A stretch of 64,000 nucleotides of DNA, taken from contig CACEQR010000002.1 in NCBI GenBank assembly GCA_902561765.1, positions 1-64,000 of the forward strand. The letters run 5' to 3'. Of this stretch, positions 1 to 64,000 are shown one piece after another. The notes beneath the pieces are model-generated. The model made no database searches, was not told the DNA's origin, and was given only the letters and a program-made list of their open reading frames with translations. The DNA is from an uncultured Pelagibacteraceae bacterium. Its GTDB lineage: Bacteria; Pseudomonadota; Alphaproteobacteria; Pelagibacterales; Pelagibacteraceae. The position numbers and the translations under genes are program-made. Every line of letters starts with the position of its first letter. The stretch's first letter is position 1.

Positions 1-91
1 TTTCCAATTTTTTAATAATTTTATCAGCTAAATCAGTGAGCTCATTTAAAGATTTTGACGTAATATCATCTAGCAAATTTTTTTCATTCAT
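1..91 (-). CDS. xseB: Probable exodeoxyribonuclease VII small subunit, partial (5' part only)
   Basis: Minus-strand reading from an ATG at 89-91 gives about 30 residues beginning MNEKNLLDDITSKSLNELTD and then running off the window. The short acidic, helical start resembles the small subunit of exonuclease VII, a protein of about 80 residues that binds XseA for single-strand DNA degradation. It is divergent from the Sua5 gene, with only 20 bp between the two starts. The call rests on general resemblance of a fragment, so another small helical protein is possible. Confidence 0.45.
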   Translation of the reverse strand, partial: MNEKNLLDDITSKSLNELTDLADKIIKKLE

Positions 92-111
92 ATATTAGTT
101 TGTAATATTAT

Positions 112-753
112 ATGAAAAATGAAGATTCAAATATTAAAAAAACAATAAAATATTTGAATAATGATGAATGTGTAGCAATCCCTACAGAAACTGTTTATGG
201 GTTAGCTGCAAATGCTTACTCAAAGAAGGCTGTATCAAAAATATTTAGATTAAAAAAAAGACCAAATAACAACCCCCTAATTGTTCACTACCATAATATA
301 AATCAATTAAAAAAGGATTGTGAATTAAATAGTGTTTTCGAAAGGCTTTACAAAAAATTTTGTCCAGGAGCAATTTCATTTGTTCTGAAACTAAAACAAA
401 CAAGTAAAATTTCTAAAAATGTTACAAATAACTCAAATATGGTAGCGGTAAGATTTCCTAGTCATCATTTGACAAGAAAGTTGTTAAAAAAAATTGATTA
501 CCCGCTCGCAGCTCCAAGTGCAAATATTTCATCATGTATTAGTCCAGTTTCAAAACAAGACGTAATTGATGAATTTGGCAATAAAATAAAATTTGTTTTA
601 GAAGGTGGCTCTTCAAAGATAGGTTTGGAGTCTACTATAATTAATCTTGTCGGTAAGCCAAATATTCTTAGATTAGGTGGTATAGACAGTAAAACAATTT
701 ATAAATTCATCAAATCATCAAAAAAAAAAGCAAAAAAAGAAAAATTAATGTGA
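112..753 (+). CDS. Sua5/TsaC threonylcarbamoyl-AMP synthase, N-terminal (YrdC-domain) segment of a frame-broken gene
   Basis: This segment encodes the catalytic YrdC domain, which makes threonylcarbamoyl-AMP from threonine, bicarbonate and ATP for the t6A37 modification of ANN-decoding tRNAs. The motifs are clear: PTETVYGLAANA at residues 24-35, KKRPNNNPL at 48-56, RFPSHH at 114-119, LAAPSAN at 132-138 and GLESTIINL at 171-179. The frame ends at residue 213 just after a run of ten A (720-729). The downstream sequence shows the gene continuing in two other reading segments up to 1050, so this is probably the front of a roughly 312-residue Sua5 rather than a stand-alone TsaC. The YrdC domain alone is complete and could be active. 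The ATG at 112 is close behind the divergent xseB start. Confidence 0.85.
   Translation: MKNEDSNIKKTIKYLNNDECVAIPTETVYGLAANAYSKKAVSKIFRLKKRPNNNPLIVHYHNINQLKKDCELNSVFERLYKKFCPGAISFVLKLKQTSKISKNVTNNSNMVAVRFPSHHLTRKLLKKIDYPLAAPSANISSCISPVSKQDVIDEFGNKIKFVLEGGSSKIGLESTIINLVGKPNILRLGGIDSKTIYKFIKSSKKKAKKEKLM
720..729 (+). repeat. A10 homopolymer, first probable frameshift point in sua5
   Basis: This is a run of ten A inside the lysine-rich end of the YrdC-domain frame. Reading one base back (-1) within this tract enters the frame that encodes the Sua5 linker motif beginning near 753. A homopolymer of this length is prone to polymerase or transcription slippage and to sequencing indels. Confidence 0.75.
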
Positions 754-824
754 TAATGCCAGGGAGTAGCAAATTACATTACTCTCCTGGTATCCCTATG
801 AGACTAAATGCCAAAAAAAAATAA
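753..824 (+). pseudogene. Middle segment of sua5 in the -1 frame (Sua5 linker motif)
   Basis: Reading codons from 753 gives PGSSKLHYSPGIPMRLNA, followed by lysines and a stop at 822-824. Family knowledge: Sua5 proteins carry a conserved inter-domain linker of the form SPGMxxxHYxPxxPL just after the YrdC domain. This peptide is clearly that linker. It lies in neither the frame of the 112-753 segment nor that of the 808-1050 segment. Two compensating one-base shifts, at the A10 run 720-729 and the A9 run 813-821, would give one continuous protein. Confidence 0.75.
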
Positions 825-1050
825 TCATGGAGAAGCATTTATTTTGATAAAAAAAAAAAGAAAAAAAACAGATAAAAATTATTTTTATTTAAGTAAAACT
901 AAAAATTTAAAAGAGGCAGCAAAAAATTTGTATAAAACATTGAGAAAAATAAAAAAAAATGGATACAAACAAATTGCAGTTGAAAAAATACCAAATATTC
1001 AAATTGGTGAGGCAATTAACGATAGACTTATGAGAGCATCAAAGAAATGA
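808..1050 (+). CDS. Sua5 C-terminal domain segment (frame-broken gene)
   Basis: The 80-residue reading ends in IAVEKIPNIQIGEAINDRLM. This matches the characteristic end of the Sua5 C-terminal Rossmann-like domain (IAV-x-IP-x-x-G-LG-x-AINDRL in alphaproteobacterial members). The segment ANLYKTLRKIKKNG-type helix before it (about residues 38-52) also fits. The ATG at 808 has no clear ribosome site and lies inside what should be the linker, so it is probably not a genuine start. The real protein likely runs 112-1050 through two compensating shifts, which gives exactly 312 codons plus stop. The stop TGA overlaps the ATG of the ABC ATPase (ATGA). Confidence 0.7.
   Translation: MPKKNNHGEAFILIKKKRKKTDKNYFYLSKTKNLKEAAKNLYKTLRKIKKNGYKQIAVEKIPNIQIGEAINDRLMRASKK
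813..821 (+). repeat. A9 homopolymer, second probable frameshift point in sua5
   Basis: A run of nine A follows the linker codons RLNA. Skipping one base here (+1) leaves the linker frame and restores the frame that encodes the Sua5 C-terminal domain. It compensates the -1 shift at 720-729. Confidence 0.7.
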
Positions 1051-1784
1051 AAAATTTAATCGAAGTTAAAGAAATAAAAAAAGATTATGGGAAAAAAGAG
1101 GCTGTGAAAGGTATTTCCTTTAATGTTCGGGAAAATGAAATTCTCGGTTTACTTGGACCAAATGGCTCAGGAAAAACTACTACTATAGGAATGTTGCTTG
1201 GTTTGCTAAAACCTACAAGTGGACAAATATTGATTAATAACCTTAAACTTGAAGATCATAGAATTGAAATACTTGAAATGATTAATTTTATATCTCCATA
1301 TATTGAATTACCAAAAAAACTTACTGTAAAGCAAAATTTATATGTTTATTCAAAACTTTATAAAGTTCAAAATATTGAGGAGAGAATTGAATATTTATCA
1401 GAAAAACTTAGGATTGGGGAATTATTGGATAATGTTACAGGTGAACTTTCTTCGGGTCAAAAAAATAGGGTGAGTTTAGCAAAAGCATTAATTAATGAAC
1501 CAAGAGTGCTTTTGCTCGATGAGCCAACCGCATCTTTAGACCCAGAAGTGGGTGATTTTGTTAGAACTTTTTTAGAGGAATACAAAAGAGAGAAAAAAAT
1601 CTCAATACTTTTAGCTTCTCATAATATGAGTGAAGTTCAGCGATTGTGTAAGTCAGTGCTAATGATGAAAAATGGGAAAATTATAGATCAAGGCAAACCT
1701 GATGATTTGATTGCGAAGCACGGAAGAGCAGATTTAGAAGAAGTTTTCTTAAAACTTTCAAGGAGTAAAAGTGAGCTTAACTAG
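1047..1784 (+). CDS. ABC-type exporter ATP-binding protein
   Basis: A 245-residue ATPase subunit of an ABC-2 type (DrrA/NodI-like) exporter. It shows Walker A GPNGSGKTT at residues 37-45, signature LSSGQ at 134-138, Walker B VLLLDEP at 154-160 and the switch histidine at 192 in SHNMSEV. It starts at an ATG overlapping the upstream stop (ATGA) and overlaps the following permease by 14 bases, so the two are co-translated and form one transporter. The substrate cannot be read from sequence; families of this type export drugs, polysaccharides or lipids. Confidence 0.9.
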   Translation: MKNLIEVKEIKKDYGKKEAVKGISFNVRENEILGLLGPNGSGKTTTIGMLLGLLKPTSGQILINNLKLEDHRIEILEMINFISPYIELPKKLTVKQNLYVYSKLYKVQNIEERIEYLSEKLRIGELLDNVTGELSSGQKNRVSLAKALINEPRVLLLDEPTASLDPEVGDFVRTFLEEYKREKKISILLASHNMSEVQRLCKSVLMMKNGKIIDQGKPDDLIAKHGRADLEEVFLKLSRSKSELN

Positions 1785-2562
1785 AATATACGGTTTATTT
1801 TTAAGACATTTTTATCTTATAACTAGATCATTTCCTAGAATTTTAGATTTAGTATACTGGCCAACTATTCAAATTACCCTATGGGGATTTATCTCAAATT
1901 TTTTTGCTACACACACAACCTATTATAACAATGCAGTTGGTGTAATTTTAACTTGTGCAATACTTTATGACTTTTTATTCAGAACAAGTATTGGTTTTAA
2001 TATGCTTTTTCTTGAAGAGATTTGGAGCAGAAATTTTACAAATCTTTTTATAGCTCCTATGAAAATTGGAGAGATTTTAACCTCATTAGTTATAACAGCT
2101 TTAATAAGGTCTTTAATTGGTCTTGTTCCAGCCATACTTCTTACATCACCTTTATTTGGCATCTCCATTCTAGATTTAGGAATATTTTTATTTTTATTAT
2201 TTTTAAGTCTTTACATTTTTGGAATTACTCTTGGCATTTTAGTTTCGTCAGGATTACTTAGATTTGGACCATCATTTGAGAATATAGCTTGGTCTACAAT
2301 GTTTTTACTTGCACCCTTTGGATGTATTTATTATCCTATAGAAACTTTACCTGAAATTTTTCAAAAAATAGCTTATGTCTTACCATTGGTATATATTTTT
2401 GAAGAAGCTAGAAATATATTGATCAACCAAACAGTAGATATTGAAAATATATACAATGCTTTTATTTGGAATGTTTTTTATTTTTCTCTTTCAATCACAC
2501 TATTTTATTATTCTTTTAATGCTGCAAAAAATAAAGGTACTTTGATAAATATGGGCGAATAA
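1771..2562 (+). CDS. ABC-2 type exporter permease
   Basis: A 263-residue membrane protein with about six hydrophobic segments and the ABC-2 permease hallmark near residues 180-215. There LAPFGCIYYPIETLP is followed by a Pro/Leu-rich turn and a glutamate-containing helix (VYIFEEAR). The start is GTG at 1771, preceded by a good AGGAG site at 1761-1765. It lies inside the end of the ATPase gene, which indicates tight coupling with it. This is the membrane partner of the preceding ATPase; the cargo is unknown. Confidence 0.85.
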   Translation: MSLTRIYGLFLRHFYLITRSFPRILDLVYWPTIQITLWGFISNFFATHTTYYNNAVGVILTCAILYDFLFRTSIGFNMLFLEEIWSRNFTNLFIAPMKIGEILTSLVITALIRSLIGLVPAILLTSPLFGISILDLGIFLFLLFLSLYIFGITLGILVSSGLLRFGPSFENIAWSTMFLLAPFGCIYYPIETLPEIFQKIAYVLPLVYIFEEARNILINQTVDIENIYNAFIWNVFYFSLSITLFYYSFNAAKNKGTLINMGE

Positions 2563-2567
2563 TATAT

Positions 2568-3221
2568 ATGGCTAAAATTGACTTTGATTACATTAGAAAT
2601 AAATTAGGAATTTTATTTTTTAAATTAAAAAAAAAAAAAATATTAAAAATCCTTATTTTTTGCCCTCAGAGGACATTTTCCAATTATTTGGAGAGTTTTT
2701 TGATAAAAAATTTTTACGTAGAGATTGTTAATTCTACTGATAATATTAAAAATTATGATAATCCGTTACATAAACATTCAATTTTAACAAATCCAATTCT
2801 AAATGAAAAATTTAATAACAATAACTACATCATTTTCTTGCTATATAAAAATTCAAGATATTGGATTGATAGTTTAAATAGAAATGATCAAGATTTTTTT
2901 GATCAATTTTTAGTATTTCATAAAATTAAGATTAAACGTGATGATAGATCGGCTTTAAGCAAGTATCATAAAAATTGGTATGAAACATGGATAGATTATC
3001 TTAAAACTTTTTCAAATGTCGAATTTATAAATCATGAACAAACATTCGATTTAAGTAACAATTTATCATTATTTGATTATCTTAATTCTAAATACCCACT
3101 AATTTCAAAGGGTAAAATGAAATTACCAACAAATATAAGACGAAGTAGTTCATTCAATATTAATAATTATAAGAAAAACACTAATTTTGATGAATATTCA
3201 AAATTTTTTAAGATTATTTAA
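2568..3221 (+). CDS. Hypothetical protein, possible sulfotransferase-like P-loop fold
   Basis: A 217-residue protein I do not firmly recognise. After a lysine-rich start it has ILIFCPQRTFSNYLE at residues 28-42, a beta strand, loop and helix that could be the PAPS-binding loop of a sulfotransferase. Further on, NSRYWIDSLNRN resembles the RDPR-type second motif. It starts 5 bp after the ABC permease and is probably in the same transcript. The lysine codons near residue 20 are encoded within a run of 14 A (2627-2640), so the reading frame of the first 24 residues is less secure than the rest. Confidence 0.45.
   Translation: MAKIDFDYIRNKLGILFFKLKKKKILKILIFCPQRTFSNYLESFLIKNFYVEIVNSTDNIKNYDNPLHKHSILTNPILNEKFNNNNYIIFLLYKNSRYWIDSLNRNDQDFFDQFLVFHKIKIKRDDRSALSKYHKNWYETWIDYLKTFSNVEFINHEQTFDLSNNLSLFDYLNSKYPLISKGKMKLPTNIRRSSSFNINNYKKNTNFDEYSKFFKII
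2627..2640 (+). repeat. A14 homopolymer inside a coding region
   Basis: Fourteen consecutive A lie near codon 20 of the sulfotransferase-like gene, immediately before its recognisable domain. This is among the longest homopolymers in the window. A one-base change here would switch the whole downstream protein out of frame. Confidence 0.8.
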
Positions 3222-3239
3222 AATTTATATAAGAAGTTT

Positions 3240-3313
3240 TGCGCTCGCAAGGAGTCGAACCCTGAACCTCCAGAGCCGAAATCTGGCGCTCTATCCAGTT
3301 GAGCTACAAGCGC
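3240..3313 (-). tRNA. tRNA-Arg (anticodon UCG)
   Basis: The minus strand folds into a complete 74-nt cloverleaf. The acceptor stem is GCGCTTG paired with CGAGCGC, the D arm is GCTC/GAGC, and the anticodon stem is CCAGA/TCTGG with loop TTTCGGC (anticodon TCG). The T arm is CAGGG-TTCGACT-CCTTG and the discriminator base is A. The 3' CCA is not encoded. It lies between two plus-strand genes and is transcribed against them. Confidence 0.93.
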
Positions 3314-3334
3314 ATATAGTATTAATATAACTTA

Positions 3335-4312
3335 ATGAAAAGTATTATAAATTTTATTGTTAAAAATAAAGAAAAAAATCTAAGAGTAGATACTTTATTA
3401 GCAAACCAACACAATAAATTAACTCGATCTAGAGTTAAAACATTAATCTTAGAAAATAATTTGAAAATTAACAATTTAATAACTGTAGATCCATCTAGAA
3501 AAGTAAAATTAAATGATGAAATTTGTTTAAATATTGTCGAACCCAAAAAAGAAAATTTAAAACCATTTAAGTATAATCTTGATATAATTTATGAAGATAA
3601 AGATTTAATAGTAATTAATAAATCTGCAGGAATTTCTATGCATCCAGGACCAGGAAATTACGATAACACAATTGTGAATGCATTAATAAATTATAGCGGT
3701 AATAATTTATCAAATATTGGAAACGAATTACGACCTGGAATTGTTCATAGAATAGACAAAGATACATCTGGATTAGTCGTTATTGCAAAAAACAATTTTT
3801 CTCATGAAAATTTATCAAAACAATTTTCTGAACATTCAATCACAAGAGTTTACTATGCTCTTGTCTGGGGTAAAGTTAGACCTCAAAATGGAAAAATAGA
3901 TACATTAATTGCAAGAAGTTCAAAAAATAGGCAAATGATGGAAGTTTCATTTAAAAAAGGTAAAAGAGCTATAACTAATTATAAAACTTTGGAAGTATAT
4001 GAAACTAAAAAAATTCCAACTTTTAGTCTTGTTGAATGTAAGCTAGAAACAGGAAGAACACATCAGATCAGGGTCCACTTATCAAATAAGGGCAATAATA
4101 TCTTAGGAGATAAAAAATATAAAAAAAAATTCAAAAAACTAATCAATATTGATCCAGATCTTGAAAAACTAATCAATGAACTAAATAGGCAGTTCCTGCA
4201 TGCTAAGAGTCTAGGTTTTAACCACCCAATAAGCAATAAAAGATTAGAATTTTCCTCAAATTTGCCTAATGACTTAGAGAATATTTTAAAAAAACTAAGT
4301 AAAATCAAGTAA
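3335..4312 (+). CDS. rluD: 23S rRNA pseudouridine synthase, RluD type
   Basis: A 325-residue RluA-family synthase. It has an N-terminal S4 RNA-binding domain (about residues 15-65) and the catalytic motif HRIDKDTSGL at 138-147, in which Asp141 is the nucleophile. The later motif GRTHQIRVH is typical of the family. RluD makes pseudouridines in helix 69 of 23S rRNA. The order with rpoH immediately downstream is common in alphaproteobacteria. The ATG at 3335 is just outside the divergent tRNA-Arg. Confidence 0.9.
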   Translation: MKSIINFIVKNKEKNLRVDTLLANQHNKLTRSRVKTLILENNLKINNLITVDPSRKVKLNDEICLNIVEPKKENLKPFKYNLDIIYEDKDLIVINKSAGISMHPGPGNYDNTIVNALINYSGNNLSNIGNELRPGIVHRIDKDTSGLVVIAKNNFSHENLSKQFSEHSITRVYYALVWGKVRPQNGKIDTLIARSSKNRQMMEVSFKKGKRAITNYKTLEVYETKKIPTFSLVECKLETGRTHQIRVHLSNKGNNILGDKKYKKKFKKLINIDPDLEKLINELNRQFLHAKSLGFNHPISNKRLEFSSNLPNDLENILKKLSKIK

Positions 4313-4358
4313 AAAAGGGATTGTAAAAATAAAATTCTTAATTAAATAAATAGTTCTT

Positions 4359-5249
4359 ATGAGTAATTCTACATATAACTTGCCTACACTTTCTAATGAA
4401 GGGGGATTGGCTGCATATCTTGCTCAAATAAAAAAATTTCCTATGCTTGCCGCTGAGGAAGAATACATGCTTGCCAAAAATTGGCAATCTACTGGAAATG
4501 TAAAGTCTGCTGAAAAACTTGTAACCAGCCATCTTAGATTAGTTGCCAAAATTGCAATGGGTTACAAAGGTTATGGTTTGCCTCTTAATGAGATGATTTC
4601 TGAGGGTAATGTTGGACTTATGCAAGCTGTAAAAAAATTTGAACCAGAAAAAGGATTTAGACTTGCAACTTACGCAATGTGGTGGATTAAAGCATCAATA
4701 CAAGAGTACATATTAAGATCATGGAGTTTAGTAAAAATAGGAACTACAACTGCTCAAAAAAAACTTTTTTTTAATTTAAAAAAAATTAAAAATCAAATAG
4801 CCCCACGATCTGAGGGAGATCTTAAAAAAGAACATGTTGAAGATATTGCTAAAAGATTATCTGTTAGTGAAGACGAAGTTATCTCAATGAATAGAAGACT
4901 TTCAGGAAAAGAACAATCTTTAAATGCACCGATTGGCGAGGATGGAGATGAATGGCAAGATTGGGTTGTAGATAATGATATGGATCATGAATTAAAAATT
5001 GCTCAGAGTGATGAAATAGAGCAAAGAAAAGATCTGCTACAAGACTCTATAAAAGTATTAAATGAAAGAGAGAAAAAAATTTTATATTCCAGAAGATTAA
5101 CTGATGAACCAGTAACTCTAGATGAACTAAGTAAAAAATATAAAATTAGCAGAGAAAGAGTTAGACAAATAGAAAATAAAGCATTTGAAAAACTTCAAAA
5201 GCACATGCTAAATTCTGCAAAATCAAAAAATTTACTTCCAGCGAATTAA
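4359..5249 (+). CDS. rpoH: RNA polymerase sigma-32 (heat-shock) factor
   Basis: A 296-residue sigma factor. It contains region 2 with HLRLVAKIA and the [12 protein letters not shown] core (residues 103-114), the RpoH-specific box [10 protein letters not shown] at 133-142, and region 4.2 helix-turn-helix with SRERVRQIE near 264-272. RpoH directs heat-shock transcription (chaperones and proteases such as FtsH, which lies in this window). Its stop codon shares the four bases TTAA with the stop of convergent purA. Confidence 0.95.
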
Positions 5250-6538
5250 ATTTTAAAAGGATCCTTAATTAAGATTGTATCATTTCTTTCAGGACTAGTT
5301 GAAATACTTGAAATAGTAGTTTCAATAAATTTTTCTAACTCCTTAATATAATTTTTTGCATTATCTGGTAAATCTTCAAATTTTTTTATACCTACTGTTG
5401 AAGACTTCCAGCCCTCAAAGGATTTATATATTGGTTTTGCGTTAAATTGATCATCTATTGAAGCTGGCAAATAATCATATTTTTTTCCATTGATTTCATA
5501 AGCAATACACATTTTAATTTCATCAATTTCATCAAGAACATCTAATTTTGTTAATGCAATTCCATCAATACCTGAAATTTTAAGAGTTTGTCTAACTAAT
5601 ACTCCGTCAAACCAACCACATCTTCTTTTTCTACTTGTAACTGTTCCAAACTCTTTTCCTCTAGTACCTAAAGTCTCTCCGATTTCATCTGTTAATTCTG
5701 TTGGAAACGGACCTTCTCCTACTCTTGTTGTATAAGCTTTTGTTATTCCCAAAACATAGTTGATTGAATTTATACCACAACCTGTTCCAGTAGCAGCTGA
5801 TGAGGCAACTGTATTAGATGATGTAACAAATGGATAAGTTCCATGATCAACATCTAAAAGAACACCTTGCGCACCTTCAAATAATATTTTTTTATTTTGG
5901 GATTTAAATTCATCAATTTTTTTCCATACGGGTTTTGAAAATTTTAGTATTTGTGGAGCAATTTTTAATAAATCTTTTTTTAATTGATCTTTTTCAAATT
6001 CAGTTTTACCTAGACCTTTTCTAATAGCATTATGATGTTGTAATACTGCTTCTAATCTTTTATCTAAATTTTTATCTGATGCAAGATCCATAACTCTTAT
6101 TGATCTTCTGCCTATTTTATCTTCATAAGCTGGTCCTATTCCTCTTCTAGTTGTTCCAATTTTTGAATTTCCAGCTGCGTCCTCTCTGATCTCATCCATT
6201 TCCTTATGAAAAGGCAAGATTAGAGTCGCTGCTTCTGACAAAATTAAATTTTCTGAGTTTATTTTGATGCCCTTTGATTTAATTTCATCAATTTCTTCTA
6301 GTAGAGCCCATGGATCAACTACTACACCGTTTCCAATTATTGATATTTTATTTTTTCTGACAATTCCAGATGGTAATAATCTTAATTTATAAACAATACC
6401 ATCAATAACAAGAGTATGGCCAGCATTATGACCACCTTGAAATCTTATTATTACATCAGCCTCACTAGAGAGCCAATCAACTATCTTTCCTTTTCCTTCA
6501 TCCCCCCATTGGGAACCTACTACAACTACATTTTTCAT
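5246..6538 (-). CDS. purA: Adenylosuccinate synthetase
   Basis: A 430-residue enzyme that converts IMP, GTP and aspartate to adenylosuccinate in AMP synthesis. The N-terminal [11 protein letters not shown] (residues 8-18, catalytic Asp13) and GGHNAGHT (35-42, catalytic His41) are intact, and the length matches the family. The start overlaps the stop of thiD by 4 bases. It is the last gene of the long minus-strand series. Confidence 0.97.
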
Positions 6539-7347
6539 CTAAACATTCTTTTAATTCGTATACTATTTAAATGGTTTACAGGACCGTGACCTTTTCCTAA
6601 ATTTGGTTGCGTTCTTAATGAATGATTTACATATTTAATTGCCATATCACAAGATTTCTTTAATGTTTTTCCACATGCAAAGTAAGTTGTTATTGCACTC
6701 GAAAGTGTACAACCGGTTCCATGACTATTTTTTGTAAGGATTTTTCTATTTTTAAATATTTTTACTCCATTTTTATTTATAAACACATCTTGAATAGTTT
6801 TTGACTTTAAATGTCCACCTTTAATCAAAACATTCTGAGCACCTAATTTTAAAAGTTTTTTACCTGCTAAAATTACATCCTTTATGTTAGTTATTTTTAA
6901 ATCAGTTAATACCTCTGCCTCAGGAATATTTGGTGTAATTAGGTTAACTTTAGATAAAAATTTATTTTTTAAAATTTTTATCGCTTTATCATCAATCAAT
7001 TTTTTTCCGCCTTTTGCAATCATTACTGGATCTAGTATAATTTTTTTTGCATTAATTATTTTAAGTGATTTTATTACAGACTTTACGACACTCTCTGAAT
7101 GCAACATTCCAATTTTAACTGCATCAGGTTTAATATCTTTAGCTGTAAATTCTATTTGGTTAGAAATATCTTTATTGCTGATTGGTAGTATTGACTTAAC
7201 TCCTGTTGTATTTTGAATAGTAATAGCAGTAATAGCTGTCATTGCATATGAACCAAGCGTGGTGACTGTTTTTATATCTGCTTGTACGCCAGCACCACCA
7301 GAAGAGTCTGAGCCTGCTATAATTAAAATTTTAGATTTTATTTTCAA
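6535..7347 (-). CDS. thiD: Hydroxymethylpyrimidine / phosphomethylpyrimidine kinase
   Basis: A 270-residue ribokinase-fold enzyme that phosphorylates HMP and HMP-phosphate for thiamine synthesis. [17 protein letters not shown] at residues 10-26 is the substrate-binding start, and GTGC at 210-213 gives the anion hole and active-site Cys213. Together with thiE (27.2 kb) it supplies the pyrimidine branch and coupling step. No thiC is seen in the window, which fits the known SAR11 dependence on an external HMP-type precursor; that dependence is family knowledge and not shown here. Confidence 0.93.
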
Positions 7348-7348
7348 G

Positions 7349-8680
7349 CTACTTTATTGAATTTTTTACAATATTCACACATTGATGAAGTATAGCATGA
7401 TTCTCACTTTCACACATTATTCTTATCACAGGTTCTGTTCCAGATTTTCTAACTAACATTCTCCCACTACCTACTAATAATTTATTTGCCTTTTTTATTG
7501 CATTTTTACAATTCAGACTATCAATAATTGATTTATTTTTAACTACTACATTCTTTAATAATTGTGGGGTAGGAATAAAATTTTTAAATAACTCGCTAGC
7601 TTTCTTGCCCTTCCTCATAGAAAATAAAACTTCTAAAGCAACTAACAGACCATCACCAGTGGTTGCAAATTTACCAAGAATTATATGGCCTGACTGCTCC
7701 CCGCCTAAATTAAATTTACTTTTTTGCATCTCTTCTTTTACATATCTATCACCAACCTTAGACCTTAAAAATTTTATATTATTTTTTGAAAAGTATTTTT
7801 GTAATCCATAATTTGACATCTGGGTGCCAACAACTCCACCTTTTAATATTTTTTTTCTCTTCCATCTTTCTGCAAGCATAGCTATTATTTTATCACCATC
7901 AATAATTTTTCCTAATTCATCACAAATTATTATTCTGTCTGCATCTCCATCTAAAGAAATACCAATGTGTGATTTATTTTTTTTAGTATGATATTTAATT
8001 TTATTTGGAAAAGTAGATCCACATTTATCATTTATATTAAATCCATTAGGAGACGTTCCTATTTCATTAACTAAGGCGCCCAAAGATCTTAGCAATTGTG
8101 GTCCTGCTTTATAAGCTGCTCCATTTGCACAGTCTATTGTAATTCTTAAGCCTCTTAAATTAAATTGTTTCGGGAAATTGGTTTTTAATATTTCTATGTA
8201 TTTTTCTGTTCCATCTTCTAATCTTTTTACCCTACCTAATATTTCAGGATTCGATAAATTTTTTGAAACATTTGAGTCAATTAACTTTTCTATTTTATTT
8301 TCTATTTTATCAGATAATTTTAGTCCATCTGGACCAAACAATTTCAAACCATTATCATAATATGGATTATGTGATGCTGTAATCATGATTCCCAAATTTG
8401 CTCTCATTTTTTTTGTGAGCATTGCTAATCCATTTGTAGGCAAAGGTCCAAATGTAAATACATGCATTCCAGCCGATGTCAAACCAGAGACTAATGCTGG
8501 TTCCAATGTGTATCCAGATAACCTAGTATCTTTAGCAATAATAGCAATCTGTTTTAATTTTTTTTGGTTTTTAAAATATGTCCCAGCGGCTAAACCAAAT
8601 TTAAAAAACATGTCACCATTTATTTTAGAGCCATTAACTCTTCCTCTTATTCCATCCGTTCCAAAATATTTCTTACCCAT
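7349..8680 (-). CDS. glmM: Phosphoglucosamine mutase
   Basis: A 443-residue alpha-D-phosphohexomutase that makes glucosamine-1-phosphate for UDP-GlcNAc, peptidoglycan and LPS. The phospho-serine loop TASHNPYYDNG (Ser103), the metal loop DGDADR (about 244-249), GEQSGH and the C-terminal RKSGTEPVIR phosphate-binding loop are all present. It follows folP by 2 bp in the classic ftsH-folP-glmM order. The start ATG at 8678-8680 gives the usual MGKKYFGTDGIRG beginning. Confidence 0.96.
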   Translation of the reverse strand: MGKKYFGTDGIRGRVNGSKINGDMFFKFGLAAGTYFKNQKKLKQIAIIAKDTRLSGYTLEPALVSGLTSAGMHVFTFGPLPTNGLAMLTKKMRANLGIMITASHNPYYDNGLKLFGPDGLKLSDKIENKIEKLIDSNVSKNLSNPEILGRVKRLEDGTEKYIEILKTNFPKQFNLRGLRITIDCANGAAYKAGPQLLRSLGALVNEIGTSPNGFNINDKCGSTFPNKIKYHTKKNKSHIGISLDGDADRIIICDELGKIIDGDKIIAMLAERWKRKKILKGGVVGTQMSNYGLQKYFSKNNIKFLRSKVGDRYVKEEMQKSKFNLGGEQSGHIILGKFATTGDGLLVALEVLFSMRKGKKASELFKNFIPTPQLLKNVVVKNKSIIDSLNCKNAIKKANKLLVGSGRMLVRKSGTEPVIRIMCESENHAILHQCVNIVKNSIK

Positions 8681-8682
8681 TT

Positions 8683-9732
8683 TTAATTTTGCAATTCTTT
8701 AAATACTTTAAATGCTTGATTAATTTCTTTAACATCATGTACTCTTAAAATTTGAACACCTTGCAAATATGATTGGATACAAGATGATATTGTGCCTCCA
8801 AGTCTTTCTTTGGTGTCATTTTTTTTTGAAATATCCTTAATAAATCTTTTTCTAGATAAGCCCAACATTATAGGAAGACCTAAAGAATGGAAAATAGAAA
8901 TATTCTTTATAAGAGTAATATTATGTTTCAAATTTTTTCCAAATCCAATTCCTGGATCTAATATAATATTGTTATGTTTGATGCCTTGTTTTCTTATATA
9001 TTTTAATTTTGATTCAAAAAAATCATATATATCTAGAAGAACATTTTTATATTTTGGTCTAGTTTGCATATTTTTTGGTGTTCCTCTCATGTGATGAATA
9101 ATAAATGGTTTTCTTGTTTTTTTTAAAAAATCTATAGTTTTATCATCATAATTTAGTCCTGATACATCATTAATAAGGTCAACTTTTAATTTAGAGGCCT
9201 TCTGCATCACAAAACTTTTTCTTGTATCCAATGAAATAAAACATTTTTTATTTTTTAAACTGTTTAAAACTAATTTTAATCTATTCCACTCTTCAGTAGA
9301 GCTAATGTCATTAGCTCCAGGTCTTGTAGACTCTCCTCCAATATCGAGTATTTTTGCTCCGTTCGATAATAAGTTATTCACATGTCTCATGGCTAAATTT
9401 TTTTTATTATATTTACCACCATCCGAGAAACTATCTGGAGTTAAATTAACTATACCCATTAAAATTGGGATATTAGATAAATTTAATTGTTTAAAAAATT
9501 TTTTTTTTTTTATGTTTTTTAAATCTTTATTAATTTTGATTTTTAGATTTTTTGGAAGTTTATTAATATCTTTAATGTTAATTATTTTACTTCTTTTCCT
9601 ATTTATAATTTCAACTTTATCAAAAGAAATTAAATGCTGACCATTTAGAGGAATAGATTCTTTTTTTCTTATATTTTTCTGTGATGTGGTGCCAAAATAA
9701 AAATTACACGCTTTAGTGTAATATTTATTCAT
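8683..9732 (-). CDS. folP: Dihydropteroate synthase with an N-terminal extension
   Basis: A 349-residue protein whose DHPS domain begins near residue 88. It has MGIVNLTPDSFSDGG at 92-106 and DIGGESTRPGA at 130-140, and later conserved TIM-barrel motifs such as LDPGIGFGKN and GLSRKRF. It joins para-aminobenzoate to the dihydropterin pyrophosphate in folate synthesis. The first 85 or so residues are lysine-rich and absent from the roughly 280-residue E. coli enzyme; what they do is not clear. The gene lies between ftsH and glmM, 6 bp from ftsH. Confidence 0.92.
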   Translation of the reverse strand: MNKYYTKACNFYFGTTSQKNIRKKESIPLNGQHLISFDKVEIINRKRSKIINIKDINKLPKNLKIKINKDLKNIKKKKFFKQLNLSNIPILMGIVNLTPDSFSDGGKYNKKNLAMRHVNNLLSNGAKILDIGGESTRPGANDISSTEEWNRLKLVLNSLKNKKCFISLDTRKSFVMQKASKLKVDLINDVSGLNYDDKTIDFLKKTRKPFIIHHMRGTPKNMQTRPKYKNVLLDIYDFFESKLKYIRKQGIKHNNIILDPGIGFGKNLKHNITLIKNISIFHSLGLPIMLGLSRKRFIKDISKKNDTKERLGGTISSCIQSYLQGVQILRVHDVKEINQAFKVFKELQN

Positions 9733-9738
9733 TAGTGC

Positions 9739-11631
9739 CTAGTGCACTATCTTTGGTTTTAAGCCCATTGAGCCAAGCGCTGAGCTTTGATCATCATCTT
9801 CAACTTTGAGATCTTCTTTATTCTTTGGATATATATTTTTATTTACTAAATCCTCTATCTCTGCACCTGTCAAAGTTTCATAAGTGAGCAAAGCTTTTGC
9901 TAATTTATGTAAATCGTCAATTTTTTCAGTTAATACTTTTCTTGCTCTTTCGTATCCCATATCAACAAATTTTCTTATTTCGTTGTCCACTTTTCTTGCA
10001 GTTTCCTCTGACATATTTTGTTGTCTGGCTACTGATCTTCCCAAAAATACCTCTTCTTCATTTTCTCCATAAGCAACTGGGCCCATTTCTTTACTTAAAC
10101 CAGCTCTCATTACCATTGCCCTTGCTCTTTTCGTTGCTTGCTCTATATCGCTTGCTGCTCCTGTTGTTACTTTATCATCTCCAAAAATAAGTTCTTCTGC
10201 TACTCTTCCTCCCATTGCTATAGCCATTTGAGCATGTAGTTGCTCTCTAGTTTGTGAAACTTCATCTCTTTCCGGCAGTTGCATAACCATTCCTAAAGCT
10301 CTTCCTCTAGGAATAATAGTTGCTTTATGAATAGGATAAGCAGCTTTTTCATTAATTGTCACAATTGCATGACCTGCTTCATGGTATGCAGTTAACTTTT
10401 TTTCTTCTTCTGACATTACCATTGATCTCCTTTCGGATCCCATCATCACTTTATCTTTTGCTTCTTCAAATTCTTGATATGTTACAATTCTTTTATTCTT
10501 TCTTGCGGCTAATAATGCTGCCTCATTTACAAGGTTAGCTAAATCTGCTCCTGAAAAACCTGGAGTTCCCCTAGCTACTGTACGTAAATTTACATCAGGT
10601 GCCATTGATATTTTCTTTGCGTGTACTTTTAAAATCTTTTCTCTACCAATTAAATCTGGATTCGAGACTACTACTTGTCTGTCAAATCTTCCTGGTCTTA
10701 AAAGGGCTGGGTCTAACACATCTGGTCTATTAGTTGCTGCAATAATAATGACACCTTCATTAGTGTCAAAACCATCCATTTCTACTAATAACTGATTAAG
10801 AGTTTGTTCTCTTTCATCATTTCCTCCACCAAGACCTGCTCCTCTACTTCTTCCAACAGCATCAATCTCGTCAATAAATATTATACAAGGTGAGTGTTTT
10901 TTTCCTTGTTCAAACATATCACGAACTCTTGAAGCTCCAACACCAACAAACATCTCAACAAAGTCAGAACCTGAAATTGTAAAAAATGGAACCCCGGCTT
11001 CACCAGCAATTGCTCTTGCTAACAAAGTTTTACCTGTTCCTGGAGGTCCAACTAGCAGACATCCACGTGGTATTTTACCACCTAATCTACTAAATTTTTT
11101 AGGATCTTTTAAAAACTCTACAACCTCTTCAACTTCTTCCTTTGCCTCCTCTACGCCTGCTACATCATTAAATGTAACTTTGCCTTTTAATTCATTCATC
11201 ATTTTAGCTTTTGATTTACCAAAACCCATGGCTCCACCTTTTCCTCCTTGCATCTGTCTCATAAAGAAAATCCATACTGCAATTAAAAGTAACATTGGAA
11301 ACCATGATAAAAGAATACCAAATAATGAAGGCATTTTTTCCTCTATTGGGCTTGCTGAAATGCTTACGCCTTTGTCACTTAATTTTTGAATTAAATTTGG
11401 ATCATCGGGTGCGAATGTACTAAACATTTCTCCATTAGACATAACACCTTTTATATTTTTTCCCTGTATCTCGACTTGGACAACTCTGCCATTATCAACT
11501 TGGGTTAGAAATTCTGAAAATATTATATTATTTTTTTGACTTACTGATCCTTGAGGATTCTTAAACATATTATAAAGACCAATAGTTAGAATTACTATTA
11601 CAGCCCACATTGCTAAATTTTTGAAATTCAT
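9739..11631 (-). CDS. ftsH: ATP-dependent zinc metalloprotease FtsH
   Basis: A 630-residue inner-membrane AAA protease. It has a transmembrane segment at about residues 7-22, a periplasmic loop, a second segment at about 104-124, Walker A GPPGTGKT at 195-202, Walker B IIFIDE at 250-255, the second region of homology near 303-320, and zinc site HEAGH at 417-421. It degrades misassembled membrane proteins and regulators such as RpoH and LpxC in other bacteria. A perfect 4 x 10 bp tandem repeat lies 35-74 bp upstream of its start. Confidence 0.97.
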
Positions 11632-11665
11632 GGGTATAAATTAAGAATTATTATGAATTTAACAA

Positions 11666-11705
11666 GTGCCAATTTGTGCCAATTTGTGCCAATTTGTGCC
11701 AATTT
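11666..11705. repeat. Perfect tandem repeat, 4 x 10 bp (GTGCCAATTT)
   Basis: Four identical, head-to-tail copies of GTGCCAATTT fill 11666-11705, between the end of tilS (11717) and the start of ftsH (11631). On the coding strand of ftsH the unit reads AAATTGGCAC. The 10-bp period places each copy on the same helical face. It lies in the likely ftsH promoter or leader region. It could be a multi-site operator, a set of -35-like TTGGCA elements, or a slippage-generated minisatellite. Confidence 0.95.
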
Positions 11706-11716
11706 AAAATATTTTG

Positions 11717-12766
11717 TTAATTTTCTGCTGAAATAATGAACGAATTTTGGATTTTTTGGATTACACATCCTGAAAGAGTTCTTTTTTTATAATTTTTGCC
11801 AAATTTCAAATATTTTAGTAAATTTTCTACTTTTACTCCTCTAGCATAAGATTTTCTTTTCCCAACTTTTTGGATTACTTCAGAAAATGATCTAAAGACT
11901 ATTTCATCAGGTTGGTTTAGAAAATTTTCATTAAAAATGATTGATTTATTTAAAGATAAATAATTTGAATTTTCTTTAATATTTTTTTTGACAAAATGGT
12001 CAATTGCAAAATTACTTTTGTATAAATTATTTAATGATATTTTAAATTTATCAAACGTTAATCCCTCTTTTTCTAATTTTGAAATTAGTTTTCTTACTCT
12101 TACCCTCAAAAATTTATCATCTTGGTTAGAGGAGTCATTTATATTAAAATTGAAGGTATTTTTTGAAATATAGATTAAATCTTCTTTAGATACATTAATT
12201 AAAGGTCTTAAAATGAAAATCTTATCATCAAACTTTATTTTTGATTTAATATTTCCAAATGAGCTTAAACCTTTTAGACCTGAACCTCTTAACAATCTAA
12301 TAAAAAAGTTTTCTAATAAATCGTCACTGTGATGAGCAGTTAAAACTAAGTCGATTTTTTTATTTAAACATGCTTTTATAATTAGTTCGTACCTATTTTC
12401 TCTAGCATAAGATTGTAAGTTTGATAATTTTTTAACTTTTTTAAATGTAATTACTTCACTATTAATTTTAAAAAATTTTAATTTTTTTTTAACTAAACTA
12501 GCTTCCTTAGTAGAATTTTTCCTTAACTTATGGTCTACAATAAAAAAATAAATTTTTTTATCTTTCTCATAAGAATAATACTTCGCTAAAAATGATAAAG
12601 CTAAACTATCTGCTCCACCTGACACGGCTACACAAAAATTTTTTGAAGCATATTTTGATAAAGTTTTTTTAAATTTAGAGTAAATATTTTTTATTCTTGG
12701 ATCTTCTAATTTTTTGTAATAAAAATTATGAATTTTCTTTTTTACACTCAAATTCTTTTTCTTCAT
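11717..12766 (-). CDS. tilS: tRNA(Ile)-lysidine synthase
   Basis: This N-type ATP pyrophosphatase modifies C34 of the CAU-anticodon isoleucine tRNA to lysidine. The PP-loop VAVSGGADSLALS is clear, followed by LTAHHSDD and LIRPL-type family motifs. The open frame extends up to 12802, but that start lies deep in cpoB. The ATG at 12764-12766 (MKKKNLSVKKK) leaves a 41-bp overlap with cpoB and is preferred. The arrangement tilS-ftsH is widely conserved. With this start the protein is about 349 residues. Confidence 0.88.
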   Translation of the reverse strand: MKKKNLSVKKKIHNFYYKKLEDPRIKNIYSKFKKTLSKYASKNFCVAVSGGADSLALSFLAKYYSYEKDKKIYFFIVDHKLRKNSTKEASLVKKKLKFFKINSEVITFKKVKKLSNLQSYARENRYELIIKACLNKKIDLVLTAHHSDDLLENFFIRLLRGSGLKGLSSFGNIKSKIKFDDKIFILRPLINVSKEDLIYISKNTFNFNINDSSNQDDKFLRVRVRKLISKLEKEGLTFDKFKISLNNLYKSNFAIDHFVKKNIKENSNYLSLNKSIIFNENFLNQPDEIVFRSFSEVIQKVGKRKSYARGVKVENLLKYLKFGKNYKKRTLSGCVIQKIQNSFIISAEN

Positions 12767-13745
12767 AATACTTTGCCTTTTGAAGTACAGATTGAGTTGC
12801 ATTAGGGTACTGTTTTTTTACTCCTGCAATCATCAAGCATCCTTGATCTTTTTCTCCCATCTGAACCAACGACACTCCTAGTTTTAATAAATTTTCAGGA
12901 GCTATTTTGCTTTTTGGATACTTTTGATAACCTTCCAAATATGCAGTTGCTGCGTCAGTATACATTTGTCTAATTCTATATGTTTCTGCATACCAATACT
13001 GTGCATTACCTGATAATTCATTATCAGGATTAGTTAAAACAAATTCTCTAAATGCTTTTTCAGCACTATCATAGTCACCAACTTTTAAAAAATTTCTTGC
13101 AAATTGATATTGTTCTTTAGGGTTTGTATCAGGCAATATTTTTTCTTCTTCATTAAAAACTTCAGAAATAATTGACTCTGTTTGCTCTACTGTTTCAATT
13201 ACTTGTTTTTCATCACTCGTAGTCATATCTTTATAGGATAATTCCCCAAGTGATTGGGGTTCTGATGAACCGGGTAAGATTTTTTTTGGAGTTATATCTT
13301 CATTAATCAATTTTTGCTCCGTTTTGGGTAATGACGTAAGAGCATTTTTATTTGTATTGTTATTTGAAATGTTTTCAATTTGTTCAAATCTAATTTGATT
13401 ATCTTGCTGAACTTTAGATAATTTTGTAGATAGTTTATCTAATTTAAAATTTATCTCCTCAAATTTATTCGTCAATTCCTGAAATTGCACTTCTATCTCA
13501 CTTAATTTCAAAAGGTGTTTTGTTAAAGCCTGCTCTGCTTCCTTAGTTGATGCTTTCTGTGTTGTATTTTTATCTGAACTTTCAGAGAAAGATTGTGAAT
13601 AAACTGCTCTCTCTAAAGTTCGAAGATCTTTTTGAATAATTTCTAAAATTTCACGCACATTTTGGTCCTGAGAGTATGAAATATTTTGAGAAAATATTAT
13701 AAATGAAATAAAGTTAAATAAAATTAACTTAATTAAAGATTTCAT
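12726..13745 (-). CDS. cpoB: Cell division coordinator CpoB (YbgF), Tol-Pal associated
   Basis: A 339-residue periplasmic protein. It has a signal peptide (residues 1-25, ending near NISYS), a predicted coiled coil around residues 60-115, a low-complexity linker, and a C-terminal TPR-like domain from about 210 with repeated YQFARNFLKVGDYDSAEKAF-type helices. CpoB/YbgF works with TolA and coordinates outer-membrane constriction with septal peptidoglycan synthesis. It follows pal after a hairpin terminator, so it may be expressed less than pal or from its own promoter. The end overlaps tilS. Confidence 0.88.
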   Translation of the reverse strand: MKSLIKLILFNFISFIIFSQNISYSQDQNVREILEIIQKDLRTLERAVYSQSFSESSDKNTTQKASTKEAEQALTKHLLKLSEIEVQFQELTNKFEEINFKLDKLSTKLSKVQQDNQIRFEQIENISNNNTNKNALTSLPKTEQKLINEDITPKKILPGSSEPQSLGELSYKDMTTSDEKQVIETVEQTESIISEVFNEEEKILPDTNPKEQYQFARNFLKVGDYDSAEKAFREFVLTNPDNELSGNAQYWYAETYRIRQMYTDAATAYLEGYQKYPKSKIAPENLLKLGVSLVQMGEKDQGCLMIAGVKKQYPNATQSVLQKAKYYEEKEFECKKENS

Positions 13746-13775
13746 AAAAACATTTGTAATTATAATAATGGCAAA

Positions 13776-13806
13776 AAGAAGACCCTAACTTTTAGAAGTT
13801 AGGGTC
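13776..13806 (-). terminator. Rho-independent terminator-like hairpin after pal
   Basis: An uninterrupted 11-bp stem (GACCCTAACTT paired with AAGTTAGGGTC, 13781-13806, with a 4-nt loop) lies just downstream of the pal stop. On the minus strand it is followed by TTCTTTTTG. This is the strongest hairpin I noticed in the window. It sits between pal and cpoB, inside the tol-pal gene group, and would stop or attenuate readthrough from pal. Confidence 0.8.
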
Positions 13807-13820
13807 CTAAGATTTTTTTA

Positions 13821-14372
13821 TTAATTTGCTTTTACTGTTACTGATCTTCTATTTTTTGACCATGAAAGTGGGTTAGAGCCTGAGTCTACAGGTCTTTCTT
13901 TTCCATAACTCAAAACTTTAATTCGATCAGAAGATACCCCATAGGTCATTAAGTAGTCTTTTGCGGCATTAGCTCTTCTCTCACCTAAAGCTAAGTTATA
14001 TTCTCTTGTACCTCTTTCATCAGCGTGACCTTCAACAACAACTGTAACATCAGAATTTTGTCTTAACCATGCAGCTTGTTTTCTCAATGTTTCTCTTGAA
14101 GCTGTTGTTAATATCGTTTCATTTGTTGCAAAAAATACTCTGTCAGGAACTCCACTAGCAAGTTCTCCAACAGTATCAGAGCCAATATATACATCACCCT
14201 GCATTAACGCACCTAATTTTTCAATTGGATCTGCTTTTTCGACAGTTTCAGCCGCCTTAGTAGTAGATGTATCTGTCGTTGTTTTAACAGATTTCTTAGT
14301 TGCACATGCAGTTATAATTAGACCAAACATAACAACAAGAAATGCATTTTTTAAAATTTTGTTTAGATTCAT
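13821..14372 (-). CDS. pal: Peptidoglycan-associated lipoprotein Pal
   Basis: A 183-residue lipoprotein. The signal peptide ends in the lipobox LIITAC, with Cys23 as the lipidated residue. An OmpA-like domain at about 75-180 carries GHADERGTREYNLALGERRA at 115-134, which binds meso-diaminopimelate of peptidoglycan. Pal tethers the outer membrane to the wall and is moved to the septum by TolQRAB. The ribosome site AAGGAG precedes the ATG at good spacing. The terminator-like hairpin follows it. Confidence 0.96.
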   Translation of the reverse strand: MNLNKILKNAFLVVMFGLIITACATKKSVKTTTDTSTTKAAETVEKADPIEKLGALMQGDVYIGSDTVGELASGVPDRVFFATNETILTTASRETLRKQAAWLRQNSDVTVVVEGHADERGTREYNLALGERRANAAKDYLMTYGVSSDRIKVLSYGKERPVDSGSNPLSWSKNRRSVTVKAN

Positions 14373-14410
14373 TTTCGCTCCTTAAATAGAATATTATGAA
14401 CTTAAACAAC

Positions 14411-14439
14411 TAATTAGATGTTTTGACCAGAAAAATCAA
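14411..14439 (-). promoter_or_regulatory. Possible sigma-70 promoter for pal
   Basis: On the minus strand TTGATT (14434-14439) and TAATTA (14411-14416) are separated by 17 bp in the 95-bp gap between tolB and pal. A good AAGGAG ribosome site follows. In such AT-rich DNA chance matches are common, so this is only a candidate. Confidence 0.3.
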
Positions 14440-14467
14440 CTTAATTTAATAAATTATCTTATTTTCT

Positions 14468-15829
14468 TTAATTTCCCAGTAAAGAAGACCAGGATGGGTC
14501 TGAAGCGTCTGTCTCTGTTTTTACCAACCTCTCGTTGTATCCAGTTAAATCAATGGACCATAATTTTGCTGAAAATCCTTGACCCTTATCATCAGTTTTT
14601 GTTTCTCTATAAAATATGATAATTCTTCCATTTGGAGACCATGATGGCGCTTCTTGATAGAAGTTCTCAGTAAGCAGTCTTTCTCCAGTTCCATCCGTTC
14701 TCATAACACCAATGAAAAATTTTCCTTTATGAAGCTTTGTAAAAGCTATTAGATCTCCTCTAGGTGACCATACTGGAGTTCCATAAATACCTTTTCCAAA
14801 AGATATTCTTTTTACTTTTGATCCGTCACTTCTCATAACATAAATCTGTTGATAGCCACTTCTATCGGAATTAAAAGTGATAAATTTACCATCAGGTGAA
14901 TATGAAGGAGATGTATCTATTGATGGATGATCAGTTAGTTTTTCTTGGATGTTGGTTTCCAAATCTCTGACCCAAATTTCAGAATTACCATCTTTTGCTA
15001 AACTCATTATTATTTTTTTTCCATCGGGAGAAAATCTTGGCGCAAATGTCATCCCGGGAAAGTCTCCAACAACTTCTTGTTTGCCTGTTTCAATATTTAA
15101 CAGATAAACCCTTGGCATATTTCTAAAGTAAGACAAATAAGTTACCATTTGGTTTGTAGGATTGAATCTTGGTGTTAAAACTAATTCATTTCCTAAAGTT
15201 AAATATTTGGTATTGAAGCCATCTTGATCCATTATAGCTAATTTTTTAACTCTTTGCGTTTTAGGTCCTTCTTCTGAAACATAAATTATCCTAGTATCAA
15301 AGTAACCACTTTCTCCAGTCAAACGCTCATAAACTTTATCTGAGATTTTATGTCCTACTCTTCTCCAGTTAGTTGGCACTGTTGTTAATGAAAATCCATC
15401 AACCATCTTTGCTCCTAAAACATCCCACAGTTTAAATTCTATTTTAATATAATCTTTATTATTAATTATTTTAGAACTAACTTTGCCAGTAATCAAAACT
15501 TGAGATTTGATTAAAGTCCAATCTTCAAACCTCGGTTTCAAGTGTGCAATATCAGGTTTTTGTAAAAATGACTCTCTATCTAAAGTATCAAATAATCCAG
15601 TTTTGTTAAGGTTATTCTCTATAACTTTAGAAATTTCTAGACCTAAATTTTCAATGTTTAAATTTTTTTTAATTTTTTCTATAGAATTTTTATCTGTAAA
15701 AAAGGGTGAAACAGATATTGGTAATGGATCAAGATTTCCTCTAGTTATATCAATTTCTACAAGAGAATATGAAACTCCAGGTTTTAATAGAAAAATAAAA
15801 ATAAAAATAAAATAAAGTTTATTTCTCAT
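14468..15829 (-). CDS. tolB: Tol-Pal system beta-propeller protein TolB
   Basis: A 453-residue periplasmic protein with a signal peptide (about residues 1-22). The N-terminal alpha/beta domain is followed by a six-bladed propeller marked by repeats such as [24 protein letters not shown] and WSPNGRII. TolB binds Pal and links it to TolA during envelope constriction. The start overlaps the tolA stop by 4 bases (ATGA), which indicates translational coupling. Confidence 0.95.
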
Positions 15830-16893
15830 CCACCCATCATTTCTACTGGATTAAATCTTAATATCATTGTTTTCCACTTTTCGTAACTTGCTGTAGGTAA
15901 ATTTTTAATAGGATTACAGAGACGAATTGCTCTGATTACGCTTTGAGCTATTTGATAAAAAGCTCCTTCACCTGGTGTATTCATTCTTACATGATCTAAC
16001 ATTTCAAAGTTTTTTACAATTCCATTTTTTTCTAAATTTAATTTTACAGTAACCAAAAGATCTTCACTATAAGGGAGACCAGTAGGCACAGACCAGCAAG
16101 TATAAATTTGATGTCTTACAGCATATTCTGTAGTTACGCTTAATTTGGAAAGTTTCATAGATTTATCTTCAGATTGTGTTACTCCATCAGCTTTTTTTTT
16201 AACCTCACCTATATCCTCATATTGCTTAGCTATTAAACCTTTGATTTTATTTACATCAATATCTTGTTTTTCATACTCAGAAACTTGCTTTGCCTTTTCA
16301 TCTTTTAGAGGTTTTTTAATTTTCGCAAATTCCTTTAACACTTCATCATTTTCTGCTTTTTTTTCAATTTTTTTTCTTTTTTCTTTTTCAACGACCGTTT
16401 TTTTAATCTCTTTAGAGGGTTGTTGCTCTGTCTCTTGCTTGGCCTCTACTTTTTCTTGTTTTTTATCAGGTAGCGGAACAGCCTCTGACTTATCTAACTT
16501 AACTTTTTCTTGTTTTTTTTCAGGAACAGGTATTTTTTTTGATTTTGATAAATCTATCTCATCTTTTTGATTATCTAATTTAACTTGTTTTTTTATATCT
16601 TTTTTTACCTCTTTTGGAGGAGCTTGTTCTGATAGAAGTTTTTTATTATCATTTTTTGCCTTTTCAATAATTTTTGCTGCCTTTGGAGCATATGGAATAT
16701 TTGTCTTTTCGGATATCTGAATCAATTCTACCGACACGATTGGTAATAATTCTAAGGGTTTTTTAACAACAAAAGGAAGTGCAAATATTGTAGCAAAAAA
16801 TATTGTTCCATGAAAGATGATAGAAAATAACATTCCAAAAGAAAAATAATTAGTCCCAATTGAAAAACCACTAAATGAAATTTTATTAAACAA
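15826..16893 (-). CDS. tolA: TolA-like energy-transducing protein
   Basis: A 355-residue protein with one N-terminal membrane anchor (about residues 18-45). A long Lys/Glu-rich helical region (about 60-240) spans the periplasm, and a compact C-terminal domain (about 255-350) carries a YxVRxQIYxCW-type motif typical of TolA/TonB C-terminal domains. It transmits proton-motive force from TolQR to TolB/Pal. Identity rests on architecture and its place between tolR and tolB. Confidence 0.9.
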
Positions 16894-16895
16894 TT

Positions 16896-17312
16896 TTATC
16901 TTTCTTTATATGGTTCAGAGATTAAGGCAACTTTAGTAAAACCTGAACCTGAAAGCTTACCCATTACTTCTAATACTCTTCCATAGTTTATTGTTTTATC
17001 TCCTCTTACATAAATTCTTGTATCTGTTCTATTATTTGAAACTGCAAGAATTTTTTTAATTAAATTATCAAATTCAATTTTTGTTTCTTGAATAAAAACT
17101 TCACCTTTGGAATTTATGGTTAATGTTAGTGGCTCACTTTCCTCTGGCAAAGTATCTGCAGACGTTTCAGGTAGATCAACCTGAACTCCTACAGTTAGCA
17201 ATGGTGCAGTTACCATAAAAATAATTAAAAGAACAAGCATTACATCCACAAATGGAGTTACATTTATTTCACTCATTGGTTCTCTTTCTGAGGACTTGAA
17301 GTTAAATGCCAT
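16896..17312 (-). CDS. tolR: Tol-Pal / biopolymer transport protein TolR (ExbD family)
   Basis: A 138-residue ExbD/TolR protein with a single membrane helix at about 18-38. The helix contains the conserved aspartate that takes part in proton flow (NVTPFVDVMLVLLIIFMV). A periplasmic domain with IYVRGDKTINYGRVLEVM follows. It forms the stator complex with TolQ. It starts 1 bp after tolQ and is 2 bp from tolA. Confidence 0.95.
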   Translation of the reverse strand: MAFNFKSSEREPMSEINVTPFVDVMLVLLIIFMVTAPLLTVGVQVDLPETSADTLPEESEPLTLTINSKGEVFIQETKIEFDNLIKKILAVSNNRTDTRIYVRGDKTINYGRVLEVMGKLSGSGFTKVALISEPYKER

Positions 17313-17313
17313 A

Positions 17314-17988
17314 TTAAATTATTGAGATAAATCTTTTGGAAAAATTTTCTAATTTTTGTGAATATTTTTTGGAATCATTTCCAAATTTATTATATGCAAT
17401 TACTGCAGGTATAGCAGCCAATAAACCTAAGGCTGTTGCAAATAACGCCTCTGCAATTCCAGGTGCAACTATAGCCAAACTAGTGTTTCTTGATATAGCA
17501 ATTGATTGAAAAGAATTCATTATTCCCCATACTGTTCCAAAAAGTCCAATAAATGGGGCAGTCGATCCTACTGTTGCAAGAAAAGTAAATTTATTATTAA
17601 CTATATTCATCTGTTTTTCTATATTTACTTCTAGAATATTTTCAAGTCTTTGACTTATATTAGATTTAGATCTTGATTTCATAACAGCTTGCATAGAGTC
17701 TTTAAACAGTCTGGCCATTGGATTATCTAGTGACGCAGGAAGACTGTTATAAAATGTTTCTGCTGATTTAGATTTCCAAAATCTTTCCTCAAATTCTTCA
17801 GAGTCTTTATTTATTTTTCTAAACATCATGATTTTATCAAAAATTATCGCCCAAGAATAAACTGAGCTAGCGATTAAAATTATAATTACTGATTTAACAA
17901 TAAAATCTGCTCTTAAAAATAAACTTAAAATCGAAAAATCTGTATTACTTGCTATTCCAACTGCTTGGGAAGTTATATCTGGTTCCAT
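17314..17988 (-). CDS. tolQ: Tol-Pal / proton channel protein TolQ (ExbB family)
   Basis: A 224-residue membrane protein with three membrane helices: about residues 30-48, 133-160 and 170-195. The conserved ExbB/TolQ motif ATVGSTAPFIGLFGTVWGIM begins at about 138, and IAEALFATALGLLAAIPAV follows. It forms the proton channel that drives TolA. The usual ybgC thioesterase gene is not found upstream; instead a RuvC homologue is next. Confidence 0.95.
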   Translation of the reverse strand: MEPDITSQAVGIASNTDFSILSLFLRADFIVKSVIIILIASSVYSWAIIFDKIMMFRKINKDSEEFEERFWKSKSAETFYNSLPASLDNPMARLFKDSMQAVMKSRSKSNISQRLENILEVNIEKQMNIVNNKFTFLATVGSTAPFIGLFGTVWGIMNSFQSIAISRNTSLAIVAPGIAEALFATALGLLAAIPAVIAYNKFGNDSKKYSQKLENFSKRFISII

Positions 17989-18045
17989 TTAACTGATTTC
18001 ACACTAAAATGTGTCATGAATTTGACTATAAAACTTAACTTTATT

Positions 18046-18534
18046 TTATTTTTCTTTAGTATTTATATGATAATTAGCAATTAATATCGCATCTGCTTTA
18101 TTCGAGTCTTTTTTACGTGACAACATTGACGAAAACTTAGGGAACATTTCTATTGCTTTGACTCTACTAGAATCTTTTTGAGAATTAATTAAATCATAAT
18201 ATTTTTTCCATTTTGCAGGTCTGACAAAATAAATTGGAAGTTGCATAGCTGCACATACTCCTTTTATAACTCCAAAAGATTGACCAAAATTGAACATACT
18301 AGTCACACCTTGTCCAGGCATTGCTGAGACCTGCTCTACTACTACATTGATATTTTCAGATTTATAGTTCTGCACCCTTAAAGATATTTCATTATATATT
18401 TGACTACCGTTAATTTGCTTTTTATTTTTATTACCAGATGCCATAGTAGGCATATCAATTACATCTTTTATTTCTCCATCTTCAAAAAAACAAATCGCTC
18501 CTGTAATTCCAGGATCTATTCCAATAATTAACAT
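18046..18534 (-). CDS. RuvC-like Holliday junction endonuclease, phage-type branch
   Basis: A 162-residue RNase H-fold nuclease. GIDPGITGA at residues 5-13 gives acidic residue Asp7, VVVEQVSAMP gives Glu67, and KADAILIA gives Asp148, so the catalytic acids of RuvC are present. The middle (MPGQGVTSMFNFGQSFG and VRPAKWKK) looks more like the resolvases of phages and their bacterial relatives than like housekeeping RuvC. It occupies the normal ruvC position after yebC, but no ruvA or ruvB follows. It may be the functional RuvC of this lineage or a replacement of it. Confidence 0.75.
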   Translation of the reverse strand: MLIIGIDPGITGAICFFEDGEIKDVIDMPTMASGNKNKKQINGSQIYNEISLRVQNYKSENINVVVEQVSAMPGQGVTSMFNFGQSFGVIKGVCAAMQLPIYFVRPAKWKKYYDLINSQKDSSRVKAIEMFPKFSSMLSRKKDSNKADAILIANYHINTKEK

Positions 18535-18543
18535 AAAATAAGA

Positions 18544-19257
18544 TTAGATTGCGTTTGTAAAAACGTTTTGTACATCGTCGTCTTCCTCTAAAATTTCCAA
18601 AAACTTAATCATTTTCTCCTTATCCTCTTTATGTAAATTAATTTTATTTATAGGAATCCATTCTATTTCGGTAGATATAAAATTTAAAATTTCTTTTTCT
18701 AATACATTTTTAACTTCATATATTTCCTCTTTATTCGTATGAATTTCGTTATAATCTTCAAAAAATTTACAATCGTTAGCTCCAGCTTCAGTTGCTAAAT
18801 TGAAAATCTTTTCTTCATTCATTTCTTCTTTACTAATTTTTATTATTCCTTGTTGAATAAAATTATGAGATGCAGACCCTTGAGTCCCAAGTCCTCCACC
18901 ATGCTTTTGAAAAATTGTTCTTAAATTTGATGCAGTTCTATTTTTGTTATCTGTTAAGGTGTTTACTATAATTGCGGTTTTTGCAGGTCCAAATCCTTCA
19001 TACCTTATATTTTCAAAGTTAGAATCTGCAGCTGTTGATGATTTATCGATTGCCCTTTCAATATTATCTTTAGGCATATTTGCAGATCTAGCAGCTTGAA
19101 TCGCTGATCTTAATCTAGAATTCATATCTGGATTTTTGTCTCCAAGTTTAGCGGCAACTGTAATTTCTCTTGATAATTTTGAAAATATTGCTGCACGTTG
19201 TTTATCTGCTTTTCCTTTTTTGTGTTTTATACCTGCCCAATGAGAATGTCCTGCCAT
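18544..19257 (-). CDS. yebC: YebC/PmpR family protein
   Basis: A 237-residue protein starting MAGHSHWAGIKHKKGKADK, the hallmark of the YebC/TACO1 family, with RSANMPKDNIERAI and RYEGFGP following. The family has been described as DNA-binding regulators and, more recently, as translation factors relieving stalling at proline stretches. It lies directly before the RuvC homologue, as in many proteobacteria. Confidence 0.95.
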   Translation of the reverse strand: MAGHSHWAGIKHKKGKADKQRAAIFSKLSREITVAAKLGDKNPDMNSRLRSAIQAARSANMPKDNIERAIDKSSTAADSNFENIRYEGFGPAKTAIIVNTLTDNKNRTASNLRTIFQKHGGGLGTQGSASHNFIQQGIIKISKEEMNEEKIFNLATEAGANDCKFFEDYNEIHTNKEEIYEVKNVLEKEILNFISTEIEWIPINKINLHKEDKEKMIKFLEILEEDDDVQNVFTNAI

Positions 19258-19260
19258 AAT

Positions 19261-20067
19261 TTAACTATCTTTCTGAAGATGGCCACCAAATATAAATTGA
19301 CTTATCTTTGATGCCAAACCATTTTTCGGATTAGCCTCAATAATTGCACCACAAAGCGTAGCCTCACCTTCTGCAGGAAAATTCTTAACTGAGTCTCTTT
19401 TGTAAAACCTATTAATAGAATTTTCAATACTCATACCAATAACCGAATTATAGTCACCACACATGCCAGCATCTGTCAAATATGCAGTTCCTTTATCAAG
19501 AACTCTTCCATCATTTGTGGGTACATGAGTATGGGTACCAACTACAAATGTAGCATTACCATCAAATATATGGCCAATAGCCATCTTTTCACTAGTAATT
19601 TCACCATGAAAATCTACAATCAAAAAATCATATTTATCACTTAATTTATTCTCTTCTAAAAATTCTTTACTCTTAATAAATACATCATCACATTTTTTCA
19701 TAAAAACATTACCCATTAAATTTAACACTCCTACTTTATATCCTCCTGTAGAATTAAAAATTCCAAATCCTTCACCTGGTGCATCATTTGATAAATTTAA
19801 TGGTCTTAGTAATCTTTTTTGATCTTTGATAAATTCAAATGTTTCTTTTTGATCCCATACATGATTACCAGTTGTAATTACATCAATTCCACAACTAATT
19901 AATTCATTTACTATATTCTCAGTTATTCCAACACCTTCTTTTGCAGCATTCTCGCCATTCGCAACAACAAAATCAATTTTATTCGATTTAATAATATTTG
20001 GCAAAAAAGTTTTAATAGCATTACATCCACTATTACCTACAATATCTCCTAAAAATAATATATTCAA
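19261..20067 (-). CDS. YmdB-type metallophosphoesterase
   Basis: A 268-residue member of the TIGR00282/YmdB family. The metal ligands are visible in GDIVG (Asp8), NGENAA (residues 38-43), TTGNHVWD (about 65-72), DFHGE and GTHTHVPTND. Characterised members hydrolyse cyclic nucleotides such as 2',3'-cAMP. The start overlaps the stop of the fau gene by 4 bases and the end is 3 bp from yebC. The cellular role here is not known. Confidence 0.85.
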   Translation of the reverse strand: MNILFLGDIVGNSGCNAIKTFLPNIIKSNKIDFVVANGENAAKEGVGITENIVNELISCGIDVITTGNHVWDQKETFEFIKDQKRLLRPLNLSNDAPGEGFGIFNSTGGYKVGVLNLMGNVFMKKCDDVFIKSKEFLEENKLSDKYDFLIVDFHGEITSEKMAIGHIFDGNATFVVGTHTHVPTNDGRVLDKGTAYLTDAGMCGDYNSVIGMSIENSINRFYKRDSVKNFPAEGEATLCGAIIEANPKNGLASKISQFIFGGHLQKDS

Positions 20068-20609
20068 ATCTTTACTCCTTTATCTGTTAGAATTAGATCT
20101 AACTTTTGATCAAATTTATTTATGGGAATTTTTTTTAGTTCCTGAAACGAAAAACCAAATCCAACAGTTAAAATTTTTTTTAAATTTGAAATTTTATATA
20201 TATATCTATCATAAAATCCTCCACCATAACCTAATCTAAATTTATCGTTATCAAATGCAACTAAGGGAACAATTAGAATATCTGGATACACCTTTTTTTT
20301 CATTGCAGGTTCAGGAATACCTCTATAGCTAACTTTAAGTGGATCATTAAAAGACCATTGGTAAAAATCCATATTATTATTTTTTTTTGTTACTGGTAAA
20401 GAAATTTTAAAATTATTTCTTTCTAATTTTTCTAAAATATCCAAACATCCTATCTCGCTATTTATTGGGTAATAACCACCAACATTTTTTATTTTTTTCG
20501 GTATCAGTGTGTACAATATTTTTTCAAATTCAGAAAAATTTATAACCTCATTTACAAATTTTGCTTTTCTTATTTTTATTAATTTTTTTCTTAAGATTTC
20601 CTTAGACAC
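20064..20609 (-). CDS. 5-formyltetrahydrofolate cyclo-ligase
   Basis: A 181-residue enzyme that converts 5-formyl-THF to 5,10-methenyl-THF with ATP. The C-terminal motif RLGYGGGFYDRYI and the N-terminal basic KKLIKIRKAKF region are characteristic. It is next to zapA, as in many proteobacteria. In those genomes the 6S RNA gene often lies between the two; here the gap is only 6 bp, so 6S RNA cannot be there. Confidence 0.9.
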   Translation of the reverse strand: MSKEILRKKLIKIRKAKFVNEVINFSEFEKILYTLIPKKIKNVGGYYPINSEIGCLDILEKLERNNFKISLPVTKKNNNMDFYQWSFNDPLKVSYRGIPEPAMKKKVYPDILIVPLVAFDNDKFRLGYGGGFYDRYIYKISNLKKILTVGFGFSFQELKKIPINKFDQKLDLILTDKGVKI

Positions 20610-20615
20610 TTTTTA

Positions 20616-21062
20616 TTATTGGATCTTGGTATCCGGATTATTTTTTTTTATAAAATCTTCAATTTCAGAAGTTGTTTTATCAACCAAAGCTTCATAATTG
20701 TTTTGATTTGCTTCAATTTCATTTTTTAAATTATCTTGATTTTTACTTAATTTTAAAATTTCATCCTCTTTTAAATCTTTGTAATTATAAACTAAAGTTT
20801 TTAATTCTTTAAATTTTTCAATTAAATTTTTAATTTCTTTTTTTTGTAGATTGATTTTTTTTTTGGTCTCATAATATTCATCTAAAACAGTTATTGATGT
20901 TATTAACATAAGCTTGTTCTCTCCAATGTTTCCTAAAGAATTTTTAAGGTTACTAAATTTTTCGTTTAAATATAACGCCAATTCTTCTAAATGCTCTTCT
21001 TGTCCATCATCACAAGATAGCAAGAATTCTTTTCCATTAAATTTGATATTTACATTTGCCAT
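20616..21062 (-). CDS. zapA: Cell division protein ZapA-like
   Basis: A 148-residue protein. Its N-terminal half matches ZapA: VNIKFNGKEFLLSCDDGQEEHLEELA, then a helix with IGENKLMLITSITVLDEYYE. The C-terminal part (about 70-140) is a predicted coiled coil. ZapA binds and cross-links FtsZ filaments at the Z-ring. It overlaps the preceding coiled-coil gene by 13 bp. Confidence 0.82.
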   Translation of the reverse strand: MANVNIKFNGKEFLLSCDDGQEEHLEELALYLNEKFSNLKNSLGNIGENKLMLITSITVLDEYYETKKKINLQKKEIKNLIEKFKELKTLVYNYKDLKEDEILKLSKNQDNLKNEIEANQNNYEALVDKTTSEIEDFIKKNNPDTKIQ

Positions 21063-21373
21063 TTTTCTATTTCGTCCATTAAATTATCTGTTTCTTGGTT
21101 TAATTCATCAATTTTTTCAGAAAAATGTTCTTCCTTTTTTTTTTCCTCAACCTCTCTTCTCTTAAAATCATCGAATTTTTGTTTCAGGCTCTCATTTTCT
21201 TGCAGTAATAAATTATATCTGTTCTCTAATTCCTTTTTTTCAATTTCTAATTGATTTTTTTGATTAGCTAGATTTTTCAACTCCATAATTTTATTTGGTT
21301 TTAAATTTTCAAGATTTTTTAATTTATCTAAAGTTTCTAATAACTTTTTTTCTTTTTCACTAATTGATTTCAT
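21050..21373 (-). CDS. Small coiled-coil protein next to zapA
   Basis: About 107 residues from the ATG at 21371-21373 (MKSISEKEKK). The frame is open further to 21403, but the shorter start leaves room for divergent promoters with tkt. Nearly the whole protein is heptad-like Leu/Glu/Lys helix with no other domain. It overlaps zapA by 13 bases, so both are made together. By position it may play a ZapB-like or SlyX-like partner role; that is inference from context only. Confidence 0.6.
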   Translation of the reverse strand: MKSISEKEKKLLETLDKLKNLENLKPNKIMELKNLANQKNQLEIEKKELENRYNLLLQENESLKQKFDDFKRREVEEKKKEEHFSEKIDELNQETDNLMDEIEKWQM

Positions 21374-21382
21374 ATATATATC

Positions 21383-21388
21383 TATAAT
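21383..21388 (+). promoter_or_regulatory. Probable -10 element of the tkt promoter
   Basis: A consensus TATAAT lies 44 bp before the tkt start in the short divergent gap. I see no convincing -35 at the standard distance. An AAGGA ribosome site (21415-21419) lies 7 bp before the TTG start. Confidence 0.45.
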
Positions 21389-21426
21389 AATAAATTGATT
21401 CACCTAAGTCTACAAAGGATAATTTT

Positions 21427-23388
21427 TTGAACAAATTAAATAAAACCTTAGCTAACAGTATTCGAGCTCTTTCAATGGATGCGGTTCAAAAGGCAAATTC
21501 TGGACATCCTGGAATGCCTATGGGAATGGCTGATGTCTCGACAATACTATTTAAATATTTTTTAAAATTCAATCCCAAGAATCCTAGTTGGATAAACAGA
21601 GATAGATTCGTTTTATCTGCTGGACACGGATCAATGTTATTATACTCTTTGCTATTTTTGACGGGTTACAAAAGTGTTAAGTTGAGTGATATAAAAAATT
21701 TTAGACAACTTGACTCAATTTGTGCAGGACACCCTGAATATATTCCTAACTCTGGAATTGAAACAACAACTGGACCACTAGGACAAGGAATTTCAAATGC
21801 AGTTGGTTTTGCGCTTGCAGAAGAAATTTTAAAAAAAAAATTTGGAAAAGATATTATTAACCACAAAACTTATGTGATTGCCGGAGATGGTTGCTTAATG
21901 GAGGGAATAAGTCACGAAGCCATGAGCTTGGCGGGACATTTAAAACTTAAAAACCTAATAATGTTATTTGATAATAATTCTATTTCAATAGATGGCCCAA
22001 CTAGTTTAGCAGTTTCAGATAATTTTAAAAAGAGATTTGAAAGTTATGGTTGGGATTATATCGATATTAATGGTCATAAAGGAAATGAGATTTTTAATGC
22101 GTTAAAAAAAGTTCAAAAAGCTAAAAAACCAACAGTAATTTCATGTAAAACCAAAATTGGATATGGGTCTCCAAACAAATCTGGAAAGGCATCATCACAT
22201 GGAAGCCCACTTGGCGATGATGAAATTAAATTAGCTCGTGAAGAACTAGATTGGCATCATGAACCTTTTAAATTACCAATAAATATATTAAATGCATGGA
22301 AAAAAATTGGTGAAAAAGGAAAAAAAACTGAACTTAAATGGAATGGAATTTTTAGGAAGAAAAAAAATAAAATTAATAAACTAGTAAAAAATAATTTTTC
22401 AAAGTCATTTAAAAATGAAAAAGAAAAAACAATCAATGAATACAAAAGTATAGCATCAAGAAAATCCTCAGAGTCAATAATATCTGAAATAGTTAAAAAA
22501 AGTGATATGCTTATAGGTGGATCAGCCGATCTGGCTGGATCAAACAATACCAAAACAAAAAACCATAAAATTATTACTCCAGGAGATTTTGCTGGAAATT
22601 ATATTCATTATGGAGTGAGAGAGCATGCAATGTGTGGTATAATGAATGGGCTTGCATTGCACAGTAAAATAATACCTTATGGTGGTACATTTTTAATTTT
22701 CTCAGATTATTGTAAACCATCAATAAGATTGTCTGCTATGATGAAACAGCAGGTTATATATGTAATGACACATGACTCAATTGGTCTTGGTGAAGATGGA
22801 CCTACTCATCAACCTATAGAGCAATTATCAGGATTAAGGAATATTCCAAACCTAAATGTTTTTAGACCGGCAGATAGATATGAAACTATCGAGTGTTGGC
22901 AGGAGGCTTTGAAAAATTCAAAAACTCCCAGTGTTCTATCTTTAACTCGACAAAACCTGAAACCTATAAGAAGCAAATACTCAAATATTAATAAATGCTC
23001 TTATGGAGCCTACGAAGTATTAAGGACTAATAAAAAAATTAAAATTACTATATTAGCTAGTGGTTCTGAAGTAAATTTAGCAATTGAAACCAGCCATAAA
23101 TTAGCCAAAGAAAAAATATATTCTAAAGTTGTTTCAGTACCATGTATGGAACTTTTTGATAAACAATCATCAACTTATAAGGATAAAATTTTAAATGAAA
23201 CTAAATTAAAATTATCTATTGAAGCTGGGTCAACTGATATATGGAAAAAATATGTTGGGAAAAGTGGCTTAACTTTTGGAATTGATACATTTGGGAAAAG
23301 TGCTCCCTATAAAGACATATTTAAATACTTTGGATTAATATCAACAAATATTGCAAATAAGTTGAAAAAAAATTTAGGAGCTGCATGA
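21427..23388 (+). CDS. tkt: Transketolase
   Basis: A 653-residue thiamine-diphosphate enzyme of the pentose phosphate pathway. MDAVQKANSGHPGMPMG at about 17-33, TTGPLGQGISNAVG at 114-127, the ThDP motif GDGCLMEG at 153-160, and the pyrimidine-domain VREHAM and HDSIGLGEDGPTHQP motifs are all present. The start is TTG at 21427: the alignment start of the family (NKLNKTLANSIRALSMDA) needs it, and AAGGA is at good spacing. It begins a tkt-gap-pgk-fba-thiE-efp-suhB run with 4-bp overlaps, probably one operon. Confidence 0.96.
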   Translation: MNKLNKTLANSIRALSMDAVQKANSGHPGMPMGMADVSTILFKYFLKFNPKNPSWINRDRFVLSAGHGSMLLYSLLFLTGYKSVKLSDIKNFRQLDSICAGHPEYIPNSGIETTTGPLGQGISNAVGFALAEEILKKKFGKDIINHKTYVIAGDGCLMEGISHEAMSLAGHLKLKNLIMLFDNNSISIDGPTSLAVSDNFKKRFESYGWDYIDINGHKGNEIFNALKKVQKAKKPTVISCKTKIGYGSPNKSGKASSHGSPLGDDEIKLAREELDWHHEPFKLPINILNAWKKIGEKGKKTELKWNGIFRKKKNKINKLVKNNFSKSFKNEKEKTINEYKSIASRKSSESIISEIVKKSDMLIGGSADLAGSNNTKTKNHKIITPGDFAGNYIHYGVREHAMCGIMNGLALHSKIIPYGGTFLIFSDYCKPSIRLSAMMKQQVIYVMTHDSIGLGEDGPTHQPIEQLSGLRNIPNLNVFRPADRYETIECWQEALKNSKTPSVLSLTRQNLKPIRSKYSNINKCSYGAYEVLRTNKKIKITILASGSEVNLAIETSHKLAKEKIYSKVVSVPCMELFDKQSSTYKDKILNETKLKLSIEAGSTDIWKKYVGKSGLTFGIDTFGKSAPYKDIFKYFGLISTNIANKLKKNLGAA

Positions 23389-24392
23389 AAATTAAAGTTG
23401 GAATAAATGGAATGGGTAGAATTGGTCGTATGATTATTAGATCAATTATTGAAAGTAAAAATAAAAATATAAAAATTCAACACATAAATAATAGAACAAA
23501 TTCAGAAATGAGCTGTGGATTAATAAAATATGATTCAATACATGGAAAATTTAATGCAGATTTAAATTATGATAAAAACCATTTGATAATAAATAAAAAT
23601 AAAATTACATTTTCACAAGAGCCTAATTTATCAGATATAAAATGGAAAGAGTTAGGTGTTGACTACGTGTTTGAGTGTACTGGAAAGAACAACTCAAAAG
23701 AAAAACTGATTTCACATATTAAAAATGGTGCTAAAAAAGTTATCGTTTCAGCTCCATGTAAAGATGCAGATAAAACAATAGTATATGGTGTTAATGATAA
23801 TTTGCTTACTAAGAGTGACCAAATAATATCTGCAGGCTCATGTACTACCAATTGCTTAGCGCCAGTTATACATGTTCTGAATGAAAACTTTCATATAGAA
23901 AAAGGTTTTATGACCACTATTCACGCTTTTACGAGTGACCAAAGAATTTTAGATAATTCTCATAAAGACCCAAGAAGAGCGAGATCTGCAAGCCAATCTA
24001 TTGTTCCCACTTCTACTGGTGCTTCTAAAGCAATAGCAGATATAATTCCAAGTCTAAAAGGGAAATTAGAAGGAATTGCAATGAGAGTTCCTACGCCCAA
24101 TGTTTCATTAGTCGAATTTGTTTTCTGTTCAAAAAAAGAGATAAATAAAGAAAATATTAATAAATCATTCGAGATAGCCTCAAAAAAACAATTAAAAAAT
24201 GTATTAAAAATAACTTATGAAAAGTTAGTATCAATTGATTTTAATCACAATGCTGCTTCAGCCATTATAGATGGCTCTCTGACTAATACAGTTGGCAAGA
24301 ATATGGGGAAAATATCTGCATGGTATGACAATGAATGGGGTTTTTCCAATAGAATGTGTGACATTGCTGAGAAACTTCATAAAGTTTCTTAA
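23385..24392 (+). CDS. gap: Glyceraldehyde-3-phosphate dehydrogenase
   Basis: A 335-residue enzyme with the Rossmann start GINGMGRIGR (residues 7-16). The catalytic site is SAGSCTTNCLAP (Cys153) with HAFTSDQ, and the C-terminal motif is WYDNEWGFSNR. The residues after the second strand are HINNRTN, where NAD-specific enzymes normally have an aspartate (IND-type). This suggests relaxed or NADP-leaning coenzyme use. It overlaps tkt by 4 bp (ATGA) and shares one base with pgk. Confidence 0.95.
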   Translation: MKIKVGINGMGRIGRMIIRSIIESKNKNIKIQHINNRTNSEMSCGLIKYDSIHGKFNADLNYDKNHLIINKNKITFSQEPNLSDIKWKELGVDYVFECTGKNNSKEKLISHIKNGAKKVIVSAPCKDADKTIVYGVNDNLLTKSDQIISAGSCTTNCLAPVIHVLNENFHIEKGFMTTIHAFTSDQRILDNSHKDPRRARSASQSIVPTSTGASKAIADIIPSLKGKLEGIAMRVPTPNVSLVEFVFCSKKEINKENINKSFEIASKKQLKNVLKITYEKLVSIDFNHNAASAIIDGSLTNTVGKNMGKISAWYDNEWGFSNRMCDIAEKLHKVS

Positions 24393-25570
24393 TGAGAAAT
24401 ATTAAAGAAATTAAAAATCTTCAAAATAAAAAAATTTTACTTAGACTAGATTTAAACGTACCACTAGTTAAAAATAAAATATCCGATACGACAAGAATAG
24501 ATAAAATAATACCTACATTAAATTTTCTAATTAAGCGTAAATCAAAAATTATAATTCTATCACACATTGGGAGACCAAAAGGTAAAATTGTTAAAGAATT
24601 ATCTTTAAGTCCAATAAGCAAATATCTTAAAAAAAAATTAAATATAGATGTAAAACTAATTAAAAAAAATATAACCGAAATAGAGAGTAAAAAATTTTTT
24701 GATAATTATAATGAAAAAATTTTAATTTTAGAAAATATTAGATTTTATCCTGAAGAGGAAAAAAATGATATTAATTTTGCTAAACACTTATCTTGCTTAG
24801 GTGATATTTTTGTTAATGATGCATTTTCATGTTCACACCGAGCTCATGCCTCAATGCATAAAATTTCAAAATTTATACATTCTTACTCAGGACTACAACT
24901 TGATTTAGAGATAAATGCTTTAAACAAAATTACATCAGAAATTATAAGACCAATTACTTGTATTATCGGTGGATCTAAAATTTCTTCAAAAATAAATATA
25001 ATAAAAAATTTGATAACTAAATTTGATAATATTATTATTGTTGGTGCTATGGCGAATAATTTAATTAAATTTACGGGAAATAATGTAGGAAAGTCTCTAA
25101 TAGAAAAAAATTGTAATATAATTGTTGATGAAATTTTTTCTCTTTCCAAAAAAGCAAAATGTAAGATAATTTATCCAAAAGATGTTGTTGTTGCCAAAGA
25201 TCTTGACGGAACCCCAAAAGAAAAACTATTAAAAGATATTTTACCTGATGAAATGATCTTAGATATAGGAACTCAAACACTAGAAAATATTAAAAATATA
25301 ATTGATAATAGTAAAACTATTTTATGGAATGGACCTGCAGGTTATTTTGAAAATCCAAATTTTGCAAACGGAAGTATTGAAATCGCCAAAAAAATAAATG
25401 AAAATAATAAATCTAACAAAATTTTTTCAGTGGCTGGAGGTGGAGATACAATATCATTATTAAAGAGCATAAGTGCAGTTAAAAATTTTAATTTTGTTTC
25501 AACTGCTGGTGGAGCTTTTTTAGAATATCTTGAAGGTAAAGAACTTCCTGGTATAACAGCACTCAATTAA
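24392..25570 (+). CDS. pgk: Phosphoglycerate kinase
   Basis: A 392-residue two-domain kinase. LLRLDLNVPL at residues 16-25 and SHIGRPKGK near 57-65 form the substrate side. NDAFSCSHRAHAS and the C-terminal AGGGDTISLL and STAGGAFLEYLEGKELPG motifs form the nucleotide side and hinge. It interconverts 1,3-bisphosphoglycerate and 3-phosphoglycerate. The ATG overlaps the gap stop (TAATG). Confidence 0.96.
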   Translation: MRNIKEIKNLQNKKILLRLDLNVPLVKNKISDTTRIDKIIPTLNFLIKRKSKIIILSHIGRPKGKIVKELSLSPISKYLKKKLNIDVKLIKKNITEIESKKFFDNYNEKILILENIRFYPEEEKNDINFAKHLSCLGDIFVNDAFSCSHRAHASMHKISKFIHSYSGLQLDLEINALNKITSEIIRPITCIIGGSKISSKINIIKNLITKFDNIIIVGAMANNLIKFTGNNVGKSLIEKNCNIIVDEIFSLSKKAKCKIIYPKDVVVAKDLDGTPKEKLLKDILPDEMILDIGTQTLENIKNIIDNSKTILWNGPAGYFENPNFANGSIEIAKKINENNKSNKIFSVAGGGDTISLLKSISAVKNFNFVSTAGGAFLEYLEGKELPGITALN

Positions 25571-25571
25571 A

Positions 25572-26582
25572 ATGTCAGATTTAAACAAAATTGCATTAAA
25601 AATTTTATCAAATGGCAAAGGAATACTTGCAGCAGATGAAAGTAATGCAACTATGACAAAAAGATTAGAAGCAGTTAATATAAATTCTACACCTGAGAGC
25701 AGATTAGCATTTAGAGAAACTCTATTTTCATCTGAAAATATGAAAGAATGTATTGGAGGAGTAATATTATACGACGAAACAATTAATCAAGTTTCAAATT
25801 CTGGTCAAAAAATTCCAGAAATGATTTTGGCTTCAGGATCAGTGCCTGGTATTAAAGTTGATACAGGTGCAAAAAATCTAGCTAACTCATTTGAGGAAAA
25901 AATAACTGAGGGTTTAGACGATCTTAGATATAGATTAAAAAAATATTATGAACTTGGTGCGAGATTTACAAAATGGAGAGCTGTCTATAATATTAATAAT
26001 AAATATCCTAGTAAACTTGCGGTTCATTCTAATGCACACGCTCTTGCAAGATATTCAGCACTAGTTCAAGAATGTGGGATGGTCCCAATTGTAGAACCAG
26101 AAGTATTAATGGACGGTGATCATTCAGCTGATATTTGTCTTATTAAGACTTCTGAAGTTATTCAAAAGTGTTTTGAAGAACTTATTCTTCACAAAATTGA
26201 CTTAAAAGGATTAATATTGAAGCCAAACATGATATTAGATGGAAAAAACTCAAAAAACAAAATTTCAAACGAAGAAGTTTCATTTAAAACACTTGAGTGT
26301 CTTAAAAGAAGTGTTCCAAGTGAGGTTCCTGGGATTGCATTTTTATCTGGAGGTCAATCTGAATTAGAAGCAGCGGAAAATTTAAATTTAATCAGTCAAA
26401 ATAACAATACCAATTTCATAATGACATTTTCTTATGGAAGAGCCCTACAGCAAAGTGCTCTTAAAACTTGGTCAAAAGATATCAAAAATATAAAAGAGAC
26501 ACAAAAAATATTTAATCATAGAGCTAAAATGTGTAGTTTGGCATCTCAAGGAAAATGGTCAAAAGAACTTGAAAGTAAATAA
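25572..26582 (+). CDS. Class I fructose-bisphosphate aldolase
   Basis: A 336-residue aldolase of the eukaryote-like class I family. GILAADESNATMTKRLE (residues 17-33), the substrate lysine in FTKWRAV, the GMVPIVEPEVL strand and the Schiff-base lysine in LKPNMIL are present. It forms or cleaves fructose-1,6-bisphosphate and fits the adjacent lower glycolytic/gluconeogenic genes. Its end overlaps thiE by 14 bp. Confidence 0.94.
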   Translation: MSDLNKIALKILSNGKGILAADESNATMTKRLEAVNINSTPESRLAFRETLFSSENMKECIGGVILYDETINQVSNSGQKIPEMILASGSVPGIKVDTGAKNLANSFEEKITEGLDDLRYRLKKYYELGARFTKWRAVYNINNKYPSKLAVHSNAHALARYSALVQECGMVPIVEPEVLMDGDHSADICLIKTSEVIQKCFEELILHKIDLKGLILKPNMILDGKNSKNKISNEEVSFKTLECLKRSVPSEVPGIAFLSGGQSELEAAENLNLISQNNNTNFIMTFSYGRALQQSALKTWSKDIKNIKETQKIFNHRAKMCSLASQGKWSKELESK

Positions 26583-27183
26583 AAAAAAATTTATTTATCT
26601 TATTTCTCCTAATAAAATATCTAGTAACTTCTATAATCAGCTAAAATCATTATTAAAAACGAAGAGGGTAATTTTTTTCCAAATGAGACTAAAAAAATAT
26701 TCAAATAAGCAAAAAATTTTGATTGGAAAAAAAATAAAGAAAATTTGCAAAAAATATAAAGTAAATTTTTTAGTTAATGATGATCCTTTTCTTTCAAAAA
26801 AAATAGATGCAGATGGTTGTCATTTAGGGCAAAAAGATATGAATATTAAAGAAGCGAGAAAAATACTTGGAAAAAAAATAATTGGAATTACATGCCACAA
26901 TTCTATTAAATTAGCAAAAAAAGCAATCAAAGCTAAGGCTGATTACATTGCATTTGGTGCTTTTAATGAAACTAAAACAAAGAAAGCTAAATATAAAGCA
27001 AGTATTAGGATCTTAGATCAAGCAAAAAAATTAACTAATATACCTCTAGTAGCCATTGGAGGGATCAATTCTGAAAATTACAAAATTCTGTTATTGAACA
27101 ATGCTAATTTTTTAGCTATCTCAAGCTACATTTGGAATAATAAAAAATATAAACCTTTAGAGGCTTTAGAAAGATTAAAATGA
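26569..27183 (+). CDS. thiE: Thiamine-phosphate synthase
   Basis: A 204-residue TIM-barrel enzyme that joins HMP-PP and thiazole phosphate. The motifs FFQMRLKKYSNK (about 35-46), LVNDD near 66-70, DGCHLGQKDM (about 80-89), GITCHNS (about 105-111) and VAIGGINSEN (about 165-174) match the family. The only sensible start is TTG at 26569 inside the aldolase end; no ATG is available before the domain. It probably works with thiD to make thiamine phosphate. Confidence 0.9.
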   Translation: MKVNKKKFIYLISPNKISSNFYNQLKSLLKTKRVIFFQMRLKKYSNKQKILIGKKIKKICKKYKVNFLVNDDPFLSKKIDADGCHLGQKDMNIKEARKILGKKIIGITCHNSIKLAKKAIKAKADYIAFGAFNETKTKKAKYKASIRILDQAKKLTNIPLVAIGGINSENYKILLLNNANFLAISSYIWNNKKYKPLEALERLK

Positions 27184-27740
27184 AAATCAATGCTGGCGAA
27201 ATAAGAGTTGGAATGCTTTTAGAGTATAAAAATGATTTATGGCAAGTTCTAAAAACTCAACATGTTAAACCAGGAAAAGGTGGGGCATTTGCACAAGTAG
27301 AAATGAAAAGTTTTGGAAAAAATACAAAATTAAATGAGAGATTTAGATCAAATGAGACAGTTGAAAAAGCTTCTTTAGAAGAAATAGTTTTTAACTTTCT
27401 TTACAAAGATGATAACAATTTTTACTTTATGAATCCCAAAACATTTGATCAAATAGAAATTAAAAAAGAGATAATTGGTACAAAAGGAAATTTTTTGACT
27501 GAAAATCTTGAGGTCAGTGTAAATTATTATAATGAAAATCCCATTTCAGTTGAACTGCCTAATCAAGTAAAGTGTAAAATAAACTCTACAGATGCTGCCT
27601 TAAAAGGTCAAACTGTTTCTTCCTCTTACAAACCTGCAATTCTTGATAATGGAATAAAAATACAGGTTCCACCTTTTGTTGAAGATGGTGACGAAATTTT
27701 ATTAGATACTAGGACTTTTGAATACATAAAAAAAATTTAA
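27180..27740 (+). CDS. efp: Elongation factor P
   Basis: A 186-residue EF-P with three beta-barrel domains. The loop HVKPGKGGAFAQ places a lysine (Lys33) at the position that is modified in gammaproteobacteria. The C-terminal signature INSTDAALKGQTVSSSYKPA is typical. It relieves ribosome stalling at proline runs. The start overlaps the thiE stop by 4 bp. Confidence 0.96.
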   Translation: MKINAGEIRVGMLLEYKNDLWQVLKTQHVKPGKGGAFAQVEMKSFGKNTKLNERFRSNETVEKASLEEIVFNFLYKDDNNFYFMNPKTFDQIEIKKEIIGTKGNFLTENLEVSVNYYNENPISVELPNQVKCKINSTDAALKGQTVSSSYKPAILDNGIKIQVPPFVEDGDEILLDTRTFEYIKKI

Positions 27741-27743
27741 TTT

Positions 27744-28484
27744 ATGAACTCTATAACACCTAATCTAAATATAATGATAAAAGCTTGTGAAAAAGTATCT
27801 AAAGTGATTATCAGAGATTTTGGTGAGATTGAAAATTTACAAGTTTCAAAAAAAGGACCAAGAGATTTTGTTACCAAAACTGATAGAAGAGCTGAGGAAA
27901 TAATTATTGAAGAACTTTCTAAGTCAAAAAAAAATTTTTCTTTTATTACAGAAGAGTCTGGAATTTTGAAAAATACAGATGTTGACAACGTCTGGATAAT
28001 TGATCCGATAGATGGAACTACAAACTTTTTACATGGAATTCCTCACTTTGCTATTTCTTTAGCTTTAAAAATAAATAATGAAATAGTATCTGGTATAATA
28101 TTTGACCCAATCAAAAATGAAATGTTTTATGCTGAAAAAAATAATGGAGCATATTTTAATAATCAAAGAATTAGAGTTTCAAAAAAAAATAATTTAGAAG
28201 AATGTTTATTTGGAACAAATATTGAGGGAGTAAAATTCACAAATTTAAATGTCAGATGTTCTGGCTCAGCCTCATTAGATCTAGCTTATGTAAGCGCAGG
28301 AAGATTGGATGGATTTTTTCAAAATAAATTAAATATTTGGGATATAGCTGCCGGTATACTGTTAATCGAAGAGGCAGGTGGAAAAGTTAATAATTTTGAA
28401 AAAAATAAAATTTCTAATATTAATTTGAAAGCTTCTAGCACCAATATATTCACAAAAATGATGGAAAACTTAGATAAGTTTTAA
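27744..28484 (+). CDS. suhB: Inositol-1-monophosphatase family protein (SuhB)
   Basis: A 246-residue phosphatase with the metal-binding motifs ITEESG, DPIDGTTNFLHG and WDIAAGILLIEEAGG. In bacteria SuhB also acts as an rRNA transcription antitermination factor. It starts 4 bp after efp, a common pairing in alphaproteobacteria. Confidence 0.92.
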   Translation: MNSITPNLNIMIKACEKVSKVIIRDFGEIENLQVSKKGPRDFVTKTDRRAEEIIIEELSKSKKNFSFITEESGILKNTDVDNVWIIDPIDGTTNFLHGIPHFAISLALKINNEIVSGIIFDPIKNEMFYAEKNNGAYFNNQRIRVSKKNNLEECLFGTNIEGVKFTNLNVRCSGSASLDLAYVSAGRLDGFFQNKLNIWDIAAGILLIEEAGGKVNNFEKNKISNINLKASSTNIFTKMMENLDKF

Positions 28485-28512
28485 TTGTTTTTATTTAACT
28501 TTTTGCTATAAG
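28485..28512 (+). promoter_or_regulatory. Candidate promoter of rpmE, possibly giving a leaderless or very short leader mRNA
   Basis: TTGTTT (28485-28490) and TATAAG (28507-28512) are 16 bp apart. The -10 element is only 7 bp from the ATG of rpmE at 28520. No Shine-Dalgarno sequence is visible between them. If this promoter is used, transcription would begin at or next to the start codon. Confidence 0.4.
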
Positions 28513-28519
28513 ACCGCCT

Positions 28520-28750
28520 ATGAAAAAAAACATACATCCAAACTATCATAAAATAATTGTCGAAATGACTGATGGATCACAATTTGAGACTAAATCAACT
28601 TGGGGATCTGAAGGCGAAATTCTTAAACTTGAAATAGATCCAAAATCTCATTCTGCTTGGACTGGTGGTAAACAAAAATTATTAGATAAAGGAAGAGTAA
28701 GTAAGTTTAATAAAAAATTCCAAAACTTTAGATCTGAAAATAAAAAATAA
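28520..28750 (+). CDS. rpmE: Ribosomal protein L31
   Basis: A 76-residue L31. [36 protein letters not shown] and the C-terminal [10 protein letters not shown] are diagnostic. The zinc-binding cysteines of the C+ form are absent, as is usual in alphaproteobacteria. Its stop shares one base with the start of trcR. Confidence 0.96.
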
Positions 28751-29319
28751 TGAATAATACACCGTTAATGCCAATGGCAACTGCTGTATGGCTAGTTGAA
28801 AATACATCATTAACATTTAAACAGATTGCTGAATTCTGCAATCTTCATGAAGTTGAAGTTCAAGGTATAGCAGATGGAGATGTAGCAAAAGGGATTATTG
28901 GTTATAATCCTATAATTTCTGGGCAACTTACCAGAGAGGAAATTACTCTATCCTCAAATGACCCTGATAGACCATTATCATTAAAAGTTAATGAGATAAA
29001 AATTGAAAGTAACGAAAAAAAATTAAAGAAATATATACCTCTATCAAAACGTCAAGATAAACCTGATTCAGCTTTATGGCTAATTAAACAACACTCAATT
29101 TTAAAAGACTCACAGATTGCAAAGCTGGTTGGGATAACAAAAAACTCCGCTACTGCAATAAGAAATAAAAGCTATTGGAATTTTAATAATTTGAATGCAA
29201 AAGACCCAGTTGCTATGGGTTTGTTTACTCAAAAGGACTTGGCAGATGCTCTTGATAAAGCTGAAAGAAGAATTAAAAGAGAAAAAAAGGAAAAAGAGAA
29301 GTTACAATTAAAGAGTTAA
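28750..29319 (+). CDS. trcR: Cell cycle transcriptional regulator TrcR (DUF1013)
   Basis: A 189-residue protein starting [20 protein letters not shown], the hallmark of the alphaproteobacterial DUF1013/TrcR family. Two helix-turn-helix-like segments are visible, at about 20-40 (LTFKQIAEFCNLHEVEVQ) and 110-135 (LKDSQIAKLVGITKNSATAI). The C-terminus is a basic helix. In related bacteria it is linked to the cell-cycle regulatory network. It is co-oriented with rpmE, overlapping it by 1 bp. Confidence 0.82.
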   Translation: MNNTPLMPMATAVWLVENTSLTFKQIAEFCNLHEVEVQGIADGDVAKGIIGYNPIISGQLTREEITLSSNDPDRPLSLKVNEIKIESNEKKLKKYIPLSKRQDKPDSALWLIKQHSILKDSQIAKLVGITKNSATAIRNKSYWNFNNLNAKDPVAMGLFTQKDLADALDKAERRIKREKKEKEKLQLKS

Positions 29320-29373
29320 ATAATATGAAATATAATAGACAAATAAATTATAAAGTGATAACTAATTCACTTT

Positions 29374-29580
29374 TTGGGGGTATTTATTAAAATAGAAGTA
29401 AAAGATAATAATATTGAGCAGGCTTTGAGAGTTTTAAAAAGAAAACTTCAAAGAGATGGTTTTTTTAAAATTATAAAGTTAAAAAATAATTATGAAAAAC
29501 CATCAGAGAAAAAAAAAAGGATTCTTCAAGAAAATATTAAGAGAGTTAAAAAGCTTAATAAATTAAAAAATAGAATATAA
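29374..29580 (+). CDS. rpsU: Ribosomal protein S21 (start codon uncertain, no ATG)
   Basis: The protein matches S21 (KDNNIEQALRVLKRKLQRDG, then YEKPSEKKKR). No ATG or GTG exists at its beginning. The frame can start at TTG 29374, which has no upstream ribosome site. By alignment to the family start (M-x-x-x-V-x-DNN), initiation should fall on ATT at 29386-29388. That codon is preceded by GGGGGT at 29376-29381, a plausible Shine-Dalgarno sequence. AUU initiation, known for infC, is therefore possible. It ends 4 bp before the initiator tRNA. Confidence 0.88.
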   Translation: MGVFIKIEVKDNNIEQALRVLKRKLQRDGFFKIIKLKNNYEKPSEKKKRILQENIKRVKKLNKLKNRI

Positions 29581-29584
29581 ATTC

Positions 29585-29661
29585 CGCGGGGTGGAGCAGC
29601 CTGGTAGCTCGCAAGGCTCATAACCTTGAGGTCGGCGGTTCAAATCCGTCCCCCGCAACCA
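29585..29661 (+). tRNA. Initiator tRNA-fMet (anticodon CAU)
   Basis: A complete 77-nt cloverleaf with the initiator features: an unpaired C1 at the acceptor end (CGCGGGG against CCCCGC-A), a D arm with GAGC/GCTC, the anticodon arm CAAGG-CTCATAA-CCTTG, and the T loop TTCAAAT. The CCA end is encoded. It lies directly behind rpsU, so both may be on one transcript. Confidence 0.95.
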
Positions 29662-29673
29662 ATTTCAAGATTT

Positions 29674-30258
29674 TCAAAATAACTTCTTTTTTGTTAAGTA
29701 ATAAACTAAATACTGCAACTGTATATGCATTAAAATGTGGTGTGCATCTTCTGAAATTCCATAATTCTCGGCATTAATATGTAATGAAATATTACAATTT
29801 TTTTTTAAATATCCTCCACTAAATCCTGAAAAGCCTATTGTTTGAATTTTTTTTCTTTTTGCAAACTTTATCAATTCGATTATATTTTTTGAATTACCTG
29901 ATGAACTTACTATAATTAATAAATCACCTTTATTATAATAATTATCTAATTGATAACTAAAAACATTTTTGTAATTTATATCATTTGATATAGCTGTTAT
30001 GGTTTCAATGTTATTTGATAAACTTAATATTTTAGGTTTAAGATTTGTTTTATCTTTAAAAAATTTTAAAAAATCAACCACATAATGATTTGCAATAGCA
30101 GACGAACCACCATTACCGCAAACATAAATTGTTTTTTTATTTTTAATTCTTTTTAATATCTCTTTGCAAGATTTTTCTAAATTAGTAATGTTTGTGCTTA
30201 ATATTGATTTGGATAGAATTTCTATATAATTTTCAACAAAATTGTTTAAATTTTTCAT
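29674..30258 (-). CDS. SIS-domain sugar isomerase, GmhA (phosphoheptose isomerase)-like
   Basis: About 194 residues from the ATG at 30256-30258; the frame is open to 30291 but that start is hydrophobic and unlikely. YVCGNGGSSAIANHYVVDF and IIVSSSGNSKNIIELIKFA are SIS-domain sugar-phosphate motifs. The C-terminal EDAHHILMHIQL provides the Glu/His residues typical of GmhA. GmhA converts sedoheptulose-7-phosphate to heptose-7-phosphate for LPS heptose. It lies 34 bp downstream of the transaldolase-like gene, which could supply such sugars. Confidence 0.75.
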   Translation of the reverse strand: MKNLNNFVENYIEILSKSILSTNITNLEKSCKEILKRIKNKKTIYVCGNGGSSAIANHYVVDFLKFFKDKTNLKPKILSLSNNIETITAISNDINYKNVFSYQLDNYYNKGDLLIIVSSSGNSKNIIELIKFAKRKKIQTIGFSGFSGGYLKKNCNISLHINAENYGISEDAHHILMHIQLQYLVYYLTKKKLF

Positions 30259-30292
30259 GAATATAGTTTTTATATATATTATACAACACAAT

Positions 30293-30988
30293 CTAAATTT
30301 TAAATTTAGATTTTCTGCTATCTTTTAAAAAACCCCTTACAGTTTCCTTGGTTAATTGATCAAAAGTTTTACCAAATCTCTCAATTTTAGAAATTATTGA
30401 TGGTGGAATAGTGATTATATCACATCCTAGTTCTTTTGCCTGAAGGTAGTTATATGGTTCTCTAACACTCGCCCACAATATCTCAACATTTTTAAAATTT
30501 TTTGAAAGTTTAATACTTTTTTTAAATTCAGGGATAGGGTCTCTTCCTGTATCTGCAGCTCTCCCAGCAAAAATTGAAATAATTACTTTTGTTTTTTTAT
30601 TAATTTTACTCAAAATTTTTTTAGTTTGGTTTGAACTATAAACAGCAGTTACATTAAGTTTAATTTTTTTACTATTAAGTTCTTTAATAATCTTTCCTGA
30701 AAATTTTCCTTTAGAATTAATTATTGGTATTTTAACATAAATATTTTTACCCCAAGAATTTATTTTTAAAGCTTGATCTAACATCGAATTATAATTGTCA
30801 CCGAAAACTTCAAAAGAAATGGGTTTGATATTACAAAATTTTAAAATTTTTTTTGAATAGGCCTCATAGTCTTTTGCCCCTGCTTTTCTCATTAGTGAGG
30901 GGTTAGTTGTAAAACCTTTTACTATATTTTTTTTATTAAACTTTTTAATAAGATTAATATCGGCAATGTCACAGAATATCTTTGTCAA
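30293..30988 (-). CDS. Transaldolase / fructose-6-phosphate aldolase family protein
   Basis: A 231-residue TIM-barrel protein. DIADINLIKKF, VKGFTTNPSLM and the Schiff-base lysine in YVKIP (residues about 84-88) are characteristic. FAGRAADTGRDP and LWASVREPYNYLQA also match. The length suits the short transaldolase/FSA subgroup rather than classical TalB (about 317). It lies 1 bp from pntB and close to the gmhA-like gene, so it probably feeds C7/C6 sugar phosphates. Confidence 0.82.
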   Translation of the reverse strand: MTKIFCDIADINLIKKFNKKNIVKGFTTNPSLMRKAGAKDYEAYSKKILKFCNIKPISFEVFGDNYNSMLDQALKINSWGKNIYVKIPIINSKGKFSGKIIKELNSKKIKLNVTAVYSSNQTKKILSKINKKTKVIISIFAGRAADTGRDPIPEFKKSIKLSKNFKNVEILWASVREPYNYLQAKELGCDIITIPPSIISKIERFGKTFDQLTKETVRGFLKDSRKSKFKI

Positions 30989-30989
30989 T

Positions 30990-32390
30990 TTATAAACTTT
31001 TTACAATTTCTTCAGTCATTTTTTTAGCATCTGCAAATAACATTAAGGTATTATCTCTATAAAAAAGATCATTATCAATTCCTGCATATCCTGGTGATAA
31101 GCTTCTTTTTACAAATAATACCGATTTACTTTTTTCTACGTCCAAAACTGGCATCCCGTAAATTGGGCTTTGTGGATCAGACTTTGCAACAGGGTTTGTT
31201 ACATCATTAGCACCTATAACATATGCAACATCACAGTTTGCAAAATCATTATTTATTTCCTCTAATTCAAATACTTCATCATAAGGAACATTTGCTTCAG
31301 CGAGTAAAACATTCATATGACCTGGCATTCTTCCTGCTACTGGATGAATAGCGTACGAAACTTTTACACCATTTTTTTTTAACGCATCAACCATTTCCCT
31401 CAAAGCATGTTGTGCTTGAGCAACAGCCATACCATATCCAGGAACTATAATAACTGAGGAGGCATTCTTCATTAAAAATGCCGCGTCGTCTGCATTACCA
31501 TTTTTAACTGGCTTTTTCTGTTCTTTTGATGAAGATGTCGAAGTTTGATCAGTTGCTCCCCATCCTCCTAGAATTACATTAAAAAATGATCTGTTCATAC
31601 CTTTACACATTATATAAGAAAGAATTGCTCCGGATGATCCAACTAGTGCCCCTGTAATTATTAGAGCTGTGTTTTCTAATGTAAAACCTATGCCAGCAGC
31701 AGCCCATCCTGAGTAAGAATTGAGCATTGATATTACCACAGGCATGTCAGCACCTCCGATAGGAATTATAAGCAATACACCAACTAAAAAAGAAATAACA
31801 ATTATAGTCCAAAACAATGTGTTGATTTGTGTAATACACAAATAAGAAATTAACCCGATAAGACATATCCCTAAAATTAAATTTAGATAATGTTGCCCAA
31901 AAAATGTTATTGGAGAACCTGACATAATTCCTCTTAATTTAAGAAAAGCAATTATTGATCCTGTAAATGTTATAGCTCCTATTGCTGCCCCAAGCGACAT
32001 CTCTATAAGACTTGCAATTTTTATACTTCCAGGCGTTCCTAAATTGAAAATTTCGGGATTTAAAAATGCTGATATTGCCACAAATACAGCAGCTAAACCA
32101 ACTAAACTGTGAAATCCTGCCACAAGTTCAGGCATTGCGGTCATAGGTATTTTAAATGCAATAAATGCCCCTATTGAGCCACCAATTGCTAAAAAAATTA
32201 TTAAATATATAAAACCAGAAGAAAAATTTCCTACGGACAATACTGTTACTCCTATTGCCAATGCCATTCCAATAATTCCATATAAATTACCTCTTCTAGA
32301 GGTTTCTGGAGAAGACAGACCCCTTAAGGCCAAAATAAATAAAACTCCTGAGATTAGATAAAAAATAGCTAATAAATTTACTGAAATCAT
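30990..32390 (-). CDS. pntB: NAD(P) transhydrogenase beta subunit
   Basis: A 466-residue subunit. The N-terminal half has about eight to nine membrane helices (domain II) with the conserved MLNSYSGWAAAGIGF segment. The C-terminal domain III binds NADP(H), seen in VPGYGMAVAQAQH, HPVAGRMPGHMNVLLAEA and GANDVTNPVA. It drives NADPH formation with the proton gradient. The start overlaps the pntAB stop by 4 bp. Confidence 0.97.
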   Translation of the reverse strand: MISVNLLAIFYLISGVLFILALRGLSSPETSRRGNLYGIIGMALAIGVTVLSVGNFSSGFIYLIIFLAIGGSIGAFIAFKIPMTAMPELVAGFHSLVGLAAVFVAISAFLNPEIFNLGTPGSIKIASLIEMSLGAAIGAITFTGSIIAFLKLRGIMSGSPITFFGQHYLNLILGICLIGLISYLCITQINTLFWTIIVISFLVGVLLIIPIGGADMPVVISMLNSYSGWAAAGIGFTLENTALIITGALVGSSGAILSYIMCKGMNRSFFNVILGGWGATDQTSTSSSKEQKKPVKNGNADDAAFLMKNASSVIIVPGYGMAVAQAQHALREMVDALKKNGVKVSYAIHPVAGRMPGHMNVLLAEANVPYDEVFELEEINNDFANCDVAYVIGANDVTNPVAKSDPQSPIYGMPVLDVEKSKSVLFVKRSLSPGYAGIDNDLFYRDNTLMLFADAKKMTEEIVKSL

Positions 32391-32695
32391 TTTTTATCTT
32401 TCTTTTTTTTGTACATTGCTAACATTCTTTGGGTAACCAAAAATCCTCCAAAAATATTTATTGCTGCCAAAATTATTGCTAGGAAGCCAAAAATATTTGC
32501 TGTATCAAAAACATTTACAGAATTTCCAGCTAAAGCTGCAATAATCGCTCCAACTATGATTACGGATGAAATTGCATTTGTTACAGACATTAATGGTGTA
32601 TGTAGTGAAGGAGTCACACTCCAAACAACATAATACCCAATAAATATTGACAGGATAAATATACTTAATCTGAATATAAATGGGTCTATTTCCAT
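32387..32695 (-). CDS. pntAB: NAD(P) transhydrogenase alpha subunit, membrane part
   Basis: A 102-residue protein with three to four membrane helices, the separate C-terminal piece of PntA found in many alphaproteobacteria. The motif VWSVTPSLHTPLMSVTNAIS is diagnostic. It lies between pntAA (4 bp) and pntB (4-bp overlap) and forms the membrane domain with PntB. Confidence 0.95.
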   Translation of the reverse strand: MEIDPFIFRLSIFILSIFIGYYVVWSVTPSLHTPLMSVTNAISSVIIVGAIIAALAGNSVNVFDTANIFGFLAIILAAINIFGGFLVTQRMLAMYKKKKDKK

Positions 32696-32699
32696 AAAA

Positions 32700-33788
32700 T
32701 CATTTTATTAAAGTTTTTTCTATAATTTCATCTTCTAGATTAATTTTAATTTTTTTACTCTCTTTATCATACAAGTTACTTACAAAATTAAATACATTTT
32801 TTGCATATAGATTTGATGATGATGACGGCAATTTATTCAATATGTTTTTCTCTCCCATTATTTTCACTCCATTTTTTTCAACAATTTTATCTGCTTCTGT
32901 AAATGCTGAATTTCCTCCTTGCGATGCTGCAAGATCATATATTACTGATCCAGTCTTCATATTATTGATCATCTTTTCTTTAATGATTAATGGAGCTTTT
33001 TTTCCAGGTATAAGCGCTGTACAGATTACTATGTCAATATTTTTTAATGTTTCCGCAAGTAGATCCTCTTGTTTTTTTTTAAAATCTTCAGAAGCCTCTT
33101 TTGCATATCCACCTTCTGTCTCTAAATTTTCTGAACCCTCAACAACCAAAAATTTTCCACCTAAACTTTCAACTTGCTCTTTCGACGCTAATCTTACATC
33201 TGTAGCAAATACAATTGCCCCCATTCTTTTTGCTGTTGCTATTGCTTGTAAACCAGCCACTCCTGCACCTACAACTAAAACTTTTGCTGCTGGAATTGTT
33301 CCTGCTGCTGTCATCATCATAGGAATTGCTTTTTCAAAAATTGAAAAAGATTCTACTACAGCTTTATATCCAGCTAAATTTGCTTGAGATGAAAGAATAT
33401 CCATTGATTGTGCTCTTGTAATTCTTGGAAGCATATCAAGAGAAAAAAAATTTATTTTTTTTTTTTGAAATATTTTTAATCTATCAGCGTTGCTAAAAAG
33501 ATTCAGTACACCAATATAAGTTTGATTTGGTTTTAATATCGAAAGTTTTTCATCATCTAATAATCCCATTTGCGTAATTACATCTGAGGTTTCAATTAAA
33601 GTTTTTGCATCATCAACTATTACTACACCTTGGTCCTTAAAAACTGTGTCTGTAAATCCCAAGTGTTGTCCATAATTTTTTGTTATTTGAACATCTAAAC
33701 CCATACTTATATATTTTTTTGCAATCTCAGGAGTAATTGAAACTCTTTTTTCTAAGTTTTGGTCTTCAAAGACTGATCCAATTTTCAT
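32700..33788 (-). CDS. pntAA: NAD(P) transhydrogenase alpha subunit, NAD-binding part
   Basis: A 362-residue soluble domain I, an alanine dehydrogenase/PNT-type fold. ALIPGKKAPLI, the NAD-binding VVGAGVAGLQAIATAKRMGA, and SLDMLPRITRAQSMD are characteristic. It binds NAD(H) on the cytoplasmic face of the complex. It follows rpmJ by 10 bp, so it may be read through from the 5S rRNA-rpmJ unit. Confidence 0.96.
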   Translation of the reverse strand: MKIGSVFEDQNLEKRVSITPEIAKKYISMGLDVQITKNYGQHLGFTDTVFKDQGVVIVDDAKTLIETSDVITQMGLLDDEKLSILKPNQTYIGVLNLFSNADRLKIFQKKKINFFSLDMLPRITRAQSMDILSSQANLAGYKAVVESFSIFEKAIPMMMTAAGTIPAAKVLVVGAGVAGLQAIATAKRMGAIVFATDVRLASKEQVESLGGKFLVVEGSENLETEGGYAKEASEDFKKKQEDLLAETLKNIDIVICTALIPGKKAPLIIKEKMINNMKTGSVIYDLAASQGGNSAFTEADKIVEKNGVKIMGEKNILNKLPSSSSNLYAKNVFNFVSNLYDKESKKIKINLEDEIIEKTLIK

Positions 33789-33798
33789 AGATGTTTGA

Positions 33799-33924
33799 TT
33801 ATTTTTGTCTTGCTTTAAATTTTGGATTTTTTTTATTTATTATATAAACTCTTCCTCTACGTCTTACCAATTTAGAATTAAGGTCTCTTTTTTTTAACGA
33901 TTTAAGTGAACTTGCAATTTTCAT
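33799..33924 (-). CDS. rpmJ: Ribosomal protein L36
   Basis: A 41-residue L36 from the ATG at 33922-33924 ([14 protein letters not shown]...), with [13 protein letters not shown]-type core and KARQK end. It is the cysteine-free form common in alphaproteobacteria. The frame is open upstream into the 5S rRNA gene, but that extension is rRNA sequence and not protein. It lies 10 bp after the 5S gene on the same strand. Confidence 0.93.
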
Positions 33925-33934
33925 AATTTTATTA

Positions 33935-34051
33935 GCCTGGCAACGTCCTACTCTTCCATGTCTTAAGACAAAGTACCATCGGCGCAGAAAGGCTTGACTT
34001 CCGAGTTCGGAATGGGATCGGGTATAACCCTTTCGCAATAATCACCAGGCA
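33935..34051 (-). rRNA. rrf: 5S ribosomal RNA
   Basis: The minus strand begins TGCCTGGTG and ends CGTTGCCAGGC, which form the terminal helix. Conserved internal parts are readable, such as CCGAACTCGGAAGTCAAGCC and GCGCCGATGGTACT. The length is about 117 nt. No 16S or 23S gene is adjacent. In SAR11 the 5S gene is known to be separated from 16S/23S by hypervariable region 2, which fits the polysaccharide island that begins upstream of it. Confidence 0.96.
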
Positions 34052-34142
34052 AAGTTTAATACTCAAAAATTATCAAATTGTAAAGTACTATATTTATCTA
34101 ATTTAATTGCAAATCAAGGTTTTTTTTATTTTATTAATTTGC

Positions 34143-35045
34143 TCATGAAATAGTTTGATTTTTTTTCAAAAAATTTTTTATGTAGTCCTTAAGTTTAATT
34201 TTTCCAATTCGCTTATAAACTTTACTATTAAAATTCATTTTTGTAAGAACCGAGGCATACCTTTCTCCTCTCCTGGGCGGTAGATAAATTACTTTTGAAT
34301 TAAACATTTTTGCTACATCATCAATAGTATAATTTCTTAAGCTATAAATACTATAGTGTCTGTTTTTATTTTTTTTCCACGCCTCTATACAAACTTTTAT
34401 TGTATCATCAATATGAGTAAATCTTCTTGTTTGGGTTCCTGGTTTAACAATAGTTAGAGGTTTTTTTTTCAAATATTGGTTTTCAAATATACCTATTACC
34501 GTAGACATTGATCCTTCAGATATTTGATATGGTCCATATACATTATAAAAATAAATTATTTCATACTTAAAATTAAACCATTTTTTTAAATTTTGGAGCA
34601 GTTCTAAATTTTTTTCTTTAGAAAAAGCATATGGCGATAAACTACTATTTTTATTATTTTTTTTTAATCCAAGGCTTGCAGATGTTGCAGAATAAATAAG
34701 TTTTATTTTATATTTAAGACAAAATTTAAAAACTTCTAGAGTTCCTAACGAATTAGAATTGAAACATTCATCAAATTTTTTGAAGCTTTGAAAAATTCTT
34801 GAAAATTCACCAAAATGAAATAACGACTGAATTTTTGAAGCTTTATTCTTTAATATTTTATCAATGTTATTTGTTTTTGAATTTATATATGAAACTTTTG
34901 AACTTTTATTATGATTTTTTTTAGATCCAACTGAATAATCATCTATTGATAAAATTTTATATTTTGTATTTTTGACCAAGTAATTAATTAAATTGGTACC
35001 TACAAATCCAGCACCGCCTGTAACTACTACTAAGTTCCTTTTCAT
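34143..35045 (-). CDS. NAD-dependent sugar epimerase/dehydratase (extended SDR)
   Basis: A 300-residue extended SDR. GGAGFVGTNL (residues 10-19) binds NAD, the catalytic serine region is IYSATSASL, and SPYAFSKEK gives the YxxxK pair. FYNVYGP and RRFTHIDDT are standard for nucleotide-sugar epimerases or dehydratases. It overlaps the HisF-like gene by 4 bp and ends the acetamidino operon. The exact substrate is unknown; a role in making or modifying the amino sugar of that module is inferred from context. Confidence 0.8.
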   Translation of the reverse strand: MKRNLVVVTGGAGFVGTNLINYLVKNTKYKILSIDDYSVGSKKNHNKSSKVSYINSKTNNIDKILKNKASKIQSLFHFGEFSRIFQSFKKFDECFNSNSLGTLEVFKFCLKYKIKLIYSATSASLGLKKNNKNSSLSPYAFSKEKNLELLQNLKKWFNFKYEIIYFYNVYGPYQISEGSMSTVIGIFENQYLKKKPLTIVKPGTQTRRFTHIDDTIKVCIEAWKKNKNRHYSIYSLRNYTIDDVAKMFNSKVIYLPPRRGERYASVLTKMNFNSKVYKRIGKIKLKDYIKNFLKKNQTIS

Positions 35046-35806
35046 AAATTATAAATTATTTCATCTCTTTCATTATCAGACGGGTAACTTATTAAAACAG
35101 CTTTTAATTTACCCTTAAAGATAAATATACTTGAAGCTCCTGCGGCAATACTTTGATAACAAGAAAAAAGTTTTTTTATATCATTATAACCAGAACAACC
35201 TCCAAGTAAAATTGAGGGAACTTTTATAAACTTTAAACAATTTTCTAAAATATCTAGATCATAACCATTCATCGAACCATCTTCTTTTACAGAACTTAAT
35301 ATTATTTCTCCAGCTCCATTTTTTTGAATTTTTTTGATATAGTCATTTAAATTTATATCCACCAAAATTTTTTTATTATTAACTATATTAAAACCTCTTT
35401 CAGATTTCATTATGTTAATTGATATTGAAAGACTTTGAGATCCAATTTCTCTTGAAATATCCTTAACTAAATTTATATCATTTAATGCAGCACTATTTAG
35501 GCAAATTTTTTCAACTCCAAATCCGATTATTCTTTTTGCTACTTCTACATTTAAAACCCCACCACCATAAGTAATTGGCATCCTGCACACACTTGCAATT
35601 TTTTCTATTAATTTAAAATTTGGTTTTTGATTATTTTCTGTCGCATCGATATCAAGTACTACTATTTCATCTACTCCCTTTTCATTAAAAATTCTAATAT
35701 TATTGAATATATCTCCAATATATTTACGATCTTGAAAATTGCTTGTTTTAATACAATCATAATTTTTATCGATAAGTAGAAAAGGTATTATTCTTCTTTT
35801 TAACAT
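35042..35806 (-). CDS. HisF-like amidotransferase synthase subunit of sugar acetamidino formation
   Basis: A 254-residue TIM barrel closely resembling HisF (RRIIPFLLIDKN, VLDIDATEN, MPITYGGGV, NGAGEIILSSVKEDGSMNGYD). It lies in an operon with HisH-like and WbpG-like genes. Family knowledge: such trios (WbpG-HisH2-HisF2 in Pseudomonas, PseA-type relatives) convert an acetamido group of a nucleotide sugar to acetamidino using ammonia from glutamine. HisF Asp11 is conserved as Asp13. The position of catalytic Asp130 (AID in HisF) appears to be Asn here (SIN), which supports a non-histidine function. Confidence 0.82.
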   Translation of the reverse strand: MLKRRIIPFLLIDKNYDCIKTSNFQDRKYIGDIFNNIRIFNEKGVDEIVVLDIDATENNQKPNFKLIEKIASVCRMPITYGGGVLNVEVAKRIIGFGVEKICLNSAALNDINLVKDISREIGSQSLSISINIMKSERGFNIVNNKKILVDINLNDYIKKIQKNGAGEIILSSVKEDGSMNGYDLDILENCLKFIKVPSILLGGCSGYNDIKKLFSCYQSIAAGASSIFIFKGKLKAVLISYPSDNERDEIIYNL

Positions 35807-36405
35807 TATAGATTAAAAAAGTTTAATAAAATTTTTTTTCCATTTAAATGACTTTTTTCAGGATGAAATTGAATTCCATAAATATTTTTTTTTTGAAAAG
35901 CGCTAATAAAATTTTCATTATATTTTGTTTTTGTAATAATATTTTTTTGATCTATATTTTTTAAATGATAAGAATGAAGAAAATAAAAATAACTGCTATC
36001 GCTCAACCCTTTAAATAAATCAATATTATTTACTAATTCAATGTTATTCCACCCAACATGAGGACAAATAGAATTTTCAAATTTTATAAATTTTCCATCT
36101 ATAAAATTTAAACCATCTGAATCTCCCTCATCACTACCTTTTGATAAAATTTGCATTCCTACACATATTCCTAAAATTTTATTATTATCGTTTGAAGCAA
36201 AATTTAATATCTCATAAAAAAAATTATTTTTTTTTAAAAGGTCTATTGCTTTATCAAAGGATCCTACACCTGGCAGTATCAATTTGTTTAAATTTTTACT
36301 TATATCTTTGTAATTACTTATAATTTTAAGTTCTATACCATGCTCTCTGTAAATATTTTGAAATGCCTTAATATTACCTAAACCATAATCTAATATGCCA
36401 ATCAT
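35806..36405 (-). CDS. HisH-like glutamine amidotransferase for sugar acetamidino formation
   Basis: A 199-residue class I glutaminase. GICVGMQ (nucleophile Cys81) and the FHPEKS motif (His and Glu of the triad) are present, plus an oxyanion-strand PGVGSF. It should release ammonia that is channelled through the HisF-like barrel to the PP-loop enzyme. It overlaps both neighbours by 1-4 bp, and the three are probably co-translated. Its location outside a his operon argues against histidine synthesis. Confidence 0.85.
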   Translation of the reverse strand: MIGILDYGLGNIKAFQNIYREHGIELKIISNYKDISKNLNKLILPGVGSFDKAIDLLKKNNFFYEILNFASNDNNKILGICVGMQILSKGSDEGDSDGLNFIDGKFIKFENSICPHVGWNNIELVNNIDLFKGLSDSSYFYFLHSYHLKNIDQKNIITKTKYNENFISAFQKKNIYGIQFHPEKSHLNGKKILLNFFNL

Positions 36406-37544
36406 CTTATTAACCTGGATTCTAATTTAAGTATTCTTAAAAGCTTTACAAAAAATTGAATAATAAAATATGATGATTTGTAATCTTTAAAAGATTTATT
36501 TTTTTCTTGCATTATCAATTTAAGTTTACTTTCGCTAATATCTAATTTTTGACTAATAAAATTAAATTCATTATTAATTTCATCATCAGCGATTGGGTAA
36601 TAATCCAATTTTTCCATCGCTTCTTCTCGGGTCATTTGATTTGTTAATATTAAACTTGAAAAATGAGCTTTTCTTTTGTCATAACCAAATTTTTTTAACA
36701 ACCAATATCCCTCGTAAAATTTTGTAAATCTAGACTCATAATGTTTATGCTCGTACTTCATCCAACCATATAAATTTTTAAGTTGCTCCATTGCATTTTT
36801 TTTGTTGTAGTCAACGTAATTTAATGGCTGCAGAACTTTCAAATTTTTAAAAAATCTAAAATAAATTTTATATGTAAAAATATCACATAAAGGAAATGCA
36901 TTTAATTTTATTTTACCATACTTTTTATGAATATCTTTAATATGTCTTACATCTGAAGCATGATAAGCCCACTCTAAAGGTTCTCTAATACATTCAGTGG
37001 AAAAATTACCCCCATTAAGTATGTAACCTATTTTATGTTTTACAGCATACTGATATAAAGAAGAAAATATTGCGTGATCCTGGGGTATATCTAAATTTGG
37101 ATGTTGAGCTTTAAAAAATGCAAGTTGTAAGTCTCTCATTTCATTCCAAGGTATTACAATTGTTTCAAGGTCTAAATTTAATCCATCAATAATTTTTTCA
37201 ATATTATTAACTGACTCAATTGAATTCCATCCAGTATCTACATGCACAACCAATGGATTAAGATTTAATTCTTTCTTGACAAAATGTGCTAAAAAACAAC
37301 TATCTACACCTCCACTAATTCCTATTAAACAATCATATTTATTATTTTTTCTTGATTTTATTTTTTTAACAATTTGTTCCAATTCATGTCTAGATTTAGA
37401 TAAATCCTCTAATTGAAATTTTATATTTTTATTGAAGTTTTGACAGTAGTCACAAATACCATTTTCATCAAATTTTAAAAGGCTATCAGAAGTATCCATC
37501 ACACAATTTTTACATACTGTATATTTATCTCTATTAGTTTTCAT
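36402..37544 (-). CDS. N-acetyl sugar amidotransferase, WbpG/PseA type
   Basis: About 380 residues from the ATG at 37542-37544; the ATG at 37556 is an alternative. Paired cysteines CKNC and CDYC near the N-terminus likely bind zinc. The PP-loop GISGGVDSCFL follows near residues 75-85. Later motifs such as LNGGNFSTECIREP and PQDHAIF match WbpG-like enzymes. It activates the acetamido sugar with ATP so that ammonia from HisH/HisF can form an acetamidino group. It is the first gene of the minus-strand operon. Confidence 0.87.
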   Translation of the reverse strand: MKTNRDKYTVCKNCVMDTSDSLLKFDENGICDYCQNFNKNIKFQLEDLSKSRHELEQIVKKIKSRKNNKYDCLIGISGGVDSCFLAHFVKKELNLNPLVVHVDTGWNSIESVNNIEKIIDGLNLDLETIVIPWNEMRDLQLAFFKAQHPNLDIPQDHAIFSSLYQYAVKHKIGYILNGGNFSTECIREPLEWAYHASDVRHIKDIHKKYGKIKLNAFPLCDIFTYKIYFRFFKNLKVLQPLNYVDYNKKNAMEQLKNLYGWMKYEHKHYESRFTKFYEGYWLLKKFGYDKRKAHFSSLILTNQMTREEAMEKLDYYPIADDEINNEFNFISQKLDISESKLKLIMQEKNKSFKDYKSSYFIIQFFVKLLRILKLESRLIR

Positions 37545-37661
37545 TGAATAATACATCTCTATACAAGATATATTCTTGATATTGAAGATTTAATTGTAAG
37601 ATTATCTATTTTTGAATAAGAATTGAAAGTTAAGTATATAATTTTTTATGTAATAATTAAT

Positions 37662-37691
37662 TTGATAATCGTAATTTGTAATGTATATAAA
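37662..37691 (+). promoter_or_regulatory. Candidate promoter of the Wzz-like gene, close to its start codon
   Basis: TTGATA (37662-37667) and TATAAA (37686-37691) are separated by 18 bp. The ATG at 37697 is 5 bp after the -10 element, and no ribosome site is visible. If used, this promoter gives a leaderless mRNA. The 140-bp divergent gap between wbpG and this gene is AT-rich, so the call is tentative. Confidence 0.35.
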
Positions 37692-37696
37692 ACGTA

Positions 37697-38476
37697 ATGA
37701 AAAAAGATACTATCAATCTGCTAGATACAATCAAAATATTTAAAAAAAACTTAAAGGCATTTTATATTTTTATATTTTTAGGAATTTTTTTTGGTTTGAT
37801 AGGTACTCTAATTAATACAAATTATATTGAATCAAAATCAAATTTTACACTAAAGGTTTCTATAAAGAACCCTTTAAAGAATTATTATATTTTAGATTTG
37901 TTAACACTCGACAGCATATATGTAAATGAAAGAGGTGTATCGATTAAAGCTACAAGTGAAAAAATAGCAAATTATTATGAAATTACAAACCAGTATTTAG
38001 ATTTATTGATCCAGACAATAAATTTAGAAGATTATAATTTAAACAGTCTTAATATAAACAAGATAACTTCAGAAAAAAAAGATATGAATTTTATTTTGAG
38101 ATTTGAGAACGTGCTAAATGCAGAAGAAACAAGAAAAAATTTATCTAATTTATCAAATGATTTAAACCCGTTGATTTCGCCAATTCTTTTTCAAAATATT
38201 GATAAGGAGACAAAAAACATAGAAGATTTCTTAAAAACAATAGAAAATAATCCAAATACTACGAATTTACAGAAATTAAGTCTGAAACTATCCCAAGAGA
38301 CATTGTTCAAATTAAGAAAAGATACGTTAAAGCTAATCGAAAAAAGAGATATTGAAATATTTGAAACTAATATTAGCGAGTCAAAAACAAAAAAAATAAA
38401 CAACATTCAAATTGTTATTTTTACAATTCTTCTATCACTGAGTATGTTTCTATTATTTATTATTTTGAAAAGATAG
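37697..38476 (+). CDS. Wzz-like polysaccharide chain-length determinant protein
   Basis: A 259-residue protein with membrane helices at both ends (about 20-43 and 237-257) and a helical periplasmic domain between. This is the layout of PCP/Wzz chain-length regulators. Sequence identity to known Wzz is not obvious, and the length is short for the family (about 320). It controls polymer length in Wzy-dependent systems, and Wzy-like genes are close by. Its end overlaps the convergent WecA-like gene by 24 bp. Confidence 0.6.
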   Translation: MKKDTINLLDTIKIFKKNLKAFYIFIFLGIFFGLIGTLINTNYIESKSNFTLKVSIKNPLKNYYILDLLTLDSIYVNERGVSIKATSEKIANYYEITNQYLDLLIQTINLEDYNLNSLNINKITSEKKDMNFILRFENVLNAEETRKNLSNLSNDLNPLISPILFQNIDKETKNIEDFLKTIENNPNTTNLQKLSLKLSQETLFKLRKDTLKLIEKRDIEIFETNISESKTKKINNIQIVIFTILLSLSMFLLFIILKR

Positions 38477-39460
38477 TTTTTTTAAAATAATAAAATAAAT
38501 TATAAAATTAACACCAATAAAAAACAAAATATTTAAATTTGTTATTTCATAGATTGCCAAAGGTAACACAGTAATTGAAAATAAGGTAAGCTGAACTTTT
38601 GTATTACTCTTGAAAGTATTATATAGTATATGGTGTATATGATTTCTATCACCAGAAAAGGGAGAAGAGTTATTATAAATTCTGTAAAAAAATAATCTAG
38701 TTAAATCAACAACTGGAAAAAACATTAATAAAACTACTTCATCACTGAACAAATACTTTCCACCAAAACTATAAATTTTAATAATTATAAATGATAAAAA
38801 GAAACCTAAAAAATAAGAACCTGAATTACCCGCAAATGTTTTTTTTTTAAAATTTAAAAAAAGAAAGAAAATTAATGGTAAAATAAATAATAAATAATAA
38901 ATAGAATTTATTTTGTAAGCTAAATAAGATATAAAAGTTATAGTGTAAATTCCAAGCTGTCCGTTAGAACCATCGTACATATTTAATGCATTTATAAAAA
39001 TGAATATTGAGAAAATTGAAAAAATTATAGAAAAATTTTCTAAAAGTATTCTTTTGTCAATAAAAGAAAAATATAAAATTTTTAAATTCAGATCATTATC
39101 AATTGAAACAGCTATTAATATTAACGTAAAAAAAAATATAATTTTTCTATTTGCAGAAATATTTCTTTTGTCATCAACTAAACCGATTAAAAAAAATGAT
39201 AAAGATATTGTGATAAAATTAATTATTTCTGTATTTGTACCAAAAAGTAAGTCTAAATTGCTATCATTTATAAAATGAGAAAATATTAAATAAAAATAAA
39301 TACATATAAATAAATAAACACCACCCGCTAAAGAAATTGAACCTTTATGAAGCTTTCTATCATCTGGAATATCATAAATATTTATAAGATTTGAGAATTG
39401 TTTAAAAAATCCAAAAATACCTATAACGAAAAAAAAATAAATTAAATTAAGAATGGTCAT
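38453..39460 (-). CDS. Initiating sugar-phosphate transferase, WecA/WbpL family
   Basis: A 335-residue polytopic protein of the MraY/WecA superfamily with about ten membrane helices. The signatures are GGVYLFI near residue 46, GLVDDKRN (Asp pair) near 93-100, NALNMYDGSNGQLG near 158-171, and GDRNHIHH near the C-terminus. It transfers a GlcNAc- or QuiNAc/FucNAc-phosphate to undecaprenyl phosphate to begin O-antigen-like glycan assembly. It overlaps the following O-antigen ligase-like gene by 4 bp. Confidence 0.88.
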   Translation of the reverse strand: MTILNLIYFFFVIGIFGFFKQFSNLINIYDIPDDRKLHKGSISLAGGVYLFICIYFYLIFSHFINDSNLDLLFGTNTEIINFITISLSFFLIGLVDDKRNISANRKIIFFFTLILIAVSIDNDLNLKILYFSFIDKRILLENFSIIFSIFSIFIFINALNMYDGSNGQLGIYTITFISYLAYKINSIYYLLFILPLIFFLFLNFKKKTFAGNSGSYFLGFFLSFIIIKIYSFGGKYLFSDEVVLLMFFPVVDLTRLFFYRIYNNSSPFSGDRNHIHHILYNTFKSNTKVQLTLFSITVLPLAIYEITNLNILFFIGVNFIIYFIILKKLSFQNNK

Positions 39461-40677
39461 TTGCTCTTTTTATATTTAAATTTAAAAAATATGTAAAAAC
39501 CTAAAGGTATAGAATTTATTATTGATAACCAATTATTAAAAAAGTTACCGCTAGGAAATAAAGGCATAAAATTTAATAGATTTAGTAGTAAAACTGAAAT
39601 TAGTGAAAACCTAAATTTATTATATTTTTTTTTTATAATTAGTTTTATTAGATCAATTAATAACAATGCATAAAAAGACATATATATTGCAAAACCCATC
39701 AAGCCCGTCTCGGATAAAAACTGAAATGAAAAGTTATGTGAATGAGTAGAACAGCTCTCCTCTGAAACTTTATAAATTTTATTTTCACAGTGCTTTCTAT
39801 ACATCTTTGGACCAATTCCTATAATTTTATGCTCTTTAAACATTTTGTAGGATGATAAATAGTGATCATGATGAACCTTTGTAAATACATATTTAAAGTT
39901 CTCAGAATTATGTATTAAGTTTGTATATATCCTTTGTTTCACATCAGGAAAATAGAACAGCATAATAAAAAAAACAATAAAAGGTAAAACAGATATTACA
40001 ATTTTTTCTAAAAAATGTTTTTCTAAAAAAAATAATAAAAAAATAAATTCCATAAAAAAAATTGCAATAGCTGCTTTTTCTGCTGACAAAAATACTGTTA
40101 TGGTTGTAATGAAAGATATTAAGAAAAAATAAAAATTAAATTTTGGTTTTTTATATATGTATAAAAGCCCAATTAACAATGGGTAAAGTTTAACTAGATA
40201 ACTACCTAAAATTAACTCATCTCCAAAAAAACTACTTACTCTTATAATATTTGGAGATAGTAATCCTAAAATATTATAGCTAAAAGTTTTTTGAAATATT
40301 GAATCTAAAAATAATATGAAAAAGATTAATATTAAAATATTTAAAAACTTATTTAAATCCTTTTCATTTTTATAAAGTAAAAAACTTAAAATAACTATAA
40401 ACAATATAATTCGTATAAAGAAAAAAGAGCTTTTAAGGGAAAATAGAATATCATTTGATAATAAAGAACTTAAAATTGAAATCAACCAAAGAAGTAACAA
40501 AATTCTTATTATTTTATTTTTAAAAAATTTAGAAAAGTCAAATTTTTTATAATAAGTAAAAAATAATATAAATGATATAACAACAATTAGATCAGGTATT
40601 AATGGACCTGAAATTAAAGCAATTGGTAATAAAATTATTAAATAAAAATTAATTTTAAGAATTTGATCTGTAATCAT
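39457..40677 (-). CDS. O-antigen ligase / polymerase family membrane protein (WaaL/Wzy-like)
   Basis: A 406-residue polytopic protein with about ten membrane helices. Its large periplasmic loop at about 255-310 includes GIGPKMYRKHCE and the ligase-type motif HSHNFSFQFLSETGLMGF. Members either join O-antigen to lipid A core (WaaL) or polymerise repeat units (Wzy). The HSHN-x-F-x-x-x-L-x-E-x-G motif is typical of the ligase branch. It overlaps its neighbours by 1-4 bp. Confidence 0.75.
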   Translation of the reverse strand: MITDQILKINFYLIILLPIALISGPLIPDLIVVISFILFFTYYKKFDFSKFFKNKIIRILLLLWLISILSSLLSNDILFSLKSSFFFIRIILFIVILSFLLYKNEKDLNKFLNILILIFFILFLDSIFQKTFSYNILGLLSPNIIRVSSFFGDELILGSYLVKLYPLLIGLLYIYKKPKFNFYFFLISFITTITVFLSAEKAAIAIFFMEFIFLLFFLEKHFLEKIVISVLPFIVFFIMLFYFPDVKQRIYTNLIHNSENFKYVFTKVHHDHYLSSYKMFKEHKIIGIGPKMYRKHCENKIYKVSEESCSTHSHNFSFQFLSETGLMGFAIYMSFYALLLIDLIKLIIKKKYNKFRFSLISVLLLNLLNFMPLFPSGNFFNNWLSIINSIPLGFYIFFKFKYKKSK

Positions 40678-41762
40678 TATCTGTAGTAATCTAAATAACT
40701 TATAATAGATTTTAACACCACACCTGAAACATTATCTTTGTTATATGATGGGTGATTAACTACAAATTTATTTTTAGATGCTATTTTTACAGAATTTTTT
40801 AATTTCTTTAAATTTGGGCCACTTAAAATTATTGCTCCATTTTCTAATCCCTCTGGTCTTTCAGTGCAATGCCTCAAATGTACTGCGGTTTTTCCTAATA
40901 AACTTGATTCTTCCGAGAGTGTGCCACTATCAGATAGAGTTATAAAAGAATTTTTTTGGAGTTTAATATAGTCAAAAAAACCAAAAGGTTTATTAAAACG
41001 AAGATATTTTTTTTTTATATTCATTTTTTCTATATTTTTAGCCGTACGATAATGCGTAGATATAATACCTGGTATTTTATATAATTTACACAAAGAGTTA
41101 ATACTTTCTAAAAAATGCGTTAGTTTTTTTTTATCATCTACATTTTCTTCTCTATGCAATGAAATTAAAAAAAATCTTTTTTTTGTTAATTTTAAACTTT
41201 TAAGTATTTTCGAATTATTAATTTTATTTTTGTAATAGTTTAAAACCTCTTTCATGGGGCTTCCAATTTCAATTACCTTTTCTGGATGTAAGCCTTCCAT
41301 TATCAAGTTATCTTTAGATAATTTGGTATAAGTCATATTTAAATCTGATATATGGTCAACAATTTTTCTGTTTATCTCCTCTGGTACTTTATCGTCAAAG
41401 CATCTATTTCCAGCTTCAAAATGAAATACGGGAATATTATTTTTTTTTGCCACTAATGAGGCATATGCACTATTAGTGTCACCTAATACAAATATTGCAT
41501 CTGGTTTATTTTTATCCAAGTACTTTTTAAATTTTAGCAATATTTCAGCAATAGTCTCTACTGCGGTTGATTTCGCACAATTTAAAAATAAATCTGGTTT
41601 TCTTATTTTCAATTCATTAAAAAATATTTGATATAGCTCATAGTCATAATTTTGACCGGTATGAATAATTTTATGATCAAAATTATTATCAAAAACTTTT
41701 ATTATTCTAGAAAGTTTAATTATTTCTGGTCTAGTTCCCAATACTGTAAAAATTTTATACAT
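40677..41762 (-). CDS. Non-hydrolysing UDP-N-acetylglucosamine 2-epimerase family (WecB/WbvD-like)
   Basis: A 361-residue GT-B fold epimerase. GTRPEIIKL (residues 9-17), HTGQNYD, FVLGDTNSA, FHFEAGNR and the SDSGTLSEESSLLGK motif are conserved. The family makes UDP-ManNAc from UDP-GlcNAc. Close relatives act as 2-epimerases at the end of the UDP-L-FucNAc and UDP-L-QuiNAc pathways. The presence of a WbjB-like and an RmlD-like gene in the same island makes the latter role likely. Confidence 0.85.
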   Translation of the reverse strand: MYKIFTVLGTRPEIIKLSRIIKVFDNNFDHKIIHTGQNYDYELYQIFFNELKIRKPDLFLNCAKSTAVETIAEILLKFKKYLDKNKPDAIFVLGDTNSAYASLVAKKNNIPVFHFEAGNRCFDDKVPEEINRKIVDHISDLNMTYTKLSKDNLIMEGLHPEKVIEIGSPMKEVLNYYKNKINNSKILKSLKLTKKRFFLISLHREENVDDKKKLTHFLESINSLCKLYKIPGIISTHYRTAKNIEKMNIKKKYLRFNKPFGFFDYIKLQKNSFITLSDSGTLSEESSLLGKTAVHLRHCTERPEGLENGAIILSGPNLKKLKNSVKIASKNKFVVNHPSYNKDNVSGVVLKSIISYLDYYR

Positions 41763-42714
41763 TATTTTTAAGAATTTTATTTAAAAAAATTAGAACCACA
41801 TTATATAAAATTGCTATAAATACTGAAGCAAAAAAGACTATAAATCGAAAGTAAATTTTTATTAAGACACCTAATTCAAAATTAAAATTCATTTGATCAG
41901 TTAGTAAACCCAATCCAATTTCTGATATTATAAGATTTTGTGGAAGTAAGTTAAACATATCGATTAAAGTATTACCCATAAAAAGAATAAAAGAATTTTC
42001 AAAACCCACATTTCCTTGTAATGAGTCAATCAATAAAGTTAATACCAAGAATTCTATAAAGTGGAGTAATAAAAATATTAGAAAAAATTTTTTTAAAAAA
42101 ACTTTATTTGATAAAGATATTAAAAATAAGTTAATTAGTTTATCTAATTTATTAACAAAGTAATTACCTTTGATATTTAATTTTCCAATTATCACTTTAG
42201 TAAATTTTAAGAAAACTAAAGGAATTATTAAAAAAAATAGACTCAACAATAATAGTAATAAAGAAAGTTTTAAATTAAATAATTTAAAATTTTTAAGTAT
42301 AAAAAAAGTTTCTATAGAAAAAAGAAAAAGTGATAAAAATAAAAAAAACCAACTAATTAATATATAGATTCCTACAAACTTATCATAATTTAAATCAAAT
42401 TTTTTTAGCTGTGCAGCTCTATAAAATATTCCAAAAAGAGGAATTGAATTTAAGAACTGACTATTAAAATATATTAAGTACCACTTAAGTTTAGGAATTT
42501 TTATCTTACATAAATCAGTTAAGGTTACCAAAAGTAAATTTGAATATAAAAAAATTATAATTGATACCAATAATATTATGAACAAGAATTTTGTATAATC
42601 TACATTAGTGATTATGTTAACGATGTTATCGTTATCTTTTATGTATTTATAAATAAATATAAAACATACAGAAACAATTAAAAATTTAAAAATTCGTTCA
42701 ATCAATTTTGCCAC
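41755..42714 (-). CDS. Polytopic membrane protein, LPG-synthase transmembrane/flippase-like (UPF0104)
   Basis: A 319-residue protein with about eight membrane helices. The pattern of hydrophobic blocks with FYRAAQLKKF (about 102-111) and a late NLLPQNLIISEIGLG segment resembles the UPF0104/AglD family of lysylphosphatidylglycerol synthase membrane domains, often found in glycan clusters. It overlaps the next gene by 17 bp. Its function is not known; no canonical Wzx flippase is seen in the window, so it might have a lipid-transport role, which is speculation. Confidence 0.55.
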   Translation of the reverse strand: MAKLIERIFKFLIVSVCFIFIYKYIKDNDNIVNIITNVDYTKFLFIILLVSIIIFLYSNLLLVTLTDLCKIKIPKLKWYLIYFNSQFLNSIPLFGIFYRAAQLKKFDLNYDKFVGIYILISWFFLFLSLFLFSIETFFILKNFKLFNLKLSLLLLLLSLFFLIIPLVFLKFTKVIIGKLNIKGNYFVNKLDKLINLFLISLSNKVFLKKFFLIFLLLHFIEFLVLTLLIDSLQGNVGFENSFILFMGNTLIDMFNLLPQNLIISEIGLGLLTDQMNFNFELGVLIKIYFRFIVFFASVFIAILYNVVLIFLNKILKNNV

Positions 42715-43807
42715 CTATTTCTTTAATAAACTTAAATGTTTTTTTTGAAGTAATTTTCCAGCTATATTGTTTAGAAATTTTTTTTCCTTTTAAAGTTTTC
42801 ACTCTAATATTATTTTTATTAATTATAATATTTTCGATTGAATTTTTAATATTAAATATTGAGTCTTTACAGAAAAATCCTGCGTTTGATAAAATTTCTT
42901 TTGAGATTTCATTTTTAACTGCCAAAACAGGCAAACCACACTTCATTGCTTCTAACATGGTCATTCCAAATGTTTCGGACTTTGATGCATAAATTTTTAA
43001 ATCATGATTATTATACAATCTTGGAAGATCTTTATATTTTACCTTTCCTAAAATTTTAACATGTTTTCTAATTTTTAATTTATCGATTTTATCTAATAAT
43101 ATATTTTTGTTTTTATCATCATATGAACCAACTAAAGAGAGTTTTACATTATATTTTTTTTTAATTAAGTTTACTACATTAAGTATTTTGATTTGATTTT
43201 TATACAAATCTATTTTTGAAACATAAAGAATTTTAATTAAATTTTTAGAGTTTTTTCTGTTCCTAAATTTGAAAATCTCTGAAACTCCATGAGGAATTAT
43301 TTTATTTTTTTTGTATTTTAAATTGATTTCTCTTTTTAAAATTTTTTTTGAAAATTTTGATAAAAAAATTAATCCATCTGATTTTAGAAATGTATTTAAA
43401 TATATTTTTTTTTGAATTCTGAGCTTAATTCTAGTAAAAAAATTGTATCTTTTTACATCTTCATTAATAAAAGGCAAAATATTCTGAAATATAGAAACTG
43501 TCCTGGTACTCTTTCTGAGCAGAACACCTCCTAAAACAAATAAAATGTTACAATTATAAGATTTGAGTTCTTTAGGTAAAAAGTAAAATTGCCAAAACAG
43601 TCTATATATTGAATAATTTGAAATATTTTTAATATTAATTTTTTTTATATTTCTATTCTCTTTTATTTGATTTAAAGATACTGAACTGCCCCAAATGACA
43701 ATTTTATCAATTTCTGAATTTTTAAAACTAAAATTATTTAATAATTCAAATAAATGTACTAATCCACCATCACTTTTAATATTTGTTGCATCAATTCCTA
43801 TTATCAT
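42698..43807 (-). CDS. Glycosyltransferase family 4
   Basis: A 369-residue GT-B glycosyltransferase. The N-terminal IGIDATNIKSDGGLVHLFEL start and the donor-binding motif SETFGMTMLEAMKCGLPVLA (E-x7-E type) near residues 275-294 are clear, and IIPHGVS links the domains. The specificity is unknown; it adds one sugar of the surface glycan unit. It overlaps both neighbours by about 17 bp. Confidence 0.85.
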   Translation of the reverse strand: MIIGIDATNIKSDGGLVHLFELLNNFSFKNSEIDKIVIWGSSVSLNQIKENRNIKKINIKNISNYSIYRLFWQFYFLPKELKSYNCNILFVLGGVLLRKSTRTVSIFQNILPFINEDVKRYNFFTRIKLRIQKKIYLNTFLKSDGLIFLSKFSKKILKREINLKYKKNKIIPHGVSEIFKFRNRKNSKNLIKILYVSKIDLYKNQIKILNVVNLIKKKYNVKLSLVGSYDDKNKNILLDKIDKLKIRKHVKILGKVKYKDLPRLYNNHDLKIYASKSETFGMTMLEAMKCGLPVLAVKNEISKEILSNAGFFCKDSIFNIKNSIENIIINKNNIRVKTLKGKKISKQYSWKITSKKTFKFIKEIGGKID

Positions 43808-44981
43808 TCTCTAATCTCATCAATATGTAAAAATAAAAAAGTATAGTAAGAAATATTTTAAAACTTAATAATAAGTCTAATGTAAGTCCTGTAATTAAAA
43901 GCAAAAAAAACATATGAATCGGAAATTTTCTTAATGCAAATAACACAAATATAAATCCAAATATTCCAGCTCCAAATAAAATTCGAAATAATGCTGATTC
44001 ATAATATATAGTTGTAGAGCCTGTACCAAATATAATGGTAAAAGGATTTAACAAGAATTTTTCGTACATTATTAACCAATGATGTATTCTATACGCCATG
44101 GACCATAATTTACCATCTAATTGATTAAGATCAGGTTTTTGTTGATAAAAAATAAAATCTTGAAGCATTTGAATTAATTGAAAGTAGACTTCATCAAATA
44201 CAAAGAAATTTTTGGAAATATTAATAATTATAAAAAAACATACTAACGTTGTGACTAAAAAAATTAAAAAGAAATATATTTTACTAAATTTGATATATTT
44301 TAGATAAATATATAGACTTGACGCAAAAATAAAGGATACTGCTATTGCCCTAGATTGAGTAACAAATATTAAATATATCGCAACAATTGAATAAATATAC
44401 TTCGATGTTAAAGATTTTTTTTTGTCCAACAAAAGAGTGAAAAATATTATTGCACTACAATTTGACAATTCCCAAGGTCCTCCTGTTAAACCTGTCGGTC
44501 TATCATCTGTCAAATTTGCAGGGCTCTCATAGCCTAAAGATGAGATTTCACCAAACAATCCAAATTGCTGAAGCACAACAGCGAAGAGATTTAATATCAA
44601 ATATAACCTAAGTATAGTGAATATTGAGTCCAGGTTTGGATTATGCCTATTAAAATATATTAGTAATACGACATATTCTAAGTATCTTGGTAAAATAATC
44701 CATTTTTGATCAAAATAAAAAGATCCATGAATAATTGAGATTAGTAATATAAAAAAATAAATAATAAAGTAAAAACCCAAATCATTTTTTTTTATTTCAA
44801 ATGAATTTGATAATATTAAAAAAAAAGCAATATAAATAATTATTAAATCTTCAATTCTTATACCTTGATGATAACCTTTTAGACTAATTATGTTAAATTT
44901 AGGAAAAATTAATAAAATAAATAGAATAAAAAATTCAATTAAATAATTATACGAATAATTTTTTTTAAATAAATTATTCAA
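43791..44981 (-). CDS. O-antigen polymerase-like membrane protein (Wzy candidate)
   Basis: A 396-residue polytopic protein with ten or more membrane helices and a long periplasmic loop at about 255-305. Wzy proteins share little sequence but have this layout, and the segment DDRPTGLTGGPWELSN near residue 157 is of the kind seen in O-antigen polymerases. With the separate ligase-like gene (39457-40677), this is the better Wzy candidate. It overlaps both neighbours. Confidence 0.6.
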   Translation of the reverse strand: MNNLFKKNYSYNYLIEFFILFILLIFPKFNIISLKGYHQGIRIEDLIIIYIAFFLILSNSFEIKKNDLGFYFIIYFFILLISIIHGSFYFDQKWIILPRYLEYVVLLIYFNRHNPNLDSIFTILRLYLILNLFAVVLQQFGLFGEISSLGYESPANLTDDRPTGLTGGPWELSNCSAIIFFTLLLDKKKSLTSKYIYSIVAIYLIFVTQSRAIAVSFIFASSLYIYLKYIKFSKIYFFLIFLVTTLVCFFIIINISKNFFVFDEVYFQLIQMLQDFIFYQQKPDLNQLDGKLWSMAYRIHHWLIMYEKFLLNPFTIIFGTGSTTIYYESALFRILFGAGIFGFIFVLFALRKFPIHMFFLLLITGLTLDLLLSFKIFLTILFYFYILMRLENDNRN

Positions 44982-45975
44982 TGAAACTATCTAAAACTTT
45001 AAATTTATTAATAAATTTTGCTACTTCTTTAGCTGAAAGTTGGTAAGTATTCGACGAGTTATACTCATCAAATTGATCAAGTTTTTCCTGACCTTTTTCG
45101 AAATATTTATCATAATTTAGATCTCTCTTATCTTTTGGGATAATAAAAAATTTTCTTTTTTCAGTAGCTTTTGACATTTCTTGTGTAGACACTAGTGTCT
45201 CATGAATTTTTTCTCCATGTCTTACTCCAACATTTTTAATTTTTATTTTTTTTTTTAAAAGAATTTTTAACCCTTGTACAAGATTTAGTATTGAGGAAGC
45301 TGGAGATTTTTGTACAAATATATCTCCATTTTTGGCATTTTGAAGTGCGTACAATACCAAATCAACTGATTGATCAACTGACATTAAAAATCTAGTCATA
45401 TTTTTGTTAGTTATTGTTATTGGTAAATTATTATTTATCTGACTTACGAAAAGTGGAATTACTGATCCTCTAGTACCCATTACATTTCCATATCTAGTTG
45501 CACAAAAAATCGTTTTGCTATTTCGAGATTTAGCAATCATAATTTTTTCCATCATTGCTTTAGATAATCCCATTGCATTAATTGGGTATACTGCTTTGTC
45601 GGTACTCAACATTACACATTTTTTAACTCCTGAAAATTCTGCAGCTTTTGTAATATTATTTGCCCCAATTATATTGGTATTTACCGCTTCCATAGGAAAA
45701 AATTCGCAAGAGGGAACTTGTTTTAAAGCTGCAGCATGAAAAATGTAGTCAACATTTTTTGTTGCTTCAACTACGCTAGAATAGTCTCTAATGTCTCCCA
45801 AATAAAATTTAAGACGATCATCATTAATTTTTTTTCTCAAATCAAACTGTTTTTTTTCGTCTCTGCTTAAAATTCTTATTTCTTTTATATTAGTTTTTAA
45901 AATTTTTTTTAAAACTGCATTTCCGAATGACCCTGTACCACCAGTAATCAAAAATATTTTTCCTTTAAAATTCAT
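44974..45975 (-). CDS. UDP-GlcNAc 4,6-dehydratase/5-epimerase, WbjB/FnlA/WbvB family
   Basis: A 333-residue membrane-free SDR. GGTGSFGNAV (residues 11-20), AAALKQVPSCEF, STDKAVYPINAMGLSKAMMEK (the family's Met-for-Tyr active site) and RYGNVMGTRGSVIP are diagnostic of FnlA/CapE/WbjB enzymes. It makes the 4-keto-6-deoxy-L-talose intermediate shared by the UDP-L-FucNAc and UDP-L-QuiNAc routes. The RmlD-like reductase (46759-47637) and 2-epimerase (40677-41762) supply later steps. Confidence 0.85.
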   Translation of the reverse strand: MNFKGKIFLITGGTGSFGNAVLKKILKTNIKEIRILSRDEKKQFDLRKKINDDRLKFYLGDIRDYSSVVEATKNVDYIFHAAALKQVPSCEFFPMEAVNTNIIGANNITKAAEFSGVKKCVMLSTDKAVYPINAMGLSKAMMEKIMIAKSRNSKTIFCATRYGNVMGTRGSVIPLFVSQINNNLPITITNKNMTRFLMSVDQSVDLVLYALQNAKNGDIFVQKSPASSILNLVQGLKILLKKKIKIKNVGVRHGEKIHETLVSTQEMSKATEKRKFFIIPKDKRDLNYDKYFEKGQEKLDQFDEYNSSNTYQLSAKEVAKFINKFKVLDSFIE

Positions 45976-45983
45976 AATTATAA

Positions 45984-46766
45984 TTAAGTGTAATTTCTAA
46001 CAATTTTTCCTTTTTTGTCCAAAAATTTTTTTTTTCTCCATAAAGCACTGTGAGGTTTAGATACTTTTACTTGTGTCTTTGGCCTTTTCTCCTTAGTATA
46101 ATAATATAATATTAAAGATCTTCTTGGATTTTTTTTTGGAAAATTTATAGGATTTGGAAGGCCATGATAACTGTAATCATGAGTATCAAATGCGATAAGT
46201 CTATTAAATATTGGTTCTATTTTTTTAACACATCTTTCGCCTCTATTAGAGTAAATACCAAATTCTCCACCCCAATTTTTTTTCCAATTGGGATTGAAGT
46301 ATACGAGTATGTTAAGTCTTCGATTTAAGCCACTTGCATCATGATAATTTCCATCTACATGCACATCAAGTAAACCACCTTTTTCAGTTACATTCAGACC
46401 ACCTCCTGTAAAATAAGGATCAGGTATTAATTTTGGTATTGAAAAAACCTCTGAAAGAGCTTTTAAGAAAATTGAAGAATTTAAAATTCTAACAAGATTT
46501 ACTATGTTGTCTGGTATATCAAATTCTGAGTCCCAATTCGATCTGTATTTTATCTCAATAGACTTGATATTTGATTTTTCCCATAATTTTTTTTTATTTA
46601 AATTTGGGAAATCTTTTAGACATTTATATGCAAATTTTTTTTCTAAAATATTATCTATTATTAAATGTTTAAAAGGTTTGTTAAAAAATTTTTTATTTTT
46701 TTTAGTTTTTAAAATTTTTTTAGCAATTTTATGAGCATTAATTTTTAATATTTTCTGATTAAACAT
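45984..46766 (-). CDS. 2-oxoglutarate/Fe(II)-dependent oxygenase within a sugar-nucleotide module
   Basis: About 260 residues from the ATG at 46764-46766; 46793 is an alternative start that overlaps the RmlD-like gene more. The metal triad is seen as HVD (His145 and Asp147 in the longer numbering) and YHG (His210). RRSL (225-228) is the likely 2-oxoglutarate-binding arginine region. LNILVYFNPNWKKNWGGEFG is typical of prolyl-4-hydroxylase-like oxygenases of the 2OG-FeII_Oxy family. It lies between the WbjB-like and RmlD-like genes and may hydroxylate a sugar or lipid part of the glycan; its substrate is unknown. Confidence 0.78.
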   Translation of the reverse strand: MFNQKILKINAHKIAKKILKTKKNKKFFNKPFKHLIIDNILEKKFAYKCLKDFPNLNKKKLWEKSNIKSIEIKYRSNWDSEFDIPDNIVNLVRILNSSIFLKALSEVFSIPKLIPDPYFTGGGLNVTEKGGLLDVHVDGNYHDASGLNRRLNILVYFNPNWKKNWGGEFGIYSNRGERCVKKIEPIFNRLIAFDTHDYSYHGLPNPINFPKKNPRRSLILYYYTKEKRPKTQVKVSKPHSALWRKKKFLDKKGKIVRNYT

Positions 46767-47637
46767 AGAAATTTTTTTCAATTTGATTAGCATTATTGTT
46801 ATTATTAAACATTTTTTTTACAAGTTTTTGCCAAGATGGACTTTTGTACGAAGTAATTTTTTTTAATTTTTTTGAATTAAGCGACCTATCAATTTTAAAA
46901 TCTTTATTTTTTATTATTTTAATTTTTTTACCGTATATTTTAGCAATTAATTTTAATAAGTTGAATTTAGAAATTTTTGTTGAAGACAAATTATATAAAC
47001 CACTAATTTTTTTATTTTTCAAAATATACTTTTCTAAAAAATCAAATATCTCTATTGTGGGTAGGCCACTAAAATAAGCTTTGGAATAACCCTCACAATT
47101 CTTTTTTTGATTTAAAAACCATTCTAGAAGGCTATATTTGCCTTTTATTTCATGCCCTATAATTGATGTTCTTAAAGTTATTGAATTTTTGTAATTAATT
47201 TCACCTAATCTTTTTGAAAAACCATATACATCATGTGCATTAGGAGCATGTTTTTCATTATAATTCCCAACTTTTCCATCAAACACACAATCAGTGCTAA
47301 AATGAATAAGTTTAGCATTTACTGTTACTGAAATTTTATAAAGTTCGTGTGGAAATATAGAATTAACATAAAAAATATCCTTCTGATCAATTTTATTTAT
47401 TTTTTGTTTTATTATTCCCACACAATTTATGATTATTTTAGGCTTAAATATTTTAATTTTTTTTTTTAATTTATCTAAATCATATACATCAGTAATTAAA
47501 TCAATATGTGAATTATATTTATTAAATTTTTTATTGATAAAACGAGCAGATCCTCTTACTTTATATTTCTTTTTTAAAAATTCTAAGAAAAGTTTACTAC
47601 CCAACATACCCGTAATGCCTAATATATATATTTTCAT
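46759..47637 (-). CDS. RmlD-like dTDP/UDP-4-keto-6-deoxy sugar reductase (WbvR/QnlB type)
   Basis: A 292-residue SDR of the RmlD group. YILGITGMLGSKL (residues 4-16), STDCVFDG, and DVYGFSKRLGE (YxxxK) are present. Family knowledge: in UDP-L-QuiNAc and L-RhaNAc pathways this type of reductase follows the WbjB/WbvB dehydratase and precedes a 2-epimerase; FnlB of the L-FucNAc route has an extra cupin domain that is absent here. This favours a UDP-L-RhaNAc/L-QuiNAc route. Confidence 0.75.
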   Translation of the reverse strand: MKIYILGITGMLGSKLFLEFLKKKYKVRGSARFINKKFNKYNSHIDLITDVYDLDKLKKKIKIFKPKIIINCVGIIKQKINKIDQKDIFYVNSIFPHELYKISVTVNAKLIHFSTDCVFDGKVGNYNEKHAPNAHDVYGFSKRLGEINYKNSITLRTSIIGHEIKGKYSLLEWFLNQKKNCEGYSKAYFSGLPTIEIFDFLEKYILKNKKISGLYNLSSTKISKFNLLKLIAKIYGKKIKIIKNKDFKIDRSLNSKKLKKITSYKSPSWQKLVKKMFNNNNNANQIEKNFYV

Positions 47638-47642
47638 ATAAT

Positions 47643-48848
47643 TTAAATTAAAATTTTTGATATCGAATTAGTTATCATTTTATTATCAAAATTATTTTTA
47701 AAGTATAATTCAGAATTTTTACTTAGTTTATTCAAATTTTTATTATTTAAATTAATTAATTTTAATATATTTTTATATAATAAGTGCTCATTTTCTGGTC
47801 TTGAGCAAAAACCTGAGTTTGACTCTTCTAATATTCTCTTAATTTCTCCGCTAGCTGAAGCAATTATAGGTTTCCCAAAGCTAAAATAAGTCTGTAATTT
47901 TGCAGGAATAGTATAATTAAGATATTTATTATTCACCAAACTTAAAAATAATGCATCTGATTTAATATATTCTTTATAAACTTTTTCTTTAGAAATTTTT
48001 CCATAAATTATAACATTATCAAGTTTATATTTTTTTTTATATTTTTTTAAATTTTTAAGTTCAGTACCATCTCCAAAGATTTTTATTTTTATCTTTTCTG
48101 ACTTCAATTTTCGTGCAGATTTTAAAAGAGTTAATAATTTTTGAGCTCTTCCAATATTACCAGCATAAATAAGAATAAATTTTTTATTCTTAACTTTTTT
48201 ATGTTTTTTATTTTCAAAAATTTCTGCATAATTAGGGACATAGTATATTTTTTTTTTATTTACTCTTTTTTTAAGAACTTTTTTAAAACTATTTGACTGT
48301 GCTAATAAAATATCACTGCAATTATATGTTAGGTTTGTAAAATAATTTACAATACTAATAATAAATTTATTTTTAATAATATTTAAAGCTAATAAGTTTT
48401 CTGGCCATAGGTCTTGAACCCAGATAATAAGTTTAGCATTTTTAAATTTTTTTAAAACATATCCAACCCAAGATTGAAAAATAGGCGAAGATGCAAAAAC
48501 CAAAATATAGTCAAATTTTTTATTTTTTAATTTTAGTATTCCAAAAATAATACCAAATATTATGAATGCTAAGTAATTTATTAAAATTAATAAGTAACTA
48601 TATCTTCCTCTAGGAACTGTCGGTACTCTGTGAACTAAAAATTTTTTTTTATAATTATCAGTTTTAAAATTAAACCATTTGTAATTTTTATATATTTTAC
48701 CCTCAGGATAATTAGGATTAGAGGTTAAAACTTCAACTTCATATCCATTATTTACAAGATTATTAACTACATCTGTAGATCTAAAATTTTCAGGCCAAAA
48801 ATTTTGACAAATAAATAATATTTTTTGTTTCTGGGTCTTATCTTTCAT
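47643..48848 (-). CDS. Glycosyltransferase family 4, WbuB-like (L-FucNAc/L-QuiNAc transferase)
   Basis: A 401-residue GT-B enzyme. FICQNFWPENFRSTDV near the start, LTSNPNYPEG, LIIWVQDLWPENLLAL and the late FSFGKPIIASASGEIKRI are typical of WbuB. E. coli O26 and O98 WbuB proteins add L-FucNAc or L-QuiNAc, and they sit next to the same fnl/qnl genes. It directly follows the RmlD-like gene, which supports that assignment. Confidence 0.8.
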   Translation of the reverse strand: MKDKTQKQKILFICQNFWPENFRSTDVVNNLVNNGYEVEVLTSNPNYPEGKIYKNYKWFNFKTDNYKKKFLVHRVPTVPRGRYSYLLILINYLAFIIFGIIFGILKLKNKKFDYILVFASSPIFQSWVGYVLKKFKNAKLIIWVQDLWPENLLALNIIKNKFIISIVNYFTNLTYNCSDILLAQSNSFKKVLKKRVNKKKIYYVPNYAEIFENKKHKKVKNKKFILIYAGNIGRAQKLLTLLKSARKLKSEKIKIKIFGDGTELKNLKKYKKKYKLDNVIIYGKISKEKVYKEYIKSDALFLSLVNNKYLNYTIPAKLQTYFSFGKPIIASASGEIKRILEESNSGFCSRPENEHLLYKNILKLINLNNKNLNKLSKNSELYFKNNFDNKMITNSISKILI

Positions 48849-48876
48849 GATAAATCTATTGTTTATCCTTTAAAAC

Positions 48877-49785
48877 ATGAAACAAAAACTTGTAAGCATT
48901 ATAATGAATTGTCATAATGGTGAAAAATATCTTAAAGATGCAATAAATTCCATAATTATACAATCATATAAAAATTGGGAATTAATTTTTTTTGATAATG
49001 CATCGACTGATAATTCATCTAATATAGTCAAAAATTTCAAAGACAAAAGAATAAAATATCATTATTCTGAATTTGTAAATTTAGGTGTTGCAAGAAAAAA
49101 AGCTTTTAGTCTTTGTAAAGGAGATTATGTTGCTTTTCTCGATAGTGACGATTATTGGGTTAAAAATAAACTGAGTTTACAGGTAAATCAACTAAATAAA
49201 TTTATTAATTGTGGTGTAAGTTTTAGTAATTCTTTTTTTTTCAAAAATAAAAAAAAGACTTTGCTTTATAATACTCTTCCACAAGATGGATATATATTCG
49301 AAGAACTTCTAAAAAAATACTTTATTAGTTTTGATACTGTAATTATAAAAAAATTTTATTTGAGGAAAATGAGTCATGATTTTGATGAAAGGTTTACAAT
49401 CGCTCATGATTTAGATTTATTAATTAGATTAAGTATGATTTGCGATTTCAAATATATTGATAAACCACTGTCTTTTTGGAGAATACATGATCAAAGTTTC
49501 AGTAAGAATAGAATATCAATAATTAATAAAGAAAAATATTATTTTTTAAAAAAACTTAAAAAAATTGTTAAAAATAAACCAAACAAAAAAAATTTATTAA
49601 TTTTATTCGAAAAAAATATCATTAAGTCAAAACTAGAAGAATATTTAATAAATCAAGATTTAAAAAAATTTTTTTCATTAATTTTAAAAAATAAAATATT
49701 TAATTTTAGAATATTAATATTAATAATATTGATAACAATTCCAGGAGGAAAATATATTTATACTAAAATAAAAAAATCATGGTGA
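48877..49785 (+). CDS. Glycosyltransferase family 2
   Basis: A 302-residue GT-A glycosyltransferase. VSIIMNCHNGEKYL at the N-terminus, SIIIQSYKNWELIFFDNAS, and FLDSDDYW (metal-binding DxD near residue 90) are diagnostic. The C-terminus has one hydrophobic stretch (about 275-290), suggesting weak membrane association. It starts 28 bp from the divergent WbuB-like gene and overlaps the next gene by 7 bp. Confidence 0.85.
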   Translation: MKQKLVSIIMNCHNGEKYLKDAINSIIIQSYKNWELIFFDNASTDNSSNIVKNFKDKRIKYHYSEFVNLGVARKKAFSLCKGDYVAFLDSDDYWVKNKLSLQVNQLNKFINCGVSFSNSFFFKNKKKTLLYNTLPQDGYIFEELLKKYFISFDTVIIKKFYLRKMSHDFDERFTIAHDLDLLIRLSMICDFKYIDKPLSFWRIHDQSFSKNRISIINKEKYYFLKKLKKIVKNKPNKKNLLILFEKNIIKSKLEEYLINQDLKKFFSLILKNKIFNFRILILIILITIPGGKYIYTKIKKSW

Positions 49786-50768
49786 ATAATAAAATTATAA
49801 ACTTAAATAATGGAAGATCAGCATTAGATTTAGGTATAAAAGTTTTATCTTTAAAAAAAGGAACAAAAATTTTAGTACCTGAGATTATTTGCGATGTAGC
49901 AATCAAGGTTTTTTTAAGAAACAACTTAAAAGTAAAATATTATAAATTAAATAGTAAATTTGAACCTATCTGGTCAGATTTATACAAAAAAAAATCTTCA
50001 GATGTCTCATGTATACTAATGGTACATTTTTTTGGATTTCCACAAAATATTAAAAAATTTAAATATTTTTCTAAAAAACAAAAACTTTTCTTAATTGAAG
50101 ATAATTGCCATTCTTTAAATTTAAAATTTAAAGAAATTTCATTAGGTAACAACGGAGATATTGGCGTTGATTCACCGAGAAAAATATTTAATGATTTGTA
50201 TTCCGGTGGACGTCTCTTTATAAACAAAAAATTAAATTATAAGTTCGAAAAATTAATACAATATCAACCAAATATTTTATCAAAATACAAAAAAATTATT
50301 AAAAAAGATTTTAAAAATTTTTATACAAATATAAAGTTTTTAGGAAAAAGACCAAATTACGAGTCACCATTTTTATATTCTGACAAAGATAATAATTTTA
50401 ATATAGAAAAAATGGATAATTTTTCAGAGAACTATCTTAAATGTATAAATTTTAAAAAAGAGTCTATTAAAAGAATTACTCTTTACAAAAAATTAGAAAA
50501 ATTTGCAAAAAAAAATAGAATTAAACCTGTTTTTAAAATAAAGTCCAATCTTATTCCAATGAGCTTTGTGGGTATTGCTAGTAGCAAAAGTCATGCCAGT
50601 AAACTATTTGATTGGGGATGGAAAAATAAAGTTGAAATTACATCATGGCCAAGTTTTTATTCAAAAGCAAAATTAGATAAGAAACTGATTAATAGATGGA
50701 GTAAATATATTTGTATACCTTTGAATCAAAATTTTAAAATAAATATATCTAAAATAAATGATAGATGA
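49779..50768 (+). CDS. DegT/DnrJ/EryC1-type PLP-dependent protein, divergent
   Basis: A 329-residue protein of the DegT sugar-aminotransferase fold. LIEDNCHSLN holds the Asp108 that contacts the PLP ring, and VDSPRKIFNDLYSGGRLFI holds a candidate PLP lysine (Lys135). It is shorter than typical DegT enzymes (about 370) and its active-site context differs. It could transaminate a keto sugar or be a non-sugar relative. It lies between a GT2 and a FemAB-like gene with overlaps of 7 and 11 bp, so the three form one unit. Confidence 0.72.
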   Translation: MVNNKIINLNNGRSALDLGIKVLSLKKGTKILVPEIICDVAIKVFLRNNLKVKYYKLNSKFEPIWSDLYKKKSSDVSCILMVHFFGFPQNIKKFKYFSKKQKLFLIEDNCHSLNLKFKEISLGNNGDIGVDSPRKIFNDLYSGGRLFINKKLNYKFEKLIQYQPNILSKYKKIIKKDFKNFYTNIKFLGKRPNYESPFLYSDKDNNFNIEKMDNFSENYLKCINFKKESIKRITLYKKLEKFAKKNRIKPVFKIKSNLIPMSFVGIASSKSHASKLFDWGWKNKVEITSWPSFYSKAKLDKKLINRWSKYICIPLNQNFKINISKINDR

Positions 50769-51798
50769 GAATAAACTTATAATTAAAAACAATTTTGATA
50801 AGGAATTAGCCAAGGAATGGAAAGAATTAGAAAAAGACTCAAATATATCAATATTTCAATCATATGATTGGAACATGCATTGGCAAGAAAATTGTAATCA
50901 TAATTTTGAAAATATAATTTTACTTTATTATAAAAAAAATAAGCTAATCTCAATACTTCCTTTAATCATATATAAAAAATATTTTTTAAAAATTTTAAGT
51001 TGGAGCGGATTTCCCTTTTCAGATTATAACCAACCGTTAATAAGAAATAATTATAGTTTAGACCCATTGGATCTAAAATTCTTAATTTCAATTTTATCAA
51101 AAAAATTTAGATTTGATGTAATACATCTAGTTAATAATATAAATAATAAAATTTTTGATTTAAATAGTTACAAATCTAATAAAGCATACAAATTAATTTA
51201 CAAAAATCAAAAATCATATGAATTGATGATTAACAAATTTAAAAAAAAAATTAACTACGAAGAAAATAGACTGAAAAAAAAATTTAATTATAATATTTAT
51301 TTAAATCCAAGTACTAACAAAAAGTTAGAAATTTTAAATTTTTTTGTAGAAAAAAAAATGGAACAGCTAGATAGAACGAATGCTTGGAATTACTTAAAAA
51401 TTAAAATATTTAAGGATTATATTTTTAAATTAGAAAAATTTGATCAAAGTAAAATTAGCTTTTCTTGTATTGAAGTAAACGGAAAAATTATTTCATCTCA
51501 TATTGGTTATATATTAAATAAAAATTTTTATTATATTTTTCCAGCTTATGATTATTTGTACAAAAAATTTTCTCCAGGAAATATTTTATTATTTAAATTA
51601 ATTGAATTTTATAAATCAAAGAACTTTGAAGATTTTGATTTAACAATTGGAGATGAAAATTATAAAAAATCATTTACTAATTATAAGATTGATTTATATG
51701 ACTATATTAATTGCCGCACTTTATTAGGATTGTGTTATATGTTAAGCGTTAAACTTAAAGTAATGTTAAAAAAATTAATAATTCAAAAAAACAATTAA
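50758..51798 (+). CDS. FemAB/GNAT-like acyltransferase (CelD/BcsL family)
   Basis: A 346-residue protein with two GNAT-like halves. The segment ISVFQSYDWN-type start (IFQSYDWNMHWQEN), LSWSGFPFSDY, and the C-terminal DFDLTIGDENYKKSFTNYK are characteristic of the BioF2-like/CelD acetyltransferase family found in exopolysaccharide clusters. It may acylate an amino sugar made by the preceding DegT-like enzyme; that link is inference from adjacency. Confidence 0.75.
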   Translation: MIDENKLIIKNNFDKELAKEWKELEKDSNISIFQSYDWNMHWQENCNHNFENIILLYYKKNKLISILPLIIYKKYFLKILSWSGFPFSDYNQPLIRNNYSLDPLDLKFLISILSKKFRFDVIHLVNNINNKIFDLNSYKSNKAYKLIYKNQKSYELMINKFKKKINYEENRLKKKFNYNIYLNPSTNKKLEILNFFVEKKMEQLDRTNAWNYLKIKIFKDYIFKLEKFDQSKISFSCIEVNGKIISSHIGYILNKNFYYIFPAYDYLYKKFSPGNILLFKLIEFYKSKNFEDFDLTIGDENYKKSFTNYKIDLYDYINCRTLLGLCYMLSVKLKVMLKKLIIQKNN

Positions 51799-51865
51799 TT
51801 TATCTATATTATATACCAAATTTAATTAATAATGACTTTTTTAATTTATATGTTAATTGTTAATT

Positions 51866-53674
51866 ATGAAAATTTGTATCGTAACCACTCCAATTAGACC
51901 AATACCAACTCAGTTTCCTCCTATGGGTTCGATGTTTATCATTCAATCATTAAGAGAGGAAGGTCATGTTGTTGACTTTTTCCATATTGATTATCATAGA
52001 TACACACACAATGAGATATTAGATTATTTTAAAAAAAATAAATATGATGCGGTAGGTATTAGTGCAGTGGTTTCTACGGCTTATGCATATACAAAGTATA
52101 TATCTGAAATAATTTACAATTCTAACCCTGATTGTATAATTTTTTTAGGCGGTGGTTTGGCTGCAAGTGCAAATGTATTGCTTGAGAAAACAAAAGTTAA
52201 ATATTGTGTAATAGGTGATGGTGAATTAATAGCAAAAAATTTAATAAGGTCTATTGAACAAAAAAAGACTAGTGATTTAGATATTTTAAATATCAAAGGT
52301 ATTACATTTAAAAATTCAAAAGGTGAAATAATTTTTACTGGATATGATAAACCTCTAACTGCAGAAAATTTATTACTTCCTGATTACACTATCTTAGAAG
52401 AGGATGGTTCTATAGATCACTATATCGTAGAACAAGCTGTGCATAGATTTCATCCTGATAGAGAACAGGATACTAAAACAAAGTCTGCTTTTGTAATTAC
52501 TTCAAAAGGTTGTGTGGCTAGATGCACTTTCTGTCACAGATTTGAAAAAGGGTACAGAGTTATGCCTGTTCAAAAAATTATCAATTATATGCTTTTTCTT
52601 AGAAAAAAATATGGAGTAAATTTTATTTATGTTGGAGATGAAAATTTTGGATCCTATAAAGACTCTACAAAAGAATTAGTAGCATTGATGGGTAAGCATG
52701 GATTTAAATGGTCTGCTGCTGGAGTAAGAGCACATACAGTCGATTTAGAGATGCTAAAATTTTGGAAGAAAAATGGATGTGAGTCAATTTTATATGGAAT
52801 AGAGTCTGGAAGTGAGAGAATGTTGAGGGTAATGGAAAAGAAAATTAAACGTATTTCCAATTTAAATGCAATTAAAGCGACATACGAAGCAGGTTTGCCA
52901 ACAATAATTCAATATGTCATTGGAATGCCTGGCGAAACTGATGAAACAATCGAAGAAAGTTATAATTTTTTATTAGAAACTATGAAATATTATCCTGATA
53001 ATTTTAGACAGCAATATGATTTTGTAACTAGTATTAATTATGCTCAAGCGTTACCTGGTACACCTTTATATGAATATGCCAGAGAACACGGCTATATAGG
53101 AAAATCTACAGAGGATGAGGAAGAATATTTAATAAATATAAGCGATAAGGACGCTTACAGTGTGGAACACTTTATCAATTACACGAAGCAACCATTGCTT
53201 AAGGTTTACTCCTGGAGGCATTTGATCAAATGGAAAATTTGGAGGGAACATGCAAAACATAATCTTAAAATTAATCTTGGAAAATTTACTATTTTAGTTG
53301 GGTTGATATCAATTTTATTAAAAAAAATCTTTCCATTTCAATACAAGACAAAACTAGAAAAAATACTTCATAAATATAGATTTACTAGAAAGCAAAAAAA
53401 AGATGCATTTATTAACTTTGGAAACAAAGTTAGAGCAACAGAAGGTCTTCGACTGTTATTTCCTTGGAATAAGTTTACATATCCTTTTCTTTGTTTGATT
53501 ATTGCTTACCACGAGTCAAAAAGTTTAAAATGGACATTTAAATTAATATTTGAGCATTTAATTTGGAGTTTTGGAAAGAGACCAGAGCTTAAGGATTTGC
53601 CTTCGATATCTCTTCGTAAAATTGTAAACATCAATGACAAAGATCAAACTCTTGAACTTAGAAAAGGTAGATAA
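51866..53674 (+). CDS. B12-binding-type radical SAM protein
   Basis: About 602 residues from the ATG at 51866 (a TTG at 51857 is possible). An N-terminal cobalamin-binding-like Rossmann domain (about residues 5-135) with FPPMGSMFIIQSLREEGH precedes a radical SAM domain with the cluster motif CVARCTFC (CX3CX2C, about 216-223). YGIESGSERMLRVMEKK and GMPGETDETIEESY follow. About 150 extra residues at the C-terminus have no domain I recognise. Members of this group methylate or rearrange unreactive carbons. It lies directly upstream of a cobalamin riboswitch and BtuB-like gene. Confidence 0.87.
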   Translation: MKICIVTTPIRPIPTQFPPMGSMFIIQSLREEGHVVDFFHIDYHRYTHNEILDYFKKNKYDAVGISAVVSTAYAYTKYISEIIYNSNPDCIIFLGGGLAASANVLLEKTKVKYCVIGDGELIAKNLIRSIEQKKTSDLDILNIKGITFKNSKGEIIFTGYDKPLTAENLLLPDYTILEEDGSIDHYIVEQAVHRFHPDREQDTKTKSAFVITSKGCVARCTFCHRFEKGYRVMPVQKIINYMLFLRKKYGVNFIYVGDENFGSYKDSTKELVALMGKHGFKWSAAGVRAHTVDLEMLKFWKKNGCESILYGIESGSERMLRVMEKKIKRISNLNAIKATYEAGLPTIIQYVIGMPGETDETIEESYNFLLETMKYYPDNFRQQYDFVTSINYAQALPGTPLYEYAREHGYIGKSTEDEEEYLINISDKDAYSVEHFINYTKQPLLKVYSWRHLIKWKIWREHAKHNLKINLGKFTILVGLISILLKKIFPFQYKTKLEKILHKYRFTRKQKKDAFINFGNKVRATEGLRLLFPWNKFTYPFLCLIIAYHESKSLKWTFKLIFEHLIWSFGKRPELKDLPSISLRKIVNINDKDQTLELRKGR

Positions 53675-53721
53675 TTTTAGTTTATAAATTTGACAATCAA
53701 AAAAAACTCTATATATTTTTA

Positions 53722-53843
53722 TTGTACTGAAATGCATGGTGGGAAATCAGTGTGAAATTCATTGGCTGTTCCTGCAACCGTAAAGTCGGAGCGCCACCCA
53801 GTATAGTCCACTGCTGAATGAAGGCCAGGAAAAGTCTAGTTCT
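53722..53843 (+). ncRNA. Cobalamin riboswitch
   Basis: The leader before the TonB-dependent receptor contains the conserved cobalamin-aptamer elements in order: GGGAAATCAGTGTGAAATTC, GGCTGTTCCTGCAACCGTAA, the B12 box GCGCCACCCAGTA (53791-53803), and the 3' element GAAGGCCAGGAAAAGTCTAG. In this class cobalamin binding usually hides the ribosome site or ends transcription, so uptake genes are expressed when cobalamin is scarce. The receptor start lies about 25-40 nt downstream. Confidence 0.9.
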
Positions 53844-53880
53844 ATAATATAAAATTAGGCAGAGGCATTTGAAATTATTT

Positions 53881-55740
53881 ATGTCGAAGCTTATTTTATA
53901 TATTTTATTTATTAGCATAATAATAACATCTAAATCCTATTCTGAGAGTAAATGTGAATGGGCTAATGAACCAGGTGTAACATGTATTAATATTGTAAAA
54001 AAAATTAATAATACTTCAGAATTTTCAGAGGAAAATATCAACAAATACATAATAACCAGAGAAGAAATTAATAAAGCTGGTTCTAATGATTTAATAGATA
54101 TTTTAAAAACTATACCTGGTTTAAACTTTACTCAATCAGGCCCAAAAGGACAACAAGCGTCATTATTCATGAGGGGGACTGGTTCAAACCATACATTAGT
54201 TATGATTAATGGTATTCCTATAAACGACCAATCTACTACACAAGGTTTGCACGATTTTGGTGTAGACTTTATTCAAACTATTCAACAAATAGAAGTTTTT
54301 CCTGGATCCAGTGCTTCTCAATTTGGAACAAATGCCATAGGAGGTGCTATAAATATTATTTTAGCTGGAGACTATGAAGATAAAATAACCTTCTTTTCAG
54401 ACAATAAATCAAATTATAGTTTCTCTTCAAATAAAACATCATTTTTTGATGAAAATGTTATTAATTTTAAAATTGGAGCCGTAAGGGAAGAAAAATTAAG
54501 TGTTAGAAGTGATGATAATGAAGATAAAGATAAAGTCAATAATTTGACTTTAAATTTAAACCATGAAAAATACTTATCTCCATCAACAAAATTTTTTAAC
54601 ACAATTTATACAAGGCAAACTATAAGTGAATACGATGGATCTGCATCCAATCAAGAGGGTTTTGAGGGAGACAATAAAATGTTTTCATTCCAATCAGGTT
54701 TAAAATCAAATGATAGAAATAAAAACTATGATGAAACAATTTTTTATTATACAAAATATGATAGGGAGTATGATGAAAGTGGAACCATTGATAATTATTA
54801 CAGTGATATATTCGGTCTAAAATATCAACTCTCAAGAAAATACAATGAAATTTTTTCTTATGGCTTAGGAAGTGATTATAGCTACAATTGGGGGGAATTT
54901 GAAAATAGAGGCTCTTATCAAGCTTCTACAAAAGGAAATATTGATAATTTTGCATTATTTTCAAATCTAGGGATAAAAATAGCTGATAATAAAAATTTAT
55001 CTCTGTTTTTAAGAAATGATAATCATAAAAAGACAGGTAACAATTCTACATATAAAATCAGCTACAATCATAAAATTAAAAATTTAGATTTCAATATTGC
55101 AAGGATGACTGGATTAAGAAATCCAACCATATATGAACTTTTTGGGACAGATAATTCTGGATATTCAGGAAATAGAGATTTAAATCCTGAAAAAAGTGTC
55201 ACTAATGAGATTGGTTTTAAACTAAACTTAAAACAAAACATAGATTTTTCAAGTACCTTTTTCAAATCAAATATAAATAACAATATTGAATATATAAACA
55301 ATAAATACCAAAATGATAATGATGATATTGATCTTAATCAGAATGGTGTTGATTTTCTATTGGAGGTAAAAGAAAAAAACACAAGATTGAAATTTTATTC
55401 TTCATTTTTATCCTCAAAAAAGGAAAATGGAGCAGATCAGTTAAGACGTCCTAAAAAAAATTACGGAATTAACTATTTTAAAAAAGTATATGAAGGTAAA
55501 AATAAAGAATTTAATTTTAATATTTTATATAATCATTATGGAAAACATTTTGATACACACAGTGGAAATTACAGTACAGTAGAGATGGATAGTACAGATA
55601 TAATTGACTTAATTTTGAACAAAAAATTTGGAAATTTTGATTTTTATTTAAATATTTCAAATCTATTTGATGAGACTTATCAGAGACCACATGGCTACAA
55701 TCAAGAAAAAAGGTTTTTTAAAATAGGCGTTAAATATTAA
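53881..55740 (+). CDS. btuB: TonB-dependent outer-membrane receptor, BtuB-like
   Basis: About 619 residues with a signal peptide (about 1-20) and plug domain: ITREEINKAGSNDLIDILK, PGLNFTQSGP, SLFMRGTGSNHTLVMINGIP, and IEVFPGSSASQFGTNAIGGAI. A beta-barrel follows, ending in the family's terminal aromatic strand (FFKIGVKY). The cobalamin riboswitch in the leader makes cobalamin or a related corrinoid the likely cargo. The ATG at 53881 gives a clean signal peptide; TTG at 53869, nearer the GAGG at 53862-53865, is an alternative. No TonB gene is seen in the window. Confidence 0.88.
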   Translation: MSKLILYILFISIIITSKSYSESKCEWANEPGVTCINIVKKINNTSEFSEENINKYIITREEINKAGSNDLIDILKTIPGLNFTQSGPKGQQASLFMRGTGSNHTLVMINGIPINDQSTTQGLHDFGVDFIQTIQQIEVFPGSSASQFGTNAIGGAINIILAGDYEDKITFFSDNKSNYSFSSNKTSFFDENVINFKIGAVREEKLSVRSDDNEDKDKVNNLTLNLNHEKYLSPSTKFFNTIYTRQTISEYDGSASNQEGFEGDNKMFSFQSGLKSNDRNKNYDETIFYYTKYDREYDESGTIDNYYSDIFGLKYQLSRKYNEIFSYGLGSDYSYNWGEFENRGSYQASTKGNIDNFALFSNLGIKIADNKNLSLFLRNDNHKKTGNNSTYKISYNHKIKNLDFNIARMTGLRNPTIYELFGTDNSGYSGNRDLNPEKSVTNEIGFKLNLKQNIDFSSTFFKSNINNNIEYINNKYQNDNDDIDLNQNGVDFLLEVKEKNTRLKFYSSFLSSKKENGADQLRRPKKNYGINYFKKVYEGKNKEFNFNILYNHYGKHFDTHSGNYSTVEMDSTDIIDLILNKKFGNFDFYLNISNLFDETYQRPHGYNQEKRFFKIGVKY

Positions 55741-55779
55741 AAAACTTGTTTTATTTAAATTGAATGTTAATTTTACACC

Positions 55780-56271
55780 ATGAACTATTTAAAATATGTC
55801 ATTGGAATAATTCTAGTTCTATCTGCTAGTAGATTTATTCCTCATCCACCAAATTTTACAAGTTTAATTGCTTTGAGCTTTTACATTCCAGTTTTTCTTG
55901 GAATAAAATTTCTACCAGCATTAATTATTGCATTTATAATCACTGATTACATTATAGGTTTTCACTCTTTAGTAATATTCACTTGGGGAAGTATTTTAAT
56001 TATTGGTTTAGTCTCAATATATTTTAAAAATACAATAAATTATAGAATATTAGGAGCGTTAACTGGAGCTCTAATCTTTTTTATAATATCGAATTTTGGA
56101 GTTTGGACATTAGGATCTTATGGTTATTCTATAAATGGATTGATTAACTGTTATATAATGGCATTACCTTTTTTTGGATATACATTGATATCAACAATTA
56201 TTTTTTCTGCACTGATTGAAACTGTTAACTGGGTATATAAAAAATATTATAAAAAAGGCTTATATAATTAG
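55780..56271 (+). CDS. DUF6580-like membrane protein, possible transporter component
   Basis: A 163-residue protein with about five membrane helices. SASRFIPHPPNFTSLIALSF at residues 19-38 is the DUF6580-type signature. The overall shape resembles substrate-binding (S) components of ECF vitamin transporters, and proteins of this group are often near cobalamin riboswitches. It lies 39 bp after the receptor with no terminator hairpin visible, so it may be under the same riboswitch. An inner-membrane step for cobalamin or precursor uptake is plausible but unproven. Confidence 0.65.
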   Translation: MNYLKYVIGIILVLSASRFIPHPPNFTSLIALSFYIPVFLGIKFLPALIIAFIITDYIIGFHSLVIFTWGSILIIGLVSIYFKNTINYRILGALTGALIFFIISNFGVWTLGSYGYSINGLINCYIMALPFFGYTLISTIIFSALIETVNWVYKKYYKKGLYN

Positions 56272-56286
56272 TGAAAATATAAAGTA

Positions 56287-57096
56287 CTACTTTTTAAAAA
56301 AATATTTCAAATAGCTTATCTCCCAACCAGCAAGTAGATGATGTCTTTTAATGAGATATTCATCAGAAAATTTGTTCTCCATTTTTCCTCGAACTGTTGT
56401 GGATAAACTTTTATATTTCAATTTCTTCACTAAATCTAAGTCTCTTTCTTGAGAGAAAATACCTACGGGTGGTGCAAAATGTTTACATTTAATATCTAAA
56501 TTTGTTTCTATTATTTTTTTTGACTCTTCGATTTCAAAATAACATTCGTCATGAGATAGTTTAGTAAATATTTTATGATTTACAGAATGAGAGCCAAATT
56601 CAAATATTTGATTTGTTGAAATTTGTTTACAATCTTTCCAATTTAAAAAATTAATTTTTAATTTATTGTTATTGAAAAAAACTTGTCCTGAATCATCTCT
56701 TCTATTGTCTATAAAACTTGTTGGTATAAAAAATACACATGGAGCATTAAATTTTAAAAGTATATCAGTGACATTTTCATAAATATTTTTAAAACCGTCA
56801 TCAAAAGACAAGCAAAAATATTTATCATTTGTTTTAAGACCCATTTTAAGTAAATTTATTGCATCATCGTATGATATAAAATCTCCATAATTTTTCATAA
56901 ATTTAATTTGTGAAGTAAAACTTTCTATTTCATCATCAAATACATGGTGCCAAAATGGGAATATTATATATTCACTCTGATGAAAAAATTTCTCAGAATT
57001 TGAATTTTTTATAAATATTGATTTTATGATATTTCTTATATTTGAATATTTACTTTCGTACTTTTTTAGTTGTTTATAAGTATTAATATTTTCCAT
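56287..57096 (-). CDS. Polysaccharide deacetylase (NodB/CE4 family)
   Basis: A 269-residue CE4-fold protein. FCLSFDDGFKN (metal/catalytic Asp pair near residues 97-98) and FGSHSVNHKIF (His-x3-His) are the two core motifs, with FAPPVGIFS near the end. It would remove acetyl groups from an N-acetyl sugar, possibly on the lipid-linked or polymer form. It is the last gene of the CDP-sugar operon and overlaps the preceding SDR by 14 bp. Confidence 0.85.
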   Translation of the reverse strand: MENINTYKQLKKYESKYSNIRNIIKSIFIKNSNSEKFFHQSEYIIFPFWHHVFDDEIESFTSQIKFMKNYGDFISYDDAINLLKMGLKTNDKYFCLSFDDGFKNIYENVTDILLKFNAPCVFFIPTSFIDNRRDDSGQVFFNNNKLKINFLNWKDCKQISTNQIFEFGSHSVNHKIFTKLSHDECYFEIEESKKIIETNLDIKCKHFAPPVGIFSQERDLDLVKKLKYKSLSTTVRGKMENKFSDEYLIKRHHLLAGWEISYLKYFFKK

Positions 57097-58024
57097 GTTT
57101 TAAATTTTTTATTTTATTTAGTGTATTGTAAATTTCATTTTTTATTGAAATTTTAGGTTTTAAATTTCTTTGTTTGATTTCATTAATTTCAAAATTATAA
57201 TTAATTTTTGTTTTTTTCATTTTATTCTCAAAATGAATTTTTGGATTTTTAAGTTTTAAGATTTTAGATTGATTTTGAAGATGTTTCATAATTTCATTTA
57301 ATGAAATAACTTTTTCAGATGCATAATTAATTATTGATTTAAAATTTTTACTTTTATTCATAAACCCTTTTTCAATAAAATTTACGAAGTCATTTACAGA
57401 TACAAAGTTTCTTGTTTCTCTTTTGCTTGATCGGATAAATATATTTTTATTTTTTACTACTTGAAGACAGAAATGATTGATGGCCAGCCTAAATAAGCTA
57501 GGGTTTAACTTTTCAATTTTTTCATGAATTCCAAAAATATTTGATAATCTTACAATATTTACATTTTTAAAATTAAATTTATTAAGTATTAAATTTTCAC
57601 ATATTATATTTCTTAATGAATAATGATTTTTTGATAATGATAGATCCGATGTTTTAGCCATAATATTTCTAGAATTTTCATAAATATGAATAGTTGAAAA
57701 ATAGATTATTTTTGTTTTCTCTTTTTTTATTTTTTTAATTATATCTAATTCACTATCTAAATACTTAATGTAACTAAAAAAATTTTTTTTACTATCCTCA
57801 AAAGATGGTCCATTTGCAATTATTATTAAGTCTACAAATTTTAGTATTTTTTTAATTTTATTTTTATCTTTTTTTTCATTGAACACTTTGACATTTTTAG
57901 AAGAACTTATTTTTTTGCGTCTGGTAGTTACATAAAAAGTGTTTTTGCGTCCAATTCCACTGGATAAAGATATTCCTAAATATCCTGTGCCTCCATAAAT
58001 TAAAATTTTCAATTTTATTTCCAC
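57083..58024 (-). CDS. SDR-family nucleotide-sugar reductase/epimerase
   Basis: A 313-residue SDR with the NAD(P) motif YGGTGYLGISL (residues 10-20) and FSTIHIYEN. The tyrosine motif NHYSLRNIICEN is unusual: Tyr is present but the expected Lys four residues on is replaced (YSLRN). This casts doubt on the exact catalytic mechanism. By position it should reduce or epimerise the CDP-4-keto-6-deoxy sugar from RfbG. It overlaps the cupin gene by 10 bp. Confidence 0.65.
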   Translation of the reverse strand: MEIKLKILIYGGTGYLGISLSSGIGRKNTFYVTTRRKKISSSKNVKVFNEKKDKNKIKKILKFVDLIIIANGPSFEDSKKNFFSYIKYLDSELDIIKKIKKEKTKIIYFSTIHIYENSRNIMAKTSDLSLSKNHYSLRNIICENLILNKFNFKNVNIVRLSNIFGIHEKIEKLNPSLFRLAINHFCLQVVKNKNIFIRSSKRETRNFVSVNDFVNFIEKGFMNKSKNFKSIINYASEKVISLNEIMKHLQNQSKILKLKNPKIHFENKMKKTKINYNFEINEIKQRNLKPKISIKNEIYNTLNKIKNLKHGKY

Positions 58025-58437
58025 ATAAATTGTTGATTTTTATTTTTTATTTCTGAAGATAACATTTTACATTTTTTATGATTAACAGTTAAGCAATTTG
58101 CTATTAAACTATTTTTATCTAGCCCCTTAAAACCATACCAAACATTTTTGGGTATTATTACTCTTGAATATTTAAATTTTTTTCCCAGATTAATTTTATC
58201 CACTTTAATTTTTTTTTTTCTATCATCAATAATCCTTAAAATAATATTTCCTTCAATTACATAAAAAAATTGTTTTGATGTTTTATTTTTTTTCCAAGCC
58301 TTAATTTTATTTTTTTTTACTTTAGAAAAATACACTTCTGAAATTTTTTTAAACTTGTTTGATACTATTGCATACTTGTAAACGTTACCCTTAGCATTAT
58401 ATTTTACATCATTTTTTAATAGTATTATTTGATCCAT
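58015..58437 (-). CDS. RmlC-like cupin, possible CDP-4-keto-6-deoxyhexose epimerase
   Basis: A 140-residue double-stranded beta-helix protein. FFYVIEGNIILRIIDD and RVIIPKNVWYGFKGL are typical cupin strands, and the size suits WxcM/RmlC-like sugar isomerases or epimerases. It lies between rfbG and an SDR, so an epimerisation of CDP-4-keto-6-deoxyglucose is a sensible guess. It overlaps both neighbours (10-13 bp). Confidence 0.6.
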   Translation of the reverse strand: MDQIILLKNDVKYNAKGNVYKYAIVSNKFKKISEVYFSKVKKNKIKAWKKNKTSKQFFYVIEGNIILRIIDDRKKKIKVDKINLGKKFKYSRVIIPKNVWYGFKGLDKNSLIANCLTVNHKKCKMLSSEIKNKNQQFMWK

Positions 58438-59522
58438 TTAATTTTTCTTTTTCTTGCTGTTTCAACATAATTTTTTATTTGATTTATAGAATAGTCAAAA
58501 TTGTTAGTTTCATTGTTGTAAAAATTTTTATACCAGAAAGTTGTACTTTCCACAGATTCTTTAAAAGAATAAACAGGCTTCCATTTTGTGAATTTGTATA
58601 TTTTTTGACAATTAAGTTTTAATAATTTTGCTTCTTTTTTAGATTTATCTTTTAAAAATGAATATTTTAAATTAGACAAATTTTTTTTAACATGTTTTAT
58701 TACTTCTATAACTTTCTTATTCTCGTACTTTTTTGGACCAATATTAAAACTTTGAAAATAAACCTTTTTTTTATTTTTAAGCAATAAAGAACCTAAATAT
58801 AAATAAGCTCCTATTGGTTCTAAAATAAATTGCCATGGTCTTGTAGAGTTGGGATTTCTAATTTTTAAAGTTTTTGACTTTGACCATTGTTTAAATAAAT
58901 CTGGCAAAATTCTATCCTGTGACCAATCCCCACCCCCTATTACGTTTCCAGCTCTTGTAATACTAATATTTACGTTTTGTTTTTTATATGATTTTAGATA
59001 CATATTTATAATTAATTCTGCGCAACTTTTTGAAGCGCTATATGGATCATTACCCATTAATATATCTGTTTCTTTATATCCTCTCTTAATTTCAATATTT
59101 TTATAAACTTTATCACTTGTAATCATAACTATAGCTTTTAATTTTTTACTTTTCTCACTTGCAATTAAAATATTTAAACTTCCTAAGCTGTTAGTCTCGA
59201 ATGTTTCTATTGGACTAGAATATGACTTTTTTACTAATGCTTGTGCAGCCAAGTGAAAAATTATCTCTGGTTGAGATATTTTCACGATTCTTGTTATTTC
59301 GTTTATATTTGATATGTCGCCAGTATATGATTTAATTTTTTTTTTTAAGTTCAAAACTTTAAATAACGATGGTGTAGTTTTTTTTTTGTTTGAAAAACCA
59401 ACTACATCAGCTCCGAGTAATATTAGCCACAAAGTGAGCCAACTGCCTTTAAAGCCTGTATGTCCAGTAATTAAAACTTTTTTGTCTTTATATATATTAT
59501 TAAATAATTTTAATTTTACCAT
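58425..59522 (-). CDS. rfbG: CDP-glucose 4,6-dehydratase
   Basis: A 365-residue SDR. GHTGFKGSWLTLW (residues 20-32), HLAAQALVKKSYSSP, ITSDKVY, DPYSASKSCAEL (YxxxK), and RAGNVIGGGDWS with DRILPD are diagnostic of CDP-glucose 4,6-dehydratase. It forms CDP-4-keto-6-deoxyglucose, the entry to dideoxy- and deoxyhexoses. It overlaps the cytidylyltransferase gene by 7 bp. Confidence 0.93.
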   Translation of the reverse strand: MVKLKLFNNIYKDKKVLITGHTGFKGSWLTLWLILLGADVVGFSNKKKTTPSLFKVLNLKKKIKSYTGDISNINEITRIVKISQPEIIFHLAAQALVKKSYSSPIETFETNSLGSLNILIASEKSKKLKAIVMITSDKVYKNIEIKRGYKETDILMGNDPYSASKSCAELIINMYLKSYKKQNVNISITRAGNVIGGGDWSQDRILPDLFKQWSKSKTLKIRNPNSTRPWQFILEPIGAYLYLGSLLLKNKKKVYFQSFNIGPKKYENKKVIEVIKHVKKNLSNLKYSFLKDKSKKEAKLLKLNCQKIYKFTKWKPVYSFKESVESTTFWYKNFYNNETNNFDYSINQIKNYVETARKRKIKWIK

Positions 59523-60232
59523 AAAGACTTATTTTTTTTCCAATAATCATTAAGCAATTGTTTATCTCTCATAGTGTCCATACATTGCCAAAAACCATTA
59601 TGTTTAAAAGCTATAAGCTCTTTTTTCTTAGTAAGGTTTTTCATCATTTCTCTCTCAAGCATTGAGTCTTTTCTAGGAATAAAATTAAAAATTTTTTTAC
59701 TGAAAACAAAAAAACCTCCATTGATCCATCCTGTATTGATTTGATTCTTTTCATCAAAATTTGAGACCAAATTTCTATTTAATTTTAATTCTCCAAATCT
59801 AGCAGGAGGTCTTACAGCAGTAACAGTTGCGATTTTATTATGTTTTAAATGAAAATTTATTAATTTATTTATACTTACATTTGATACACCATCCCCATAT
59901 GTTAGTAAAAAAAATTTATCTTGTATTAATCTATCTTTTATAAGTGATAACCTTTTGGCTGTTAATGTTTTCTTGCCTGTATCTACAAGTTCTATATTCC
60001 ATTTTTCTTTAAATTTAGTTTTTTTAAAATAATTAACAATAAATTTTTTCTTATAACCAAGAGCTAAAATAAAATTTTTAAATCCATATTTATAATAAAT
60101 TCTCATAATATGAATCAAAATTGGCAAATTTCCTATTTTTACCATTGGCTTTGGTTTTATTCTTGTTTCTTCAACTAATCTTGAACCTAATCCACCGCAT
60201 AAAATTACTACTTTTGTATTTTTAATTTTCAT
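59516..60232 (-). CDS. rfbF: Glucose-1-phosphate cytidylyltransferase
   Basis: A 238-residue nucleotidyltransferase. VILCGGLGSRLVEETRIKPKP (with GGxGxRL) and MVKIGNLPIL are the CTP/sugar-phosphate site, and FLLTYGDGVSN follows. It makes CDP-glucose for RfbG. It is the first gene of a five-gene minus-strand operon and has a candidate promoter upstream at 60296-60323. Confidence 0.93.
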   Translation of the reverse strand: MKIKNTKVVILCGGLGSRLVEETRIKPKPMVKIGNLPILIHIMRIYYKYGFKNFILALGYKKKFIVNYFKKTKFKEKWNIELVDTGKKTLTAKRLSLIKDRLIQDKFFLLTYGDGVSNVSINKLINFHLKHNKIATVTAVRPPARFGELKLNRNLVSNFDEKNQINTGWINGGFFVFSKKIFNFIPRKDSMLEREMMKNLTKKKELIAFKHNGFWQCMDTMRDKQLLNDYWKKNKSLW

Positions 60233-60295
60233 AAAGAATTATAAAAAATTACTAATCTATTTTTAATTTGTTTTAAAATAAATTTTTGTAATTAT

Positions 60296-60323
60296 ATTAT
60301 ACCTGTTTTCGTTAAAGTGACCA
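60296..60323 (-). promoter_or_regulatory. Candidate promoter of the rfbF operon
   Basis: On the minus strand TGGTCA (60318-60323) and TATAAT (60296-60301) are 16 bp apart, in the 135-bp gap between the upstream gene and rfbF. The -10 is perfect and a second TATAAT overlaps it. The leader would be about 57 nt. Nothing else recognisable is in the gap. Confidence 0.45.
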
Positions 60324-60367
60324 TATAAACTAAAAGGATAATAATTTAATATTAAAAAACTTTGATT

Positions 60368-61690
60368 TCATACAATCTGTAAACTTTTAAAATTATAATT
60401 ATCACTTCCAAACTGAATCATATTTTTTTTATTTGTTCTTTTGTATATATAAGAATTATATTTTTTCTTTGTTTCTAAACTTGAAAATATATTATTATTA
60501 TAAATATCAAGAATGGGATTAATAGGTATATGAAATACTTTAAATTTTTTGTCTAAAAGTTCAATTACAGCGGACGTAGGTCCAATAAAAATACAAATAT
60601 TTTTTTTAAATTTTCCTTTAAATTTTAAATTTTTTTTTGTGATTAAATTATTAATTTCTTTTATTAAGTTTTTATGGATTGGTGAATTATTCATCGCTGG
60701 ATGATTTCTTACTTTTAATTTTGAAATTAAAATTAAATTTTGAGATTTTGAAAAAATATCAAAATCATTTATTATTTTATTAACATTTTTTATATTTATA
60801 GGTAAAAAAATTGAACCTGAAATTCCCTTGTCTATTTTTTTTTTAAACCTTAAAGAGTCGATAACAACAATCTCACTTTTATTCCATCCTAAAAATTTTA
60901 TTAGAACTTTTTTTTGCTCTTGGCTTGATACATAAATTTTTTGAGGAGAACCTTTTCGCTTTACTAGGTTAGTGGGAAGAGCGGGTAAAATCGAATGGAC
61001 TATCCCATGTGTTTTTATTTTTTTATCTAACTTGCTCATTACAAAATTTTGAAAAGGTTGTCCTTCATATGGCATTATTATTTTTTGAATATTATTTTTT
61101 TTAACTACAGAGTCTATTTTATCATAAATTTTTTCAGCAAATATTGTTTGTGATGAAACATAATGGATAAATTTTCTTAAATTAAATTGATAAATAAATA
61201 AAGATTGAGTCAAAATTTTAAGTAAAAAAAATATACTTCTTCCTCTCTTTTTTTTATAAAATAAAATTACATTTTTTGGAATAATGCTAGGCTTAACTTC
61301 ATCTAAATATATTACAAAAAATAAAGATTTTTTATGTGATTCAGAATTAGCATTTAACAGTTTGTCTGAAAAATTATTATTTTTAAAATCTTTTTTTTTT
61401 CCCCAAGAAATAAATAAACTTTTATAGTTTTTTTGATTTCCATTATATATTTTATAATTGTAATACGAAGATATTGCTAAAATATGAAAAAAGATAATTT
61501 TAATATTTTCTAAGTTTAATAATTTATTGTCTATCCATTTAATTAATTTGGTATTACCGGGATTCAAACCAAAGCTTGGAATATAACAAAAACTACTTTT
61601 ACTAATATCAATATCTAAATTTGATAGTCTATTAAAATATTTTTTTACTTTTTGAATTAAGTACTTCTGTTTTGCTCCAATATTATCCAT
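60368..61690 (-). CDS. Hypothetical surface-glycan protein, possible GT-B-like transferase
   Basis: A 440-residue soluble protein I do not recognise with certainty. It has IIMPYEGQPFQNFVMSKL (about residues 205-222), HGIVHSILPALP, and near the end CIFIGPTSAVIELLDKKF, a pattern like the second domain of GT-B or capsule-type transferases (glycine-rich loop and acceptor glutamate). There is no signal peptide or membrane helix. It sits between an SDR gene and the CDP-glucose operon and is probably a glycan enzyme. Confidence 0.5.
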   Translation of the reverse strand: MDNIGAKQKYLIQKVKKYFNRLSNLDIDISKSSFCYIPSFGLNPGNTKLIKWIDNKLLNLENIKIIFFHILAISSYYNYKIYNGNQKNYKSLFISWGKKKDFKNNNFSDKLLNANSESHKKSLFFVIYLDEVKPSIIPKNVILFYKKKRGRSIFFLLKILTQSLFIYQFNLRKFIHYVSSQTIFAEKIYDKIDSVVKKNNIQKIIMPYEGQPFQNFVMSKLDKKIKTHGIVHSILPALPTNLVKRKGSPQKIYVSSQEQKKVLIKFLGWNKSEIVVIDSLRFKKKIDKGISGSIFLPINIKNVNKIINDFDIFSKSQNLILISKLKVRNHPAMNNSPIHKNLIKEINNLITKKNLKFKGKFKKNICIFIGPTSAVIELLDKKFKVFHIPINPILDIYNNNIFSSLETKKKYNSYIYKRTNKKNMIQFGSDNYNFKSLQIV

Positions 61691-61696
61691 TAAACT

Positions 61697-62599
61697 TTAT
61701 ATTAATTTCAAAAATTGATTTAATCCAACTTCGATAGGTATAAATTTATGCTTAAATATTTTAACTAATTTTTTTGTATCACCAACAGAATTCTGTTGAT
61801 CACCTCTAGTTGATCTGTATTTAATTATTTTTGTGCCTGGAACAAGTTTTTTAATTAATATCAATAAATTTTTTACGGAAGTAGCTTTACCAGTACATAA
61901 ATTTATTGTTTCATTGTTTATATTTTTTTTTAGTGATTTAATCCAAATATCAACAACATCATCAATATAAATAAAATCTCTTATTCTTTTAAATGATCCT
62001 TTGACAATAATTTTTTTGCTTTTAATAGCTTGTGCTAAATAAATACTTACCATTCCTTGACGAAGATTATTAAGATCTTGACCAGGACCATAAACATTAA
62101 ACATCCTAAAAGTTATATAATTTAATTTTTTTGAAAATATTTTAAGATAATTTTCAGACGCAAGTTTGCTTACTCCATAACACGATTTAGGTTTAGGCTC
62201 TAAATTTTCATCATATTTTTTATTTTTTAAATCACCATAAACAGACATTGAGCTTGCATAAATTATTTTTTTTGCCTTACATTTTATTCCATATTTGATT
62301 AAATTTAATGTTGATATTGTGTTTTTTTTTAAATCTCCAACTGGATCATCAAAACTGACATCTCCTGAGGATTGTCCAGCCAAGTGTAAAATATAGTCAC
62401 ATTTAGGTAATTTTTTAAAATTTTTATAATCTGACAAATCAAATTTAAAAAATTTAATTTTTCTTGAAACTTGATTTTTTCCTGTTGATAAATCATCTAC
62501 ACCAAAAACAATAAAATTTTTGCTAAGCAATTTCTTACAAATTTTTGATCCGATAAAGCCAGCAACTCCGGTAATTAAAATTCTATCTTTTTTTTTCAT
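61697..62599 (-). CDS. NAD-dependent nucleotide-sugar epimerase/dehydratase
   Basis: A 300-residue extended SDR. ITGVAGFIGSKIC (residues 8-20), HLAGQSSGDVSFDDP, YASSMSVYGD, KSCYGVSKLASEN (YxxxK) and FRMFNVYGPGQ are typical of the UDP-glucose/galactose 4-epimerase family. IRDFIYIDDVVD also matches. The actual sugar is unknown. It overlaps kdsB by 17 bp and is 6 bp from the preceding hypothetical. Confidence 0.85.
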   Translation of the reverse strand: MKKKDRILITGVAGFIGSKICKKLLSKNFIVFGVDDLSTGKNQVSRKIKFFKFDLSDYKNFKKLPKCDYILHLAGQSSGDVSFDDPVGDLKKNTISTLNLIKYGIKCKAKKIIYASSMSVYGDLKNKKYDENLEPKPKSCYGVSKLASENYLKIFSKKLNYITFRMFNVYGPGQDLNNLRQGMVSIYLAQAIKSKKIIVKGSFKRIRDFIYIDDVVDIWIKSLKKNINNETINLCTGKATSVKNLLILIKKLVPGTKIIKYRSTRGDQQNSVGDTKKLVKIFKHKFIPIEVGLNQFLKLI

Positions 62600-63323
62600 T
62601 TAAAATTTTTTCCACTTTTACTTTGTCCGAAGGTTCATCTACTGCCACAGCAGAATTAGAAACTTTAACCATTTTAATTTTAATTCCCATTTCAAAAAAA
62701 CGTAAAATTTCAATATCTTCTATTTTTTCTAAAACAGATTTTCTTTTAAAACTCTTGAATTTTTTTAGTTCCGATTTATTAAACCCATAAATACAAACTT
62801 GTTTCAAGTAATTTACTTTGCTATCTTTTTTTTTTATTTTTGTAACTGGTACTGGATTTCGTGAAATATAAATAAGTTCTTTTTTTTCATTAATAACCAC
62901 TTTTGGTATTGTTCTTCTAATAGCTTTTTCATCTTTTCTTAGATTGGTATATGCACATAGAACATTATTAAAATTTTTTTTTTTTTCCCTTATTACTTTC
63001 ATTATATCTTTTGGATTGATCAATGGTTCATCTCCCTGGACATTAATAATTATATTTGCTTTTACCTTTAAACTAGCCTCTGCAACACGATCTGTGCCAG
63101 TTAAATTTTTTTTAGATGTCATGATATATTTAAACCCATACTCTTTTACGATAGATGATATTCTGTGATCATCTGTAGCAACAAACACATTTTCCTTACC
63201 TATAGCTTTAGAGCATTTCCTGGCAACCCTAATTACAAGTGGAACTTTATTAATTTTAATTAAAGGTTTTCCCTCATATCTTGAAGATCCAAATCTTGCA
63301 GGAATAATTATAACTGATTTCAT
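62583..63323 (-). CDS. kdsB: CMP-KDO synthetase (3-deoxy-manno-octulosonate cytidylyltransferase)
   Basis: About 246 residues from the ATG at 63321-63323; a longer start at 63344 is less likely. IIPARFGSSRYEGKPL, VATDD, SGTDRVAEA-type (TGTDRVAEAS) and INVQGDEPLI are CMP-KDO synthetase motifs. It activates KDO for LPS inner core. Other CMP-sugar transferases of the same family are possible. It lies in the island rather than beside other lpx/kds genes. Confidence 0.82.
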   Translation of the reverse strand: MKSVIIIPARFGSSRYEGKPLIKINKVPLVIRVARKCSKAIGKENVFVATDDHRISSIVKEYGFKYIMTSKKNLTGTDRVAEASLKVKANIIINVQGDEPLINPKDIMKVIREKKKNFNNVLCAYTNLRKDEKAIRRTIPKVVINEKKELIYISRNPVPVTKIKKKDSKVNYLKQVCIYGFNKSELKKFKSFKRKSVLEKIEDIEILRFFEMGIKIKMVKVSNSAVAVDEPSDKVKVEKILNEKKR

Positions 63324-63380
63324 TTTGAATGGCTTACAATACAATTTAATTCAAAAATATAAACAAATTATTTTTTGCAA

Positions 63381-64000
63381 CTATTTTTTCAATACAATTC
63401 TAAAATGATTTGAATAGCCTTTATTATCGAAGATATCTTGATATGATAAAAACTTATTTATATTCTTTTCATTTAAACTGATTTGATACTTATCTCTAAA
63501 ATAAGCAAATATATCTGCTAAGTCTAGACCAAATGTTTTAAGGTAGACTATTTTAAATTTATTTTTCATATAGCGTGCTATAGTTTCACTATTAAAATAA
63601 GTAAGATGAAATGGAGCTGTACAAAGATTAGATTCAGATCCTAAAACATCGAAACCTAATGAGTTTTTATTTGGAGAGTAAATAAAAATTAGTCCATTTT
63701 TTTTTAAAAGATATCTAATTTTGCCAAGTAACTGCATTGGATTTTCAACATGTTCCAAAACATCATACAATGTAATTACATCAAATTTTTTATTAATTTT
63801 ATTTAATTCTGAATAAGTTTTTATATTATATTTTTCCTCAACAAATTTTGATAATTTATTACTAAAGTCAAAAGCGTTCACATTAAAATATTTTTGGGCA
63901 AAATTTACAAACTCTCCAGTTCCACAACCAAAATCTAAAAGATTCCCTCTTTTTTTAAAATTTTTAATGAATTTAATTCTTTCATTTCCAAATTTTTTTA
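63381..64000 (-). CDS. Class I SAM-dependent methyltransferase, N-terminus outside the window
   Basis: The frame is open from the window edge to the stop at 63381 (over 205 residues). Although a GTG at 63879-63881 could start a shorter reading, the upstream codons encode the SAM-binding motif LLDFGCGTGEF, which is required for function. Later DVITLYDVLEHVENP and LKKNGLIFIYSPN are motif IV-VI of the family. It probably methylates a glycan or lipid. The true start is past 64000. Confidence 0.85.
   Translation of the reverse strand, partial: KKFGNERIKFIKNFKKRGNLLDFGCGTGEFVNFAQKYFNVNAFDFSNKLSKFVEEKYNIKTYSELNKINKKFDVITLYDVLEHVENPMQLLGKIRYLLKKNGLIFIYSPNKNSLGFDVLGSESNLCTAPFHLTYFNSETIARYMKNKFKIVYLKTFGLDLADIFAYFRDKYQISLNEKNINKFLSYQDIFDNKGYSNHFRIVLKK

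Follow-up and report, generated by a model that had tools for sequence, protein, structure and literature searches.

Among the closest described counterparts of parts of the locus analysed here is BtuM of Thiobacillus denitrificans. The available text of the report on it describes a protein that works without an ECF module, is co-localised with BtuB and occurs in bacteria without BtuCDF (PMC6072759). CbrT, the B12 S-component of ECF-CbrT, requires its ECF module, and in the part of the source at hand solitary CbrT did not support growth (PMC5997447). For the lineage itself, the accessible sections of one study describe two P. ubique strains without a TonB-dependent transporter (PMC3400609).

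The window, a stretch of 64,000 nucleotides analysed as a whole, comes from an uncultured member of the Pelagibacteraceae. It contains the four predicted elements of a cobalamin cassette, all on the plus strand and in the order radical SAM gene, riboswitch, BtuB-like receptor gene and DUF6580 gene (Table 1). This order had been proposed in a preliminary description made from the letters alone, and profile and covariance matches now bear it out, as they do the proposal that a regulated uptake unit (riboswitch, receptor and DUF6580) adjoins a presumptive B12 enzyme, here an open reading frame with B12-binding and Radical_SAM domains. We read the locus as a self-regulated cobalamin import unit together with a cobalamin-dependent radical SAM enzyme, placed in a variable genome island, and give this reading a probability of roughly three in four. 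Two features go beyond chance, namely the E-value of the riboswitch and the recurrent order of BtuB and DUF6580. The DUF6580 gene lies downstream of the BtuB frame in 50 of the 55 regions taken around riboswitch matches; a contig end or masked run interrupts the remaining five. Two loci (L063 and L068) show very long BtuB frames, which were rejected as fusions because they run across masked N runs; these conceal part of both cassettes.

Table 1. Positions of the cassette elements and of the candidate energising genes in the window.
Feature	Position	Strand	Evidence
B12-binding / radical SAM protein, 602 aa	51866..53674	+	PF02310 51.8 bits (cut-off 32.1); PF04055 80.1 bits (cut-off 29.5)
Sigma-70-like promoter TTGACA-16-TATATT of the riboswitch operon	53690..53717	+	Consensus match, 11/12 positions
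AdoCbl-II (RF01689) cobalamin riboswitch aptamer	53724..53804	+	98.3 bits (gathering 36.5), E 4.3e-24
Expression platform, P13 hairpin inside stem 53808-53814 / 53859-53865	53805..53866	+	Alignment and pair counts
BtuB-like TonB-plug outer-membrane receptor	ATG 53881 (or TTG 53869)..55740	+	Plug PF07715 77.4 bits; barrel PF00593 51.1 bits
DUF6580 membrane protein with six helices, predicted to carry B12 across the inner membrane on its own	55780..56271	+	PF20221 95.9 bits (cut-off 27)
TolA, candidate TonB stand-in	15826..16893	-	Position in tolQRAB-pal order
TolR (ExbD family), candidate energiser	16896..17312	-	PF02472 106 bits
TolQ, sole ExbB-family match of the genome, candidate BtuB energiser	17314..17988	-	PF01618 128.7 bits

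The cobalamin riboswitch proposed earlier was checked against Rfam and scores well above the gathering cut-off of the AdoCbl-II class. The match is full length (model positions 1-81 of 81) and is the single RF01689 match in a covariance search of the window genome. Assignment to the canonical RF00174 class was rejected, as that model had zero matches genome-wide at E 0.001. An L5-L13 kissing loop with a downstream hairpin is a feature of the RF01689 class, and in the window the P13 loop CAGGAA (53826-53831) pairs with the aptamer loop UUCCUG (53769-53774). Over 48 sequences, 94.4% of cells in the aptamer structure are paired and 15 pairs changed on both sides. The kissing loop is paired in 95.1% of cells, with three of its six pairs doubly changed, each in one sequence only, and the outer stem of the expression platform is 88.6% paired. 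Of 36 loci with weak AdoCbl-II matches in the sister family, four were rescanned, and all four turned out to hold RF00174. On the ligand preference of the AdoCbl-II class, the literature search gave just a passing mention in the available text of one paper (PMC9600662).

The promoter-like site ends 6 bp ahead of the aptamer. Such sites are frequent in the A+T-rich DNA of the window (41 found against 33.2 expected); a promoter score of at least 9 is seen at the equivalent distance in 20 of 48 cassettes, compared with 7.7% of shuffled upstream sequences. Because the enzyme gene of the window lies upstream of the riboswitch, it would be outside riboswitch control, but in the locus of its ortholog in another genome (G339; 61%) the gene lies downstream.

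The receptor has plug and beta-barrel domains, both above cut-off, and carries the sole plug domain detected in the window genome. Its best NCBIfam match is TonB-B12 (TIGR01779), at 173.5 bits below the equivalog cut-off of 599.7, and it is accordingly filed as BtuB-like only. Among PDB sequences, BtuB chains take the first six places (top E 1.6e-23), in agreement with the BtuB-like receptor of the preliminary description. The TonB/ExbBD and BtuCDF check that the same description had called for ended differently, with no TonB, no ExbB beyond TolQ and no BtuC found in the genome. TolQRA is a candidate for energising BtuB. The alternative is a TonB-ExbBD system of the usual kind that has diverged too far for the profiles to detect; we regard it as unlikely, though with a real chance of being correct. 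The TolA of the window itself has zero Pfam matches at E 0.01, so a divergent TonB could escape detection too, and a TonB-box-like N-terminal strand is kept in the 47 receptors compared; SAR11 receptors fall into two N-terminal types. However, the TonB profile (PF03544) matched in none of 73 genomes, although it did match in the E. coli, Caulobacter and Bacteroides controls. ExbB is readily recognised, and 67 of the 73 genomes have one clear PF01618 match each, receptor-bearing and receptor-free alike; that of the window is TolQ in the tol-pal cluster, with no dedicated ExbB found by this profile beside it. A second PF01618 match over cut-off appeared only in G386 and was weak.

For passage across the inner membrane, the candidate is DUF6580. 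Its AF2 model (pLDDT 90, pTM 0.84) has the ECF S-component fold, which supports the likeness suggested earlier. The best 20 structural matches are all S-component-fold proteins, with Z 9.0-14.1 and the next match at Z 8.0, values to be read with the aligner's caveat that helical models may reach Z near 14 through a common arrangement. Foldseek alone gave weak E-values (best 0.14), and a search of PDB sequences with the DUF6580 profile, taken to E 10, returned CbrT alone, at E 0.5. Outside SAR11, a cobalamin riboswitch shares the locus with DUF6580 in 19 of 33 loci scanned, which suggests that DUF6580 probably transports B12 across the inner membrane on its own; the other 14 have no cobalamin riboswitch over cut-off. 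Both non-SAR11 Pseudomonadota matches over cut-off show the order RF00174-BtuB-DUF6580.

An alternative is that DUF6580 is not a B12 permease and handles another solute or cobalt, or has an accessory role, with cobalamin crossing the inner membrane otherwise. Proteins with the S-component fold handle a wide range of vitamins and metals, and those for folate, biotin, thiamin, riboflavin and cobalt gave similar Z values; DUF6580 is also present in many phyla, and in some groups, such as Patescibacteria, no BtuB was detected. Nevertheless, it recurs in linkage with cobalamin riboswitches and BtuB-like genes across Alphaproteobacteria, Omnitrophota, Bacteroidota and one deltaproteobacterium. EcfT of the ECF module (PF02361) is over cut-off in one of 73 genomes, with one further weak match, and has no match in the window genome. 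The BtuC-type profile PF01032 matches weakly in 57 of the 73 (22 over cut-off, best 30.3 bits), but the two FecCD matches checked, in the window genome (G000) and in G280, were rejected as BtuC and are ABC-3/ZnuB proteins (233 and 226 bits). On this evidence the alternative is improbable, and a solitary B12 transporter is the preferred reading of DUF6580. A paper search turned up no literature on DUF6580, and a search under BtuN, perhaps an earlier name for the family, brought up nothing that looked relevant.

The co-occurrence of the elements, which the preliminary description had proposed checking, was followed in 397 related genomes, about 344 of the window's family and 53 of the sister family by listing (an estimate; taking 60 changes little). 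Receptor, DUF6580, riboswitch and B12-binding enzymes recur together in relatives. The receptor is found in 98 of the 397 genomes, always in single copy, and in 54 of the approximately 344 of the window's family, or about one in six. When kinship is ignored, a strong B12-binding match is present in 45 of these 54 genomes versus 13 of about 290 without a receptor, 'strong' meaning an E limit of 1e-8 chosen after a GuaB match near 1e-4 had appeared. Of the nine receptor-bearing genomes without a strong match, five have weaker evidence, and in four (G138, G154, G230 and G362) no clear B12-binding domain was seen; most genomes are incomplete, a point that also applies to the 13 with the domain and no detected receptor. 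Six receptor-bearing family genomes are absent from the riboswitch list, five having no cobalamin riboswitch in the stretch and the sixth a truncated one.

A B12-type radical SAM gene abuts the cassette in 27 of 48 cases (26 of 47 relatives and the window), where abutting means a gap of up to about 0.2 kb or a position between btuB and DUF6580; the latter, inside the cassette, is seen twice (L055 and L056). Within about 6 kb on each side, such a gene is present in 32 of the 47 relatives, in addition to the window, and was not seen in the stretches of the other 15, some of which are incomplete. Two single-contig genomes, G001 and G007, also carry the cassette with no B12-type radical SAM gene seen over about 6 kb. 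The B12 domain is carried by 34 of 38 aligned radical SAM proteins, and the neighbouring enzymes are very divergent, forming 21 groups at 40% identity. These results support one conserved import unit with exchangeable radical SAM cargo across SAR11. The mobile trait envisaged earlier is supported as far as it is patchy and exchangeable, but not as one fixed trait, since the adjoining enzyme differs between relatives; the earlier interpretation is upheld in part, its restriction of B12 use to a single glycan or lipid modification being a conjecture. Searches of viral contigs with the DUF6580 and radical SAM proteins yielded nothing. A plasmid search returned 102 records, none with 80% coverage, with identity below 27% among the 15 matches listed.

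The cassette and the radical SAM genes might also merely collect in the same hypervariable island, with B12 serving an enzyme elsewhere, such as a class II ribonucleotide reductase. The cassettes do sit among surface-polysaccharide genes, in two loci beside rRNA genes, and the four genomes where no clear B12 domain was seen are in keeping with such hitch-hiking. Against it, B12-binding matches are rare without the receptor and common with it in the comparison above, where kinship is ignored, and the frequency of abutment, including two genes inside the cassette, exceeds what mere co-residence predicts. We consider this explanation quite improbable and favour an import unit that would supply the adjoining enzyme.

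The radical SAM protein itself has CxxxCxxC at residues 216-223 and reaches no NCBIfam equivalog. Identity with BchE or PhpK was rejected, the scores being 127.4 bits (cut-off 481.35) and 107.6 bits (cut-off 600). Its AF2 model matches MgmA (Z 28.3), AprD4 (27.2), OxsB (26.3), TsrM (25.2) and CysS (24.9), while the fold of the C-terminal ~170 residues is modelled with low confidence. The preliminary description had presumed a B12-dependent enzyme, and the matches to cobalamin-dependent OxsB and TsrM are consistent with this. The window genome (84% complete) is not rich in B12-binding proteins, with one over cut-off; a second, weak match was rejected as GuaB. AprD4 is cobalamin-independent, and a B12-binding-type domain is therefore no proof of cobalamin use. 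That the window protein has, like this close structural match, a vestigial B12-type domain is very unlikely: PF02310 marks a fold and not a bound cofactor, but other leading structural matches are cobalamin enzymes, a unit for cobalamin uptake is present in a genome where no other B12-binding protein exceeds the cut-off, and the B12-binding domain co-occurs with the receptor across genomes.

From the parts, folds or families, recurrence and co-occurrence obtained by computation, we infer a ligand, a direction of regulation, a transport route with TolQRA as energiser, a reaction and a type of substrate. At low intracellular cobalamin, the promoter would drive a leader with an empty AdoCbl-II aptamer, and btuB and the DUF6580 gene would be expressed; binding of cobalamin would close the L5-L13 kissing loop and shut expression down. 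BtuB would carry cobalamin across the outer membrane, and DUF6580, an S-component fold working alone like BtuM, would carry it across the inner membrane. The imported cobalamin would load the B12/radical SAM enzyme encoded next to the unit; this enzyme probably methylates some product of the island or modifies it by a similar radical reaction. Across SAR11, the import unit would stay constant and its radical SAM cargo be exchanged. In its widest form, the proposal is of a minimal two-protein B12 import line in SAR11 (BtuB and DUF6580) without TonB, ExbBD, BtuCDF or ECF module, in which TolQRA energises BtuB, DUF6580 forms a widespread and newly recognised family of B12 permeases that work alone, and the line serves as a carrier on which many divergent radical SAM enzymes of the cobalamin type replace one another, varying cell-surface chemistry; taken together, this is tentative, with the odds against it.

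SAR11 bacteria are among the most abundant marine bacteria and are usually treated as independent of B12. If the main reading is true, the cassette makes part of SAR11, about one in six of the family genomes drawn, a B12 consumer. It also offers a functional assignment for DUF6580, a family present in many phyla, and raises the question of how an outer-membrane receptor operates where a TonB system was not found.

The putative riboswitch resembles the AdoCbl-II / Cbl-II class (RF01689) in its full-length match and kissing loop, with no difference evident. The receptor has the plug and barrel of E. coli BtuB in common and BtuB chains as best PDB sequence matches; unlike E. coli BtuB, it stays below the equivalog cut-off and belongs to a genome without detected TonB, separate ExbB or BtuC. 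In contrast to CbrT, DUF6580 occurs in a genome without an EcfT match. The protein shares the small six-helix S-component fold of BtuM (Z 13.9 over 154 residues, within the range of the aligner's caveat), but identity is 14%, no sequence match to BtuM chains was found, and its near-invariant Cys124 is at a different sequence position from BtuM Cys80. Finally, the enzyme has the N-terminal B12-binding domain, radical SAM domain and CxxxCxxC motif of the cobalamin-dependent class B of radical SAM enzymes, for example OxsB, TsrM, CysS, MgmA and BchE, whereas it reaches no named family and its C-terminal region is without a confident model.

The four elements that a preliminary description had joined into a cobalamin uptake and use cassette lie in the window exactly where it placed them, all on one strand, as confirmed by open reading frame, Rfam and profile matches (see table). 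Its riboswitch call was also borne out by a match to the compact AdoCbl-II class well over the cut-off, and the classical cobalamin riboswitch (RF00174) has no match in the window's genome at E 0.001. This genome (1.21 Mb in 36 contigs, 84% complete) contains one AdoCbl-II riboswitch, a single copy of the TonB-plug domain and one B12-binding domain over cut-off; a second, weak B12-binding match is GuaB. The cassette, understood as the riboswitch, btuB and the DUF6580 gene, is real, recurrent and informative. Its parts are of known kinds; new, as far as searched, are their combination, a setting in which no TonB system was detected, an enzyme that can be exchanged and the role probably played by DUF6580. 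In searches of open-licence literature on DUF6580 and on B12 uptake by SAR11 or Pelagibacter, none of the titles or opening abstract lines listed describes such a cassette.

Elements of the cobalamin locus in the window
Feature	Position	Strand	Evidence
B12-binding/radical SAM open reading frame	51866-53674	+	domain matches
Cobalamin riboswitch, AdoCbl-II class	53724-53804	+	98.3 bits (cut-off 36.5)
BtuB-like receptor	53881-55740	+	profile and PDB sequence matches
DUF6580 protein	55780-56271	+	profile match

What is constant between cassettes is the import unit, and what varies is the radical SAM enzyme: BtuB-DUF6580 recurs while the enzymes, in varied placements, form 21 groups (34 proteins with a B12-binding domain, grouped at 40% identity over at least 300 residues). 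Regions around 55 riboswitch matches were fetched, 47 from the window's family (Pelagibacteraceae) and eight from its sister family. DUF6580 comes after BtuB in 50 of them, and contig ends or masked runs interrupt the remaining five (L058, L063, L065, L068 and L073). Within the window's family, 26 of the 47 relatives have a B12-type radical SAM gene abutting the cassette, with downstream gaps counted from a nominal cassette end, and 32 have one somewhere in the fetched stretch (~6 kb each side), the window being one more in both cases; none was seen in the stretches of the other 15. The 26 abutting genes are downstream and codirectional (8), upstream and codirectional (7), upstream and opposite (7) or downstream and opposite (4). 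At two loci (L055:3109-4710 and L056:741-2408), such a gene separates btuB from DUF6580 and looks like an insertion into the cassette. At E 0.001, the radical SAM domain is found in every one of the 38 aligned radical SAM proteins and the B12-binding domain in 34; the latter is missing from those of L040 and L043, from one of the three in L054 and from one of the two in L058. The B12-binding domain is on the C-terminal, not the N-terminal, side in the enzymes L045:10495-12147 and L056:741-2408. Only one cassette neighbour is orthologous to the window enzyme: a protein of genome G339 with 61% identity, encoded downstream of DUF6580. A BtuB tree built by a quick method has two deep clades, both containing genera g1, g5 and g6, a pattern that may reflect either exchange or an old duplication with loss.

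Six receptor-bearing genomes of the window's family (G099, G136, G147, G252, G301 and G323) have no match to the AdoCbl-II model RF01689. DUF6580 adjoins BtuB in four of their loci (L113, L114, L116 and L117); the two are ~4 kb apart in L115, and no DUF6580 was detected in the L112 stretch. The L117 stretch contains a cobalamin riboswitch truncated at the end of the contig, and the remaining five yielded none; control by the AdoCbl-II riboswitch is thus not universal.

Of 397 genomes drawn from the order, 48 have an RF01689 match over cut-off and belong without exception to the window's family; 36 further weak matches fall in the sister family. Four of the latter (L081, L083, L084 and L088) were rescanned and are classical RF00174 riboswitches (109-122 bits), each upstream of BtuB-DUF6580. 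A receptor plug is present in 98 of the 397 genomes, exactly one each (window's family 54, sister family 44). In the window's family, a B12-binding match at E <=1e-8 occurs in 45 of 54 receptor-bearing versus 13 of ~290 receptor-free genomes (Fisher p ~2e-35, kinship ignored). Among the nine receptor-bearing exceptions, G001, G136, G244, G286 and G323 have weaker B12-binding evidence, G154 has a match solely at the level of the GuaB match (3.5e-4), and G138, G230 and G362 have no B12-binding evidence. Two single-contig genomes, G007 (C1, 1,237,371 bp) and G001 (C1, 1,211,322 bp), carry the riboswitch, BtuB and DUF6580, with a B12-type radical SAM gene absent within ~6 kb of the cassette and one B12-binding match elsewhere in the genome (3.8e-10 and 1.1e-6, respectively). 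Many sister-family genomes have two B12-binding frames (~720-735 and 653 aa), by size presumably methylmalonyl-CoA mutase subunits; riboswitch class appears to follow the type of B12 enzyme present, RF00174 occurring there with frames of this size. Two Pelagibacter ubique strains have no TonB-dependent transporter according to a published report (PMC3400609), and 20 plug-negative members of the genus among those listed (97-100% complete) lack the riboswitch as well.

The window enzyme is predicted to be a cobalamin-type radical SAM protein, of a family without a name, because its structural model matches MgmA (Z 28.3), AprD4 (27.2), OxsB (26.3), TsrM (25.2) and CysS (24.9); residues ~1-430 of the model are mostly above pLDDT 80 and residues 429-602 below 50. 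AprD4, a close match, is cobalamin-independent, and cobalamin use by the window enzyme therefore stays putative. The island setting suggests a surface polysaccharide or lipid as substrate, the flanks including genes of glycosyltransferase, sugar-nucleotide and polysaccharide deacetylase type (partly read from the sequence). G+C content is 23.2% in the island (34143 to the window's end) versus 28.8% before 33900. The radical SAM gene has 30.3% and its upstream neighbours 18.6-21.7%, a contrast consistent with recent arrival; in relatives, 11 of the 12 such genes examined exceed their own region in G+C. A 5S gene (33935-34049) borders the island, and rRNA genes lie within a few kb of a BtuB-DUF6580 pair in L117 and of a lone BtuB in L112, consistent with variable gene content next to the rRNA operon.

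A TTGACA-16-TATATT site ends 6 bp upstream of the aptamer. Such promoter-like sites are frequent in this A+T-rich DNA (41 found versus 33.2 expected from shuffles), and sites scoring at least 9 occur at the same distance in 20 of 48 cassettes versus 7.7% of shuffles. Because of this enrichment, btuB and the DUF6580 gene are probably on their own transcript, with the window's radical SAM gene outside it. On comparative evidence, the riboswitch is under selection. The structure tested comprised an outer stem and the Rfam aptamer, together with a hairpin downstream of the aptamer that forms a kissing loop with L5; over 48 cassettes, 94.4% of alignment cells are paired and 15 pairs have changed on both sides. 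None of 500 shuffles reached the paired fraction, both-side changes or covariation score, 95 of 500 reached the number of pair types, and sliding the structure along the alignment dropped pairing to 32-45%. Three of six kissing-loop pairs have changed on both sides, each in one sequence, and the outer stem is less sure, since one of its pairs is unpaired in 29 of 48 sequences. Cobalamin binding usually shuts the gene off in such riboswitches, and by analogy would do so in the window.

TonB (PF03544) was found in none of 73 genomes searched (48 with the cassette, two receptor-bearing from the sister family and 23 without a receptor), and the profile does match in three controls. PF01618 clearly matches a single protein in each of 67 of the 73 genomes and nothing in six, with extra weak matches in G386 (27.4 bits) and G360 (18.8 bits); in the window, the match is TolQ, in the order tolQRAB-pal. 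PF01032 (BtuC type) has weak matches in 57 of the 73 genomes, 22 over cut-off, and both matches checked, one from the window's genome, are ZnuB-type ABC-3 proteins. Receptors of the 47 relatives have a short TonB-box-like N-terminal strand after the signal peptide, of either IPIIVIA type (28) or Cys...PCLTI type (18, plus one variant in L048). A conserved cysteine pair directly precedes this strand in one of the two BtuB types (window 53953-53985). In E. coli, TolQR is able to substitute in part for ExbBD; given this and the lack of a detected TonB, the leading guess is that TolQRA would energise BtuB. Alternatively, the profiles may have overlooked a divergent TonB, because even the window's TolA protein matches no Pfam profile.

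DUF6580 is rare in Pseudomonadota outside SAR11 (two matches over cut-off and two weak in 398 genomes drawn), and both strong loci consist of an RF00174 riboswitch, then a BtuB-like receptor, then DUF6580. A scan of named genomes gave at least 567 relatives; 80 loci were kept, 32 from SAR11 and 48 from SAR116, SAR86, Omnitrophota, Bacteroidota, Neomarinimicrobiota and others. Five tblastn queries detected a BtuB-like gene in 30 of the 32 SAR11 loci and, within 2.5 kb of DUF6580, in 20 of the 48 others. Rfam scans covered 33 of these 48 and showed a cobalamin riboswitch in 19, next door to ~5 kb off. The SAR11 locus L122 has DUF6580 and two radical SAM matches, with BtuB not found in 8 kb upstream. 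In SAR86, an IMES-1 RNA motif (L156:10054-10246, 123.1 bits) lies ~1.6 kb from DUF6580. The Levybacteria locus L163, one of the 19 with a cobalamin riboswitch, has an AdoCbl-II riboswitch (7338-7416) ~0.6 kb before DUF6580 (8001-8426), and BtuB was not found in the locus; Levybacteria are not known to have an outer membrane, and this is possibly B12 import in a bacterium without one.

A role of DUF6580 in B12 import is probable. EcfT was over cut-off in one of the 73 genomes, G389 (C2:118715-119245, L198), the sole one of the 48 cassette-bearing genomes, and has no match in the window's genome. By sequence, the only PDB match at E up to 10 was 6FNP chain A (E 0.5), which its report identifies as ECF-CbrT, a B12 transporter (PMC5997447). 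The AlphaFold model, built with 80 sequences, has six helices (pLDDT 90, pTM 0.84); Foldseek gave weak E-values, the best being 0.14 for a riboflavin S-component. After structural re-alignment, the first 20 rows are S-component-fold proteins (Z 9.0-14.1) and the next row scores 8.0; helical models may reach near 14 through a common arrangement, an artefact disfavoured here because the 20 top rows are uniformly of this fold. BtuM with cyanocobalamin aligns with the DUF6580 model at Z 13.9 (rmsd 3.0 over 154 residues, 14% identity), and a published study of BtuM provides the precedent: this S-component-fold protein sustains B12 uptake with no ECF module (PMC6072759).
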